A DNA stretch of 64,000 nucleotides from Branchinecta lynchi. Its lineage: Eukaryota > Arthropoda > Branchiopoda > Anostraca > Branchinectidae. The translations under genes were made by a program, and so were the position numbers. Each line of letters starts with the position of its first letter. Positions within the stretch are counted from its first letter, which is position 1. Under the pieces are notes generated by a model that saw nothing but the letters and a program-made list of their open reading frames with translations, had not been told where the DNA came from and ran no database searches. The stretch is taken from the NCBI GenBank assembly GCA_023053575.1, contig JAKZAP010000014.1:13542938-13606937 (forward strand), written 5' to 3'. Below are positions 1 to 64,000 of the stretch, piece after piece.

Positions 1-1432
1 AAACTTTAATAATAATATATATTAAATTCGTATTTGGAGGCGAACGCCTTTTCTGTTGTTTTGTATTATTATTACTGTTATTGTCGCTGTATATACAGAG
101 AAAAAGCTAAAAATTTATTAATGAACCTTGTTAACCACCTTTGACATCATTGGGTTCTAGATTTAAGAATTTTCGGCGTTCCATTCCTGGTAAAGACTAG
201 ACATGGTGCTAAAAATTGGCACGGAAATAAGAAAGACTGTTGCGATTCCGGCTAGGATACAATTATATGTGAAAATACGGATTTAGCGACTAAAAAGACA
301 CAACCGGAATAGAGACAAACAATTAACGGGCATAGCCAATGTCACGGTTCCATTTACAAGCCTGAAGCATTAGCTCCTCTTCTCCTTCACTTGAAGAATC
401 TGTTTCAAAACAATTATCTAGCCTTTCTTATGCAGCAAAAACAAATTTTTGTTTCTGTTCATCTTTCCAAATGCCGTCCTCATCTCTTCTTGCATTCAAG
501 AAACACGCGTTATCTCGTCTCGTTGTAACTTCGAACGTTCGAGGTAGTAGTTAATTCGTGACGTCACGTGTAGTTACTCCTAAGTAACTACGGAGAGGAG
601 CTGGAACGAGCCCGTGTCCAACACGCTGGAGCCGTTTTTGGCCTGGCTTCACCTTCCTGAACCATCTCAACGAAAAACGAATGCCTGCAATCCGGGAAAA
701 AAAATCTGGAATATGAGACCTCGCCTTCAGTCCGCACTATACGTAGCCTATCCGTTCCTCCTTTCCCATATACTAAACCACCTCGGCCGAGTTGGTCTCG
801 GGCCAGAATATATTACTATTCTGGCCCGAGAACTACCCGGACGAGGTCCATTCGATTCTTGAGAAGCATGGAAGAAGTGGAAGTAGCCAAGTAGGAAGAT
901 CGGCCAACAAAGCTCGACAGGTTAAAAAAAAAAAAAAAACAGGATGAAAGTAATGTCATAAAAAGCAGGGAAACTCGGATAAGCAACTTTCTATTTGCCA
1001 AGTTCCTCCTTTCCACTGACGACATCCAACACATTTTCAATAGAGCGGTACGATATCTTCGATCCCAGTGGCAAGTTATGGTTAACTGTATAGCTTTCGC
1101 AAGGTAAATACTAAAAGACGTTGTTCTGAATGCCTTCAGACATCTTACAGTTAATTGATATTATTACGATGCCTTTGTTTGTGGGTTCTTATTCGCCTAA
1201 ATTAATTTATGGTGCGGGCAAAAATAAATGGTACTAACGAGAAATCACTAGTTTTGTTCCTTGATTTTCTTAAAGACTGCTTTGGCATTGTTCCGCAATA
1301 TTATCTCTCTTTAAAAAATACCAGCGAGTTAGCTGTATGAGAAAGAACGTTCTTTCTTGGAACAAAAATTGATAAGATGGAATAATCAACTCTTGTCGAA
1401 GCTGCGACACTTCTTCTTTCGAATAAGAACCA
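1..1432. other. Intron or intergenic DNA, mostly unassigned
   Basis: No exon or RNA gene is recognised here. The first 90 bases (GGAGGCGAACGCC followed by a T-rich tail) resemble the sequence just after the reverse-transcriptase fragment at 46990-47235 (AGAGGCGAAAGCC), so they may be the 3' tail of the same LINE family. Because gene 1 is already under way at 1780, this stretch is probably one of its introns. The short ORFs here show no family motif. Confidence 0.5.
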
Positions 1433-1602
1433 CACTGTACAAAGTTTTTTCGCATAAAGATTAAAGTTAACTGCAGTATTTGCTACTCGGATTATCCTTA
1501 TCTCTACGCAGATAAGATTAATACCAAATAGAGATAAGATGAATCCTAGTAGCAAATACTGCAGTTAACTTTAATCTTTATACGGAGAAACTTTTTACAG
1601 TG
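1433..1602. mobile_element. Mariner-type palindromic MITE, copy 1
   Basis: The element starts CACTGTACAAAG and ends CTTTTTACAGTG. The two halves are near-perfect inverted copies through GTTAACTGCAGTATTTGCTAC. Related copies lie at 14209-14363, 15026-15183 and, split by a LINE, at 56378-61430. The copies at 15026 and 56378 are flanked by TA on both sides, which is the target duplication of Tc1/mariner elements. It encodes no protein. Confidence 0.8.
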
Positions 1603-1779
1603 CAGCTCTGGGCAGATCCAGCAAAACGAGACGTGCTGAAGCAACATCAGGATAAGACACGATGTAGCCGGCATTCCAGGGGTGCATTCACATTCTTTCA
1701 CTCGGAGCTAGTGCTAAGAATATTGCTATCAGTGCGGTCGTTCTTTTAACAAACCTGAAATGTCCTTGCTACTCTCTAG

Positions 1780-2054
1780 GATACTACAGAGTCAATTACG
1801 ACGCCATGAACTGGCTGAAGATCGCCCAAGCTCTGTCTACCAACAAAGATTCTATCAACGTCATCAACCGAGCACAGATCGTGGATGACGCACTCCATTT
1901 GGCACAGCAAGGATACATTACATACTCCACAGCCATGGCTACCACAAGGTTCCTGAAGATGGAGAGGGAGTGGCTACCTTGGTCTTCTTTTGATGCAAAC
2001 GCGGTTTTCCTGGACAGCATGATCGTCGGACAGGATGCCTATGCTAACTTCAGG
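1780..2054 (+). CDS. Gene 1, internal exon: M1 aminopeptidase, start of C-terminal region
   Basis: This exon encodes YYRVNYD..NW, a hallmark of the M1 zinc aminopeptidase family just after the catalytic and beta-sandwich domains, then an alpha-helical stretch ending in QDAYANFR. This opens the C-terminal helical (ERAP1-C-like) domain that caps the active-site chamber. The acceptor is CTCTCTAG before 1780 and the donor is GTTAGT at 2055. The first two bases (GA) complete a glycine codon from an upstream exon outside the window (phase 1 entry), and the exon leaves in phase 0. The family fits cell-surface aminopeptidase N, but catalytic residues of this gene are not visible because they lie upstream. 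The exon is supported by motif, frame and splice sites together. Confidence 0.9.
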
Positions 2055-2351
2055 GTTAGTGAGATTTGGACGTAGTCGAGGTTCGGATGCAAATATTCGG
2101 ATGAGCACAATGCTACTTTCATAGACCGGAATCCGTTTGTCTTTTTTTTTTAGATTGGGTTCTTTGTTCTAGTGGTTTTCTTCTTCTTCTTCCTTCAGAC
2201 AGGAGCCCCGTTCTGAGCAATTGATTCAGCAACGTTGCAACATTGACTCAGGCTAATAAAACTTGGGGAACCGTAGTAAAACTCCTTATGAACCAAGCCT
2301 AAGAACTCGAGGTTTGAAGATCTGTTCTGAACCAACATTCAGTGCATACGT

Positions 2352-3090
2352 GTAGTAGTAGTAGTAGTAGTAGATTTTTAATTCTAAAAAGTACTTTCAC
2401 AGCGTGAACGCCGAATTTGACTTCTACGTCCAAACATAACTAAACACTCGAATCAATTTGTCAGTCGAATAATAATTGCAACATAATTCGTAACAAATTC
2501 ATCAGTCGATACAAAACTTAACTACCACAATTTACACGATGGGCTCATTCGGCGAACATTTTGCCAAAAACTTCTAAAACAAATAAAAATCTTCTAAAAT
2601 CTTCGACTTCTACGTCCAAACATAACTAAACACTCGAATCAATTTGTCAGTCAAATAATAATTGCAACATTTTTCGTAACAAATTCATCAGTCGATACAA
2701 AACTTAACTACCACAATTTACACGATGGGCTCATTCGGCGAACATTTTGCCAAAAACTTCTAAAACAAATAAAAATCTTCTAAAATCTTCGACTTCTACG
2801 TCCAAACATAACTAAACACTCGAATCAATTTGTCAGTCAAATAATAATTGCAACATAATTCGTAACAAATTCATCAGTCGATACAAAACTTAACTACCAC
2901 AATTTACACGATGGGCTCATTCGGCGAACATTTTGCCAAAAACTTCTAAAACAAATAAAAATCACTTTAAAGAAATGGTAAAAAAAAAAAAAAAATTTCA
3001 AATTCAATCAAAGTAAATTTTTAATCATTACGTCAAAAGTAATTTCACTTAAAAATATATATAAAACAAAATAAAACATTCTAAAAGGGT
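2352..3090 (-). repeat. 186 bp tandem repeat behind a (TAG)n tract, probable LINE 3' tail
   Basis: A GTAGTAGTAG tract followed by ATTTTTAATTC has the look of the 3' end of a 5'-truncated LINE read on the minus strand. Behind it, a unit beginning GACTTCTACGTCC recurs at 2419, 2605 and 2791. The spacing is exactly 186 bp each time and the copies are almost identical. The last copy stops near 2963 and is followed by an A-rich stretch. No reading frame runs through the repeat. The identity between copies suggests a recent amplification. Confidence 0.75.
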
Positions 3091-3295
3091 CAAAAACTAA
3101 AACTAACAAATTCAACAAAAATAATGACTAAGTTTACTGGCTGTTGTACAATTCAACAAAACTTGGAACAAAACTCCTTCGGTACCTTTCATGTTTTGTG
3201 GGGACTGGATTTAATTTGGGTACTCGAGTGCTCGAGTGCTTTCCAGCTTTCCAGTTTCAGCTTCCGTTTCAGCTTTCCAGACGCGTTCAGATCGT

Positions 3296-3653
3296 AAGAA
3301 GTTTCAAAACAGACGAGACAAGGATGTGCGATTTCAACAGAAATCACTCAACAGACAACAGTTGGAATGTAATCTGTTGTCGTCACAAATGTTATGCATG
3401 AAATATTATGCATAACAAACATTGCCAGGAAGAGACGAAAAACTGCCAAAAAATTGTCTGCTGACTTTTTTGTGTGTCGTCAGGATATCCGGAAACTCAA
3501 GAGTGCTTTTTGGTGGTTTTTCGGCTCTTCCTGGCAATGCTTGTTCTGCATAAATTTCATGCATAACGTTGTCGCGACAACGGATTACATCCCAAGTGTT
3601 GTGTATTGAAAGCGCGCATCCTTCAGTTAGCTGTTATGAAACTTCTAACAGTG
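3296..3653. mobile_element. Foldback element, CACTGTCAGAAG family
   Basis: The left arm starts AGAAGTTTCAAAACAG and the right arm ends CTGTTATGAAACTTCT. The arms pair over about 150 bases, including TTATGCATGAAAT and CATTGCCAGGAAGAG with their inverted copies. Relatives lie at 12924-13389, 50833-51216 and 56006-56256. No coding capacity is seen. Confidence 0.7.
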
Positions 3654-4066
3654 CAGTACTCTTAAACCATTTTCAGAATGTAGTTAACTAACTAACTAAA
3701 TGTACTGGCAGTATTACCAGTGGTGATCTCTTCTCCCGTTTGTAAATTGAAGCTTGGCTTGAAAAGGTAGTATAATCCTGAGAAAGGTAAACCCCATGAA
3801 TTCTGACAACACTACTGAACTGACCGACGGCAAAAAAGAGCGGATGTTTAGGTGCCGTTTGACGGCTTTGAAGGAAATTTAAAGTCTGTTAGAAGGGATA
3901 AGTGGAATATGTTTCTTATAATTATTCATTCAAAGTACATTCATCTGCATGTTTGCTTATGGCTATTTGCGCTGTAACTAATTCGTTTTGATACAATGGT
4001 CCTGAATTGCATAGTAATTCCAGGGAAAACAAAATGAAAGAACTCCCATATCAAACCTTCTTTCAG

Positions 4067-4263
4067 ATTTACATCCTGCGTCTTGTTAAGCCTCTTTATG
4101 AATTCTTGACATTCGAAGAAGGCTCGGCAGAAGATCTCCTTCCCCTGTTCTCCCGAACTCTGGCTGTAAAGTGGGCTTGCAAATTTGGACTACCAGATTG
4201 TGTCTCCAACTCGAATCAGCTTTATGACGCTTGGGTCACCGACAGCGGTGTGGGAGCCAGCTC
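4067..4263 (+). CDS. Gene 1 exon: M1 aminopeptidase C-terminal helical domain
   Basis: It encodes IYILRLVKPLYEFL at the start and WACKFGLPDCV near the middle, ending in LYDAWVTDSGVGAS. These match the M1 aminopeptidase C-terminal pattern in which ANF.xY(M/I)LxLVxPLY leads to a Cys-x-Cys-like helix pair (here WAC...PDC). The acceptor CTTCTTTCAG at 4066 has an excellent pyrimidine tract, and the donor is GTGAGT at 4264. Entry is phase 0, joining NFR to IYI, and exit is phase 2. An alternative AG at 4023 would add ENKMKELPYQTFFQ but breaks the phase with the previous exon, so 4067 is preferred. Confidence 0.88.
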
Positions 4264-5184
4264 GTGAGTTGTTCTTTTGTTTCCTAAAGGACCGTTCATG
4301 CTTGTGTTGTAACATGAATAAAAATACTTCGCCTTGCAAGCCTTATCCTCCTCTTCCGTTCAACTTGAAAATCAAGTTATACGCCCACCTATGCGCAGAT
4401 TAACCAAACGGAGCTTTGAGCCTGACAATGAATCCCAAGAGAACCTAACCTCTGATGAAACTGAACGTCCTGAAATGTGGAATTTTAGATCAGCTTCGAC
4501 CGGTTTTGTGTAAATTCAGTATAATATCTGTTGATGTGTGGTGTCTGTTGGACCACTGCAGATTTCTAGATTTAGTTTTGAGCCTACCAGGATTGCTGTA
4601 ATTATTTAAGATAAGGTAAAAGCTTGTAGTTGTCAAAACGCAATTAGCTGTACAGTTTAGTATGACTGACTTTCCACTCAAAGAGCTCATTCAGTTTCAG
4701 TTATATTACAAATATCTCTCCTTATCCGTTTCTCTCTTTCTTCCTTGACAGTCACGTCATGGAAACGCAAGCTGTGATTGGTCATGTATAACTTTTAACA
4801 CACAAAATAGAACCCGTTCCTATTAATTTTTACTACAGCAAGCCTGGCGGGATGAAAGTCTGCCACAGATATTCGCGGATAGCAAGTATAATTCAGGAAT
4901 TCTGCGCCTTAAACTTAAGCTTGAACGGTGCTTAACGTGATAACAAACACTCGTCTCCAACAACCCGAAGGACACAACAACAGCCCGACACAGCAAAATA
5001 CCAGTCACATAGCAACTGATAACCATTCCATACTGTGGACCCTGCAGTTGGGAATTGTCTACTGCACTCTGCGCTGTATCCATTGTATTCCGTTCCGTGC
5101 CCAGCATATCCTACGGCAGGAAGATGTCAGGACGGTTAGGACTTGCCTTTCTGTATAAGCCAAGCACCTGCTAGACCTGCCAAG

Positions 5185-6912
5185 CAGGGGCGTCACTATC
5201 CTTTTACCTCTGGGGAGGACGTCCGGTTTGTGCCGACGGACTCAGAAATGTGCCGACAAAACACGCCGTTGCCGCTTCGAAGAATAGAACCAGGGTAAAA
5301 CTAACTGTAATGCATCAGTTGAGATATTCTTTTGATGCAATTTCGTATTTAAAAGTTCACATATTTGGCTTTTTAATTTAGTTTTCGCTAAAAAGCGAAG
5401 CTTCCAACGACTGTACCAAGAACAAGTTAAACTAAGTGGCGCAGGCGAATTTTTTTTAATCTGTCCTTTTTCGGAAAAATTTAGCTGTACCTTACCATAC
5501 AAGTTCTAGCTGTTAACGTGTTTCAGACCCCCACGAATTTCAATCATAAAACGCCAACTAAACGAAACACTTTCTTCCAAATAAACAATACTACTAAATG
5601 CGCCGCAGGCGAAATTCTTGTGTAAACTAACTGTTATGCATCAGTTGAGATTATTCCTTTGGTATAACTTCGTATATTAAAGTTCACACATTCGGCATTT
5701 CATTTTAGCCTTTTCTAAAAAGCGAAGCTTCCAACCACTGTACCAAGACAAGTTAAAAAAAGCGCCGCAGGCGAAATTTTTCAAATCTGCCTTTCTTCCT
5801 GGAGAATTTAGCTATAGTACCATACAATTTCCGGCTTTCAACGTGTTTAAAACCCGAAGAATTTTTTATCCTAAAACAAAAACTAAATGAAACACCGTTC
5901 TTCCAAATAAAGAATACTACAAAATGCGCCGCAGGCGAAATTTTTTGCAAAACTAACTGTGATGCATCAGTTGAGATTGTTCCTCTGATGTAAATTTATA
6001 TATTTAAATTCACATATTCGGCTTTTCGTTTCAGCTTTCGCTAACAAGCGAAGCTTCCAACGACTGTACAGAGAACAAGTTTAACTAAGCAACGGCGGTG
6101 AAATTTTTAAATCTGTATCTTTCCGGAAAAATTTGCGCCCGACAAATGTTTGAGAAATTTGATTTATTACGTATAAATAGACCCGATGGTTCGACAAGAA
6201 TACAGACGCCTGACAAAAGCATTCAGAATTCGATTTCTTCTGTGTTTGGCCCGACAAGACAGTAAAGAACTTTATTTTTTACGTTGTACAATATACCGAC
6301 GTATCACCGATGTGCCGACGAGACTTGAACCTTCGGCACGAATTTTTTTTTTTTTTTTTTTCGTGTGAAAAGAACCTGATGTGCCGACGAGAAACCGACA
6401 ACCGACAAAACCATCGAGCATTTGATTTTTTTCTGTGTTTTGCTCGACTAGATTGTACAGAATTTGATTTCTTACACGTAAAATTAACCCACTGTGCCGA
6501 TGAGACTGGAACTTCCCGGTGCGCCCGACAAAGTTTTCTGAATTTGATTTCTTACGTATAAGTAGAACCCGATATGTCGACGAGTCGACCGATGCACGAC
6601 AAAAACATAAAATGTATTCCTTCTGGATTCCTTATGTATAAAAACCCGATGTGCCGACGAGAATACCGAGGCACGGCAAAAGCATGCAGAATTCGATTTC
6701 TTCAGTCTTTTGCCCGACAAATGATTGCAGGATTTCATTTCTTGCGTGTAAGAAGAACCCGACGTGCCGACGAGTCGACCGGCGCCTGACAAAATGCATA
6801 CAAAATTTTATTTTTTCTGTGTTTGCTGGCGCTTCGCACCGACAGACAAGTGACCTTTCGCCCGGCTTCGCCCGACGAAAGTACTTTTCAGGACCTTGAG
6901 GGGGGGGGGGGA
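5185..6912. mobile_element. Partial hAT-like element filled with tandem arrays
   Basis: The left end CAGGGGCGTCACTATCC resembles the terminal repeat of the hAT elements at 17402 and 42640. The same terminus occurs inverted at about 32540-32560. The interior has three units starting CTAACTGT.ATGCATCAG at 5301, 5627 and 5953 (exact 326 bp period), each containing GCGCCGCAGGCGAAAT or a decayed form. They are followed by degenerate shorter repeats marked by GTGCCGACGAG (about 6305-6775). A G run follows at 6901. I cannot find the right terminal repeat or a target duplication. Confidence 0.6.
5301..6110 (+). repeat. 326 bp tandem repeat, two and a half copies
   Basis: Units begin at 5301, 5627 and 5953, so the period is exactly 326 bp twice in succession. 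Each unit contains a GCGAAGCTTCCAACGAC-like box, and the second and third are preceded by GCGCCGCAGGCGAAAT. Related sequence appears inverted at 32112-32520 and 43380-43760, and in part at 15275-15530. Confidence 0.8.
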
Positions 6913-7993
6913 GATACATATATACAGCAAGAAAATACTACGTGACACAATTTCTGTGCGTTGTTAGGTCAACAACCATGATGCTAATGCGATATAGTAA
7001 AACATTTCGTAATGCATATGGAAGGCTTCCATTATATAACCTTTTGTTTTTGTTTTTTCCACCTATTTTTGAGTGTACGATTAATTTTGTATGACCCTCG
7101 AAATGCCACTCGTCCAGCATGTAAACATTTCCACGCTCCCAATGACAACTCTGGCGTTATCGTGGAATTCCGAATAGCAAAACGAATGTTCGCAGCGCCT
7201 ATGAATTCACGGAAAGCGGTTCCGTCTATATAACTTTCTTGGATCACTTTCTACTCACGTCGTGGGTTCGCTTTGAGTCTCGCTTTTGTTGCAATCGCGC
7301 TGCCGCATCGCTGCTGCAGCACTTCTTTGCTTTTGCACAATATGTGTTTTTGGATTCACTTTCTTCTTGGTTGAAGCGGCAGCGCTGCAGCATCTTGCAG
7401 GGAAGCACGGACTTGGTCGCTGATTCTCGAGAAGCGCTGCCGTCTTCCTCGGAAGCGCTGCAGTGCAAAACGGATGTAGAAAGAAGCAGCCCAGAATCGG
7501 CCGAGAAGTGGACCTGCAGCATGCAACAAAAACGAGGCTCAGGACAATTCGCTTACCTTTGGAACTGATAGAGAGCGAAAACTCCTCTGGAAAGTGGAGC
7601 GAGTTTTGCAGACGTAGTAAAAACAGCCGGCATATAAGATGGCGGATATTTCCAGGCCACTAGAGTCGCCCTCAAATTTCGATTTTTGCGGCTTAATTCT
7701 CTCTCAATGTTTGCTGAAACCAGGCTGGAACATGGCTTCATTGCTGTGATTGAAAGGCGGAGTTTTCCATTTCGCTGATTTAGGTTTATCCTTTCCAGAC
7801 TGAGCGAAAACGAAACTAACCGAATTGAAAGGATGCATTGAGTACTTGTGTTTAGTTCGCAAGGAATTGGGAGGGGGAGGGAGCCTGGAGCTTCGTTAAA
7901 GGACTCTTGCTTATTCAGCCTTTTACATTATTCTTAGCTCTCTCATGGGAACAGCTTCTGAAAACCCCGCCTTTTGCCTTTCTTTGGTTTTGA

Positions 7994-8021
7994 AAAGTTT
8001 GCGTCACGTGACGCAAACTTT
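7994..8021. promoter_or_regulatory. Perfect 28 bp palindrome centred on GTCACGTGAC
   Basis: The left half AAAGTTTGCGTCAC is followed directly by its exact reverse complement. The centre GTCACGTGAC is an E-box (CACGTG) with the flanks favoured by MiT/TFE-type bHLH-zip proteins (the CLEAR motif). It lies in a gene 1 intron about 360 bases before the next exon. Whether it is bound is unknown. Confidence 0.5.
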
Positions 8022-8385
8022 GCTGAAAGCTTCATGTTCCACCGACAACTCTTTCACACATAAGGGCATGAAAAGCTCTAAATGTTGTTTTCATTTTGGA
8101 AGATATGGTATGGCAGACCATCAGGCCTACCTTCTGTTTGGCACTTCTTTTTTTTTGTTTTGCTTAGTTTTCCACTTTTAAATTTGAACACTGCGTATTC
8201 AGTTACCAAATACTTCGTGTCCAGCCGCAACGTCGGAGAGTCGACAAACGCTGACAAGAAAATCATTTAACGTGGCAAGTACCTAATGGTATTTTTGAAA
8301 ACCTGATAATTCTGAGCCAGATCATCGTGAAAAGATCATTTCTAGTGAGAGTTGTGCTTTAAATGATGTGGAACTATATTTACAG

Positions 8386-8544
8386 CGTTCCACCAAATTT
8401 GAAGAGTACAGTCCTCTGCACCGCTATTCGCAATGGAGACCCGAGCGACTTCGACAACGCAGTTGAGATTCTGAAGGCTTCCAAGGATAAGGCATCCATT
8501 GCCACTGCGCTGACCTGCTCAACTGATGCGGTGCTAATTGCCAA
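8386..8544 (+). CDS. Gene 1 exon: M1 aminopeptidase C-terminal domain (PNL..TVLCTAI)
   Basis: The exon encodes VPPNLKSTVLCTAIRNGD and then WD-less helices ending in TALTCSTDAVLIAK. The motif I.PNLRS.VYC.AI followed by a helix with ALAC(S/T).. is characteristic of the ERAP1-C-like domain in M1 aminopeptidases. The entry base C completes a serine codon with TC of the previous exon (phase 2), the acceptor is TTTACAG at 8385 and the donor is GTAAGC at 8545. Exit is phase 2. The neighbouring exons join without frame loss. Confidence 0.9.
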
Positions 8545-8707
8545 GTAAGCCTTTGCTTCCATTCTTAGTTAGAATATTAACTTTACGTAGGCTCTGCCAA
8601 TTGATATAATTCTTATATTCAATGACGAAACCGAACTGTTCAGTATCACTGTGCTCCAGGTTCAGCGGTATTACTTTCCCCTCAAATTTAATTCACACTA
8701 TTTGCAG

Positions 8708-8860
8708 GCTTCTTGGCTGGACAGCCACCGATGTCGACTCTCCCATACCCAGAGGCAGCGATGCCAACGATGCCATCTACCGAAATCTCGCTCAGAACCC
8801 TATCGGCCGTACTCAGGCCTTCCGTTACATCACAGATAACTGGGAACAAATCAAAAGCTT
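8708..8860 (+). CDS. Gene 1 exon: M1 aminopeptidase C-terminal domain (QNPIGRTQAF)
   Basis: It encodes LLGWTATDVDSPIPRGSDAN and NLAQNPIGRTQAFRYITDNWEQIKSL. Family members have a matching segment, N..G...A(W/F)....NW..I/L, near their C-terminus. The acceptor is TTTGCAG at 8707 and the donor is GTAAGT at 8861. Entry completes AAG (Lys) in phase 2 and exit is phase 2. The intron before it is only 163 bases, the shortest in the window. Confidence 0.9.
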
Positions 8861-9935
8861 GTAAGTAGGCCTGAGCTGTCTTTCCTTTTGCTGCATTCGC
8901 CGCCCTATCCCCGCCTCATATTGCATATGGAGACATGGAAATTTTTACAGTTAAAATTCGGAAACAGATTACGGCCAAATAGCTAATCATCTGAGAAAAC
9001 CAAGTTCAGATATGGATTCAGCATATGTGTTTACCCCTCTAAGTCATATCTCTTTTGACGAAAACTTCCTGCCACTTCTGCCTATTTCCCGGTTTCGGCC
9101 GAACTCCGAAACTACTTGTCCGGGGAAAAAAGAAAGCTAAAAAACGAACTCATGGTATCTTCTTTCCCCATTAAGGAACATATAATCAACTTCACATAAA
9201 AATTTAACTTATAACAAATATTCCGACTCCAGCCGGATTCCGGTCGGACTATATGTCCGGGTAGAAAATGATTGTCACACACGGTTTCAGCATCTCTTCT
9301 TACCCCTAAATCGGATATCTAATCAGCTACAAATAAAACTTTAACTTCTAACAATTTTCCGGTTTTGGCCGGATTCCGTGCGAACTAGATTTCCGGGTAC
9401 AAAATGGTTTTTACATGAGTGTTCAGCATGTCTTCTTGCCCTAAATCGAACATCTAATCTACTCCAAATAAAACTTTTAATTTTAACAAACTTTCCGGTT
9501 TTGGTCAGATTCCGGACGAACTACTTGTCCGATGACAAAATGATTTTAACCATCGCGTTCAGCATGTCTTCTTACCCCATAATCGACTATCATATTAGCT
9601 GTTTCAAAATATTTTGTTTGGCCCTTAATTTGAACCCCCACCCCTAAATGTAGGGCTACAAAGCCCATCTACGAACTCGACTGGTCCGATGACCCAACGA
9701 ATCCTCATACCAAGTTTCATCAGAATATCTCATTCCCTTCGAGAGTTATCGTGCTTACAGACGGACGGACGGACAGACGGACAACTTTTACGATGTCATA
9801 GGTATCCCTCCACTTACGTTTTGGGATCCCAAAAGACATTAAGCGGACAGGACTGGGACTAGGCTAAATCGAAAGCGGCTTTAGTACATCAACCTCACTG
9901 CTCTCGAGCCATTTAACAGTACTTATCATTTGCAG
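8861..9935 (+). other. Gene 1 intron containing a family A repeat
   Basis: The intron is about 1.1 kb, with a GTAAGT donor and TTTGCAG acceptor. Most of it is family A repeat copy A1 (8940-9843). Confidence 0.7.
8940..9843 (+). repeat. Family A dispersed repeat, copy A1
   Basis: The copy contains several units of the type TTTTCCGG..TTGGCCGGATTCCG, a C/T-rich spacer with TCTTCTTACCCC and AATCAACTTCAAATAA. It ends with a GACGGACGGACAGACGG run, TGTCATAGGTATCCCTCCAC and TTTTGGGATCCCAAAAG. Copies with the same order lie at 24725-25945 (inverted), 28817-29812, 31500-32110, 32565-33202 (inverted), 34166-35098, 36453-37862 and 51554-51830. Confidence 0.8.
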
Positions 9936-10011
9936 CTATTCCGCGAGTGTTGGTGCTAGATGGCTGACGTCCGTGACCGCTTACTTCAACAAAGAAAGCG
10001 AAGTCGATGCG
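9936..10011 (+). CDS. Gene 1 exon: short M1 aminopeptidase C-terminal exon
   Basis: A 76-base exon encodes YSASVGARWLTSVTAYFNKE and then SEVDA. It corresponds to the family segment containing a Gly and L....T..F....(E/D), just before the last helices. The acceptor is TTTGCAG at 9935 and the donor is GTAAGT at 10012. Its first base completes TTC (Phe) with the previous exon, and it ends in phase 0. The frame connects cleanly to the last exon (LVAFRDAH). Confidence 0.85.
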
Positions 10012-10164
10012 GTAAGTCTTTCCCAGCTTCACAAGGTCTCTGTGTTATTTTCAGGGGAAAACATTGTTAGTCCAAAGTGCTGAAGTATAAGCTACAAGTT
10101 CGTACTACAGAAAATATTGGGAAAATTTCTGTTTTTACAGAAGTCTGAATACTCTTGATGACTA

Positions 10165-10600
10165 TGAATTAATGAATGAATGAAATTTATTTCCCATTTT
10201 TAAGACACAAGTCACAAACGGAGTATGAAAGAAAAGACAAGAAAAGAAAGAAAAAAAAAGACAAGAAGACACAACATGTAATACATACATTTTGGTACTC
10301 TTATTTACACATGGGGCAACATAGCCCTATACAAAGTATGGCTAGCGTCAAGAGAACGAATAAAACCTGCAATTCGCTCTGATATTGAAAAACGGATCGG
10401 TGATTATACTTTGCCGACAATCTAGAATTACTATCTTTCCTTGCCGATGCAAAATCTCCGGCCTCTCCGGGTACCTCGCCGAAGAAAGGCAGAAGTGCAG
10501 AAGCTGCTCCGAATGATCTCAGTGATTGTTTGACACAGGATTTGAGTCGTTGATTTTGAGTCGTTACGGACACGCTTTCTCCTTCTTCCTGAGGATCAAT
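10165..10600 (-). mobile_element. Probable 5'-truncated LINE tail, (TTCA)n end
   Basis: A GAATGAATGAATGAAATTTA stretch marks the kind of short tandem 3' end seen on other LINE fragments here. On the minus strand it would follow an open stretch (10301-10573) with no recognised RT motif. The assignment rests on the tail only; the 5' limit is uncertain. Confidence 0.4.
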
Positions 10601-11227
10601 GGCGTGCTTTGGACTTAGTCATATAGAGTATTGCGACAGTGTTTTACACTGAGTAGTGTGAACGCGACATCGCAAGCTAACAACCTACTTTGCAGGAAAG
10701 TGGCTCTAACACTTCGAAACATCCATTATAAAAATGTGTCCATTCCCTCGTTACTCGTCTAACTCTGTCTGATGAAAACGTCGAAAAAGTTAGCTGGGTC
10801 CAGGCTGATGTGAAGAGATAAGCAAACGAGCGCATCTATACCTGTCGGCTGGTCGGAGTTGAGAGGGGAGCGAGTAACATGTTGGCTGTAAATATTAGTT
10901 GCGTTTTTGATCCGAATTCTTCTCGCGATTCTCCATTTCGCGTTTTTTGACTATTCAGATGAAGTGAATTCTCCTTTTCGTGCGTTTTTGTCAAAATCGA
11001 GAACGGGGAAAGCCTCGCGATTCTGCAGAATCGAGAAGTTGCTCCGGTGCTGAATTCTCGATCTCCTCTCTCCGTTCTCCTGGTCAACAGAGTGCGGGTG
11101 TTCAATATGCATAAACACGTATATCACGTTGCGGACGAGCTGCCAAATTAGTGTTTTTGCCAAAAGCGAGAATGGAGAAGTCAGAGGAGCAGAAACAGTA
11201 ATTTGTACGAGAATCGAGAATTCAGAA

Positions 11228-11470
11228 GTTCAAGTTCAAGTTTTTTAATTTTACACAAAAATACAAATACGTTATACAAGCACTGTGGACAACAAAAATT
11301 CGAACATGCAGTGCTTCTTAAAAATCTTACTGGACGAACAACAAGTACGTACCCTATAATCCGAACAAAAATAATATAACTTAATTTATTTGACCTGTAT
11401 AAAATGACCTGCTATCTACCAAATAAATAAATAAAAACTACCCTCTTGTGAAAAATAAACAAAAATGACA
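11228..11470 (-). mobile_element. Probable 5'-truncated LINE tail, (GAACTT)n end
   Basis: AGTTCAAGTTCAAG followed by TTTTTTAATTTTACAC resembles a LINE 3' end read on the minus strand. No protein-coding part remains, so the call depends on the tail structure only. Confidence 0.35.
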
Positions 11471-12051
11471 AACCATTTGACATTAGTAAGCGAGAATACG
11501 TACAGCTTAAACCAACCACACACGAGAGAAGCGAGAATTCGGAACGGAGAATTTGGATCAAGTACGCAACTATTGCTTGTCAAGCCCACCGATTACAGCA
11601 CACACACACAAACCTTGTATAAGCTTACCAATCATCTGATATCATATTTTATGGAACGCATCGGAACCATCTTACGAGAAATTGTCTGCGCTTGAAAGCC
11701 AGATGAATGTCCCAATCTTTAAAAGTAGTTATTTCTCCGCCCAACAGGCAAAAGGAATATTAGTTGAAAATGTCACCTGTAAATAGATATTGTACTTTAT
11801 TTCGTTTCTTTTTTACATGATAGCATTTGACCGGCATCCACGCAAGTAAGATAATAACACAGTTATAAAATATGCTTCATCTCTTATAAACTTATGTTTA
11901 GTTTAAACTAACTAGGATTATAACGTTGGGTAAAATATTAGGGTTCAACGATCTACAAATAAATAATTCTCTAAGAATGTGTAAATTGTGTGTCATTTTT
12001 AAATCTTGTCCGTCCAAATTTGTCCTATTCTGATTGGCCCATCTCTTTTAG

Positions 12052-12207
12052 TTGGTGGCATTCCGCGATGCTCATGCAAACGAGCCAGAAACTGTGGCTG
12101 GCCTCAGCGCTGCCGTTGAAAGGGCCCAGGCAAATGTTGAATGGGCGGGTAAATATTATTCAGATATTGCCGATTGGTTGGCAAACGAAGTTGCAAATAA
12201 GATTTAA
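12052..12207 (+). CDS. Gene 1 last exon: C-terminus of M1 aminopeptidase
   Basis: It encodes LVAFRDAHANEPETVAGLSA followed by AVERAQANVEWAGKYYSDIA and DWLANEVANKI, with stop TAA at 12205-12207. The A.E.....NV.W.......(I/V)..WL pattern is the usual end of aminopeptidase N and its relatives. The acceptor is CTCTTTTAG at 12051, entered in phase 0 from the GCG codon ending at 10011. There is no hydrophobic tail after WLANEVANKI, so this protein is not GPI-anchored like insect midgut aminopeptidase N. A type II N-terminal anchor, as seen in gene 2, is expected. No AATAAA is visible in the next 160 bases, so the poly(A) site is not located. Confidence 0.9.
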   Translation: MVAFRDAHANEPETVAGLSAAVERAQANVEWAGKYYSDIADWLANEVANKI

Positions 12208-12367
12208 ATTATTGTTTTTTATTTTCTTTGGTAATATAGTGTCTTAACAGCTAAGACATTGGAAATCGTTTGTGTAACCTGATTCATAGGCGATCCGTCG
12301 GCCGGCTTTCTAACGTTAAGTTTCCTCCTAGGTCTTTGTCCAAGTTCTAGGACTCCAGAAGCATCCC

Positions 12368-12747
12368 TTCTAATGTAGCGTTTACACGGGCAAGAAATCC
12401 CGTCCAGTAGAAAGGAATTCCGGTCGACTCGAACGGATTCCGTTCGCGAAGACGACCAGAAAAAAAGTCTATCTTGAAGAGAATCCTTTCATGATGAAAG
12501 GGATTCCGGTCTACTTGAAAGGAATCTCGTCGGTGGTGCTGGTAAAAAGACAGGCACAAGAGTCTAGCTAGCTTTCGAGAGCAGCAGTCATCAGTACTGA
12601 TGTCGCTCTCGAAAAATTTTTTTATTGGCTAGTGAATTTATTTTTGTCAGATTTTTGGCTTGAAGAATTTATTTTTTTTCCCTCTGCGGGTAAACCAAGA
12701 TCGGATTCTCCTCAAGTTTTCCTGTACTTGTAAACGCTGCATTAGAA
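12368..12747. mobile_element. Nonautonomous DNA element with TTCTAATG..GCGTTTACA ends
   Basis: The left end TTCTAATGTAGCGTTTACAC is matched, inverted, by TGTAAACGCTGCATTAGAA on the right. The interior has GAAAGGAATTCCGGTCGACT and a diverged second copy. No target duplication can be assigned with confidence, so the superfamily is open. Confidence 0.6.
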
Positions 12748-12856
12748 AGAATGCTTGAAGTACCAGTTGCACCCACCCAGTTCCCACGACCTTACTAAGG
12801 TATATTTTATATTCTCAGTGTCAATATTCCAACGGTCCTGGTGTGTGTGTGTTACC

Positions 12857-12879
12857 GGGGGGGGGGGGGGGGGGGGGGG
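12857..12879 (+). repeat. Run of about 23 G
   Basis: An uninterrupted G tract follows GTGTGTGTGTGTTACC. It is capable of G-quadruplex formation, and its length is unreliable in any assembly. Confidence 0.9.
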
Positions 12880-12923
12880 CTTGGTACCGGCGTTTTTTTG
12901 TCGGGGCTGGAGGTGAGACAAAA

Positions 12924-13389
12924 CTGTGAGAAATTTCATGACATAACAGAAGGATGCGCAGTTTCAACAGATAACACTTGATATGTTATTGAAACCGCAT
13001 AAGAGCCCGGCAAGGGATGTCAGTGTCCGTGCTATAGTCTAACTTGTAATTTTAGTTTAGTTACATCGAAACTTTGTAGAGAATAGTGGAAATGAGGTCA
13101 TGTTATTCTGTCCAAGTTTATATGAAAGCAATCTCTTATGATTTTGAAACGTTATGCATAATAAGCATTGCTTAGAAAGAGACGGAAAAACGCAGATAAA
13201 GACTTTGCTGACTTTTCCGATATCGTGATGATAAACAAACAAGTCAGCAGATGTTTTTTCCAGTAATTTTTTGGCTCTTCTTGTATGCATAAGTTTTGAT
13301 GCGTAACGTTTGAAAATTATAACAGCTAACATCATAAGTGTTAGCTTTTTATACCGCGCATGCTATCTGTTGTGAAACCTCTGACAGTG
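12924..13389. mobile_element. Foldback element, CACTGTCAGAAG family
   Basis: The left end ACTGTGAGAAATTTCATGAC and the right end CTGTTGTGAAACCTCTGACAGTG are inverted copies. Inner arms carry GTTATGCATAATAAGCATTG and its inverted, diverged mate near 13290. It is closest in layout to the copy at 3296-3653. Confidence 0.65.
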
Positions 13390-13529
13390 GGACTCGCCTA
13401 GACCCGTTTTCTTTACCATGCACTTTGACCCAGCCTCCTACTGTTTTTCTCACGAAAGTTGTCATCAGAGAACCCGGCTCGGAAACCTCATCTAATATTT
13501 AATAAGTAGTGAACTGAAAGTCAAAAATG

Positions 13530-13602
13530 CTCCTCAGCGGGGATTTGAACCCAGGACTCTCTGCTTACAAGGAAGGCGCTCTACCAACTGAGCTACCGAA
13601 GG
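13530..13602 (-). tRNA. tRNA-Thr (TGT)-like gene or tRNA-derived element
   Basis: A 73-nt minus-strand cloverleaf can be drawn. The acceptor CCTTCGG pairs with CTGAGGA (one mismatch at the end). The D arm GCTC/GAGC has an AGTTGGTA loop (A box GGTAGCTCAGTTGG). The anticodon loop CTTGTAA reads TGT, the variable loop has five bases, and the T arm has loop TTCAAAT (B box GGTTCAAATCC). Five Ts follow 2 nt after the 3' end, as for an RNA polymerase III terminator. Two of the five anticodon-stem pairs (27:43 and 30:40) and one T-stem pair are broken. It may therefore be a decaying tRNA copy or the head of a SINE rather than a working tRNA. Confidence 0.6.
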
Positions 13603-13732
13603 GCTTGAGAACAAAGTTCGCAAAACACTACAACAGTCTGGTAGAAGCCGGCCATAGGAACAGTGATCCCGCCCGAAGGCAAATTCATCTAACCAGTTCA
13701 CATCCCCATGTCACGGAAATTTATAATAATAC

Positions 13733-14012
13733 ATAGATGACACTTTACACAAGGGACTTGTACCGTGACCAATAAACCAGAAACAGTGTTTTCGAATATA
13801 ATTTAGAAGTCTAGGACTCCCGTTGCCGGAGCCCCGTAGACAGACCAGGACCCACAAGGCGGGGTCTCATGGTGAAAACTAAAAAGAGTCCTGGTATGTC
13901 TAAGTGGCTCCGACAATGGAGTCCTAGACTTCTAAATTATATTCGAAAAAACTGTTTCTGGTTTATTGGTCACGGTACAACTCCCTTGTGTAAAGTGCCA
14001 TCTATGTAGTAT
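13733..14012. mobile_element. Foldback element with about 120-base arms
   Basis: The left arm (ACATAGATGACACTTTACAC, then the AGAAGTCTAGGACTCC region) is repeated inverted on the right (GGAGTCCTAGACTTCT, then GTGTAAAGTGCCATCTATGT). Pairing continues inward through GGAGCC..GTAGACA.ACCAGGAC. The loop is short. It has no coding capacity and abuts the tRNA-like gene by about 130 bases. Confidence 0.75.
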
Positions 14013-14208
14013 TACTCATCTAATATATTTGAAAACCTGTTGGAAAAATCTTCGAAAAAATGTGGTAAGCCCACTTTTTTGCTTTTGGAACAAGCCAGAA
14101 TAACACCTCAAGAATTTCGATCGTACTGACAACAGGACAGTCATAAACGTGGTAATAAGACGACGTTGAACCAAATGATCTTTTAAACGACGGATGGTGG
14201 CAGAACTA

Positions 14209-14363
14209 CACTGTAAAAGTATCTCCGCGTAAGGATTAAAGTTAGCTGCAGTATTTGCTAGTCAGATTATTGTTATCTCTATTTCGTATCAGTCTTGTCT
14301 CAGTAAAGATAAGAATAATCCGAGTGGAAAACACTGCAGTTAACTTTAATCCTTACTCAGATC
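14209..14363. mobile_element. Mariner-type palindromic MITE, copy 2
   Basis: It starts CACTGTAAAAGTATCTCCGC after TA and shares GCTGCAGTATTTGCTA and its inverted partner with copy 1. The right terminus is lost or diverged after TTTAATCCTTACTC. Confidence 0.65.
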
Positions 14364-15025
14364 CATGCTTTTCAAGCTCGCTAATTCACAGCCATGATTA
14401 CCTCGCTAATTTACTTGGGGGGGGGGGATTTAGATTCAGCGGACGTTCCGAGAAGAGATAAACGTTTATATTCCGCCATAAATGCAAGAATTACTTCTGG
14501 CAACGAGCAACAAGCTGTCGGAGCAGTTTTTAATCGGAGTAGCGAAGTGCTTTAGGGTAATTTGAAAATTATATTACGTGACGCCAAAAAATGAACTGCC
14601 AAATCACGCGAGAGCTCAGTCCAACCAGCAGGATCGTGTACGCGCGTAACTTTCTCATGTTTTGTTCGTCTCCGTCCCAAGTGATGAGTCCCACTTGAGT
14701 TGCATGTGGAAGGATTTGCCGATTCTGTGGTACGTACTTATCAATAATAAATGAAGTAGCCTACTAGGAAAAATATTTGACTCCAAGCGTAGCTTGATTT
14801 TATCTGGTGACCGTAGTGACACGTCTGAGCAAGGGCGTCGCGAGTGCATTTTCGTTGGGGGGGGGGGGGAGTGCAGAGCTTTTTTTGTTTACCAAATCTT
14901 TAATAAGTTCAACCGAATACTAGACACTGAGAATTCGATCTTTAAATTATTAAATTGAAAAGATTCGGTACAATCAGTAAAACTAAACGGCAGCATGAAA
15001 GATGATTGGACAGCTAACGGTACTA

Positions 15026-15183
15026 CACTGTAAAAAAAAATCTTGCAGTTTTTGCTACTGGGATTAATCTTATCTTTACTGAGATAAGATTACCCCTAAT
15101 TCGGATTAATTTTATCCAAATAAAGGTAAGATTAATCCCAGTAGCAAATACTGCATCCTTATTCGGAGAAACTTTTTACAGTG
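15026..15183. mobile_element. Mariner-type palindromic MITE, copy 3
   Basis: It starts CACTGTAAAAA and ends CTTTTTACAGTG, with TA immediately outside both ends (15024-15025 and 15184-15185). The inner arms GGGATTAATCTTATC and GATTAATCCCAG are inverted copies. At 158 bp it is the cleanest member of the family in this window. Confidence 0.85.
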
Positions 15184-15274
15184 TAGGTGGCGTTTTCGCG
15201 AAGCCCAGTTTGACCGTATATTGTCGGACACATTTCCAATAGCCGCCTTTATTTACTATGCCCGAGAAAAAATT

Positions 15275-15530
15275 AAATCCAGCGCCGCAGGCGCAATTTT
15301 TTAGATTCAATTTGTTTTTGCGCTGCAAAATTTTCCGCCTTCGCATATAAATTTTGTGTTTTACCGTGGAGTAAACACCGAAAGATCCCAAGAATTCCAG
15401 ATCGCAGATTCTATATTTTAATGTCTCTCAAATACCAAGTCTAAAACTGGTAAAACCCAAGCTAAATGACGCGCCCTTCGACAAAATAAAGAACACCAAG
15501 AAAGGCGCCGCAGGCAAACTTTTTGGAAAT
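15275..15530 (+). repeat. Fragment related to the GCGCCGCAGGC repeat
   Basis: AGCGCCGCAGGCGCAATTTT and, later, AGGCGCCGCAGGCAAACTTT flank sequence similar in order to the 326 bp units at 5301-6110. It is diverged and incomplete. Confidence 0.5.
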
Positions 15531-15702
15531 ATTTGTCGTTAGAGCGTCTTTTTGAGATCCAAAATAAAAGTAAGGACTAGCGATGAAATCAGAGATAAGC
15601 CTTTTGTCTATGGCGAGTGCTTCACTTGACCTCTTCACTTGAATCTTTTTAACATGAGGATGAAAGTGCCCGGACGGAACCCTAATCGTGCATTCGAAGC
15701 AT

Positions 15703-16183
15703 TAGTTGCGTTTTTGTTCGACTTTTCACTCGACTTTTCGACGGCTTTTTACTTTTTTTGCGTTTTCGTAAAATGGTCCTAAGCACTCTTTGACAATTTC
15801 CCGTGTTTGTCAAAAAGCCAAACGCCGACTTTCGCCTTTTCCCTCGGCTTTTTGCTAAAAGGCAAACTTGGTAGGTGACCAAGTTACGCTCTCCTTTTGG
15901 CTTTTTGCCTCGCTACTTTGGCCAGTTTATATTATCCCATTTGATTCAAAGTGAAAATCAGTATTTCGAGACTGTCTCGGATTTTAAAGATGAAAAATTT
16001 GAAGTGCAAGTAAAATACAAATAAAATCGCATTTGTCAAAATAGCGTTTTCATCCGAGAAAAGTGAAAAGTCCTTAGTAGTAACGGCAACTTGCGAAAAC
16101 GCGAGAATGTTACTAAAGTCCTGAAAACGATAAAAAGCCAAAGCTGAAAAGGGAAAGGCAAAAGCCGAACAAAAACGCAACTA
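15703..16183. mobile_element. Nonautonomous DNA element with AGTTGCGTTTTTGTTCG ends
   Basis: AGTTGCGTTTTTGTTCG at the left is repeated inverted as CGAACAAAAACGCAACT on the right. The element is about 480 bp with no coding motif. The interior is rich in GCTTTTTG/CAAAAAGC-type inverted patches. Confidence 0.6.
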
Positions 16184-16248
16184 TTAGCTGGGATCAGTAT
16201 ATGCCGAGGGGTTGCGCACTGGTGCCTCATGGTGTACAAGTTCCCTGC

Positions 16249-16372
16249 CTCATGCCTGCCTCACGTGCCTCATGCCTGCCTCACGTGCCTCATGCCTGGC
16301 TCACGTGCCTCATCTCTGCCTCACGTGCCTCATGTCTGCCTCACGTGCCTCATGCCTGCCTCACGTGCCTCA
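16249..16372 (+). repeat. 20 bp minisatellite, about 6 units, each with CACGTG
   Basis: The unit CCTCATGCCTGCCTCACGTG repeats about six times with small changes (TCTCTG, GTCTG, CTGG). Every unit ends in the palindromic E-box CACGTG. The array at 19909-20088 has the same unit. Confidence 0.9.
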
Positions 16373-16432
16373 TCGCCCGTTCTGGTGACAAGTTTAGGGA
16401 TTTTTGAAAATTTTCGCTCAGCTACGAGATCT

Positions 16433-18420
16433 GTGAGCTGATTAAAGTATATGACATCCGTATTTTGGTACAAAGATTCCTTCATGAGATACACCAGTTT
16501 GAAAGTTTCAAGGGGTTGACAACTTCAGTAGGAATGTACACACGAAACCAACAATAGGCGATACCAGCTGTGAGACATGTAGGGTACTTATATGCGACAG
16601 TCGAAATATGTTAGCTCATAAACATCTTCGGCAATGAGGGGTTTGCAGCTTTTGCCAGTTGGTGTATCTGTGATTTGATTCCGGTGTATTCGATGGTAAG
16701 AACAATTTGGTTCCCAATTCTAAGACATGCAAGGGACTTGTAAGTAATAATCGGCTGTTATGCTACAAAAATCTTCAGCGATGAGGGGTTTACAACTTTT
16801 GCTACCTGGTGTACCCATTATTTTTATCCGGTGAACTTGATGCCTATCATGGGAGAGGGACTAGTAAGTAAGAATCGGTTCACGAGGGGCTAGAAATTTG
16901 TGCAAATTGTTGCTTGTTGTATTCGATTTATATAAATATGACGGTAAGAAAGTTTGTATCGATGGTCTATCGCTGTAACCTAGGATTAACTGTTTCCGCA
17001 ACGGGTACAAATGATAATGTAAAACAATGAGGTAGTTTCGCAATAATTAATAGTGTCATCTATGGTATTTTAGTCCTGAAAAGTTACGGATAGCTTTATA
17101 ATACCAACTAGATTATATGAGATATTGTTCCAAGTTTTCATCCGTCACGATGTCTATGATTGAAAAGGATAAAGTTCAACTGACTGCGAAGTCAATTTAG
17201 TCCCTTTTTCCGATATTCTTTTGTTGTTGTTAGGGCAATCGATAGCCCTTGATGAGCTGATCAAAGTATATGTCATCCATTTTTTTGAACAAAAATCCTT
17301 CATGAGATAAACCAGTTTGAAGTTTCAAGGGGTTGACAACTTCAGGAGTAAGGTACACACTGAAACCAAAAACAGGCGATACCAGTTGTGAGACATGTAA
17401 GCAGGGGCGGATCCAGAGGGGGGCGAGGGGGGCGATATACTGGCTGTAATTTTTTGTTTTGTTTTACTGCACTTACGGAAGTCTGCATTAACGCATGTTC
17501 TAACTACTGTAACTAGACTCTAAAATCTTTTTACAAGTGGAGCCAGGAGCTTGAATTTTCTTGTAAACAGTTGTCAGTTGATCAAGTACAGTTTTTACCA
17601 TTATTGTAATATATGAAAACCACATTTTCGTTAAATAAGAGACTGACAGGGACACTTAAAACGCGAAAAAAATCAGCCTTGTGGCCGACAAAAGGGTCAC
17701 TACCCCCACTCTTTTCGGTAATAATCGCCCCCCCCCCCTAGAACGGAAGGCTGGATCCGCCCCTGCATGTAAGGGACTAGTAAGCAGCAGTCGACTGTTA
17801 GCTCATAATCATCTTCGGCAATGAGGAGCTTGCAGCTTTTGCTAGTTGGTGTACCTGTTATTTGTTTCCGGTGTATTCGATGGTAAGAACACTTTTGTTC
17901 CCAATTGTAAGACATGCATGGGACTTGTAAGTAATAATCGGGTGTTATGCTACAATCATCTTCAGCGATGAGGGGTTTGCAACTTTTGCTAGCTGGTGTA
18001 CCCATTATTTGTTTCTGGTGAACTTGATTTCTATCACGGGAGAGGGACTTGTAAGTAGGAATCGGTTCACGAGGGGCTAGCAATTTTTACAAATTAGTGC
18101 ACACTGTATTCAATTTCTGTAAACGTGACGGTAAGAAAGTTTGTATCGATGGTCTATCACTATAACCTATGATTAACTGTTTACGCAAGGGGTACAAACG
18201 ATAATGTAAAACAATGAGGTAGTTTCGTAATAATTGATAGCGTCATCTATGGTATTTTAATCCTGAAAAGTTAAGGATAGCTTTATAATACCAACTAGAT
18301 TATATAAGATATTGTTCCAAGTTTTCATCCGTCACGATGTCTACGGATTAAAAAGGATAAAGCTCAACTGGCCGCAAATTCAATTTAATCCCTTCTTCTA
18401 ATATTATTTTATTGTTGTTT
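16433..18420 (+). repeat. Tandem duplication of a 0.8 kb unit
   Basis: The unit starting GAGCTGAT.AAAGTATATG (about 16433 and 17255) and ending with TCCGTCACGATGTCTA.G and AAGGATAAAG.TCAACTG is present twice head to tail. Each copy contains internal subrepeats of about 140 bp marked by TTGCAGCTTTTGC or TTGCAACTTTTGC and GGTGTACC. The second copy is interrupted by the hAT element at 17402-17765. Confidence 0.8.
17402..17765. mobile_element. hAT-type nonautonomous transposon with perfect 8 bp TSD
   Basis: The terminal repeats CAGGGGCGGATCCAG and CTGGATCCGCCCCTG are perfect inverts. Both sides carry CATGTAAG (17394-17401 and 17766-17773), the 8 bp target duplication expected of hAT transposases. 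The corresponding site in the first duplicated unit (near 16578) is empty, so the insertion followed the duplication. No transposase is encoded. Confidence 0.92.
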
Positions 18421-18670
18421 TTACAACGCTAAAGAATATATTTTAATTGATCATGTGATTCTTCTTTTTAGAACAATCCGTTTTAAAAGCTTCGATAAGT
18501 TGACAACTACAGCATTGAACCTTGATTTAACCGACAGCGAAGAAACAAAACCAAAGTGTTGCTCTCGCAACACTTTAGTCGGCGAAGCCGGACAAAGGTT
18601 GCCTCATTACTTCGGGGAAATGATGCAACAATCATTTGGGGTCCCTGATATGCCTGCCAAGTTTGATCGT

Positions 18671-19195
18671 CCTAGCATATGATATGATATGATATTTATT
18701 GCAAAAAGCCAACTGGCCATAGCAACTACCACAAAAAATCACTTACAATAAAACAAACAAAACAACAAAAACAAAAAATGACAATCCTAGATATAGCTTA
18801 ATAACACTTACATTAGATCCTCCCGATGCTTCGCTGCCAACCGGACGAACACTGCCAAATTTCTGATTACTGCGAAACACTTGTCTCCAATCAGATCTAC
18901 TAACCCTTCCTCCCCTAAAGCACCCCTCCCAAACATTTCTTCCCTTAATCCCCCCAACTCACCACATTCACACATAAAATGTAACAGACTCTCATCAATT
19001 TCACCACACATAGGGCAAAAGTATGGACCATCACGTACCCTGTTTTTCCCCATGTATTTCCTTTTTTCCCCAAGTGGTAGTGCGTTCCCCCTTAAACAAA
19101 CTAGTGCCTCTAAACTTTTCGCATCCAAACCCGCCCTAAAATATAGTTCCTCCCCCCATCCCCCCATCCCATGTGGACGTGCCCGAACTAGCAAA
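18671..19195 (-). mobile_element. 5'-truncated LINE with (ATATC)n tail, inserted in a family B repeat
   Basis: The minus-strand ORF 18808-19194 encodes CPMC and ESLLHFMCECGEL, the C..C...H...C zinc-finger-like end of many LINE reverse-transcriptase proteins. It is followed by a 3' UTR and a tail of ATATG repeats (plus strand 18679-18695). Left of it CTGCCAAGTTTGATCGTCCT and right of it GTGCCCGAACTAGCAAAA are consecutive parts of family B, so the fragment split a B copy. Only about 128 residues remain, so it is dead. Confidence 0.8.
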
Positions 19196-19275
19196 ACCCG
19201 GACCGACCGACGGACGGACAGAAATTGCGATCGCTACATGGCACTTGGCCGAAGGGCAAGTGCCATAATAACATG
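19196..19275 (+). repeat. Family B end with terminal hairpin
   Basis: ACCGACGGACGGACAGA is followed by a CGATCGC box and the hairpin GGCACTTGGCCGAAGGGCAA with GTGCC. This is the right half of the B copy broken by the LINE fragment. Confidence 0.75.
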
Positions 19276-19908
19276 TCAGAAATGGCTAAGAAGGTAACCA
19301 AAGTTTCGGCGTTCGGCTGAATACAGGGTCGCACATGGATGCATGTTTTCAATGATTATTTCCCCCCCTTCTCCGGATGAAGAAAAATATCTTAAGATCT
19401 GGGCAGTGAATAAACTTCAAAGAAATGACGTAGGAATGCAAAGAAATTCCGGTAAATTCCAAGGTAAAATCTCGGACAATTCTGGTATAATCTTGGAGCT
19501 GCCCCTCCCCACTCCCTCCCCCTACAAGGAAGGGCTCGTGATGCCCCTGGGTCTACTGTAAAACCAGTCAGGGTTTCACACTCAATGACTATGGTGTCAA
19601 AACGAACCGTCAAATGTAGGCCAAAATCAAATGGTCAAATGAGAATCTTCTGCAGATGGCGCGCGGGAATTTTTCCATCCCATCTGTTACATTGCAAGAT
19701 AGGCGAGTTAGACCTCTTATATTACTATCATGATACTCTGTGGCCTGAGCAGTACTGTCGGTACTGGGTACTTTCAGAGATTCGCCACAAACGAATTGCT
19801 TAATCGATATGTAATATCAAACAAAAATGTTGTGACATTTTGACACTGACGTTGCTAAGTTTTTTTGGTCCGATGACTTCAATTCTACACAAGTTGTATT
19901 TTCATTGT

Positions 19909-20088
19909 GTCTGCCTCATGCCTGCCTCACGTGCCTCATGTCTGCCTCACGTGCCTCATGCCTGCCTCACGTGCCTCATGCCTGCCTCACGTGTCTCATG
20001 CCTGCCTCACGTGCCTCATGCCTGCCTCACGTGCCTCATGCCTGCCTCACGTGCCTCATGCCTGCCTCACGTGCCTCATCTGCCTCTG
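19909..20088 (+). repeat. 20 bp minisatellite, about 9 units, each with CACGTG
   Basis: It has the same unit as the 16249 array, with about nine near-identical copies; one carries CACGTG to CACGTG-T variation. It is followed by TCATGGTGTACAC, also found beside the first array. Confidence 0.9.
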
Positions 20089-20630
20089 CCTCATGGTGTA
20101 CACGAAATCGGCCAGTGCGCAACCCCTCGGTATATGCGACCAGTATTGGTAGCACGAGGTCTTGCGTGTTACGTTCTTTGACCGGTGATTATTTGATAGC
20201 GATCTACGGATAAGTATCGAGAACACCTCCGACTTTCATAAAAATCATGATCGTAATTGTAAAGGAGACACAAAATGGGGACAAATGCACGCTTCTCAAT
20301 ACATGATCGGGGAGAAGAGGATGGGCTCAGTTCCAGGCCGCTTCTCGAAAGTTAATCAGAAAGTCAAGTGATAGCATATCCTGCCATCTAGAAAGTGAAG
20401 ACGCACCACGTCATGACGACTTTTTGGGTATTAGTAATCGAGAGGGAGCGAGAGTGGTTGACAATCGAGACCTATGACGAAAGTCATAGGTGGCGACATC
20501 TAACTACTTTATTTTATATCATAGCTCCCGCCTTGTTATAAGCCGAGCGTTGACCATTTATGACAATAGTTCAAGAAAATGAGTCAGCAGAGACATATTC
20601 TAGCAAAACATGGCATTAGTTTCTTCCAGC

Positions 20631-20700
20631 TATAGCCTGATGAGGAACCCTCACAAAAGGGCCGAGACATCGCTAGAAACAAGCTCAAACCCGATGAAAA
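20631..20700 (+). other. Hammerhead-like core, degenerate
   Basis: CCTGATGAGGAACCCTCACA is followed by AAAGGGCCGAGACATCGC. It has the CUGAUGA box and a stem, but GAGA replaces GAAA. It is related to the boxes at 21188-21268 and 42616-44040. Confidence 0.35.
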
Positions 20701-20744
20701 ATATGTAACAATAAAGGATACTATCATTTAATTAAATAATAATA

Positions 20745-20990
20745 ATAATGATAATTTATTTTTTACCCAAAAATTCCAGAGGAAAAAGAAGTGGAGTATA
20801 ATAAAGAAAAAGAAAGGAAGAAAATAACTATACATACAAAAGCACTGGCACATAAACAGGGGTAAGGGGTAGGTGTGGTGAAAACCGAGAGTAGGCTGAA
20901 CCCCACAGCTTTCATTGTAGCGTTAGCAATTTCTCCAGAATATCTGGAACACCGACGAATAATTACTCTATTCCGATGTCAAGGGGGGGG
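20745..20990 (-). mobile_element. 5'-truncated LINE tail, (ATT)n end
   Basis: AATAATAATAATGATAATTT begins a minus-strand LINE-like 3' end, followed inward by noncoding 3' UTR-like sequence. There is a G16 run at 20983-20998 at its far side. No RT residues remain. Confidence 0.45.
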
Positions 20991-21130
20991 GGGGGGGGTA
21001 AAGAAGGAATGTACGTAACGAAAATAAATTTTTCGGAGAGAAAGAAGGTCTTTCTTCGCAAAACCATTGCTAATCAGAAGCAAGCCGTATGCATAAGCAA
21101 GATAAGAAACGTCAGAATGTCCAATAGAAT

Positions 21131-21298
21131 ACGTCAATGTGCCTCAAGACTGGGCCTATTATGATTTTCATCAGCGATATTTCGGCCCGTCTTGGCAAGG
21201 GTCCTCGTCAGGCTGTCTCTACGTTTTGACAGCCTGACGAGGACCCTTGCCAAGAAGGGCCGAAATATCGCTGATGAAGAATCATAGCTGACGTATCC
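21131..21298. mobile_element. Palindrome with two inverted hammerhead-like boxes
   Basis: ATACGTCA..GATTTTCATCAG and CTGATGAAGAATCATAGCTG with GACGTAT pair as long arms. Each arm contains CTGACGAGGACCCTTGCC, a short loop, and AAGGGCCGAAATATCGC. The two arms nearly meet at GCTGTC/GACAGC. The box has the CUGANGA...GAAA order of a hammerhead ribozyme, but stem III and a cleavage site are not resolved. Confidence 0.6.
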
Positions 21299-21654
21299 GT
21301 TGTAAACATTGTTTGAATAAATGTTTCAAAGTCAGCTTGGGCTCAAAGAATATTTACGGGCCTATTACTTGGGTCTGGTCGTTAATGTCCTCAGACTGGG
21401 CCAATCTTAAGCAGTCGTAACTCTTATTTGTTCTTGGAAGTATCCAGTATCATCCTGTCTGGCTATAGTGACATCCAGTCCAGCTAATAGTAGCATGCAG
21501 TAGAATGCAGTAACACGTTAGCCTTGTCCCTTGACGGGGGACATCAGCTCGCACTGAGTGCCACTTTTTCGTACAACTTCATACTACTAATTTGAGATAC
21601 ATTTTTCATCGGGATCCGTCCGTCTTACCCGTCTAACTTATCCATCTAGCACAA

Positions 21655-21800
21655 CTAAATATGAATTAATGAATGAAATACTTTCTTGCCCATCAACAGC
21701 ACAAAGGAGAAAAAAGACGACTACAAAAACAAAACAACAATAACCTAGATACAAAATCGAACAATCCCTTATCCCTTCCAAGGATGTACAACATCCTCAT
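21655..21800 (-). mobile_element. 5'-truncated LINE tail, (TTCAT)n end
   Basis: AATATGAATTAATGAATGAA followed by ATACTTTCTTGCCC resembles the LINE tail at 10165. No coding part is left. Confidence 0.4.
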
Positions 21801-22843
21801 TATTAAGGTTCGCGACCACATTATCAACACTTAGTATAGGGTCTGCGGCAGAGTACTCCAGTTATAAATTTGTAGTCAAGTTCGTATGAAGGAGTACTTA
21901 TTGATGGGTGAACTACCGCTTATGGTTCATACAAACCATAGTTATGGACTGGAATCCTCCCTGTATTTTCTACACCTTCATCAGTTTCGTACGCGAAGGT
22001 TGAGAATTTGCCATATCTTTCATAGCTAAAAACGACGTGCGGAAAACCATTCGGGGTCGAGTGTTTGCTTCTTATGCTTGACATTAATTTAAATTATTGC
22101 CAGGATTTCCCGCACTTTCACTATTTGAAATCTACCATTTTTCCAACAGGATTTCAGAGTTCGTGCCTGGGATTTCCGACCGCATGTCCAAGTCTTTATC
22201 AAAGGCGAATGTGAAAGTTAGACGTATTTGTAGAAAGATGAGTTAAAGAGTAATTGATGTGAAATGGGTACACACAAACAATAGCACTGAGCGGAAAAGG
22301 AATCTTAGCCCGTAAAGCAAGAAATACGATTTTTGTTTGTGTAAAAAGACCCTTAAAGTTTAACTGAAAAGCCAACTTAGTTTTGTGTCATTTAACTGGA
22401 TACATTGCATTATTTTGATTTTGCTAAGCGATCTCCACTATCTTCTTCAGTTATGACGTTCAGAATATCTCCGGCCGTCCCCACGACGTAAATGATGACG
22501 TGAAAAATTTTTAATTTCAACACAAACGGGGCTTTTCAGTGGGCAGTGGTGAGCTTGGTGAAGACTGCTTAGTGCACACACAAATACTCATATCTTTCTC
22601 GTAAGTCATAAAACACAGATACAAGCGCATAGAGGTGCCACAGATCACACGTTGAAAATCGACTATTCGTGAATAGTGGAACAACGAAGTAAAGCATTTT
22701 CGGCGGGTCTTCAAGCCGATTTAAGTGAATGAGTGATGGGTAACTAGATTGTTCTATCCCAGCCCTTTTCGGTTTTGACGAACGGAATTCACCGTGTGTA
22801 GTATTTATTTCTATTTTTGTTTACTATTCTTTTTTGTTATTAG

Positions 22844-23151
22844 CAGTGCCGTCTTTACCCTTAGGACAGTTAGGCCGGTGTTGGGGGGCCAAGGGAAAAC
22901 AGAGGCAAAGCGGCCGGTGTAAATTGCTGAGAAATGAGGCTATGGTTGCTAGCCGTATTGCCTTGTTCCTTACGATCCAGGTTACACACCCTCGTCATTT
23001 ACGTTACCGAAACTTTTTCAGATGTGACCATAGTGTGGCTCGACCAAGAACAGTCTGTGCTAATGGTTGACGTTTTTACGTTTTGACTCTGTAAAAAGAG
23101 CCACAAATCCATGGATGGCCTAGGGTCCACCGAAAGTAAAAGACGGCACTG
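22844..23151. mobile_element. hAT-type nonautonomous transposon with perfect 8 bp TSD
   Basis: It starts CAGTGCCGTCTTTACC and ends GTAAAAGACGGCACTG, flanked on both sides by GTTATTAG (22836-22843 and 23152-23159). The 308 bp interior has no transposase. Confidence 0.92.
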
Positions 23152-23399
23152 GTTATTAGATTGTTAGTACAAAGTGACAAACAGTTTATTTTAAATGTTT
23201 GTTTTTGTTAGCATTTTGGAATCCAAAACGTTTGTGACAGGATATCTATTACTTCATAAAGTTTGCCCGACCATCGGTCTTCTGTTAGCACGATATTGCT
23301 GGAAGGAGATGATATTTCGTTCGAACGTGGTGTGAGGATCCGTTGGGTCAAAGTACAGGTCAAGCTCCTAGAATTGCCCTGTAACACTACATTTACGGG

Positions 23400-23765
23400 T
23401 GGGGAGGGATTTCAGTTTAAGGGGCGAAAAAAATATTTCTGAAATTTAATAAGATAGTAGATTTAGGGCTAAAGAGGCATGCTGAACCCTGATCTATAAC
23501 TGATTTTCTCGCCGGACAAGTAAGTTTGTCCGCAATCCGGCCAAACCGTAAATTTGTCAAAAGTATAAAAAGTCTATTAGAGATCCAATGTAGCAGTGAA
23601 CATTAATGCCGAATCCATGTATCAATTTTGTTGTTGCGCCAGACTAGTAGTCCGTCCAAAAATCCTGACATTTTTTTGGTAAAAGTTTTGCCTGAAATCA
23701 GTTGAGTGTCGAAAGAGTTAAGAAAACACACTGAATAAATATAATAATAATAATGGTACTGTTCA
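23400..23765 (-). repeat. Family A fragment and LINE tail
   Basis: GGGGAGGGATTTCAGTTTAA and CCGGACAAGTAAGTTTGTCC match the inverted orientation of family A units. An AATAAATATAATAATAATAA tail lies at about 23735. Confidence 0.5.
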
Positions 23766-23982
23766 TATAATGCTAAGAATAGGCCACTGGTCTTTACAGG
23801 AACATGCTTTACTTTGTTTTCCGGCCGGACCGATATTTGACCGGAATCCGGTGAAAGTGAAACCTGGAATTTGTGTACTTCCTATAATTACGTTATAAAG
23901 TGGTTGAGGGTGTCGATTGTCGGGTAAGTTGACATGCTGAAACGATTTTTCCTGCTTGGATGATGGCACCGAAGGATTCCGG

Positions 23983-24150
23983 CAGGCCTGTATCCAGGAA
24001 TTTTTTTCGGGGGGGGGGTCTTTCGGGGGGAGGGGCTATTCCCTGCTGGTCCGACAAAAAAGTACAAAAAACACATAGATCAGAGGGATGTATATTTTTT
24101 TGTTTGGGGGGGGGGGGGGTCAACCCCTACCCCCCCTGGATACGGCCTTG
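23983..24150. mobile_element. hAT-type nonautonomous transposon with perfect 8 bp TSD
   Basis: CAGGCCTGTATCCAGG and CCTGGATACGGCCTTG are the terminal repeats. GATTCCGG flanks both sides (23975-23982 and 24151-24158). It is only 168 bp, with G runs inside, and sits in CCGGATTCCGG-type family A sequence. Confidence 0.9.
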
Positions 24151-24724
24151 GATTCCGGTTAGAACTTAAATTCGGTAGGCATCGTGTTATGGCTATCTTT
24201 ATCTTGAGTCCGGAGTTTCAGTCTTGTGATAAGAATAGATAGAAACTCGATCTTCCTGCTTCATCATTTTTACGTAGTTGATAGGTCAGCCGTGTTCCCT
24301 AGAATCGATCGAAAATGGGAAATTCACCACTTCTAATAAATGTTCGTGTCGGAATGGAGATAAGAAGACTAGTTCGTAATACTACCGAGTAGATATGTGG
24401 TACGATCTCGTTCCGGTCTCAGCCTGAATCCTCGGAAAGAACAAAATCCCCCGATAACGCTTACAAAATTGTTGAATTTCAAATTTTGAATTCTCAACAC
24501 CACAGGACCATCCTTCCGGACTTCGTTCACCCTCTCATGGACCTAACACGCGAAGCAAGAAGGACCCGAAACCCAAGCTTGTTCAAAATCTTCAATCTTC
24601 AAAAAGATTCCTAAATTCATTCGATCCGTGCTTCACTAAACTTTTTAACTGTTCATGATTTATGTTCGTGTCGTATTTATTGTTTGTTAGTTTGTGTTTT
24701 ATTTGTATTGTTAGTGAGTGTATA

Positions 24725-25945
24725 TTTTTGGGATCCAGAAAAGGTAAGTGGAGGGATACCTATGACATCGCAAAAGTTGTCCGTCCGTCCGTCTGTAAGC
24801 ACGATAACTCTCGAAGAGAATGAGATATTTTGATGAAACTTGGTATGAGGATTGTTTGGGTTAAGATTAAGGTCGAGTTCGTAGATGGGCTCTGTAGCCT
24901 TATATTTGGGGGTGGGGGAGGGGGTTCAATTTATGGCACAAACAAAATATTATTAAACAGCTAATGTGATAGTCGATTATGGGGTAAGAAGACATGCTGA
25001 GCACGATGGTGACAATCATTTTCTTGCCGGACAAGTAGTTCGTCCGGAATCTGGCAAAAACCGGAAAGTTTGTTAAAAGTAAAAGTTTCATTTGAAGTAG
25101 ATTAAATGTTTGATCTAGGGGTAAGAAGACATGCTGAGCACGATGGTGAAAAACAATTTTCTCGCTGGACGAGTAGTTCGTCCGGAATCCGGCAAAAACC
25201 GGAAAGTTGGTTAAAAGTAAAAGTTTCATTTGAAGTTGATTAAATGTTTGATTTAGGGGTAAGACGACATGCTGAGCATGATGGTGAAAATCATTTTGTC
25301 ACCGGACAAGCAGTTCGTCCGAAATCCGGCCAAAACCGGAAAGTTGGTTAAAAGTAACAGTTTCATTTGAAGTTGATTGAATATTTGATTTATGGGTAAG
25401 AAGACATGCTGAACCCGATGGTGAAAACCATTTTCTCGCCGGACAACTAGTTCGCCTGTAATCCGGCCAAAACCGGAAAATATGTTAAAAGTAAAAGCTT
25501 TATCTGAAGTTGATTAGATGATGTATTTAGGGGTAAGAAGAGACGCTGAGTCTGTATATAATGATAATTTTTTACCCGGACATATAATTAGTCCGGAATC
25601 CGGTTGTACCCGCATTTTTTTAATTCAACATTTTATTTAAAGTTGATTAGATTTCTTTATAGGGATAAGGAGATACGCCGGCTTCGTTTCTGAATTTTTC
25701 TTTTTTTGCTGGACTAGTAGTTTGCTCGGAATTCGGGCGAAACCGCAAATTTGGCAGTAGTAAAGCAGGAAGTTTCGGTCAATATCGTCAAAATAGATAT
25801 GGCTTATAGAGGTATAGACAGGTAGATAGAATATCTGAACTCGGTTTTATCTGATGATTAGCCTGGCGAAGACAAGACTGAATTGTCTGGATCAAATCTT
25901 AGATGTTTGGGATCCCATCGACACCTTTGGTCTTGTTCCAATTCC
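24725..25945 (-). repeat. Family A dispersed repeat, copy A2, inverted
   Basis: It begins TTTTTGGGATCCAGAAAAGG, has TGACATCGCAAAAGTTGTCC and the CCGTCCGTCCGTC run, then about six units of the CCGGACAAGTAGTTCGTCC type. It ends at TTTGGGATCCCATCGACACC and TTTGGTCTTGTTCC. Confidence 0.8.
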
Positions 25946-25990
25946 TAGTGCTCTTAGGGTTGAAATAAAATTGATTGATTGATTGATAGA
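25946..25990 (+). mobile_element. LINE tail, (ATTG)n end
   Basis: GGGTTGAAATAAAATTGATT, then ATTGATTGATAG, is a plus-strand LINE-type 3' end that abuts family A copy A2. Confidence 0.4.
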
Positions 25991-26509
25991 AAGAACATGT
26001 TGGATGGTCTGTACAAAAATCCTCCGATAAAACTTAAGAAAATGTTGGTGTATAGAAAGAAAATGTTGGATGCTCTGGAATTCTCGTCGTAATCTGGGCT
26101 AGACCATAAGTTAAAGACAGAAAGGAATCACACCTCAAGGGTATGTTTAATTAATGGATTAGGGATATGTACCACCTGACGGATCCGAAAATATACAACT
26201 AATATTCCCCTTTATTATCCCATTGAAACCTTTCGTCTTGTTAGTTGCAAAATGCCGGAAGGTTCAGTCACGTAATAAATTATTATGCTACCCTTGTTAA
26301 AAAAAAAACAAAAAACTCATAAACCTCGATTTTTTACTTCCATGGGAGGACGTCTGTTGTATCAGATCGTCTTCGTGACTTTCAAAAATAGACAATTTCT
26401 TATCCATCTAAAGAAATTGTCGGCTCTTAGCTAACTCCTAGCTAACCATCTCCCATATTTAGCTTCCCCTCGATCACGCCGTGCTTGCCGCCTTCATTTT
26501 TCCATATTG

Positions 26510-27550
26510 GTATTTTCATGGCACTTGCCGGCTCTGGCTTAAGTGCCATATGCCGATCGCAATTCCGTCTTGAATGAAGAGAAGATCACTAAAGTTGATT
26601 GTAATAAAATAATTATTGAATGTAAGAAAGGAGCTATGTCCATTTTCTGCGGGACCTAGTCAGCATCTCTAGTCCTCGACTCAAGTCGGGGACTACTCTC
26701 CGATACTAAACAACTGACTAGGCCTTGAGAATTCGGCATATATTACTATGCCGATCGCAATTCCGTCTGTCGGTCGGGCGGTCAAACCAATCGTTGCTAC
26801 TTCCAGATGTGCTAAGACGATCAAACTTGTCAGGCACATCAGGGACCAGACCAAATTAACTTGGAAACATTCAGTTTCACGATCCGACCATCGGGGGGGG
26901 GGGGGGGGGATCCGAAAATTGAGTTGGGTGTAACTTTGGAACGGATGATCGGATTCGAATGAAATTTAACTGAATAGAAGAAATGTCTCTGAATGTCCCA
27001 TTTGAAGTCTGGACCGGCTGTGACAGCTGTGGGGGAGTTTGGTAGGGGGAGACCCGCAATTGTGAAACGGTTAGAATGGGGGGATCGGAATGGAAATTGC
27101 TGGGAAGAACAAGCATCTGCTCTAGATAATTCGTTTACTCAATTAGACTGGATCCGGACACTTTAGTGGGGAACCTGGCCTGGAATAGTAATTTTCTCGA
27201 TCAGATCATAGTGGGGGAAGTGGAGGGAGGGTGAGTCCAGAATATTGAGTCATGCGTACCTTTGGAACGGGTGATCGGATTCCGGTGAAATTTAATAACT
27301 GAAAAGAGGACATGTCTCTGATTTGTTTCATTTATTTTATTTTTCATGTCCGGACCGGATCCAGCAAAGATAAATCATTACAGAACCGGATTAGATCCGG
27401 GCACTGGTGGGGGGGGGGGCTGGAGGGGGGTCAGAATTCCGGTGATCGCGAGTTAAGGTACTTCCAGATGTGCTAGAACGATGAAACTTGGCTGGAACAC
27501 AAGAGAGTCGACAAGGTTGGCTTAAAAATCGTCCCAAATCCCACCGTTCC
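26510..27550 (-). repeat. Family B dispersed repeat, inverted, in two pieces
   Basis: A hairpin piece (TGGCACTTGCCGGCTCTGG, then AAGTGCCATATGCCGATCGC) lies at 26518-26570. A longer piece from 26748 starts GCCGATCGCAATTCCGTCTG. It holds AACGGATGATCGGATTCGAA-type units with an 18 G run and GGGGGAG blocks. Confidence 0.7.
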
Positions 27551-27589
27551 ATAAAGTATTAAAAGTAAGTAAAAAAGAGTACTTTTTAA

Positions 27590-27880
27590 GAAAACTATGC
27601 CCATGGTCCTTTTCGCCTCAAGGATTTTTCATACAAATGGATACTATAGCACCCTTTAAAGTGCGCATCTTAACCAAAAAGTGAAACCAAATAATGGTTT
27701 GACCAAATAATGTATTTTAATGAACCCCAAGGGCCATTATGGTTTTTGCCCGCGGGGTTTTGCTTCCAGCTGAATTTCTAGCGCCCTTTACGTGCGCATC
27801 ATTACAGCCAAGGGCAAACATAAAATTAGTTTTACGGAAGGATACATTCTCGTGATTTCCAAGGCCCATGATCATAGCCT
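27590..27880. repeat. Dispersed repeat shared, inverted, with 39960-40215
   Basis: GGATACATTCTCGTGATTTC here corresponds to GAAATCCCGAGAATGTATC near 39990. Both contain a GCGCACTTTAA-type box (GCGC..TTTA.GTGCGCAT) at similar distance. Confidence 0.55.
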
Positions 27881-28261
27881 ATAAATGATCAGAACAAACT
27901 CACGAGTTGGTAAAATTCCATCTTTCATCCTCTGAACCAGCCTTGCAAGTGTCATGTGAGCTTCTAGCTCTTGTTTTTATTGTTTTGATGTTTTTGTCTT
28001 GTCTTTTTAGTGGGTTATAGAGATGCATACAATAGTACTCATTAAGATATTCCTTATCTGAAAACCGAACAATGAGATGCTGCAAACGGAATTCCAGCAC
28101 AAACCGTATAGCAAATATTAATGCCAAGTCAGGGTGATAAACAAACACTTTGCAATTTGTTGGATTTTCCCATTGAAATTTCTCTGATCCGAACCAAAAT
28201 AGTTTGCCGGTTTAATAATATTTTATGCACCCTTAATTTGGGAAAGGAAACTTCTTAGGAA

Positions 28262-29880
28262 ATATTTACTTTCGTATTTTCTTTTGTTGAAACAAACTGC
28301 ATAATAATGAAGGGAAGCTTATGCCAAGTACCCGCGGGATATTGTCACCAAAGCTAGAGTTGTCTAAACAGCCAGTAGAAGATAAGAGTAGAAACACGAT
28401 TTATAAACTTGATAGCAGTAAAGACGGTCGCAATTCCCGGTCGAAACGATTATAAGCTTATAAAATTTAATGGGCTTAGGTGTAGTTGTTTAAAGAAAAC
28501 TGGTCAAAATGATTTATCAAAACTAAAATGAAAAATTAATTGTCAACTACTAGGGTGGAAGTACAGCAAATTAAATATTGGTTTCTTTTGTTGAAACAAA
28601 ATGCTTAAACAAAGAAGGTTGCAAGCTTATGCCAAGTTAGCTGGGGATGTTGTCACCAAAGCTAGAGTTTTCGAACCAGACAGTAGCAGGTATGAATAGA
28701 AACACGATTTATAAACTTGATAGCAACGAAGACGGTTGAAATTAATATAAATTCATAAAATTGAATGGGCTTATTATGTAGTTGTTTAAAGAAGTTGATC
28801 AAAAAATGATTTATAACAAGACCAAAGGTGTCGATGGGATCCCAACAATCTAATATCCAGATCCAGTCTTCGCCAGGCTAATCAACAGAGAAAATCAAGT
28901 TCAGATATACCTCGATAAGCCATATCTATTTTGACGGTACTGACCGAGACTTCCTGCTTTACTTCTGGAAAGTTTCCGGTTTCGCCCGATTTCCGAGCGA
29001 ACTACTAGTCTAGCAAAAAAAGAAAATTCAGAAACAAATCCAGCGTATCTCCTTATCCCTATAGAGAACATCTAATCAACTTTGAATAAAAGTTTGATAC
29101 AAAACAAAATTCCGGTTACAACCAAATTCCGGACTAATTATATGTCCGGGTAAAAAATGATTGTCATATACCGACTCAGCCTTTCTTCTTACCCCTTAAT
29201 CTATCATCTAATCGAACTTCTGCTTTTAGCAAATTTTCCGGTTTTGCCAGGATTCCGGGCGAACTAGTTGTCCGCCGAGAAAATGATTTTCACTATCGTG
29301 TTCGGCATGTCTTTTTATCCCTCAATCGAACACTTAATCAACTTCAAATTACTTTCCGGTTGTACTTGTCCGGCGAGAAAATTGTTTTCACTATCATGTT
29401 CAGCATGTCTTCTTACCCCTAAATCGACCATTTAATCAACTTCAAATAAAACTTTTACTTTTAACCAATTTGTCTGGTTTTTGCCGGATTCCGGACGAAC
29501 TACTTGTTCGGCAAGAAAATGGTTTTCACTATGGTGCTCAGCATGCCTTCTTACTCTATAATCGACTATCACATTAGTTGTTTAAAAATATTTTGTTGGT
29601 CCCTTAATTTGAATCACGTCTCCCACCCCTAAATGTCAAGCTACATAGCCCATCTACGAACTTGACCTTACCATTGACCAAATGAATCCTCACACCAAGT
29701 TTCATCAAAATATCTCATTCCCTTCGAGAGTTATCGTTCTCACAGACAGACGGACAGAAGTACATTTTTGCGATGTCATAGGTATCCCTCCACTTACGAT
29801 CTCAAGAACTAGGATGAGAAAATTAATTTTCAACTATTAGGGCGAAAGTAAAAGTGTGTTAAAAGTACATTAAAATTAAC
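28262..29880. repeat. Roughly 300 bp direct repeat, second unit split by family A
   Basis: TTTCTTTTGTTGAAACAAA starts units at about 28278 and 28582, both continuing with AAGCTTATGCCAAGT and CACGATTTATAAACTTGATA. The end of the second unit (AAAATTAATTTTCAACTATT) appears only at 29820, after the family A copy at 28817-29812. Confidence 0.65.
28817..29812 (+). repeat. Family A dispersed repeat, copy A3
   Basis: It starts ACAAGACCAAAGGTGTCGAT with GGGATCCCAACAATC and ends TATCCCTCCACTTACGATCT. It interrupts an older direct repeat, which shows that family A elements insert as a unit rather than arise in place. Confidence 0.8.
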
Positions 29881-30135
29881 GTCACTGAAGGATGGAGGAG
29901 TCACAAAAAGTAGGAAGTGAAGACGGTCTCAGTTTTTTTGTTGTTTTTTCTGGTTGGGCGTCCCAGACTCAGTAAGTCAAGCTCTTTTCTTTCTTTTTTT
30001 TCCATTATTTTCTTTGTTTTTGTCGAAGTTTTTGTTGTTGTTGATGTTTTGTTTCGAGGGTGATTAATCCTTACAGGTTTGCCTCTGGGCATTGAAGATT
30101 CCACTTTTTTTCAATAAACCCTTCATTCATTCATT
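29880..30135 (+). mobile_element. Probable LINE or retrogene tail, (ATTC)n end
   Basis: TTTTTTTCAATAAACCCTTC followed by ATTCATTCATTCC looks like a plus-strand 3' end with AATAAA. The T-rich body has no RT motif. Confidence 0.35.
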
Positions 30136-31499
30136 CCAAAGAACGGATCAGACGGATTTTGTATGGAGTCAATGGCGAATTTTTTCCGTAAACATCCGCA
30201 GGCTAAGTCGATGTTACCCTATATTATCTGTTTATAAAAATTCTGTAACTTGTAACTTAACTTTATTGCTTTTTTCGTTTTAATCGAAAGCAAGACTTTC
30301 CTTATAAATTTGAAAATGTGGAATCGGGAAACTACGCTGACATGATGATATAGTAAATATCGGATGATAATTTGAAGGGTAATTCGGAACACAGATTTTC
30401 ACAAAGTCCAGAAATTCCAATCTGAGCGGTGAAAAACTTTACAAACACCGCATTGGGCATCTCACTGCAATGATTTATTCTCAGCGATTTTCTAATGTAC
30501 TTCAGTGTTTTAGTAACCAAATTAAGGACCGGGTCAGTCTGGTCCTTAGCCTACTCGTATTTCTACATGATATGTAGTGTTCAGATTTCTTTTTTTCTTA
30601 TCGCGCCTTTCCTCTCTTTCGAAACCTTCTTCTTTTTGATGCTCTCCTGCACAATGCTTTTTCTTTACTTCCGTATTTTAAGCAATCCCGTAAGCAGAGC
30701 CGACACGTTGCTATCAATGATGGGGTAGAGGAATTACACATAACTGATGAATTAAATTTGTTGAATTTTTGCTGCGGGGGGATGGTGGAGCACGTATTCC
30801 TAGAAAGAGAAAGAATGGCAAATAACAAATATTAGTATTCCCCAAGCAATAATTGACCCTTGATCATACTCCGCTTATAATCCCTACACACTATTTGTCA
30901 CAGATTCAGATAACAGTTTAGGAAGAACAGCTTTTTCGGCTCTTGGCTGATAAGGTTTCAGTTTGCCTTTGGTAGTGGCAACGATCGTTTTCTCAGCTGA
31001 ACCTCAGGTATATTTACTGTTGCTATCTGTATCTCCAAAGAACGCGGTGTAGACCAGTGTTGCCACTTTTCTCTGATGGGACCTGTGACATTTGGCCGCA
31101 AAAATCTTTGACATTCTGTCGCCCAAAAAATTCGGTTCTTTTTCAGATTAAACAAAAAACTTCTGCGGTTCCAATATGTTCTTGCAAGAGGAACCAATAA
31201 TTGTAAAAACAAAAAAATCCTTTTACGAAAAGAGTTACCTTGAAGTTGCCTAAAATGCTTTGAAATTGCAGAATTTGTGATATTTTTGGCATAAATTTGA
31301 TTTACTGTGATAAATTTTTCACAGCTGTTAATCTGGGGATAAGTAGAAAACCTGTACTGTGACAAATCACAAAATCTGCGACCAGTGGCATAACAGGTGT
31401 AAACTTGTCGAACTAGGGTTGTGTTCCGCGGAAGTTATTACGAGTTACGATGATGAGAGAAGGAGCAAGCTCCTTCTTGTGGTAGACATGATCTTCTTT

Positions 31500-32110
31500 G
31501 AAACAAAAAGAACAAGACCAAAGGTTTCAATAGGATACCAAAAATTTCAATATTTGATCCAGACAATTTCAGGGCTTCGCCAAACTCCTTGAACATTTTC
31601 ACTATTAAAATTTAGAAACAGATTGAGTCCAATGGCTAATCGTCTGAGAAAACCAAGTTCAGATATGGATTCAGCATGTGTGTTTACCCCTATACGTCAA
31701 ATCTGCTTGGAAGAAATTGATCGAAACTATTCGGTTTCGGCTAGATTCCGCATGAACTACTTATCCGGCAAAAAAATAAAGCTGAAACATGAATTGTGCA
31801 TGTCCCCTTACCCCTATATGGAACATCTAATTAACAACAAATTTTCAGGTTTTAGTCGGATTCCGGTTGCCCTATTTGTTCGGCGAGAAAACAATTTTCG
31901 AATACGGATTCAGAATGCCTCTTTACCACTAAACTGATACTCTAATCAACTTCGGATAAAACTTTTACTTCAAACAAATTTTCCGGTTTCAGCCAGATTC
32001 CGGACGAACTATACGTCCAGGTAGATATTAATTGTAAGATACGGATTCAGCATGTTTTCTTACCTCTAAATTCAATATCTATCCAGCTTCTGATAAAATT
32101 TTACTTTTAG
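31500..32110 (+). repeat. Family A dispersed repeat, copy A4, truncated
   Basis: It starts ACAAGACCAAAGGTTTCAAT and has units with CCGGTTTCAGCCAGATTCCG. It stops within a unit, where the 32112 element begins. Confidence 0.7.
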
Positions 32111-32111
32111 C

Positions 32112-32560
32112 AAATTTTCCAATTTTCAGCTAAAATGAAAAGCCGAATATATGAACTTTAATATACCAAAGGAATAATCTCAGCTGGTTACAGTTAGTTT
32201 ACACAAAAGTTTTGCCTGCGCCGCAATTTTGTAGTATTCTTTATTTGGAAGAACGGTATTTCATTTAGTTGGCGTTTTAGTAATTCGTGGGGTCTGAAAC
32301 ACGTTAAAAGATAGAACTTGTATAGTAGGTATAGCTAAATTATTCCGAAAAAAAGGCAGATTAAAAAATTTCGGCCTGCGGCGCTTAGTTTACTTGTTCT
32401 TGATAACTCGCTGGAAGCTTCGCTTTTTAGCGAAAGCTAAAATGAAAAGCCAAATATTTGTTATAATACGAAATTACATCACAGAAATAATCTCAATTGA
32501 TGCATTACAGTTAGTTAAAATCGGACGTCCCCCCCCAAAGGTAAAAGGCTAGTGACGCCC
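32112..32560 (-). mobile_element. Inverted copy of the 5185-6110 element end
   Basis: It contains inverted TGCGCCGCA..TTTTGTAGTATTC and AGCTTCGCTTTTTAGCGAAA boxes. It ends AAAGGCTAGTGACGCCCCTG, the inverse of the 5185 terminus. No target duplication is assigned. Confidence 0.6.
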
Positions 32561-32564
32561 CTGG

Positions 32565-33202
32565 GTGGGGGAGGGGTTTCAAATTAAGGGGCGAACAAAA
32601 GGTTTTTTAATAGCTAATGAGATAGTCGATTTAGGAGTAAATGCTGAGCACGAATATAGAAATCATTTTCCCGCCGGACAAGCAGTTCGACCGGAATCCG
32701 GGCAAAACCGGAAAGTTTGTTAAAAGTAAAAGTTGTACTTGAAGTTGCTTAGATGTACGATTCTGGAGTAAGAAAGACATGCTGAAAATTCATATGAAAT
32801 TCATTTTCTCGTCGCAGAAGTAGTTCGCCCGGAATCCAGCCAGAACTGGAAAATTTGTTAAAAGTAAAAAATGTTTATCTGAAGTGATTAGATATTCGGT
32901 TTCGGGGTAAGAAGAGATGCTGAATTCGTATAAGACAATCATTTTCTATCCAAACATATGGTTCGCCCGGAATCCGGTGGAAACCGATTAATTTCTTAAA
33001 ATTTGAAGTTTTATCTGAAGTTGATTGGAGGTTCGATATAGAGGTAAGTAGATCTGCTGAATTAGTTTTTCGCTTTGTTCTGTTTCTAAATTTTAATAAT
33101 AAAAACGTTCAAAGAGTCTGACTAAGACCAGATATTTACAATACCAATTGTCTGGATCAAATTTAGATGTTTGGGATCCCATCGAAACTTTTGGTCTTGT
33201 TA
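32565..33202 (-). repeat. Family A dispersed repeat, copy A5, inverted
   Basis: It has the GGTGGGGGAGGGGTTTCAAA start, CCGGACAAGCAGTTCGACC units, and the end TTTGGGATCCCATCGAAACT with TTTTGGTCTTGTTAG. Confidence 0.75.
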
Positions 33203-34165
33203 GTAATTTTTACTGTGCCTCTATACGTTCTTCGTCCGCCACAGTACTGTCCGTTCAATTCCGTAAATCGTCCCTGCATGGTATATTTAGACACTGCGTA
33301 AAATCGGAGCGTATTTTCCGCACGTATTTGGGCTTGTAAAGATTCTGGCAATACGGATGTGTTTATATACAAATATGACCGATTTCTCAAATACGCACAA
33401 ATTGCTAGAAATCTTTTTAAGCCGAAATACGTGCGTAAAAAATACTCTCGGATTTCAAATCACGCTCGAATTTACGCAGTGTGCAAAATACACTTTCAGA
33501 CTGTTTATAGAGTCTCTAACTTCGTGTCCATGACTGAAACGGCCACAGTTAGCGTCACAAAAGAGTAGTGAGCAAAACCGAAAGCCGATTCGGGCTGAGG
33601 AAAATTGCAGTACTTGAGCATGTAAAGCCCTTTAGAGAATGGTCATCGAAATCACTACTGCAGATACTATTAAAATCTCCGAACACAATTAGTAAAATAC
33701 TTTAGCTGCAAGCAGCAAAGCTGTGAAGGAATCGTTAGACGTAGCAACTGGCACATCGTGAGTTCCAGATTACTTTCGGTTATGTTGTGACGAACAGTTG
33801 TAGCCTCATTCCAAGCTTTGGAAAAACAGGATGCCTTTAATAAATGCTAAAATTTACACAGCTGTTCCTACAGTGATGTAATTCAAACGTTTTGAGGTTG
33901 GCTTCGTTAGGGAGTACGGTAGTTTGTGTGTGGCGGGGAATGGAATATTTTAGAAGCTATGATATTTCTGTAAGTAGTGTTTGACATCTGAGAATTCACA
34001 GTCCGATAAAAGTCCCAGATAAAACCAGCTGATGCAGTTTAGAATGGACATAGTGGTAAAGGCTGTTAAACATTAGTCATAGGGCAGTAATAAAAGAGCC
34101 CTTTTAACACTTTACAGTAGTTTCACTGATCATTCTATTTTTCTGGCATTTCTTCAGTTTTAAGG

Positions 34166-35098
34166 AGACAAGACCTAAGGTTTCGATGGGATCCCAACAG
34201 TCTAATATTTGATCCAGACAATTGGGTCTTGTCTTCGCCAGATCCAGTCTTTGCCACGCTAATCATCTGAGAAAACCAAGTTCAGATATACCTCGATAAG
34301 CCATATCTATTTTGACGGTACTGACCGAAACTTCCTGCTTTACTTCTGCAAAATTTCCGGTTTCGGCCGAATTCCGACCGAACTACTTGTCCAGCAAAAA
34401 AGAACAGTTCAGATACGAATTCAACGTATCTCCTTATCCCTATAAAGATCATCTAATCAAGTTCAAATAAAACTTTAACTTATAAAAAAAATTCCGGTTT
34501 CAACCAGTTTCTGGAAGAATTATATGTACGGGTAAAAACTTGATTTTCGTATACAGACTCAGCGTCTTTTCTTAGCCCTAAATCTGTCATCTAATAAACA
34601 TCAAATAAAACTTTCGCTTTTAACAAATTTTCCGGTTTGGCCGGATTCCGGATGAGCTAGTTGAAAATGGGTTTTCATCATCGTGGTCAGCATGTCTTCT
34701 TACCCCATAACTGAATACCTAATCAACTTCAAAGAAAACTTTTAATTTTAACCAACTTTCCAGTTTTTGCCAGATTCCAGACGAATTACTTGTCCGGCGA
34801 GAAATTGGTTTTCATCATCGTGTTCAGCATGTCTTCTTACCCCATAATCAACTATGACATTAGCAATTTAAAAATATTTTGTTTGCCCCTTAATTTGAAC
34901 CCCCCCACCCCTAAATATAGGGCTACAAAGCCCATCTACGAACTTGACCTTAGCCTTGACCCAAAGAATCCTCACACCAAATTTCACCAAGATATCTCAT
35001 TCCCTCCGAGAGTTATCGTGCTGACAGACGGACGGACAGACGGACAACTTTTGAGAGGTCATAGGTATCCCTCCACATACGTTTTGGGATCCCAAAAA
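34166..35098 (+). repeat. Family A dispersed repeat, copy A6
   Basis: It starts GACAAGACCTAAGGTTTCGA with TGGGATCCCAACAG. It holds five to six CCGGATTCCGG units and ends in GACGGACGGACAGACGG, TCCCTCCACATACG and TTTTGGGATCCCAAAAAG. It is complete at both ends. Confidence 0.8.
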
Positions 35099-35221
35099 GA
35101 TCTTCTTTCCCTCCATTCTTGTTATTACCGATATGCAAAACTCCTTCTTTTCCTACCCCCTTGGTACAAAAACAGGCACCTGATTTCGCGTTAAAAGCTT
35201 CCGGATACATCACTGGAACTT

Positions 35222-36452
35222 TCGGTAAACAAGAGCTACGAGCTCATATGGCACTTGTTACGAGTAGGTGCTGCAAGAAAGTAGATGACAATGTCAGAAC
35301 ATACCGCCTGCAACCCCCATAGGTTTGGACCTAGAAATAGGATTATCTAATTTCACTCGAGTCTGAGTATTTCCGGCATTTTTCCTGACATCTCCTCTTC
35401 ACGTTCGCCAAGTTTGATTCGAACCGGAGCATATCTGCAAATTTCCGCTTCCCAGTTCATCCTCCTTCTACCGAACGGATCCAGACTGGACGCCAAACAA
35501 TGAGTCTATGACGCATAAGCTCGGTCCTGTCCAACTTGCATCCCATTCGACCGATTTGCTTGGTTTTTATGCACGTCAACAAGTTTCCAGACCCCCCTAC
35601 CACTCCCCCAACCATGGCTGCATGTGGTTCTGACACACGTTTTGCATATATAGGTCATCAGTTCTTATCACCCACAACTTTTTTCCTTACCAACTCCTCC
35701 GACCTTTACCTTGTATTTGTATGGAGGGTTTAAATAAAATTATTATCATTATTATAAAGTTTCACTGGAATCGGACCTCCTGTTCGCAACCTATGGAAGT
35801 CATTAATTTCCGGATTCCCCTTCCCTTAGCTCCTTCAAAAATGGTCGGATCCAGGAACGGAAGGTTTTTTAAGGTATCGTGTCGGGTTCTTAAGTCTATT
35901 TGGTAGGGTCAGTATTATGCCCACCAAGTTTTATCGTCCTTGGCACATCTGGAAGTGTCATAACTCGCGATCACCGTAATCCCGGTAAACCTCCTCCAAG
36001 TCCCCCCCCCCGAAAGATCCCCGATAAGATCTGGTTCTTTCAAGAACGTATCTAGGGCCTATGCTTGTTTTTCCTACCAAATTCTATCCCGACCTCTTCA
36101 CTAAGCGTTTCCCAGATTTCTGATTCCCCCCTCCAACTCCCTCACTAACCGGATCCGGTCTGGATTTTAAGTGGCTAATCTGAGGCACGAGGTCTCTCCA
36201 AATATCAAGTTTCATTGCTATCCGATCACCCGTTCAAAAGTTATAAATACCTCACGATTCCGGATTCCCCCTCCCTCCATTCCCCCCATGATGCTCGGAT
36301 CAGAACTTAATCATTTGGGTTTCCTGATTTGCTTGCCAAGTTTCATCGTCCTAGCTTATGTGGAAGTGCCCGAACTAGCAAAAACGGACCGACAGACCGA
36401 CGGACGGACAGAATCACGATATCGCACTTGTCCGAAGGACAAGTACCATAAC
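35222..36452 (+). repeat. Family B dispersed repeat, copy B4
   Basis: It begins AGAGCTACGAGCTCATATGG with CACTTGTTACGAG. It carries C-rich units with AAGTTTCATCGTCCT and ends ACGGACCGACAGACCGACGG then GCACTTGTCCGAAGGACAAG. Family A copy A7 starts directly after. A plus-strand (ATT)n tail at 35728-35757 is a separate small insertion. Confidence 0.75.
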
Positions 36453-37862
36453 AAGACCAAAGGTTTCGATGGGATCCCAAAAATTCAATATCTGATCCAG
36501 ACAACTGGGTCTTGTCTTAGCCAGATCCAGTCTTCGCCAGACTCCTTGAACATTTTTACAATTAAAATTCAGAAACAGATTAAGGCCAAATAGCTAATCA
36601 CCTGAGAAAACCAAGTTCAGATTTGGATTCAGCATGTGTGTTTACCCCTATAAGTCATATCTGTTTTGACGAAAACTTCCTGCCACTTCTGCCAATTTCC
36701 CGGTTCCGCCCGAACTCCAGAACTACTTGTCCGGCGAAAAAAGAAAGCTCAAAGACGAAATCAGGGTATCTTCTTTCCCCAGTAATGAACATCTAATCAA
36801 CTTCAAATAGAAATTTAGCTTATAACAAATTTTCCGATTCCAGCCGGATTCCGGTCGAACTATATGTCCGGGTAAAATACGATTGTCACACAGGGACTCA
36901 GCATCTCTTCTTACCCCTAAATCGCTTATAATCAACTAGAAATAAAACTTTGACTTCCAACAGTTTTCCGGTTTTGGCCGGATTCCTGACGAACTACATG
37001 TCCGGATAGAAACTTGTTTCCACATAAGTGTTCAGCATGTCTTCTTGCCCTAAATCGAACATCCAATCAACTCCAAATTAAACTTTTAATTTTGACAAAC
37101 TTTCCGGTTTGGGCCGGATTCCGGTCAAAATACTTGTCCGTCGAGAAAATAGTTTTCACCATCGTCTTCAGCATGTCTCCCTACCTCTAAATCGAACATT
37201 TAATCAACTTCAAATAAAACTTTTACTTTCAACTAACTGTCCGGTTTGGGCCGGATTCCGTGCGAAATACTTGTCCATCGAGAAAATAGTTTTCTTCAGC
37301 ATGTCTTCCTACCCCTAAATCGAACATCTAATCAATTTCAAATAAAACTTTTACTTTCAACAAACTTTCCGGTTTGGGCCGGATTCCGGGCGAAATACTT
37401 GTCCGTCGAGAAAATAATTTTCACCATCGTCTTCAGCATGTCTTCCTACCCCTAAATCGAACATCTAATCAACTTCAAATAAAACTTTTACTTTCAACAA
37501 ACTTTCCGGTTTTGGCCGGATTCCGGGCGAACTACTTGTCCGATGACAAAATGGTTTTCACCATCGTGTTCAGCATGTCTTCTTACCCAATAATCGACTA
37601 TCACATTAGCTGTTTATTTTGTTTGTCCCTTAATTTCAATCCCCTCCCCCACCCCTAAATGTAGAGCTACAAAGCCCATCTACGAACTTGACTGGTCCGA
37701 CGACCCAACGAACCTTCTCACCAAGTTTCATCAAAATATCTCATTCCCTTCGAGAGTTATCGTGCTTACAGACGGACGGACAGACGGACGGACGGACGGA
37801 CAGACGGACAACTTTTGCGATGTCATAGGTATCCCTCCACTTACGTTTTGGGATCCCAAAAA
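36453..37862 (+). repeat. Family A dispersed repeat, copy A7, longest
   Basis: It runs from ACCAAAGGTTTCGATGGGAT to CACTTACGTTTTGGGATCCC. In its centre, units beginning near 37109, 37246 and 37374 (137 and 128 bp apart) are nearly identical. Because the unit length is not a multiple of three, the open frames through them shift register and are not genes. Confidence 0.85.
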
Positions 37863-37944
37863 GTCTCCACAACGTCCCATCTCAGCTTCCCCGCACATTA
37901 CGGCCTGTCCCTTCTTCTTTAGTGAATTGTAGTTTTTTGTTCCA

Positions 37945-39225
37945 TTTTTACGACACTTGCCCTTCGGCCAAGTTCCATATAGCGATCGCAATTTCTACTA
38001 AGATATCAATATCGTTGGTCCGGCTTTTGCTTGTTCAGACACTTCCACATAAGCTAGGACGATGGAACTGGGCTGCCATATCAAGGACTCGAATAAACTG
38101 ACTTGAGAATAGTCGTTTGTTTGATCTGACCATCGTGGGGGGAGGAAAGGGATGGAGAATCCGGAATCTAGTGGCATTCATAACTTTTGAACGGGCGATT
38201 CGATTCTAATGAAACTTGGCAAGTGGAAAGAGGTGTCGTCTCCGATGTTCCAGGTTAAGACCGGACCAGATCAGATACTTGTGGGGGGAGTTGAAGGGGC
38301 ACCGAAATTCTAGTGAAACGCTTAGTGTCGAGGGATCGGGATGGAATTTGATGGGAAGGACAAGCCGAAGCCCGAGATTTATTCTTGACAGAACCATACC
38401 ATATCAGGTTTCTTTGGGGAGAGTTGGAGAGGTTTCCCAGAATTCCGATTATCGCGAGTTAGGATACTTCCCGATGTGCTAAGGATGATGAAACTTGTCA
38501 GGCATATTGGTAACCCAACCAAGTAGACTTATGGACCTGGAAACACTGCCCTAGGAAAACTCCTGTTTCTTGATCCGACCATTTTCGAGGGAGTTGAGGG
38601 AAGGGGAGTCTGGGAATACTGATATCCGTAGGTTACGAACGGGTGGTCCAATTTGATTAAAACTTTTCTGGTGATAAGAACTAATGACCTAGACAGGCAA
38701 GAAATGTCTTAGAAGCACATGTGTCAATGGTTGTAGGAGTTGGAGGGGGGGGGGGAGAGTCTGCAAGTTTTGTGACATGCACAAAAACCAAAGGAATGGA
38801 ACGAATGAATGCAACTTGGAAGGTACCGATTTATGCGGCATAGTTTGTTATTTATGGTTCGGACCGGATCTGGCCAGGGTAGAAGGACGATGAACCGGAA
38901 TTTGCAGATATGTGTAGTTTCGCAAAAAATGCTCAGACTCACGAAACTTGATAGCCGGTAAGAGAAGATACTTTAGAGTTTATGAGTCTGAACCAGATTC
39001 GGCCGCATTAGGGGGAGTTTGAGGGGAGGAGTACCGGAAATTTTGTACCCTGTTGTTTGCCCTAGATGATTCGAGGCGATGCGGGGAATGCTGAGAATCG
39101 AATGAAACTAGATATCCTATTTCTAGGTCAGATCCTAGGAGGTTGAATGGAGTATTTGCGACGTTCTCATCTACTTTCTTGCAGCACCTACTCGTAACAA
39201 GTGCCATATGAGCTCGTAGATCTTG
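37945..39225 (-). repeat. Family B dispersed repeat, copy B5, inverted
   Basis: It starts CGACACTTGCCCTTCGGCCA with AGTTCCATATAGCGATCGC and has several G-rich units with AACGGG.GAT..GATT. It ends GCAGCACCTACTCGTAACAA then GTGCCATATGAGCTCG. Both ends match B4 in reverse. Confidence 0.8.
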
Positions 39226-39959
39226 TTGTTCCTTCTCATTATGTGTACTCCAATATTGTGTCCTTTCAACAGGTTATAAACTAATTAAACAAATAAAATA
39301 AATAGTAACTGCATGCAGAAAATTCCAAACATTTTTGATATTCTCGAGGGAGTAGTAGACTCGTTGCTATGAGTAGAAGATAACGTAACCGTGGATATGA
39401 CAGTGCAAGATTTTGAACAGTATCATGGCTCGTAAAAGTGGGGAATCATATTGTCATAGTGGCCGCTATGTTCGACGGAGATAGTGTTCGACGGCGGTTA
39501 TCTTTCTGCAGTGTACTCACGGATTTGCGTTCCAAAATACAAAGCAAAAATCCGCTGAGCGCCAGAACTAACAGAAAGTGTTCGTGCCTCTGTTGCGCTT
39601 TACAACTTCTCGCTGTTTCGCCACTTTCCAGGTACAGAACCGCGTCCACGTCTATTTTTAGAACTAGCCTAGCCCAAGAACATCCTCAGAAAGCCAAGCG
39701 AGTTTTAGCCCATTCACAAGAACACATGGGGGTAAAGCAGCGAAGCTTTTCAGACTGCTAGAATCGCCGTTTCATTTAGGGTTGGATTTTGTCCAGTGCC
39801 TAGTAAGGGGAGAGAATATCGCCAACGCATGGAAGATAGTTTATAGAAGCTCTTCAGAACAAGAGCTAGAAGCTCATATGGCACTTGCCACGCTGGGTCA
39901 AAGGATGAAAGTAGAAATTTGCCAATTCGAGGGTTTGTTGTGATCAATTGTAAGAAAAA

Positions 39960-40215
39960 CACTTCCGGTAAGAATGATCATGCGCCCTTGGAAATCCCGA
40001 GAATGTATCGTTTGGTGAAAAGGATTTTATTTTTTTTCACTTGGTTGTGATGATGCGCACTTTAAGGGCGCTAGAAATTCATCCGTAATGAAAACCCTTA
40101 AAGCAAAAAAGATGATAGGGTCATCGAGATAATGAAAATGTTTATTTTTGCTTAAAAGTAGACTATTGTTTGTACTTTATGGGATTAACTTGTAAGCAAA
40201 TTCTTGAGGCAAAAA
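39960..40215. repeat. Dispersed repeat shared, inverted, with 27590-27880
   Basis: It contains CCTTGGAAATCCCGAGAATG and GATGCGCACTTTAAGGGCGC. Its inverted relative lies before the direct repeat at 28262. Confidence 0.5.
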
Positions 40216-40239
40216 TGGGGGGGGGGGGGGAGACTCTAG

Positions 40240-41432
40240 ACATTGCAAGTGCTAGAATGCTGATCATATAACTCCTTTAAGGGATGGTCAGATCCAGGAA
40301 ATGACGATTGCTAAGCCAATCTTGTCAAGTCTCTAATTTTCAAGCCAAGTTTCATCGTCATAGCACATCTCGAAGTACCTTAAATCGCGATAACCGTAAT
40401 TCCAGACCCTCCTCACCCCCCCCCCCCCCCCATCTCCAAAACCTCCCAGAGGGCCCGAATCCACACAGGTTCTGTCACTGATGTATCTTCAGCTTGTGCT
40501 TGTTCTTCCCACCAAGTTTCATCCCGATCGCTCTACTCTAAGCGTGTCAAAAGATTTCCGGTCCTCCCCTCTACCCTTAGACCTTAGACCTTAGATCCTC
40601 CTGTGCCACCAGAGGCACCCAGGGCCCCCTCTACCCACCACCCACATTCATCAGATCCGGTCCGGACTTGAAATGAAACGTTTGAGACACGAGGTTTTTC
40701 CAAATGCCAAGTTTCATTAAGATCCGATCCCCCGTTTGAAAGTTATACCATACCTCAACATTCAGGATTCCCCTCCCTCCACTCCCCCCCACGATGGTCG
40801 GATCAGTGAACTGTTTTTTTAAGCCAACCCTGTCAAGTCTCTCATGCTCAAGCCGAGTTTCGTCGTCCTAGAAAATCTGTAAGTACGTTAACTCGCGATC
40901 ACCGGAATTCCGGACCCCCACCCCCTCTAACTTCTCCCAGTGCCCGAATCCGGTCCTGATCTGTCAATGATGTGTTTAGAGCTTATGGTTGTTCTTCGCA
41001 CCAAGTTTCACTCCAGTCGCTTCACTCCAAGCGTGTCGCAAGTTTCCGGTTCCCCCCTTGCCCCCCCCCCCCCCCCCCCCCCCATCCATTGGATCCGTTC
41101 CGGACATGAAGTAGGACACCAGTGATACGCTCTTTCCAAATTTCAAGTTTCATTAAGATCCAATCACCCGTAACAAAGTTAGGCATACCTCAAGATTCCG
41201 GATGTCCCCTCCCTCCACCCCCCCCCCCCCCCCAGTGGTCGGATCGAGGTCTGACTATTTCCAAGTTAGTTCGGTCGGGTCCTTGATACGCATGACAAGT
41301 TGCATCGTCCTACCACTTCTGGAAGTACCCTAACTCGAGAACAGTGGACCGACAGGCCGACAGACAGATCGAAAATTGATCGGTATATGGCACTGGAGCG
41401 AAGCTGCAAGTGCCATAAAAACTTAGTCAGCC
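40240..41432 (+). repeat. Family B dispersed repeat, copy B7
   Basis: It has C-rich units with ACTCGCGATCACCGGAATTC and AAGTTTCATTAAGATCC, and C runs of more than 10 at 40417, 41061 (about 23) and 41217. It ends CGATCGGTATATGGCACTGG-type sequence with a closing CAAGTGCCATAAAA. It stops about 125 bases before the first coding exon of gene 2. Confidence 0.75.
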
Positions 41433-41556
41433 GCACACCTCTGCTGTGACAGAGATTGTCACGGATCCATGTGAACCATTGTATTCACAGAAGCTAGGGC
41501 TATTGCAGTGGTTAGTTTCAGGTAACGGCTTCGACCATTATTTGATTCTCTTTTAG

Positions 41557-41807
41557 GCAGACCCTGAACACAAGTCGGGCACTATGGGGAAGGTCACTTT
41601 GCCAACATGGGCTGTGATCGCAGCAGGCATACTGTTCGTTGGTGGCATGGTTACAGTAGGACTTACGGTCTTCTACTTGGCTCCACCCCCTCCAGGTAGT
41701 GAGGAGTTGACAACGGCTGTCACGACAACTGCGACGACATCCACCCCTTCAACCCAAACGACAACGACTAGGCCACCTGGCGATGTTAACTACCGACTTC
41801 CAAAGAC
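41557..41807 (+). CDS. Gene 2 first coding exon: membrane anchor and stalk of aminopeptidase N-like protein
   Basis: An acceptor TCTCTTTTAG precedes 41557. After 27 untranslated bases the ATG at 41584 starts MGKVTLPTW, then a membrane segment AVIAAGILFVGGMVTVGLTV (residues about 10-33). A Pro/Thr stalk (residues 34-66, with TTTATTSTPSTQTTTT) and NYRLPKT follow. A short cytosolic tail, one membrane span and a Thr-rich, probably O-glycosylated stalk is the type II layout of membrane aminopeptidase N. The donor is GTAAGA at 41808 and exit is phase 2, leaving AC to join the next exon as Thr. The coding part is 41584-41807; a 5' untranslated exon must lie upstream. Confidence 0.88.
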
Positions 41808-41950
41808 GTAAGAAACTTCCAACGATATTTAGGGAAGATAGTGGTCAATGTTTGCCTAATCTGAACCTCTACTCAGGCTCTAAGCAAAATGGAATTTTCC
41901 GATTCAACATAGTTGCTCTTGTTGTTTAGTTTTGTGTTATAACTGCACTA

Positions 41951-44064
41951 AATAGATAAGTCAGCTAAAATATACTCTGGTGATTTTTCGGCCTTCCTTG
42001 GCAAAACTTCTCGTCAGGCTGCCGTTGGAAGAAATGAACCTGCAATAAAACAAATGAAGTTTCTGGAAAATACAGATATCCTATTTGTGGAGTTATTGTT
42101 TAAAGCACTATTTACTCTTCAACTTAAGAGTATTTTAAAATATTTGAATACTTTAAAACTATGCTGTGCTTTCAACAAATAACAAACGCTTTTGGCTTTT
42201 TTAAGCCTTTTCAGAGACCCGTTGACTTGTAGCAAAAACAGGAAACATAGAATGTACCGTACGAGATTGGGGTCTCTGGGGTTAGAACATATGGAGTGAT
42301 TCTGGAAGTAGGTTGCGTTAGTATTATAAGTAAGACAGGTCCTTTAAGAATTGCTGTTTGGGAAAAACAGGTCGTGAGACTTCATTCTGGACGCAGCTGC
42401 TGTAGACCCCCAGACCCTTTTTCACAACTAAGCCAAAGCTATCCAAAATGCGGAAAGTCCCCTCCCATGTCAGCGACCAAGTCGATTAGCAAAAATAGCA
42501 GCAGTCTCCAAAATGAAACCTCAGCACTAATACTCCCCTACACAACGCTTTAGAAGTAGCTCCCCACAACAGTATCGTTTGGTTTATTGAAAGGTTCGTT
42601 TATTTTGGCTGCAGTCTGACGAGGACCCTTGCCGACAAGCAGGGGCGTCGCAAGGGGGGGGTGCGGGGGGTGCAGCACCCCCCCACCTTTTTGAGATTCG
42701 GTAAAATTTTGGGCCAGAGGCCCAAAGTTTTATTAAAATTGTTCGGTATTATTTCGGTTTACGGGGATTCGGTAGTTATACAGAATTCTAAATAGGCTAT
42801 CGGTACAAATCTCTTCGGTATAATGATCGGAATTCAGTATAATTGCCAGTATTCGGTAGTTATCACGAACTTGGTGAGAGAATTTACTGAAATCATTTGG
42901 TAATTTTTCGATGCCGGAACTATTCGGTATATTTATGGAGATTCCGTAGTTACACAGACTCCCGAATAAACTATTGGTTCGTTATTCGGTATCATGATTG
43001 GGATTCGGTAATTTATTCAGTATAATTTCCAGGATTAGGAAGATAACCATGAATCCTGACTTTGTTCCACTTTCGACGAAAGTATACCGAATATGAATAT
43101 TGTTCGGTAGTCTTTCGATACCAAAACAATTCGGTAAAATAACGGGATACGGTAGTTATACAGAATCTCGAACACGCTATCGGTCTAAACTTATTCGGTA
43201 TAATAACTGGGATTCGGTAACTTATTCGTTGGAATTGCCAGGATTCGGAATTTACCACGAACCTCGAAACTCAAAAGAGGTCTAGTGAAGCACTGGTCGT
43301 AGACAAATAGGATGATCTATGATATCATCGATAGTCCTTACTTTTATTTTGGATCCTAAAAAGAATATCTAATCATAAATATTTCGAAAATTCCGCCTGC
43401 AGCACTTTTCGTAATATTCTCTATTTTGTAGAAGGGCCCGTCATTTGACGGGGGTTTTAAGCCAGTTTTACACTGAGATTTCGAAACATTAAAAGCTAGA
43501 ATTTGGATGGAAATTAAATTTGGCAGGAAAATCAAAAAAAAAATTTGGCCTGCGGCGCTCACTTTATGTGATTATAGGTAGTATATTGACTAGACTACAG
43601 TTGCTGCTGCTGCCGGGACGTCAATCCATCCGGTTTCTGGAACTTCTTAAAGTCTCAGTATTTAATCAACGGTAAATGATAGAATTTGTAAGAGGAGCAG
43701 TTAAATTTTAGCCTACAAAAAAAAATGGATTTTGAAAATTTTTGCCTGCGGCGCTCGATTTAGTTTTCTATTGGTTATTATAGCTGTTACTGCAATCATT
43801 CCCGGCAATATATTCTCCATGTGGGCTCGCCAAACGCTGCCTAATACTTGGCTTATTGTCGTTCATGCTGCCTTTTTTTTGTTACTCTTCCTATGTAATC
43901 GTTTCTGTTCCATAATTTAAAGCTCGAATTCTTAGTTCTAGGATTCGGTAAAATTTTTGAAAGATTCGGTAAAATTTTGGCTCTGCACCCCCCCACCGAA
44001 AATGCACTTGCGACGCCCCTGCCGACAAGGGCCGAAATAGCACCTGGTCGGATTTTAGCTGACT
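41951..44064. mobile_element. Inverted-repeat element carrying hammerhead-like boxes, split by hAT
   Basis: The left end GTCAGCTAAAATATACTCTG with TTTTTCGGCC and CTTCTCGTCAGGCTG is matched inverted by the right side: GTCTGACGAGGACCCTTG (42614) and, after the hAT element, GGGCCGAAATAGC and GGATTTTAGCTGAC (44030-44064). Without the hAT insert it would be about 0.7 kb. It is related to the palindrome at 21131-21298. Confidence 0.6.
42640..44021. mobile_element. hAT-type nonautonomous transposon, 1.38 kb, perfect 8 bp TSD
   Basis: The ends CAGGGGCGTCGCAAG and CTTGCGACGCCCCTG are perfect inverts, and CCGACAAG lies on both sides (42632-42639 and 44022-44029). The interior holds many ATTCGGTA-type short repeats (42700-43240) and GCGCCGCAGG-type boxes (43380-43760, inverted) like those at 5301. 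No transposase reading frame is present. Confidence 0.93.
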
Positions 44065-44543
44065 TTTCCATTTAGGGAAATTCTGCATGCATAACCTGCA
44101 GTCAGTTTGAGCTGAAAGAGTCTCGTTGTTTTACAAAAATCGTAGGGTCTCAGAGCCTTGTTTTCTAGAAAACTCTAGACAGCACATCGCTGTTGTAACA
44201 GGTGGCGAGCATTAGGAATATCAGCTACGGAAAACAGTCAAAGGACCAGACTAGAATTTCTTCGACATAATTACTCTGCTAGACAGGCTGTGGCTTGCCA
44301 GGCATGTACTCAAACTTCTACCAGGACTTCGGCGTGCGTGAGAACAATATGCTTCAGCCAAGCAGCACGAGTGCTCACAGGTTTGAACTATACCAAACAA
44401 ATTTGGCGGAATCCATGACAAGTTTTTGGTGAAGAAAAAGATTCATCTAATAAAACGAGGGTTAGGAGGAGTATCGCAGCAAGGTGCAGAATGTGATTGA
44501 GCGTACAAGAGTTTGCGACTTGGCGTACAAGTTACTATGGTGA

Positions 44544-44752
44544 CCGTTCCAACCTACTCGAAATAGTAACTGATTGCTGACCATGTTCGGGAGCAGAGTA
44601 AGCGAGTAACTACGGATCTCTGTAACGTGACTGGCTGGATTACCCCGTGGAGCATATTCGCAAAAATAGAAAAATAGGTTCCAACTTTGAAGCCAAGAAG
44701 CCAGAGTTCGTGACGTAGTGCGTCGTAACTATGGTAAGTAGGTTGGAACACG
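44544..44752. mobile_element. Nonautonomous element with CGTTCCAACCTACT ends
   Basis: CGTTCCAACCTACTCGAAAT at the left and AGTAGGTTGGAAC at the right are inverted repeats. An inverted relative with ends CGTGTTCCATCCTACT and AGGAGGGTTGAACACG lies at 55586-55883. Both share GGATCTCTGTAACGTGA or its inverse. Confidence 0.7.
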
Positions 44753-45028
44753 CTCAAAGTAAAGTTGGTCTTCTTTGCAAGACAGTTATTTCCTGAGAGC
44801 AGAAACAAGAAGAAAAGAGAGAAAGGATACCACTACGAGTGTTTTAAAAAAAATAACGTGTTAAGGGGTATTTTTTTTCTTATTTTGCTATTTAGCAAAA
44901 AAATGGTCTGTCCAAAGTTTCTGTCCCAGGACAACATATCCCAGGATAACATGTGCAATTTTCTAGAAACAAGTACTCTAAAGCATAGGAGGTAAACAGG
45001 GGGTCGAAAAAATGTGCCTGAATGAAAC

Positions 45029-45070
45029 TTATACTTCAAGAAACGGAATTATCCGTTTCTTGAAGTATAA
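45029..45070. promoter_or_regulatory. Perfect hairpin, 19 bp arms and 4-base loop
   Basis: TTATACTTCAAGAAACGGA, loop ATTA, then the exact reverse complement. Each arm carries TTCNNGAA (TTCAAGAA / TTCTTGAA), the minimal dimer of a heat-shock element. A third in-register GAA block is not clear, so binding is uncertain. Confidence 0.45.
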
Positions 45071-45291
45071 ACTAGAGGGTATCTAAAGTTTTAGTCCTCT
45101 ACCAGCGCACCAACGGCATTATAATAATACAAAGCAAGAGAAAAGGCTTTCACCTCTAAATATTATATTACACTTATCTTAGAGCCACGGAGTGGATGCA
45201 AAGCCTGTGTTGCTCCCAGCTGCTGAGCAGGTATAAAGATGGAAAAAATCTTCCGTACAAAAAAACTTCGATCTTAAAACATCATTTCTAG

Positions 45292-45451
45292 CCTCAAACC
45301 CACCCATTACCATCTCCGCCTTCTACCTGTGATCGAAGAAGGTAACTTTACAATCGACGGCCATGTGGTCATTGAAGTGACGTGTTTGGAAGAAACCCAG
45401 TGGGTAATCCTTCACACCAACGATATGGTAGTTCACCTGGACACAATCAAG
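45292..45451 (+). CDS. Gene 2 exon 2: start of the M1 N-terminal beta domain
   Basis: It encodes LKPTHYHLRLLPVIEEGNFT followed by IDGHVVIEVTCLEETQWVIL and HTNDMVVHLDTIK. P.HY.L.L.P....F.G.V.I......T..I.LH...L is the opening of the M1 N-terminal beta-saddle domain. The acceptor is TTTCTAG at 45291; entry completes ACC (Thr). The donor is GTAGGC at 45452, and exit is phase 0. Confidence 0.9.
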
Positions 45452-46382
45452 GTAGGCTTATCTTTATTTCCACGCAAGGAATTCACCTACTTTTTTTTTT
45501 TTTTGGTGTTCAACAGCTTAACATAGTCATAAAATCTTTCTGACATTTTATTAGTTTGGTCGATTGATTGCACTTCTATAGTATTATTTATAGTAGGTAG
45601 CCATTAACGTTTATTGTCCTTATTTCCTGTTATCGAAAAAGTACAATAGGTTGGGATGTCGTGTAATTGCTGAACCGAAAAGAAACATGACAAAAGATGT
45701 CCGTTTTCGGTCCCAAGCACACCAGCATCCTTTTTAATGGTCATTGTTCTTGTGTAGTGATCAGTCGAGCAAATTACCACTTCTTATACTCTGCATAAAT
45801 TACAACACTGAGTGGTTTAAAGCGACATTAAACAAGTAAATGATTTTGGTTCCTGGTTGAATTTTTATTAACTTTTTAAATTGGAATTTCCTACTCAAAT
45901 GCAAAGCTACTCCTGCTTACCATGGTTAGTGATAGTCAACACGTAACCGCTGGTAACTGTGCGTACAGGGTTCAGTCTAGCCGGACTACAATGGTTCTAC
46001 GGAATACAGCAGACCAGCGATGTTTATTCCTTGCGTCCCAGTTAACTATCGCAGCGATTGGTTAAATGGCCAGAGGTCTGCATCTTCAAAGTAGTAATGA
46101 CTCCGTCGCAGGTTTGGAAAAAAGAAGCTAGTTTTTACCGACTGTAGGAGCAAGAGTTACCAGCTCTTCTGGTTTTCGAAATGGCCGGATTCGGCTCGGA
46201 ATCGGACTTATCTGGGACATTTTCTCTGGCAAGCGACCGAACTCGGGAGGTCAGCATGCCAGAAAGTTTTGGATTCCCCACTACTTGGCCTTTAGCTTCT
46301 CTTCAAATAAGCTAATTAGCTGCTGATTCGCACACAAAGTATTTCCTAGTAAACTGCGTAGTAGGCTTAGCCTAACCAGTCC

Positions 46383-46735
46383 AGAGCGAAAAAACATTAG
46401 GGAGTAGCGCCAAGACCTACGCTTTCCATGCTTTGCAAACGGGTCATACTTGTAGCGCCGCCCGCTAAGCTTGCGGCATTTAAAGCGAGACAAACTTCCA
46501 GGTTTCTAAATTTTTAGTAAAGCAATGGTGCGGTCTGCACCCACAAAAAAAACAACGGAGATAGTATCGTTGTTTTACTATCTTCAGAACACAAGGTTAT
46601 CAGAGCCAGCGCTAGTGAACAATTGAATGAGTTTCAGTAGGGACGTTCTCTATCGCTAGTGGTGCTTGTATCGCTGCTATTCGAGTCTGTGTCAATTTTG
46701 TCAAGTCTTGGCGGTACTCCGAGAGCAAAATAACA
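46383..46735. mobile_element. Mutator-like MITE, copy 1, inverted
   Basis: AGAGCGAAAAAACATTAGGG with AGTAGCGCCAAGAC at the left pairs with CTTGGCGGTACTCC near 46715. A minus-strand stretch reads SRFKCRKLSGRRYKYDPF, shared with the other copies. Confidence 0.6.
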
Positions 46736-47304
46736 CTAGGAAGTGGCGCCAAGACTTGAAAAAAAGTGACACACGGTCGAAGTACAGCGACACCAGCACC
46801 ACTAACGATAGGGAACGATAACTTAAAATTCTGAATATAGCAAAAAAGGAGATACAACCTACTCTGTTTCGTCGATGTACAGGCCGCATTTTAGGTTTAC
46901 TAGAAAAATTTCTAAATCAGCATGTTTGTCTCGATTTAAATACCACAAGCGCAGTGGGCGACGCTACAAGTATGGCCCGGTTGTGAAGTATGGAAAGCGA
47001 TTTAGTAAGATTCAGCATTAACCGTCATCATCGGGGGTATGCGTACAAGCTTACAAAGTCAAGATCCCACAAGGACGTTTTTAAGTGGGGTTTTGGCAAC
47101 CGAATTGTTGATCCTTGGAACAGCCTTACCGAAGATGCGGTTAATGCTGAATCGATCAATAGTTTTAAGTGCATTGTTGATGAGATTTTTAACTCTGATC
47201 AGTTCGACTACTCAAAATTTCTTAGAGTTATTTAGAGGCGAAAGCCTTTTCTCTTGCTTTGTATTATAGTTCTTGGCGCTAGTCCATAATGTTATTTTGC
47301 TTTG
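46722..47304. mobile_element. Mutator-like MITE, copy 2, split by a LINE fragment
   Basis: It starts AGAGCAAAATAACACTAGG with AGTGGCGCCAAGAC and ends TTCTTGGCGCTAGTCCATAA near 47304. A plus-strand stretch reads SRFKYHKRSGRRYKYGPV. The LINE fragment at 46998-47265 lies between the basic stretch and the right end. Confidence 0.6.
46990..47265 (+). mobile_element. 5'-truncated LINE: C-terminus of reverse transcriptase
   Basis: The ORF 46990-47235 encodes FGNRIVDPWNSLTEDAVNA and ESINSFKCIVDEIF. This is the F..R.V..WN.LP..V..A.S...FK..LD pattern that closes the ORF2 protein of many LINEs. About 80 residues remain. The following AGAGGCGAAAGCCTTTTC tail is shared with bases 40-60 of the window. Confidence 0.75.
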
Positions 47305-47680
47305 GTTACTCCCTAGTTTTGTTTTGCTCTGTACCAGTCGGTCTGATGACTTCGTTGAACTCCTTGGCGGGAAATTCAAATGTTTCTGATCAAAACTGCG
47401 ACGTTTTGTATTACCTTTCTTGCATAATATATAGTTGACCAGAAGAAGTCCGTTCCTGTTTGCCTCGCTAAGAAATTTTGTTGGGAAAGTTTGTGATGGC
47501 GTGTGTTCTAAAACTGACGGTACGAACTGTCTGAATTATTTTGCACACTTCTCTTTTCGTGTTAACGGCACTTGCATCTTTCGGCTCAAGTGCCATCTAC
47601 CAATCGCATTTCCGTCAGTCGGTTGGTACTTACAGATGTCATACGAGCATGAAGCTTGGCAGGTGTGTCAGGGACCCAGC

Positions 47681-47973
47681 TAGTGCAAAACAACACTAGG
47701 GAGTAGCGCCAAGACTTAACAAATCCGGACTCAGTCGTTCACCATCGCTGGCTCCGGTAACTTCATAATCTGAACGTAGTAAAAAATTATACGGCCTCCA
47801 TTGTTCCCTTGGTGTGTGCAGATCGCGCCTTTGCTTTACTGGAAATTTAGAAACCCGCTAGTTTGTCTCGCTTTGGATGCCACAAGCGTAGTGGGAAGCG
47901 TTATGAGTATGGCCCGTTTGCAAAGCATGGAAAGCGTCGGTCTTGGCGCTACTCCCTCGTACTATTTTGCTCT
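47681..47973. mobile_element. Mutator-like MITE, copy 3, with perfect 9 bp TSD
   Basis: TAGTGCAAAACAACACTAGG with GAGTAGCGCC and the inverse GGCGCTACTCCCTCG with ACTATTTTGCTCT are the ends. GGACCCAGC is duplicated at 47672-47680 and 47974-47982; nine bases is the Mutator/MULE size. The target is family B sequence. It reads SRFGCHKRSGKRYEYGPFAK in one plus frame. Confidence 0.85.
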
Positions 47974-49207
47974 GGACCCAGCCGATCTGACTTGGAAATA
48001 GTCAGTTTCCCGATTCGACCATCGTGGGGTGTGTGGAAGGAGGAGGAATCCGGAATCTTTAGGCACGCTTAACTTTTCAACGGGTGATCGGATTCGAAGG
48101 AAAACTTGATTTTTGGACAAAGGACGTCTCAGATGCTCTGTTTGAAGTCTGCACCGGATTCGATACCTGTGTGTGTGGGGACGGGGGGGGGGGAGGTAGA
48201 GGGGGAACCTGAAATCTCGTGACCTGCTTAGACTGGAGGGATTGAGACAAAACTTGGTGAGAATAACAAGCCCCGGATACATCGTTTACAAAATCGGATC
48301 TGATCCAGTCACTGTGGGGGGAGTGGGGGGGGGGGATTCCGGTGATTCCATTTTACTGTACTTCCAGATGTGCCGATGAGGTTGACGTAAAAATAGCACT
48401 TCCCGACCCAACCATCGTGGGGGGGAGTGGAGGGAGGAGGAATCCGGAATATTGTGCATGCATAACTTTCGAACGGATGACTGGATCTGAAATAAACTTG
48501 ATAATTGGCACGAGCAGCTGTCACAGATGTCCTATTTCCATTTCAAGTCCAGAGCTGGCGACTTGGATGGAACTTGGCAAGAACATCAGGGACCCGATTA
48601 CCGACTGTTTTTGCAGATAAAAACGACTATTATTGAAGAAAAAAATCGACTGATTTTAACAAAAACTACTATTTTTAAGAGAAAACGACCATTTTTACGA
48701 GAAACCGACTGTTTTTACGGTTGACGTAGATTGACGCGGATTGACGTAGAAGTAGCACTTCCCGACCGGACCATCGTGGGGGGAGTGGAGAGGGGTGAAT
48801 CCGGAATATTGTGCATGCATAATTTTTGAACGGATGATTGGATCTGAAATAAACTTGATAATTGGCAAGAACACCTGTTACAGATATCCCTTTTTTTCTT
48901 TTTTATTAGATAAGACTAATTTTATTTTACACATATGTACAAAATATTTTGCAGCACCTATTTCAAGTCCAGAACGGATCCGATAACTGTAGGGGGGTGG
49001 GGGTGGAATACCCGACAACTCATGACATGCTTAAAGTGGAAGGATTGGCATGGAACTTGGTGGGAAGAACAAGCATAAGCCCTAGAAACATTATTTGAAC
49101 AATCGGACCGGGTCCCGTCACCAAGGGCGGGGGTTGGAATTCTGGTGATCGCTAGTCTAGGTTCTGCCAGATGCAGTGCTAGGACGCTGAAAGTGAGCAC
49201 TTCCCGG

Positions 49208-49527
49208 CAGAGGCGTTACTAGCCAATATGTTTGGGGGGAGGGGACACAGCATTTACCGACTAGCTGGTAATTTGTACAGACTGTTTGACTGTTCTGGCA
49301 GAAATACGACTGTTTTCAAAAAAAAAAAAGTTAAAAAAAAATCGACTGATTTTCGGAAAAAAGACTGTTTTGACGTAAAATAGACTGATTTTCAGAAAAA
49401 AAATGATTGTTTTCATGAAAAAAACCACTGTTTCGACAAAAATCGCGGCGCTTCGCGCCGACACGGTTATTTTTTGCCGACAATATTGGGGGAGGGGGGT
49501 TCCCCCCCCTCAGTCGTGACGAACCTG
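49208..49527. mobile_element. hAT-type nonautonomous transposon with perfect 8 bp TSD
   Basis: It starts CAGAGGCGTTACTAGCC and ends GTCGTGACGAACCTG (imperfect inverts), with CTTCCCGG on both sides (49200-49207 and 49528-49535). The interior is a tandem array of about 35 bp marked by GACTGTTTT or GACTGATTTTC. It sits inside family B. Confidence 0.85.
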
Positions 49528-50336
49528 CTTCCCGGAAACTTTTGACAGTCATAACTTTCGAGAGAGTTATCCGGTCTGAATAAAACTTAATAACTGAAAG
49601 AGGACATATCACAGATGTGATGGAGTTTTGAGGGTGGAGGTTAGGCTATGTCTTCAAGAGGATCCTTGGGAACTGGGGAAGAGCGCGACAAAACTGTCTT
49701 AAGATCGGTGGATCTGACCTTATTCTCCACTCTCTCACCAATCAACAATATGAGGCAAAGGAATATCAGGCTCAACTCACGTTCCTCTTTCTCTCTCTGC
49801 TTCTCAAGCAAGTAAAATAAATCCTTTGTAATTCAGTTAGTGCTTCACAAGACCAAGAACATGATTAAGAATCAATCGGGCAAAATCCCTTCAGAATGGC
49901 ATCACGCTATATTTCTAACGCTGACTACGTAGATGGCGTCATTGTTCCAAACTGTAATGCTGTCCACTTACGCTGGAACTAACGAAACAAAGAAAGGGGC
50001 ATCGAACCGTGACAAGATGCTCCATTGCACGCCCGGACTAAGTCACGATACATTGTTATGTTCTTCAAAGGCCCATTGTCATTTGTACCTCAAGCGTTTT
50101 TCTACCCGTCCACGAGCTCGACAGAACGAACCTTAGCTTATATAGACATGCTACTTATTCTTGCGTGTGCCACATCAGCTTCCAACTTTTGTTAATGTCC
50201 AAAATGGCTTTTATAAGAAAACATCGGATTTTTTACGTCACCTTTTACGTCATGGCTTCTAAGATTGTTAAACTTCGAGCGTTCGATATGCGGTCCACCG
50301 TCCAGGACAAAACCTGATAAATTTGGAAATTTCTAG

Positions 50337-50539
50337 GTGGATGGTCCAGGAATGGCCTCTTCGTCCAGCGTTATGCACACAGAGTACGACTCGTTAACTC
50401 AGTTCTTCAAGATGCATCTTACTACAAAGATGCAACAAAATATGAAATACAACATTTCAATGAGCTACAGTGCGAATTTGAACGACATCATGGCAGGATT
50501 TTACCGGTCATCATACGTTAATCAGCAAGGAGAACAGAA
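50337..50539 (+). CDS. Gene 2 exon 3: M1 N-terminal domain (GFYRSSY)
   Basis: It encodes a Ser-rich start (VDGPGMASSSSVMHTEYDSL), then MKYNISMSYSANLNDIMAGF and YRSSYVNQQGEQK. The L....L.GFYRS.Y....G pattern is one of the most constant in M1 aminopeptidases. The acceptor is TTTCTAG at 50336 and the donor is GTTAGT at 50540. Entry is phase 0 and exit phase 2 (AA joins G of the next exon as Lys). Confidence 0.92.
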
Positions 50540-50832
50540 GTTAGTATTGTGTTTATAATTATAATTAATAGTAGTTTTCTTCTTGATTAATAGAGGAGTG
50601 TTTCCCAAAGACTGTACTGCAAGGATTATCGAGTCTCGTCTCTTTGTTATAGTGCCCATAGAAGAGGTGGAGGAGTGAATCTATTCAGCCATATTTTTTC
50701 TTTTGCGTTGCGATGAACTTGTGCAGTCAACTTCCATAAAAATTGTTAGCCGCTTTTATGCGACCTGTTAGGAATCACCGAACTCGACTTAAATAAACCC
50801 ACTTGCCGGCTGGGTGCCTGGTGCACCCACTG

Positions 50833-51216
50833 CACTGTCAGAAGTTTCATAACAGATTGAGCATAACACTTTCAAGAATAACACCTTTTCACTTAGAAAT
50901 AAAGTGTTATGACCAATTAAGTTTATACTATTTCGTGCCTAGATCTCCAACAACACCTTCAATAGGTAAAAATACTACACTGTCAGAAGTTACATAACGA
51001 CAATAGAAGGATGCACGGTTTCAACAAATAACACTTTGGGATGTTATCTGTTATGTTTCTTTCGTTCCCGTTAGTATTTTTACCAATTGAAGGTGTTGTT
51101 GGAGATCTAGGCACGAAATAGTGTAAACTTAATTGGTCATAACACTTTATTTCTAAGTGAAAAGGTGTAATTCTTGAAAGTGTTATACGCTATTTGTTAT
51201 GAAACTTCTGACAGTG
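50833..51216. mobile_element. Foldback element, CACTGTCAGAAG family, with a nested second copy
   Basis: CACTGTCAGAAGTTTCATAA at the left and its inverse at the right close a palindrome that includes CCTAGATCTCCAACAACACC and its inverted mate. The centre has another CACTGTCAGAAGTTACATAA, so one family member sits inside another. Confidence 0.8.
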
Positions 51217-51553
51217 TGCACACTTCCTTCGGCGTCTGTCAGCTGCCGGGGTGAGGTGGAGGTCTTGGGGAGCTTCTTGCTGCAATAAAGAACCGGATGA
51301 GAGTGTTCCATCAGGCACGATGACTGCTGGGTCTAGGCGATAACCCTCCCCCGCCGAACAAAATCCCCCGGGCTAAACAAAAACGGTACCAACCCTCCCC
51401 CCCCCCCCCCGGTGCCAAACAAAAACCCGGTACCGACCCCCCCCCCCCCCCCCCTGGCGAAAAAAAAAAATATTTCACCTTGAAAAACTAAACATTTAAC
51501 TTGACTTCCCATGATCTTAGTCTAAGTTAAGTCGACTTCTGGTACAACAAGAA

Positions 51554-51830
51554 AAAGACCAAAGGTTTCGATGGGATCCCAATTCAGTCTTCGTCAGATT
51601 CCTTGAATATTTTTACTGTTAAAATAAAGTTCAAAAATGGATTCAACATGTCCCCTTGCCCCGATACCGAATCTTTAATAGATTTCAGAAACAACTTTGA
51701 GCTTCAACCAAATTTCCAGTTTCAGCCGAGTTGGTGATGAACCATTTGTCCAGCAAGAAAACTAAGTTCAGATATGGATTCAGCGGATCTCCTTGCCCCC
51801 TCACTGAGTATTCTATTCCCCTCCCTTGTT
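51554..51830 (+). repeat. Family A fragment, copy A8
   Basis: It starts AAGACCAAAGGTTTCGATGG with GATCCCAATTCAG and has two diverged units, then stops. Confidence 0.65.
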
Positions 51831-52561
51831 TATCTTTGTGCTGCCTGCACTTAACGCATTCACAACTAAGAACACATCCAGCCAGCACTTTTTTGCTTCA
51901 CATACCCTTTGTGCACGGACAAGCTTATTCTTACACTTGTTACTGGATACCCACTTTACTTCAGACATTATTGTACAGTCAAGTTTGCGAATGAAGTTGC
52001 GTCCAGTTATCCTACTCTTATGTATCCGTCAGCAGGTACATGAGCTAATCCGGGTATCGAGCTGATGACGTAGGGATTATTTGGGACTAGGAGATTCTTT
52101 TGGTATTGTCTTTTTTTATTTAAGGGGGGGGGTCGCCGGGTTTATTTTCTTCGCCGGAACCCATGACTGCCATTGGAACGCTTCTTGTTCGGTCGAATTC
52201 TAAGATGATGGTAGCAGTGCAGACAGCTTGCTTGTGCTTACACTAGTTGATAAAGCAGACGATTGTCACCTGACCATGACCTGTAGATAGGTGGCATCCC
52301 AAATATTTCTATCTCGTGTCAGACTAGGAAAAATCTAGCATCGGACAAAGCAGTCATCTCGGGAGACTCGAGGAGAAGGCATGGTCGTGAGGCAACTTGG
52401 GTGGAGAATCATAGTAATTGTTATGTAAGTTACGAAGACCTTCCCTTAGACATTAATCCCTTACATATCCTTCAGAGGTGCATGCAAGGAGAGTCCCAGG
52501 TCGTATGTTAGGTGGCTGCTGTGACTCCATCTCCTAACGTAACGACTCGTTTGGCGCATTA

Positions 52562-52931
52562 CCCTAGGTTCACACAGACGTTCATACTGAGGCGATATCG
52601 GCCATTGACGAGGTTTTCGCGGCCAAACTGTTGCTTCGTCAGGCGATTTTCGATGCTGGGATAATTCAACTTTAATCGGGTGACAGTTCGATTTTATGCA
52701 CGCAACAGCAACATGGACGACCCTTTTGAAGATTCACTTTTAGAAAAATCTATTATTTCTTATTTGATTATTTAATTATTTAAGGGTTATTTTTATTTAT
52801 TTTATTTCTTTTCGCATTAAATTCAATTGCCGACGAAAATTCAGTGTGAACATCCAAGCGATAAAAATCTTCTGTAGCTTCGATTGAAAAATCTCGTTCA
52901 TCGCCACGATTTGCTCTGTGTGAACCTAGGG
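52562..52931. mobile_element. PIF/Harbinger-type MITE with TTA target duplication
   Basis: CCCTAGGTTCACACAGA and TCTGTGTGAACCTAGGG are perfect terminal inverts. TTA lies just outside both ends (52559-52561 and 52932-52934). The 370 bp interior is AT-rich with no transposase. Confidence 0.85.
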
Positions 52932-53115
52932 TTAATGTGCCGGAGTTCCGACCGGTGTTGCGACGGAGAGTGTCCTTCGGCAACCCGCCTAGTCTACATA
53001 ACTTCGGCTGCCGCGGAGAGCAGCATTTGGTAATCACATTGCTAAGATGGCTCTGTTGTCAAGTTGTGCTCGGAACCGACGATTGCTCATGTTTTCATAC
53101 ATTGTTTGCTTCAAG

Positions 53116-53271
53116 GTTTATTGCCACCACTCAGTTCCAGCCAACGGATGCCCGCAGAGCTTTTCCGTGCTTCGATGAGCCAAATCTGAAAGCCAAGTTT
53201 TCTGTAACGCTGGGAAGGAAGAAAACAATGACGTCGATCTCGAACATGCCCATCAGCCAAACCGTACCACA
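53116..53271 (+). CDS. Gene 2 exon 4: M1 N-terminal domain (TQFQPTDARRAFPCFDEP)
   Basis: It encodes FIATTQFQPTDARRAFPCFD and EPNLKAKFSVTLGRKKTMTS. T.FEPTDARRAFPCFDEP is a signature of the family. The Asp/Glu-rich turn helps form the substrate amino-terminus pocket with later exons. The acceptor is CTTCAAG at 53115 (a weak pyrimidine tract), the donor GTAAGA at 53272. Entry completes Lys and exit is phase 2. Confidence 0.92.
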
Positions 53272-55401
53272 GTAAGATTACCCTTATTTAACTTCCTGAC
53301 CAAAGCTTCTGGAAGCGACTTGTTTTCGCCCGACCTTCACTGCCGTTTGGATTTTTACGACAAACTGACTACTTTCAAACATGTCCGCTAGCCGTTATAG
53401 AGATCGCAAAAAGACCTAAGTGGGCCTGTTCTTGAAGTGCCATGCTCGTTGACTCTCAAAATAGTATATACCCAACAATTAAACTTACAACATGATTTTG
53501 TCGATTATTTTTCTCGTCTTTGGTTTCCTTTGATATATACTCCACCCTCGGCTCCATCATACACATTTTGTTCAAAGACGGAAAATTAACTTACACATTT
53601 GGTAAGTGCTGCAAAGAAAAAAAACTTCTCGTGGCAGTTTTACCATATTGCAATAGGCTAATAACACTGAAGAATTAGGAAGGGTAGATGTCAGCGGCGT
53701 CACGGCTATAAAGCATAGACAGCCTTCAACTATGATGATGGCCGCGTGTTGGGTGAATGTTGAGATCCGTGGGACGGGCGATGAAGATGTAGACTGCCAC
53801 CATACGTGCTTACTACAGTAAGGAAACCATAGAAAAGGGATAATGGTATATCGGTTCAGCCGCAATTCACCAAGCAGCCCGGACATTGCTTCACACACCC
53901 TAGCGGAGCTGGAATTCGCCCGGGCCTACTAAAGCGAGATTAACAAGTTTCCCTTATTGGTGAATGCTACTTTGCATCGAAGCCTGACCTTGGTTTAACA
54001 CCACCGGCAACAGAAGCTAGGGGACAAAGACCGAGTGGCGCATGATGCCGGTAAAGGAATCGCCATGACGAGATAGCCTAGATGGAAAAGTAGGTGGTGT
54101 GTGATGGGGAGGAATTAACAAGGAGGATTACTGCAGAGCAATAACACTCTTGTGGCGAATCCTGCCTTTAGCGGGATCGACTAAAACCAGGAAGGGAAGG
54201 GAACGTGAGAAAAGCAGGAAGGGCATACTAAAACGAGGAAGGGCATCCTAAAACCAGGAAGGCTGTCGCCAGAATTCGCAGCAGTGTTCCCTTCCTCTAT
54301 TTAGTATATTTGAGGGGTCGACAACTTTTCAAATTAAAAGTTCACCATCCCTTCCTCGTTTTAGTATCCTGACACGAGTAGTCATTAAGTTCAGTGAGGG
54401 GTCGGCAACTATAAAGATTGTAATTTACCTTTTCATTTCTCGTTCTGACGGTAGGCGACTAACCAGGAAGGGCATACTAAAACGAGGACGGGCATCCTAA
54501 AACCAGGAACGCTGTCACCAGATTTCTCAGTAGCGTTCCCTTCCTCTATTTAGTATTATTTGAGGGGTCGGCAACTTTTCAAATTCAAAAGTTCACCATC
54601 CCTTCCTCGTTTTAGTATCCTGACATGTCGTGGCATTCAGTGAGGGGTTGGCAACTACAAAATTGTAATTCACCTTTTCATTTCTCGTTCTGACGGTAGG
54701 CGACTAACCAGGAAGGGCATACTAAAACGAGGAAGGGATGGTGAACTTTGTATTTGAAAAGTTGTCGACCCTCAAATAATACTAAATAGAGGAAGGGAAC
54801 AGTGCTGCGAATTCTTGCAAAAGCATTCCTGGTTTTAGGATGCCCTTCCTCGTTTTAGCATACCCTTCCTGGTTTTAGTATGCCTTCCTGCTTTTCTCGC
54901 GTTCCCTTCCCTTCCTGGTTTTAGTAGATCACGCCTTTGGCTGGGGTGGGGGGCATTTCAGCCTTTCTGCTCCGTTGACAGCAATCCTGTCGGAGAACAT
55001 ACATTCCTTTCTGGGCCATGGATGTTTCCATCCATGGTTTGCAGTACTGAAGTCTCCTCGTATCGCTGTACGCAGATATTTGCTCCACAGTAGCACCTTG
55101 AACAGGATAAGAATGACTTACAACACAAATGCATAGTAGAAATTCACTTTCTTCCGGCTATGCAACGTGCACTAGCAACGCACTCGACAGCTGCAGTTTT
55201 CGTTTAGGATAGGTTTGGTACACTGACACCAAGCTGACACTAAGGTCCTATTAGAGGTATCTAGAAGCTGATTGACAGTTTGCGCCGGGCATTGCCTAAG
55301 GACAGTAGCTCCTATTATTAGCTATTCTTGATTAAACTCATTGCTTCAAAAGTTACGACTGTGAAAGCTTACGAAAGATTAAAGAAATATTTGTGTTTCA
55401 G
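53272..55401 (+). other. Gene 2 intron 4
   Basis: Apart from the foldback element at 54176-54930 I recognise nothing in this intron. The stretches 53280-54175 and 54931-55400 contain no assignable motif. Confidence 0.65.
54176..54930. mobile_element. Foldback element with internal 245 bp tandem copies
   Basis: GACTAAAACCAGGAAGGG at the left and CCCTTCCTGGTTTTAGTAGA at the right are long inverted arms. The boxes AAAACGAGGAAGGGCAT and AAAACCAGGAAGG recur on both strands. Two tandem copies of a segment with TTTGAGGGGTCG and GTTCTGACGGTAGGCGACTA sit between (about 54300 and 54545). Confidence 0.75.
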
Positions 55402-55514
55402 TGCTGATAAGTCAGACTATGAATGGGACATATATGAGGAGTCAGTGACCATGTCAACTTATTTGGTAGCCTTCGTCATTTCTGACTTCACAAAGAACGA
55501 CGCTAAAGATGCAG
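55402..55514 (+). CDS. Gene 2 exon 5: M1 domain (MSTYLVAFVISDF)
   Basis: It encodes ADKSDYEWDIYEESVTMSTY and LVAFVISDFTKNDAKDA. The W..F..T..MSTYL.AF...DF block of M1 aminopeptidases precedes the catalytic domain. The acceptor is TTGTGTTTCAG at 55401, the donor GTTAGT at 55515. Entry completes CAT (His); exit is phase 1. Confidence 0.92.
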
Positions 55515-55585
55515 GTTAGTGCAGTCTTCCATGCAACCCGACATGTACCCATTAAGCTGACTTTCATCCTTTGAACTGTATTCAT

Positions 55586-55883
55586 CGTGTTCCATCCTAC
55601 TAACCGTAGTTACTACGCACGACGTCACGAATTCTGGCTTTTTGCCGTCAAGGCTGGAACGACTTTTCTATTTTGCAGCAGAATATCATGCCACGGGAGA
55701 ATCTGACCAATCACGTTACAGAGATCCGCAGTTACTACGCTAACTACGCTCCCGAGCGTGGTAAGCAATAGTTACTGTTAGTTACTATTTCGAGAAGGTT
55801 GTAGCGGTCTGCTTAGTAACTTTTGGTGAGGCTAGAACGGAAATAGTAACTAATAGTTATTATTTGTAGGAGGGTTGAACACG
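55586..55883. mobile_element. Nonautonomous element with CGTGTTCCATCCTACT ends
   Basis: The right end AGGAGGGTTGAACACG is the inverse of the left. It is an inverted relative of 44544-44752. It is rich in GTAGTTACTA and GTTACTATTT. Confidence 0.65.
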
Positions 55884-56005
55884 CTCAGTGTGACATTACA
55901 ATAAGTAATGCTTGTAGAAAGCATGGAATTCATATTTCACTTGTAAGGGTCCATAATTTGTGTGTTAACTTCCTTGTTGCCTTCCACTAATTTGATACTC
56001 TAGTT

Positions 56006-56256
56006 GGTTAAAATACTAACGGGAACGAAAGAAACATAACAGATACCATCCCAAAGTGTTATCTGTTGAAACCGCGCATCCTCCTGTTCTCGTCATGTAA
56101 CTTCTGACAGTGTAGTATTTTTACATATTGAAGGTGTTGTTGGAGATCTAGGCACGAAATAGTATAAATTAATTGGTCATAACACTTTATTTCTAAGTGA
56201 AAAGGTGTTATTCTTGAAAGTGTTATGCGCAATCTGTTATAAAACTTCTGACAGTG
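56006..56256 (-). mobile_element. Half copy of the CACTGTCAGAAG foldback
   Basis: Read on the minus strand it follows 50833-51090 closely, including the nested second terminus and GTTTCTTTCGTTCCCGTTAG. The other arm is missing. Confidence 0.7.
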
Positions 56257-56404
56257 CAGTTTCCCCCCCACCCCTCCCGCTACCCGTTTGTAACGACATT
56301 ACCTCAACTCTTCGGCTGGTCGCCAGGATAAAGAAGTTCATCGCAAGCTACGGACAAAGAAACCGAAAGCACTAATACACTGTAACAAAAAATCTTACAG
56401 TAAA

Positions 56405-56500
56405 GTAAGTAAGTAAGTAATTTATTTATAACCCGCCGTTTTCAGAAAGCGGAGTAAATGAAGAAAGTAAATAAAACACATAAACATAAACATACACAGT
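56405..56500 (-). mobile_element. Short LINE tail, (TTAC)n end
   Basis: GTAAGTAAGTAAGTAATTTA starts a minus-strand tail inside the left arm of the MITE, bounded by ACAGTA on both sides, a possible target duplication. It is noncoding. Confidence 0.5.
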
Positions 56501-56820
56501 ATTTGCTACTGGGATTAATCTTGTCTCTAATGAGATAAAACTATCTCTAACTTGGGCTAGTCTTCAGTTCAGTTCAGTTCAGTTTATTTTACGACCCAAA
56601 TACATTTAACTATGTTGCCAGTACCCGCCCCAAGAAAGGTACAAAAAAGCACTTGCGGTTGGGCGGGTACATAAAACTCATATCCTAACTAATAATTAAC
56701 TAGATACAAAATATACCAGAAAAAGCACTAAAACAAGAAATAATAACCAATCTCTCATCAACTCATTTATTAATAATAATGAGAAAAAAGAAAAATAATA
56801 AAAAAAACAAGAAGAAAAAA

Positions 56821-58287
56821 CTATGAACCTTGGCCTAACAAATACTTTTTCAATTTATTTTTAAATAGCCCCAGGTGCTCAGCCGCCCGAATGCTCTCCG
56901 GAACAGAGTTCCACACATTAGGCCCTGAAAATCTAGTAGGGAAGCCGGCCCTGGTTCCACTTCTGTGCGGGACAACGAAGTCACTAGCATGACGTGTTTC
57001 ATAATGATGCAAAGATCTATTGTCACTAAAATAATCACGAAAAACCTCTGGACTTGCATCACTCCAACATTGATAAGCAAAAATTCCGACTTGGTACTCC
57101 CGCAGCTGTCCTACATTAAGCACTTGCAATTTTTTGAAACAAGCTGCAGTGTTGTGTGCACCTTCGACATATCCACCAATAAGACGCATCGCTTTATTTT
57201 GAAGAATCTGAACACGTTTAAAATTCACATAAAAATTGCTTGCCCATAACATGCAGCCATACGAAATATATGGGTGAATCAAAGCGTGGTATAAAAGCAA
57301 TAAAATTCTCGGAGGTAAAAAATTTTTGAAACGTCGAATTGCTCCCAGACCACGGGCAACCTTTGTTGCAACAACATCGCTGTGGCGTTTCCACGAAAGA
57401 TTACAATCAATGTAAAAACCTAAATAACGGATTTCCTGAACCTGAACTACAGGCTTATTATCAAACAGAATTCTACCATTAATATCACTGGGCTTACCAA
57501 CTCTAGAATATAAAATAAAATTAGTCTTAGCAACGTTTACTGATAACAAACTCAATCTAGTAAATACGGAGAAATTTCTCAGGACACCATTCACTTTCAA
57601 CACAAGACTATCCAAACAACGACTAGAAAACGTGACTGCAGTGTCATCAGCGAACGACGTTAAGCAACAATCCGGAAGATAAAACCTCATGCTATCTACG
57701 TAAACCAGATAAAGAAGTGGACCAAGGACCGACCCCTGCGGCACACCACACGACACTCGATAAGGGGAAGAAAAAACATCATCAATCATCACTTTAATAG
57801 ACCTCCCGCACAAATAACTTTCAAACCACTTCAGACTCACTCCTTTAATACCCAAGCATTCTAGCCTTTGCAATAAAATTCTAAAATCTACCGTGTCAAA
57901 TGCTTTCCTAAAATCAAAAAATACTGTTAGGGGGATCTCACCTTTTTCTAAACAATTATTTACAAAATCAACAAGATGAATAGCAGCATGACTAGTAGAG
58001 TGACCTTTTCTAAACCCGAATTGGGTGTCACTGAGTAAGCTGTGTTTCGTGAGATGGTCATATAGACGACGATGAATCACTTTTTCCAAAATTTTTGAAA
58101 GTAGAGGCAGTATCGAGATTGGTCTCCAATTACCGGCATCTGACCTGGCACCCCCTTTATAAAGTGGGATAACTTTAGCTTGCTTCAGCGCTTCTGGAAA
58201 GGTCCCTGTTTCCAGAGACAGGTTAATAATATGAAGGATACATGGTAGTATATACATCATCACAGCTTTAAAAGTTCTAAGATTCAC
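56821..58287 (-). CDS. LINE ORF2, reverse transcriptase part
   Basis: The stretch of 488 codons begins at a downstream Met; the real frame continues upstream through SNSAGIDGVNLRTF, so it is the second half of one ORF2. RT motifs include KVIPLYKGG, NWRPISILPLLSKILEKV, QFGFRKGHST, FFDFRKAFDTV (catalytic Asp at residue 125), GVPQGSVLGPLL (181-192) and FADD (212-215, two catalytic Asp). The thumb region has EIRYLGFYID. The C-terminus has ETRHASDFVVPHRSG and GPNVWNSVPESIRAAEH, common in CR1/jockey-like LINEs. There is no RNase H domain. The protein would copy LINE RNA at the nicked target. All catalytic residues seen are intact. Confidence 0.93.
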   Translation of the reverse strand: MNLRTFKAVMMYILPCILHIINLSLETGTFPEALKQAKVIPLYKGGARSDAGNWRPISILPLLSKILEKVIHRRLYDHLTKHSLLSDTQFGFRKGHSTSHAAIHLVDFVNNCLEKGEIPLTVFFDFRKAFDTVDFRILLQRLECLGIKGVSLKWFESYLCGRSIKVMIDDVFSSPYRVSCGVPQGSVLGPLLYLVYVDSMRFYLPDCCLTSFADDTAVTFSSRCLDSLVLKVNGVLRNFSVFTRLSLLSVNVAKTNFILYSRVGKPSDINGRILFDNKPVVQVQEIRYLGFYIDCNLSWKRHSDVVATKVARGLGAIRRFKNFLPPRILLLLYHALIHPYISYGCMLWASNFYVNFKRVQILQNKAMRLIGGYVEGAHNTAACFKKLQVLNVGQLREYQVGIFAYQCWSDASPEVFRDYFSDNRSLHHYETRHASDFVVPHRSGTRAGFPTRFSGPNVWNSVPESIRAAEHLGLFKNKLKKYLLGQGS

Positions 58288-59836
58288 GCCATCTATCCCA
58301 GCAGAATTCGATTTTATGTTTTTTCACTATCTTAACCACTTCATCATTTGTACACTTTTCAAATTGGAACTCAACACTGTCACCACGAGAGTCCTCGAAT
58401 TCCTCACTGAGAACATTTACCCTGTCACACCTTACACTCTCTTGAACCGACAAGCCAATTTGAGAATAAAACTGGCCAAAATGATTCGCGACTACATTTT
58501 TATCACTCACAGAACTTCCGTTTATATCAATGCATGGCGACTGGCTACTTTTCTGATTTCCCATGAATTCATTAATAACTTGCCATGTGGCTCTTGTATC
58601 TCCCTTATTATCAGAAAACTTTTCTTCGAAATACTTCTTCTTTGCTTGCCTTCTCATACTGTTCACCTTATTTCTCACTCGCTTGAAATCTGCAAAATCT
58701 CCGTCATCCTGACTATTCAGATATTGCTCATATAACATATTTCTGTTGTTTATCGTGTCTATTATTTCTTCCGTAATCCACGGCTTGCGGGGATCCTCCT
58801 TCTTTTGTTTTGCCAGTCGCAAGGGACATGTTTTCTCATAAATCGGTTGAAAAATGGACATGAACTGGTCATAAGCTAGAGAAGAATCATCGGAAATCTC
58901 AAGGACTGAGTCCCACTTAATACAACTCAACTCCACGGCAAAGTTATTGAGATTTTGCTTTTTCAGATCACGTGTCAGTATTTTCTTTGACGGGATACGT
59001 CCATTTTTAAGACACGTCACATGAGCAATTACCGGGAGATGGTCCGAGCCAGGATATATAATCACATCAGAACAGCTTTGACTCAAATAACTACGTCCCA
59101 CGAAAATGTTATCAATTAGGGTCGCTGAATGACTAGAAATTCGGGTGGGTACACAAGTTAAAGGGTAAAGATCATTCGAAACCATATAATTAAAAAAATC
59201 CAAATTATCACCTGAAAGTTCTAAAAGATTAAAATTAAAATCCCCCATACAAAAAAAATCCATTCTTGTAGACGAAACCAACCTCATCAACTCATCAAAA
59301 CCTGTGACAAACTCATCCAATCGAGCACTGGGCGGCTTATACACCATACTAATTAAAACTTTTTTTCTTTCAATTTCCAATTCTAAACAAAAACTTTCAA
59401 ACTTACCTTCTATCCAAACACCCAAATCCTCCCTCACCATATACCTCATATTCTTCTTAATCAAAAATCCCAAGCCTCCTCGGTTCATAGCTGATCGGTT
59501 TCTTACCTCAAAATCGTATCCTGGAAAATAATAAGCCGAGAGAGATTGGTCAGCACTCAAAAAAGTTTCACAAATACCCATAATATCAAATTTTGAAGAA
59601 GATTTCTCAATTAACTGCAGAACATCTAAATATCCTGTAGTAAGGTGGCAATTCCACGAGCAAAGACAGAGCGACATGTCTGAACTAACTTGCGACGGCA
59701 ATATATAGGAACTTTCGCGAAGAGGCTTTGAACCAATAATAGGCAAGTCATCACGTCCAATTTGTGCCTCCAAATGATCTTCAATACGGAGCGGATTACA
59801 CATAAATCTACTCAATGAAGAAAAATTACTCAACAT
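58277..59836 (-). CDS. LINE ORF2, APE-type endonuclease part
   Basis: 519 codons. The endonuclease core runs from about residue 54 to 275 with the expected residues: SWN (N62), CET (E90), Y..P (YKPP, 166-169), GDFN (198-201), TLIDNIF (239-245) and GSDHLPV (263-269, H266). This enzyme nicks target DNA to prime reverse transcription. A linker with DYDQ-less basic helices (KFKRVRNKVNSMRRQAKKKY-type) follows to residue 519. The frame ends in a stop just where KKHK should continue as KSNSAGIDGVN; skipping one base near 58313 joins it to the RT part, so a single indel probably broke ORF2. Confidence 0.92.
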   Translation of the reverse strand: MLSNFSSLSRFMCNPLRIEDHLEAQIGRDDLPIIGSKPLRESSYILPSQVSSDMSLCLCSWNCHLTTGYLDVLQLIEKSSSKFDIMGICETFLSADQSLSAYYFPGYDFEVRNRSAMNRGGLGFLIKKNMRYMVREDLGVWIEGKFESFCLELEIERKKVLISMVYKPPSARLDEFVTGFDELMRLVSSTRMDFFCMGDFNFNLLELSGDNLDFFNYMVSNDLYPLTCVPTRISSHSATLIDNIFVGRSYLSQSCSDVIIYPGSDHLPVIAHVTCLKNGRIPSKKILTRDLKKQNLNNFAVELSCIKWDSVLEISDDSSLAYDQFMSIFQPIYEKTCPLRLAKQKKEDPRKPWITEEIIDTINNRNMLYEQYLNSQDDGDFADFKRVRNKVNSMRRQAKKKYFEEKFSDNKGDTRATWQVINEFMGNQKSSQSPCIDINGSSVSDKNVVANHFGQFYSQIGLSVQESVRCDRVNVLSEEFEDSRGDSVEFQFEKCTNDEVVKIVKKHKIEFCWDRWRES

Positions 59837-59998
59837 AAATAAAAAAGTAAACTAACTTCCTTTCCCGCGAAAAAAACAAAAATTCCGCGAAAAGGCTATA
59901 AACTAATAATACGCAAATCATCACAAATGCTGAAGCAACTGAATAATACAAAGAAATAGTAATACAAATAAACACAAATAATCAACTTTTACTAAAAG

Positions 59999-61060
59999 CT
60001 AGAGGGTGTCAACAAGTGAGTGGATGCGTGTTGGGTGAATATCACCTTGCTCACGTTTGTAAACACGGCCACGATCAGTCCATACGTTCCTTACACCATA
60101 CCTGTCTCTCGCACCATCGAGAATCACTTTTCTCATTTTCGTGAGATATTCAGCGACGAATACACCCGATTTTGCCAGCTTTGATTTCGCTTTGAAAACA
60201 GTATACGCCATATCTTTCGTCGCGAATTTAACGAGAACTGGCGCAACAGGCGTAGGTGTCTGGATATTCCCCGTGGCGTTCGGAAGACTAAAACGGTACA
60301 CGGACAACACCTGTTCTTTCTGAACATGTACACCCATTCTCTTTGCTATTTCCAGAACAGCAGTACCCAGGTCAACCCCGGGGTCCTGTTTCACTCCAAA
60401 AAGCACCAAAGAATCAAGCAAACGCTCCTGATCGTAATCGTCCAACTTTTCCTCAATAGTAGCGACCCGAAGCTCTATTGACTGAATCTGGCTGTTCAGA
60501 GATGAAAACATTTTTTCAACTTTCTCAAACTTTCCGTTGTACTCTAGCGTGATCGAATCATAAATTTCCGAAACAATCAGTTCAGGGTTTAGAGTGGCTT
60601 GTTGTGATGAGCCTCCTGCTCCTGCCACGGAAGCAATTTTTTCCTGAACTTTTTTCTCGATTTCTTTAACCAGGCCAGCCTTAAGTTTTACTACTTCATC
60701 TTGTGCCAAAGTAAGCTGGTTTCGAAGTGCAGACGTTTTGCCCGAAGCAGTTGGATCAGCACCAGGGCCTTTTGTAATTTGCTTTTTCAAAAACTGACAA
60801 TAAAGATCAGGAGAAGATTCACACTCGCGGAAAGCATGATTTACGCCCTTAGCCGTACTTTTCGAAGCTTCCGAATAATTGTCATCATACGAGAGAAGAT
60901 TCGCTTCCACCACAGTCTGAAAGTCATGGGATCCGTAGCAAAATACAACGAATTTCAGTGTAGACTTTTCTTGGTTCGTAACGCTGACAATCCGTACTGG
61001 CCAAAGGGGATATCCCTTGAACTGAGCTACCGCCAAATCTCCCTTCTGAAACTGTACCAT
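59999..61060 (-). CDS. LINE ORF1 with N-terminal PWWP domain
   Basis: From the Met at 61060 (MVQFQKGD) the protein has 353 residues; the frame is open 21 codons further but that part looks like 5' UTR. Residues 4 to about 95 form a PWWP domain: GDLAVAQFKGYPLWPVRI, then FVVFCYGSHDF and a helix KGVNHAFRE. The cage positions known from LEDGF/HDGF-type domains are all aromatic here (F14, W20, Y42). A coiled coil follows (about 110-215, LRNQLTLAQDEVVKLKAGL and FEKVEKMFSSLNSQIQSIEL). The last third is the LINE ORF1 core: RRM-like SLVLFGVKQD and VLVKFATKDMAYTVFKAKSK, then EYLTKMRKVILDGARDRYG and VWTDRGRVYKRE. The domain would read methylated histone H3 lysine, and the rest would bind and multimerise on LINE RNA. 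PWWP identity is seen in the sequence; its role is inferred. Confidence 0.9.
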   Translation of the reverse strand: MVQFQKGDLAVAQFKGYPLWPVRIVSVTNQEKSTLKFVVFCYGSHDFQTVVEANLLSYDDNYSEASKSTAKGVNHAFRECESSPDLYCQFLKKQITKGPGADPTASGKTSALRNQLTLAQDEVVKLKAGLVKEIEKKVQEKIASVAGAGGSSQQATLNPELIVSEIYDSITLEYNGKFEKVEKMFSSLNSQIQSIELRVATIEEKLDDYDQERLLDSLVLFGVKQDPGVDLGTAVLEIAKRMGVHVQKEQVLSVYRFSLPNATGNIQTPTPVAPVLVKFATKDMAYTVFKAKSKLAKSGVFVAEYLTKMRKVILDGARDRYGVRNVWTDRGRVYKREQGDIHPTRIHSLVDTL

Positions 61061-61780
61061 GATGAAAATAATGATCCAGTAAATCGAAAGTTTACTTATC
61101 TTTAGTGGACAGGGCCACGTCATGCGGAGGCAGACACCCTTATGGATGGGGGCCCGGTGGAACGTGGGAGCCTGTCAGTTTTTTCCACCGTACTCCGACA
61201 TCCCAAATTGCTGCATTCAGATTATCCAAATCAAATTTATCCGTATTCAAATCACTGTCACTGCTATGACGTCAACCGCTAGCAATTACACAGCGCGCAG
61301 CAGATATGTTAACTCAGCCAGTGCTGAATGAAAACTGAATATATCTACTATCCCAGTAGATATAAGATTAATCCCAGAAGGAAATACTGCAGTTAACTTT
61401 AATCCTTATACGGAAAAACTTTTTACAGTGTAGCGTGCCTTAATTTAAAGGGTGGTTTTTGAACTTCCATTGGAGTGTTTGGTGAAGGTAGTTGAAAGTG
61501 GAATAGGCAATTTTTGTCAAGAAAAGGGGGACTTCGGGATCGGGTGGTAGTGGCTTGACCACAACTTTCCCGGTAATCGGCAGGGTATAAAGGTTCATGT
61601 TTATCTTCAGACGCTCTGAGTGAAGACGTTTTAGATACAGAAAATGGAAACAGCATGCAATGATTTAGAGGGTAGTGACTAAACTTTCCGTGGATCAGGA
61701 AGTGGATCTGTCGGAGAAAACCGCCGGACTTGAAGGAGTTAGGACATTCTCCTTAGAAATAATTTTGCATGTATGTGCAG

Positions 61781-61976
61781 GTGACACCAAAGTTGCCGTC
61801 TGGTCGAGACCAGGTGCCGAGGATCAGACTGACTACGCCCGAAGCATCACATCCGATATCCTTCTCTACCTCGAGGATTTCTTCCAAATCGAGTATCCCC
61901 TACCAAAGCAAGATATGATTGCGATTCCGGACTTTTCAGCTGGAGCCATGGAAAACTGGGGCCTGATTACATATAG
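61781..61976 (+). CDS. Gene 2 exon 6: M1 catalytic domain, GAMEN exon
   Basis: It encodes DTKVAVWSRPGAEDQTDYAR, LEDFFQIEYPLPKQDMIAIP and DFSAGAMENWGLITYR. GAMEN is the exopeptidase motif of M1 enzymes that holds the free amino end of the substrate, and Y.LPK.D..A.PDF.AGAMENWGL.TYR is diagnostic. The acceptor TGTATGTGCAG at 61780 is entered in phase 1 (G plus GT gives Gly), in agreement with exon 5. The donor is GTGAGA at 61977 and exit is phase 2. Confidence 0.97.
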
Positions 61977-63880
61977 GTGAGACGTGAATTCTGGCGAATC
62001 AATAGGAGTCGTAAACCTAGTCCCTAAACATTCGTTTGATTCTTTCCAGGCTAAATCAACACCCGTGCAACAGAAATCATGATTCTCAGTATTGCTTCCG
62101 TGAAGGATCAAGTTGATAATTCAGAAGTAGAAACTGGGTGGTCATAGCTCACCTTTTTCTTTTTCTTGTATCTTGTTAAATCACTTCCATATCAAAGGGA
62201 CCCTCGAATTGGCTCATTTGCTCGTAAAGTTTGAGTGCACGCGGAATTGTCTAGTATTCCGAACCCGAAGCGCTGCAACCCGGACGAGGTTATTCGCTAC
62301 CCGAAGCTCAGCCGGGCTGTGATCGGGGGTAGAGAGAAAAGGAGGGGGGGAGAAGAAAGATAACTGATATTTAGAAAAGTGTTTATAAGTTTTATGGTAA
62401 AATGAAGTGGAGAAGGTTGGGAAAATATCCATCTTGGCGCAGACCGTCCTGGTTAAACCGGGCCCGCGTTTCGTTTAAATGCGGGCTCTACCCTCCGATA
62501 CTTAACAACCAAGGACGGGTTCATGCGGTTTGGATTCGGAATATATTAGAAAGCAATCCAGACGATATAATGAAACGGTGCAGGCTTTCAGTTATACTTT
62601 GTTCCTGTCCACTTATGAACGCGGTCTGGACCCTTATATACATTTCATAGTGAAGAATAAATAACGATAAATACTTTCATCTACCATGTTAAATTTTCGA
62701 TTACGAACCGACCTGAAACCGTTGTGCCTGTCTATACATACTTAGCAGCCCTCTAGCCGTAGGAGTAGCTTAAAGTCTTTCTTGTGGTCTGGGAACTCAC
62801 GGTAGCAAATAAAGAACGTACCGATGATCTAGAACGTTTCGAATTAGACTTGTGTTGATAGAAAATATCAACTGATTTTTTACAGAGAACTGACCAACAA
62901 AAACAGGAAAAAAGTGATATTCTGGATTTTTCTTGATCGGCTAGTTATCCCTCTAAGATGATGTTTGAGGGATAGATGAGATTTCGTATATTTCAGTTGG
63001 ACTTCGGGCAAACCGTCTTCAGCGAAAACACAAACTAAATCATAAATTCCACCACAACACCACAGGGAAACACAATACTGTACCCACTTTGTGCTCCCCC
63101 AGACCTGTCAATTACTATAAATATCCTTTCCAGTAATACACGACCCACTAAACATGCAGCCAGTATTGTGAAGTTCGAATTCGTGAGGCGTTGAACAAGT
63201 AACTGAGCCATAAATCTAAGACATCTTTGCCATAAACCCCGTTAGGACAAACAGAGCAGAGACTATTACGCGGATCGCGCACGAATCCTGTTAGAAAATT
63301 AGCAGTGTCCAGGCCCTGGCTAGGCCAGACTGGCAGTTCTGGGGAAGAGTTTAGTTGAAGTGTTTGATAGTTAGTGGTGGTTTGGAGGAATCGGCCGATT
63401 TCTGGGTGAAAGCGTCTGCGCTTTCCAAGGCGGATAATTGTACAAACAATCAGTAAATTGTAAATATACACAGATCTCAGAAATGTAAATGTTCACAGAT
63501 TTGTACAGATACACTTTTAACACGCACATTTTATCTTTCGTTATTTTACTTTTATTTGAATGTCATTTATGGTCTGTTCGTTCCGCATTGTTTTCTTGTT
63601 GGTATTGTGGTGGATTTTATGATTTAGTATGTTTTTCGCTGAGGACCGTTTGCCGCAACTGCAACGGAAATATTCGAAATTTTATTTATAGGCTACTTCG
63701 CACATCATACTAGAGGGATAAAACTAGCTGATAAAAAACAACCGAAAATCTTGTTTTTCTATTGTTGTTTGCAATGAATGGTCAGCTTGGCTTCAAACCT
63801 TATAACAGAGATCTAGAACGGGTTCGACTTCAAGTATGAATTCGTTGGAAAATACACCTGACGACACATTTCTCTTACAG
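61977..63880 (+). other. Gene 2 intron 6
   Basis: It begins GTGAGA and ends CTCTTACAG. I recognise no element or exon in it. The open stretch 62402-62650 has no family motif, and AT-rich sequence dominates. Confidence 0.75.
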
Positions 63881-64000
63881 GGAGACAGCGGTGTTGTATC
63901 AGCCTGGTATTTCTTCAGCAAAAAATAAGCAGCGTGTTGCTGTTGTAATCGCCCACGAGTTAGCTCATCAATGGTTTGGTGACTTGGTCACTACTGACTG
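63881..64000 (+). CDS. Gene 2 exon 7 (cut by window end): M1 catalytic domain, HExxH exon
   Basis: It encodes [20 protein letters not shown] and [24 protein letters not shown] is the HExxH zinc-binding site with the catalytic Glu, and the second zinc Glu (about 18 residues on, in NE) should follow beyond the window. The acceptor TTCTCTTACAG at 63880 is entered in phase 2 (AG plus G gives Arg), completing TYRE. Exon 6 and 7 together show that gene 2 keeps the active-site motifs present here, so it is probably an active surface aminopeptidase. Confidence 0.97.

Follow-up and report, generated by a model that had tools for sequence, protein, structure and literature searches.

A LINE of Branchinecta lynchi with an HDGF/LEDGF-type PWWP domain at the N-terminus of its ORF1 protein

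Some LTR retrotransposons have integrases with a chromodomain, so that the element itself encodes a histone reader of the royal family that serves in choosing the target. The insertion-site choice of APE-type LINEs is largely an open question. A survey of 448 Jockey-superfamily elements reports PHD, RRM, CCHC, esterase and Transposase_22 domains in ORF1 (Metcalfe and Casane 2014, PMC4120745). According to this survey the PHD domains belong to type II ORF1 of subtype IIC, found in L2 subgroup 6 and CR1 subgroup 5. A role as epigenetic readers in general targeting has been suggested for them; the authors of the survey knew, in 2014, of no functional study of ORF1 PHD domains. The term "PWWP" does not occur in the main text of the survey, which was also the only paper that a search of an open-access full-text library for chromatin-reader ORF1 proteins brought up. 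Among the papers listed from that library, outside which most subscription papers lie, none dealt with a PWWP domain in ORF1, as judged from titles and the beginnings of abstracts. A first-pass annotation of the present DNA was aware of no described family of this kind, which holds for the open-access full-text literature searched and for that alone. A reader-type domain in LINE ORF1 is already known in the form of PHD, and it is the PWWP fold in this place that has not been reported in the open-access literature searched.

The window, by which we mean the whole stretch of 64,000 nucleotides analysed, carries ORF1, an endonuclease, a reverse transcriptase and a 3' simple-repeat tail on one strand (Table 1). 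The element is an APE-type LINE of Jockey-superfamily-like type; we take a placing with L2/CR1 to be possible, the tail and the ORF1 layout being no more than suggestive of it. The ORF1 frame runs on the minus strand from an ATG at 61060 to a stop at 60001-59999, and translation of the plus strand from 59999 onwards meets many stops. The reverse transcriptase part matches LINE-1 ORF2 in the PDB (2.2e-17). ORF2 of the window copy is broken, since the endonuclease and the reverse transcriptase lie in different frames. Copies of a palindromic MITE-like repeat are found, among the matches listed, at 1432-1606, 14206-14355, 15044-15189 and 56497-56537 with 61349-61437. Arms of such a repeat are present in both flanks of the LINE, so that one copy seems to have been its landing site, and we infer from this that the 5' end of the LINE lies at or below 61348.

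Table 1. Coordinates of the LINE and of the ORF1 domains in the window
Feature	Position	Strand	Evidence or remark
ORF1, 353 aa: PWWP, coiled coil, RRM-like core and C-terminal domain	59999..61060	-	
PWWP domain with two C-terminal helices, ORF1 residues 3-94 (Pfam core 7-80)	60779..61054	-	Pfam, PDB, Foldseek
Coiled-coil region, ORF1 residues about 105-214	60419..60748	-	long helices in predicted model
RRM-like core and C-terminal domain, ORF1 residues 215-353	60002..60418	-	strand/helix order in predicted model
5' leader, maximal extent	61061..61348	-	host repeat starts at 61348
ORF2 part one: AP-type endonuclease, stop-to-stop frame	58277..59851	-	Pfam Exo_endo_phos 1.6e-10
ORF2 part two: reverse transcriptase, other frame	56821..58323	-	Pfam RVT_1 1e-34
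3' end of the element: AATAAA, then (CTGAA)n tail	56563..56590	-	

The surroundings of the element are those of a protein-coding gene. Motifs of an M1 aminopeptidase follow one another in order on the plus strand (FPCFDEP at 53162, MSTYLVAF at 55451, GAMENWG at 61942 and HELAHQWF at 63954), and Pfam recognises Peptidase_M1_N and Peptidase_M1 on the open frames 52865-53272 and 61669-61977; no Pfam match came from the 55 kb piece. A minus-strand LINE amid plus-strand exons of this gene lies antisense in a host intron, so that the intronic position claimed for this copy is borne out by both motif order and Pfam exons. One intronic copy is no evidence of targeting. An ERAP1_C exon is present at 1668-2075 on the plus strand (E 2.7e-21), in addition to the Peptidase_M1_N/Peptidase_M1 exons within 52865-64000 on the same strand, and the window probably holds two tandem M1 aminopeptidase genes. 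Elsewhere in the window a tRNA-Thr (TGT) at 13529-13602 on the minus strand, detected by ARAGORN and also matched by the Rfam tRNA model, represents either a gene or a tRNA-derived SINE. A diverged repeat family occurs at 8938-9834, 24725-25939, 28857-29798, 32563-33066, 34164-35098 and 36548-37861, in direct and inverted copies that are pairwise about 74-88% identical among the matches listed.

Profile, sequence and fold agree that ORF1 begins with a PWWP domain, as the first-pass annotation had proposed for residues 4-95 with consensus residues that match the translation. PWWP (PF00855) is the single significant Pfam family in ORF1 (residues 7-80, E 9.6e-8), and its 32.9 bits lie above the curated Pfam cut-off of 25.6 bits. 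With phmmer against the PDB, residues 3-94 match the PWWP domains of LEDGF/PSIP1, HDGF, HRP2 and HRP3 at E 5.6e-8 to 1e-6, followed by LD23804p at 2.7e-4, while rows at E 0.28 and above are weak or chance matches; a profile of the ORF1 family has HDGF as its best PDB match (6e-9). An AlphaFold model built on the ten aligned rows described below is of middling confidence (mean pLDDT 65.8, pTM 0.31), with pLDDT of 70-75 over residues 1-60. The five strands (9-12, 20-28, 36-41, 46-51 and 55-57) and two helices (69-82 and 85-94) of this predicted model are those of the HDGF-type PWWP barrel. Its top Foldseek match in the PDB is the HRP-2 PWWP (E 1.8e-4, target TM 0.68), and all 48 Foldseek rows at E <= 0.001 are PWWP domains of HRP2, HRP3, HDGF, LEDGF/PSIP1 or Shuguo; a further fold search returned royal-family barrels in general. 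By sequence, the closest solved relatives of the domain are the HDGF/LEDGF/HRP subfamily.

The remainder of ORF1 is read from the predicted secondary structure, with the boundaries of the coiled-coil and RRM-like/C-terminal parts being our own placing. Helices at 105-150 and 159-207 fit a coiled coil, a region that is conserved among the ten aligned rows, and the order strand-helix-strand-strand-helix at 217-298 fits an RRM-like core, of which the last strand (301-303) is present in a poorer first model only. No convincing Pfam family covers this part: L1 ORF1/Transposase_22 is absent from the matches, and three further families on ORF1, at E 0.078-0.31, all fall under the cut-off. By hhalign, residues 182-299 align with the ORF1-like protein P0004, which has no PWWP, is only weakly similar to ORF1 (E 3.4e-3), is unnamed and itself lacks a significant Pfam family.

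The domain is not confined to the window copy, and neither of the two outcomes that would have spoken against the first-pass annotation, a missing profile match or a domain limited to this copy, came about. Three protein searches yielded nine related proteins with 39-83% identity to the window ORF1 (P0001 83%, P0002 48%, P0003 39%, P0005-P0010 39-44%), the clusters behind them holding 1 to 19 member sequences. These nine and the window form an alignment of ten rows from which P0004 was excluded; the N-terminus is reached in nine (the window and eight relatives), P0010 lacking it. Pfam finds PWWP in seven of the ten rows at E <= 0.01, P0010 being among the other three, and PWWP residues are carried by all eight relatives that have the N-terminus, in a sample where PWWP-bearing queries would under-represent relatives without the domain. 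The LINE context (ORF2, tail) is that of the window copy, the relatives being known as proteins. Averaged over pairs of rows, identity comes to 61.8% in the PWWP core (36 pairs), 56.6% in the RRM-like part (45 pairs), 55.8% in the coiled coil (45 pairs), 55.3% in the C-terminal domain (36 pairs), 42.5% in the PWWP helices and 36.9% in the linker (36 pairs). The higher conservation of the PWWP core that these alignments suggest is modest, and against the window alone six of the eight relatives (P0003, P0005-P0009) show 43-48% in the PWWP core and 43-49% in the RRM-like part. For nine rows, trees built from the PWWP domain and from the rest of ORF1 share the same well-supported split, which separates the window, P0001 and P0002 from the other six, and the window groups with P0001 in both; within the other six the PWWP tree lacks resolution and speaks neither for nor against the rest-of-ORF1 tree. 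Read most simply, these sequences point to a PWWP domain that was already in place when these ORF1 lineages split and has been kept since.

The pocket that would receive a methyl-lysine is altered in this domain. In LEDGF the cage is formed by M15, Y18, W21 and F44 (PMC3663649; the same residues in PMC7662849) and flanked by H48/E49 (PMC3663649), and in HDGF2 it consists of Y18, W21 and F44 (PMC3119473). PDB alignments place F14, Y17, W20 and C41 of ORF1 at the LEDGF cage positions, with H45 and D46 at the rim. The claim that all three cage positions are aromatic (F14, W20, Y42) thus has to be corrected: of the canonical aromatic walls of HDGF2, two are present as Y17 and W20, but the third wall is C41, and Y42 aligns with LEDGF F45. 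This cysteine (codon 60938-60940, minus strand), where LEDGF and HDGF2 have Phe44, is found in all nine rows with the N-terminus, as are F14, Y17, P18, W20, P21, F40, Y42, H45 and D46; F14 puts an aromatic residue at the LEDGF M15 position. Residue 15 is basic, K or R, in every one of these rows. The LEDGF T47 position is S in eight and T in one, position 13 (LEDGF K14) is K in six, Q in two including the window (Q13) and N in one, and position 36 (LEDGF K39) is K in three. Residues 1-92 of the window ORF1 have 9 K+R against 10 D+E, a net charge below that of all eight relatives having this part, in a count that misses the first 8 residues of P0001, which are absent there, and includes the N-terminal extension of P0007.

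Mutants of LEDGF indicate how such changes may be read. M15A led to a loss of enrichment on H3K36me3-rich genes, F44A abolished binding, possibly through misfolding, and W21 and F44 double as core positions (PMC3663649), so that conservation of the pocket residues may in part reflect folding. The first PWWP of human NSD1 and that of MBD5, both accepted members, also lack the full cage (PMC3119473); Cys41 therefore limits the claim to be a reader and not PWWP membership. The three aromatics could stand in a new arrangement around what is probably a modified but retained methyl-lysine pocket. With Phe44 replaced by Cys in all nine rows, reading of H3K36 methylation by this domain is plausible but unproven.

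The explanation we prefer is that this LINE family uses the HDGF/LEDGF-type PWWP of ORF1 to tether its RNP to chromatin, most likely to methyl-H3K36, a proposal for which we see about an even chance. With its coiled coil and its RRM-like core ORF1p would coat the element RNA; oligomers formed by the coiled coil would display several PWWP domains. Single domains would bind nucleosomes weakly, through basic residue 15, the F14/Y17/W20 pocket and the H45/D46 rim, and together they would bind tightly. Ahead of target-primed reverse transcription, this would hold the RNP at chromatin, most likely at methyl-H3K36 of transcribed genes. Avidity of an oligomeric ORF1p would make sense, as the LEDGF PWWP has a KD of 17 mM for an H3K36me3 peptide and also relies on DNA contacts for nucleosome binding (PMC3663649). 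One element-encoded protein might in this way do what LEDGF does for lentiviral integrase. That we are dealing with an undescribed LINE lineage with its own H3K36-type PWWP reader and cysteine-modified cage, whose multivalent RNPs dock on transcribed chromatin, is put forward tentatively.

The main rival holds that the PWWP has been kept for nucleic-acid or general nucleosome-DNA binding, as in RNA chaperoning or nuclear retention of the RNP, methyl-lysine reading having been lost. The uniform Cys41 fits this view, as do the general capacity of PWWP domains to bind DNA as well as methyl-lysine (PMC3119473) and the finding that tethering to chromatin, and not a particular ligand, was what HIV-1 integration with LEDGF required (PMC2706977). 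Among the fold matches there is also the PWWP of "Shuguo" bound to ssDNA, on which the literature search found no paper. Against it, F14, Y17, W20 and H45/D46 persist in all nine rows, although most of these share only about 40% identity with the window. Such persistence is in keeping with a retained pocket, though part of these residues belong to the core as well; we consider the rival rather doubtful, if by no means negligible.

The same uniformity can be turned differently, since Phe for M15 and Cys for F44 in all nine rows, with Ser for T47 in eight, might mark specificity for a methylated lysine other than H3K36, or for a host protein, for example in avoiding or exploiting a silencing pathway. 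The HDGF2 PWWP has been crystallised with H3K79me3 and H4K20me3 (PMC3119473), and we nevertheless regard a different ligand as unlikely. It is highly improbable that host sequence was fused or captured by chance in one copy, or that the PWWP match is false: the window copy is itself decaying, as its broken ORF2 implies, but profile, sequence and fold are concordant, and the motif residues recur throughout the N-terminus-bearing rows of a family with nine relatives.

Should tethering through the ORF1 PWWP be correct, the LINE would be a self-contained equivalent of LEDGF-guided integration. With two unlike reader folds in one and the same position of ORF1, chromatin reading would look like a strategy to which LINE ORF1 proteins have turned repeatedly. 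LEDGF supplies worked-out PWWP assays and point mutants (PMC3663649), which make the targeting question directly testable. In comparison with the PHD-bearing ORF1 proteins of subtype IIC, the present protein has the same plan of an N-terminal reader-type domain followed by what, on its predicted secondary structure, would be an L1-ORF1-like part, with endonuclease and reverse transcriptase in ORF2, whereas a PWWP beta-barrel here replaces the PHD domain. With the HDGF/LEDGF/HRP proteins it shares the five strands and two helices, the YPxWPxR and GxH(E/D) motifs and identity at LEDGF residues 18/21, but the domain sits here on a mobile-element ORF1 with an RNA-binding-like part and has Cys for F44 and Phe for M15. 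Like the chromodomain integrases of LTR retrotransposons, the element encodes its own royal-family domain; in contrast to these, it is a LINE that would use target-primed reverse transcription, and the putative reader is carried by ORF1p and not by the integrating enzyme.
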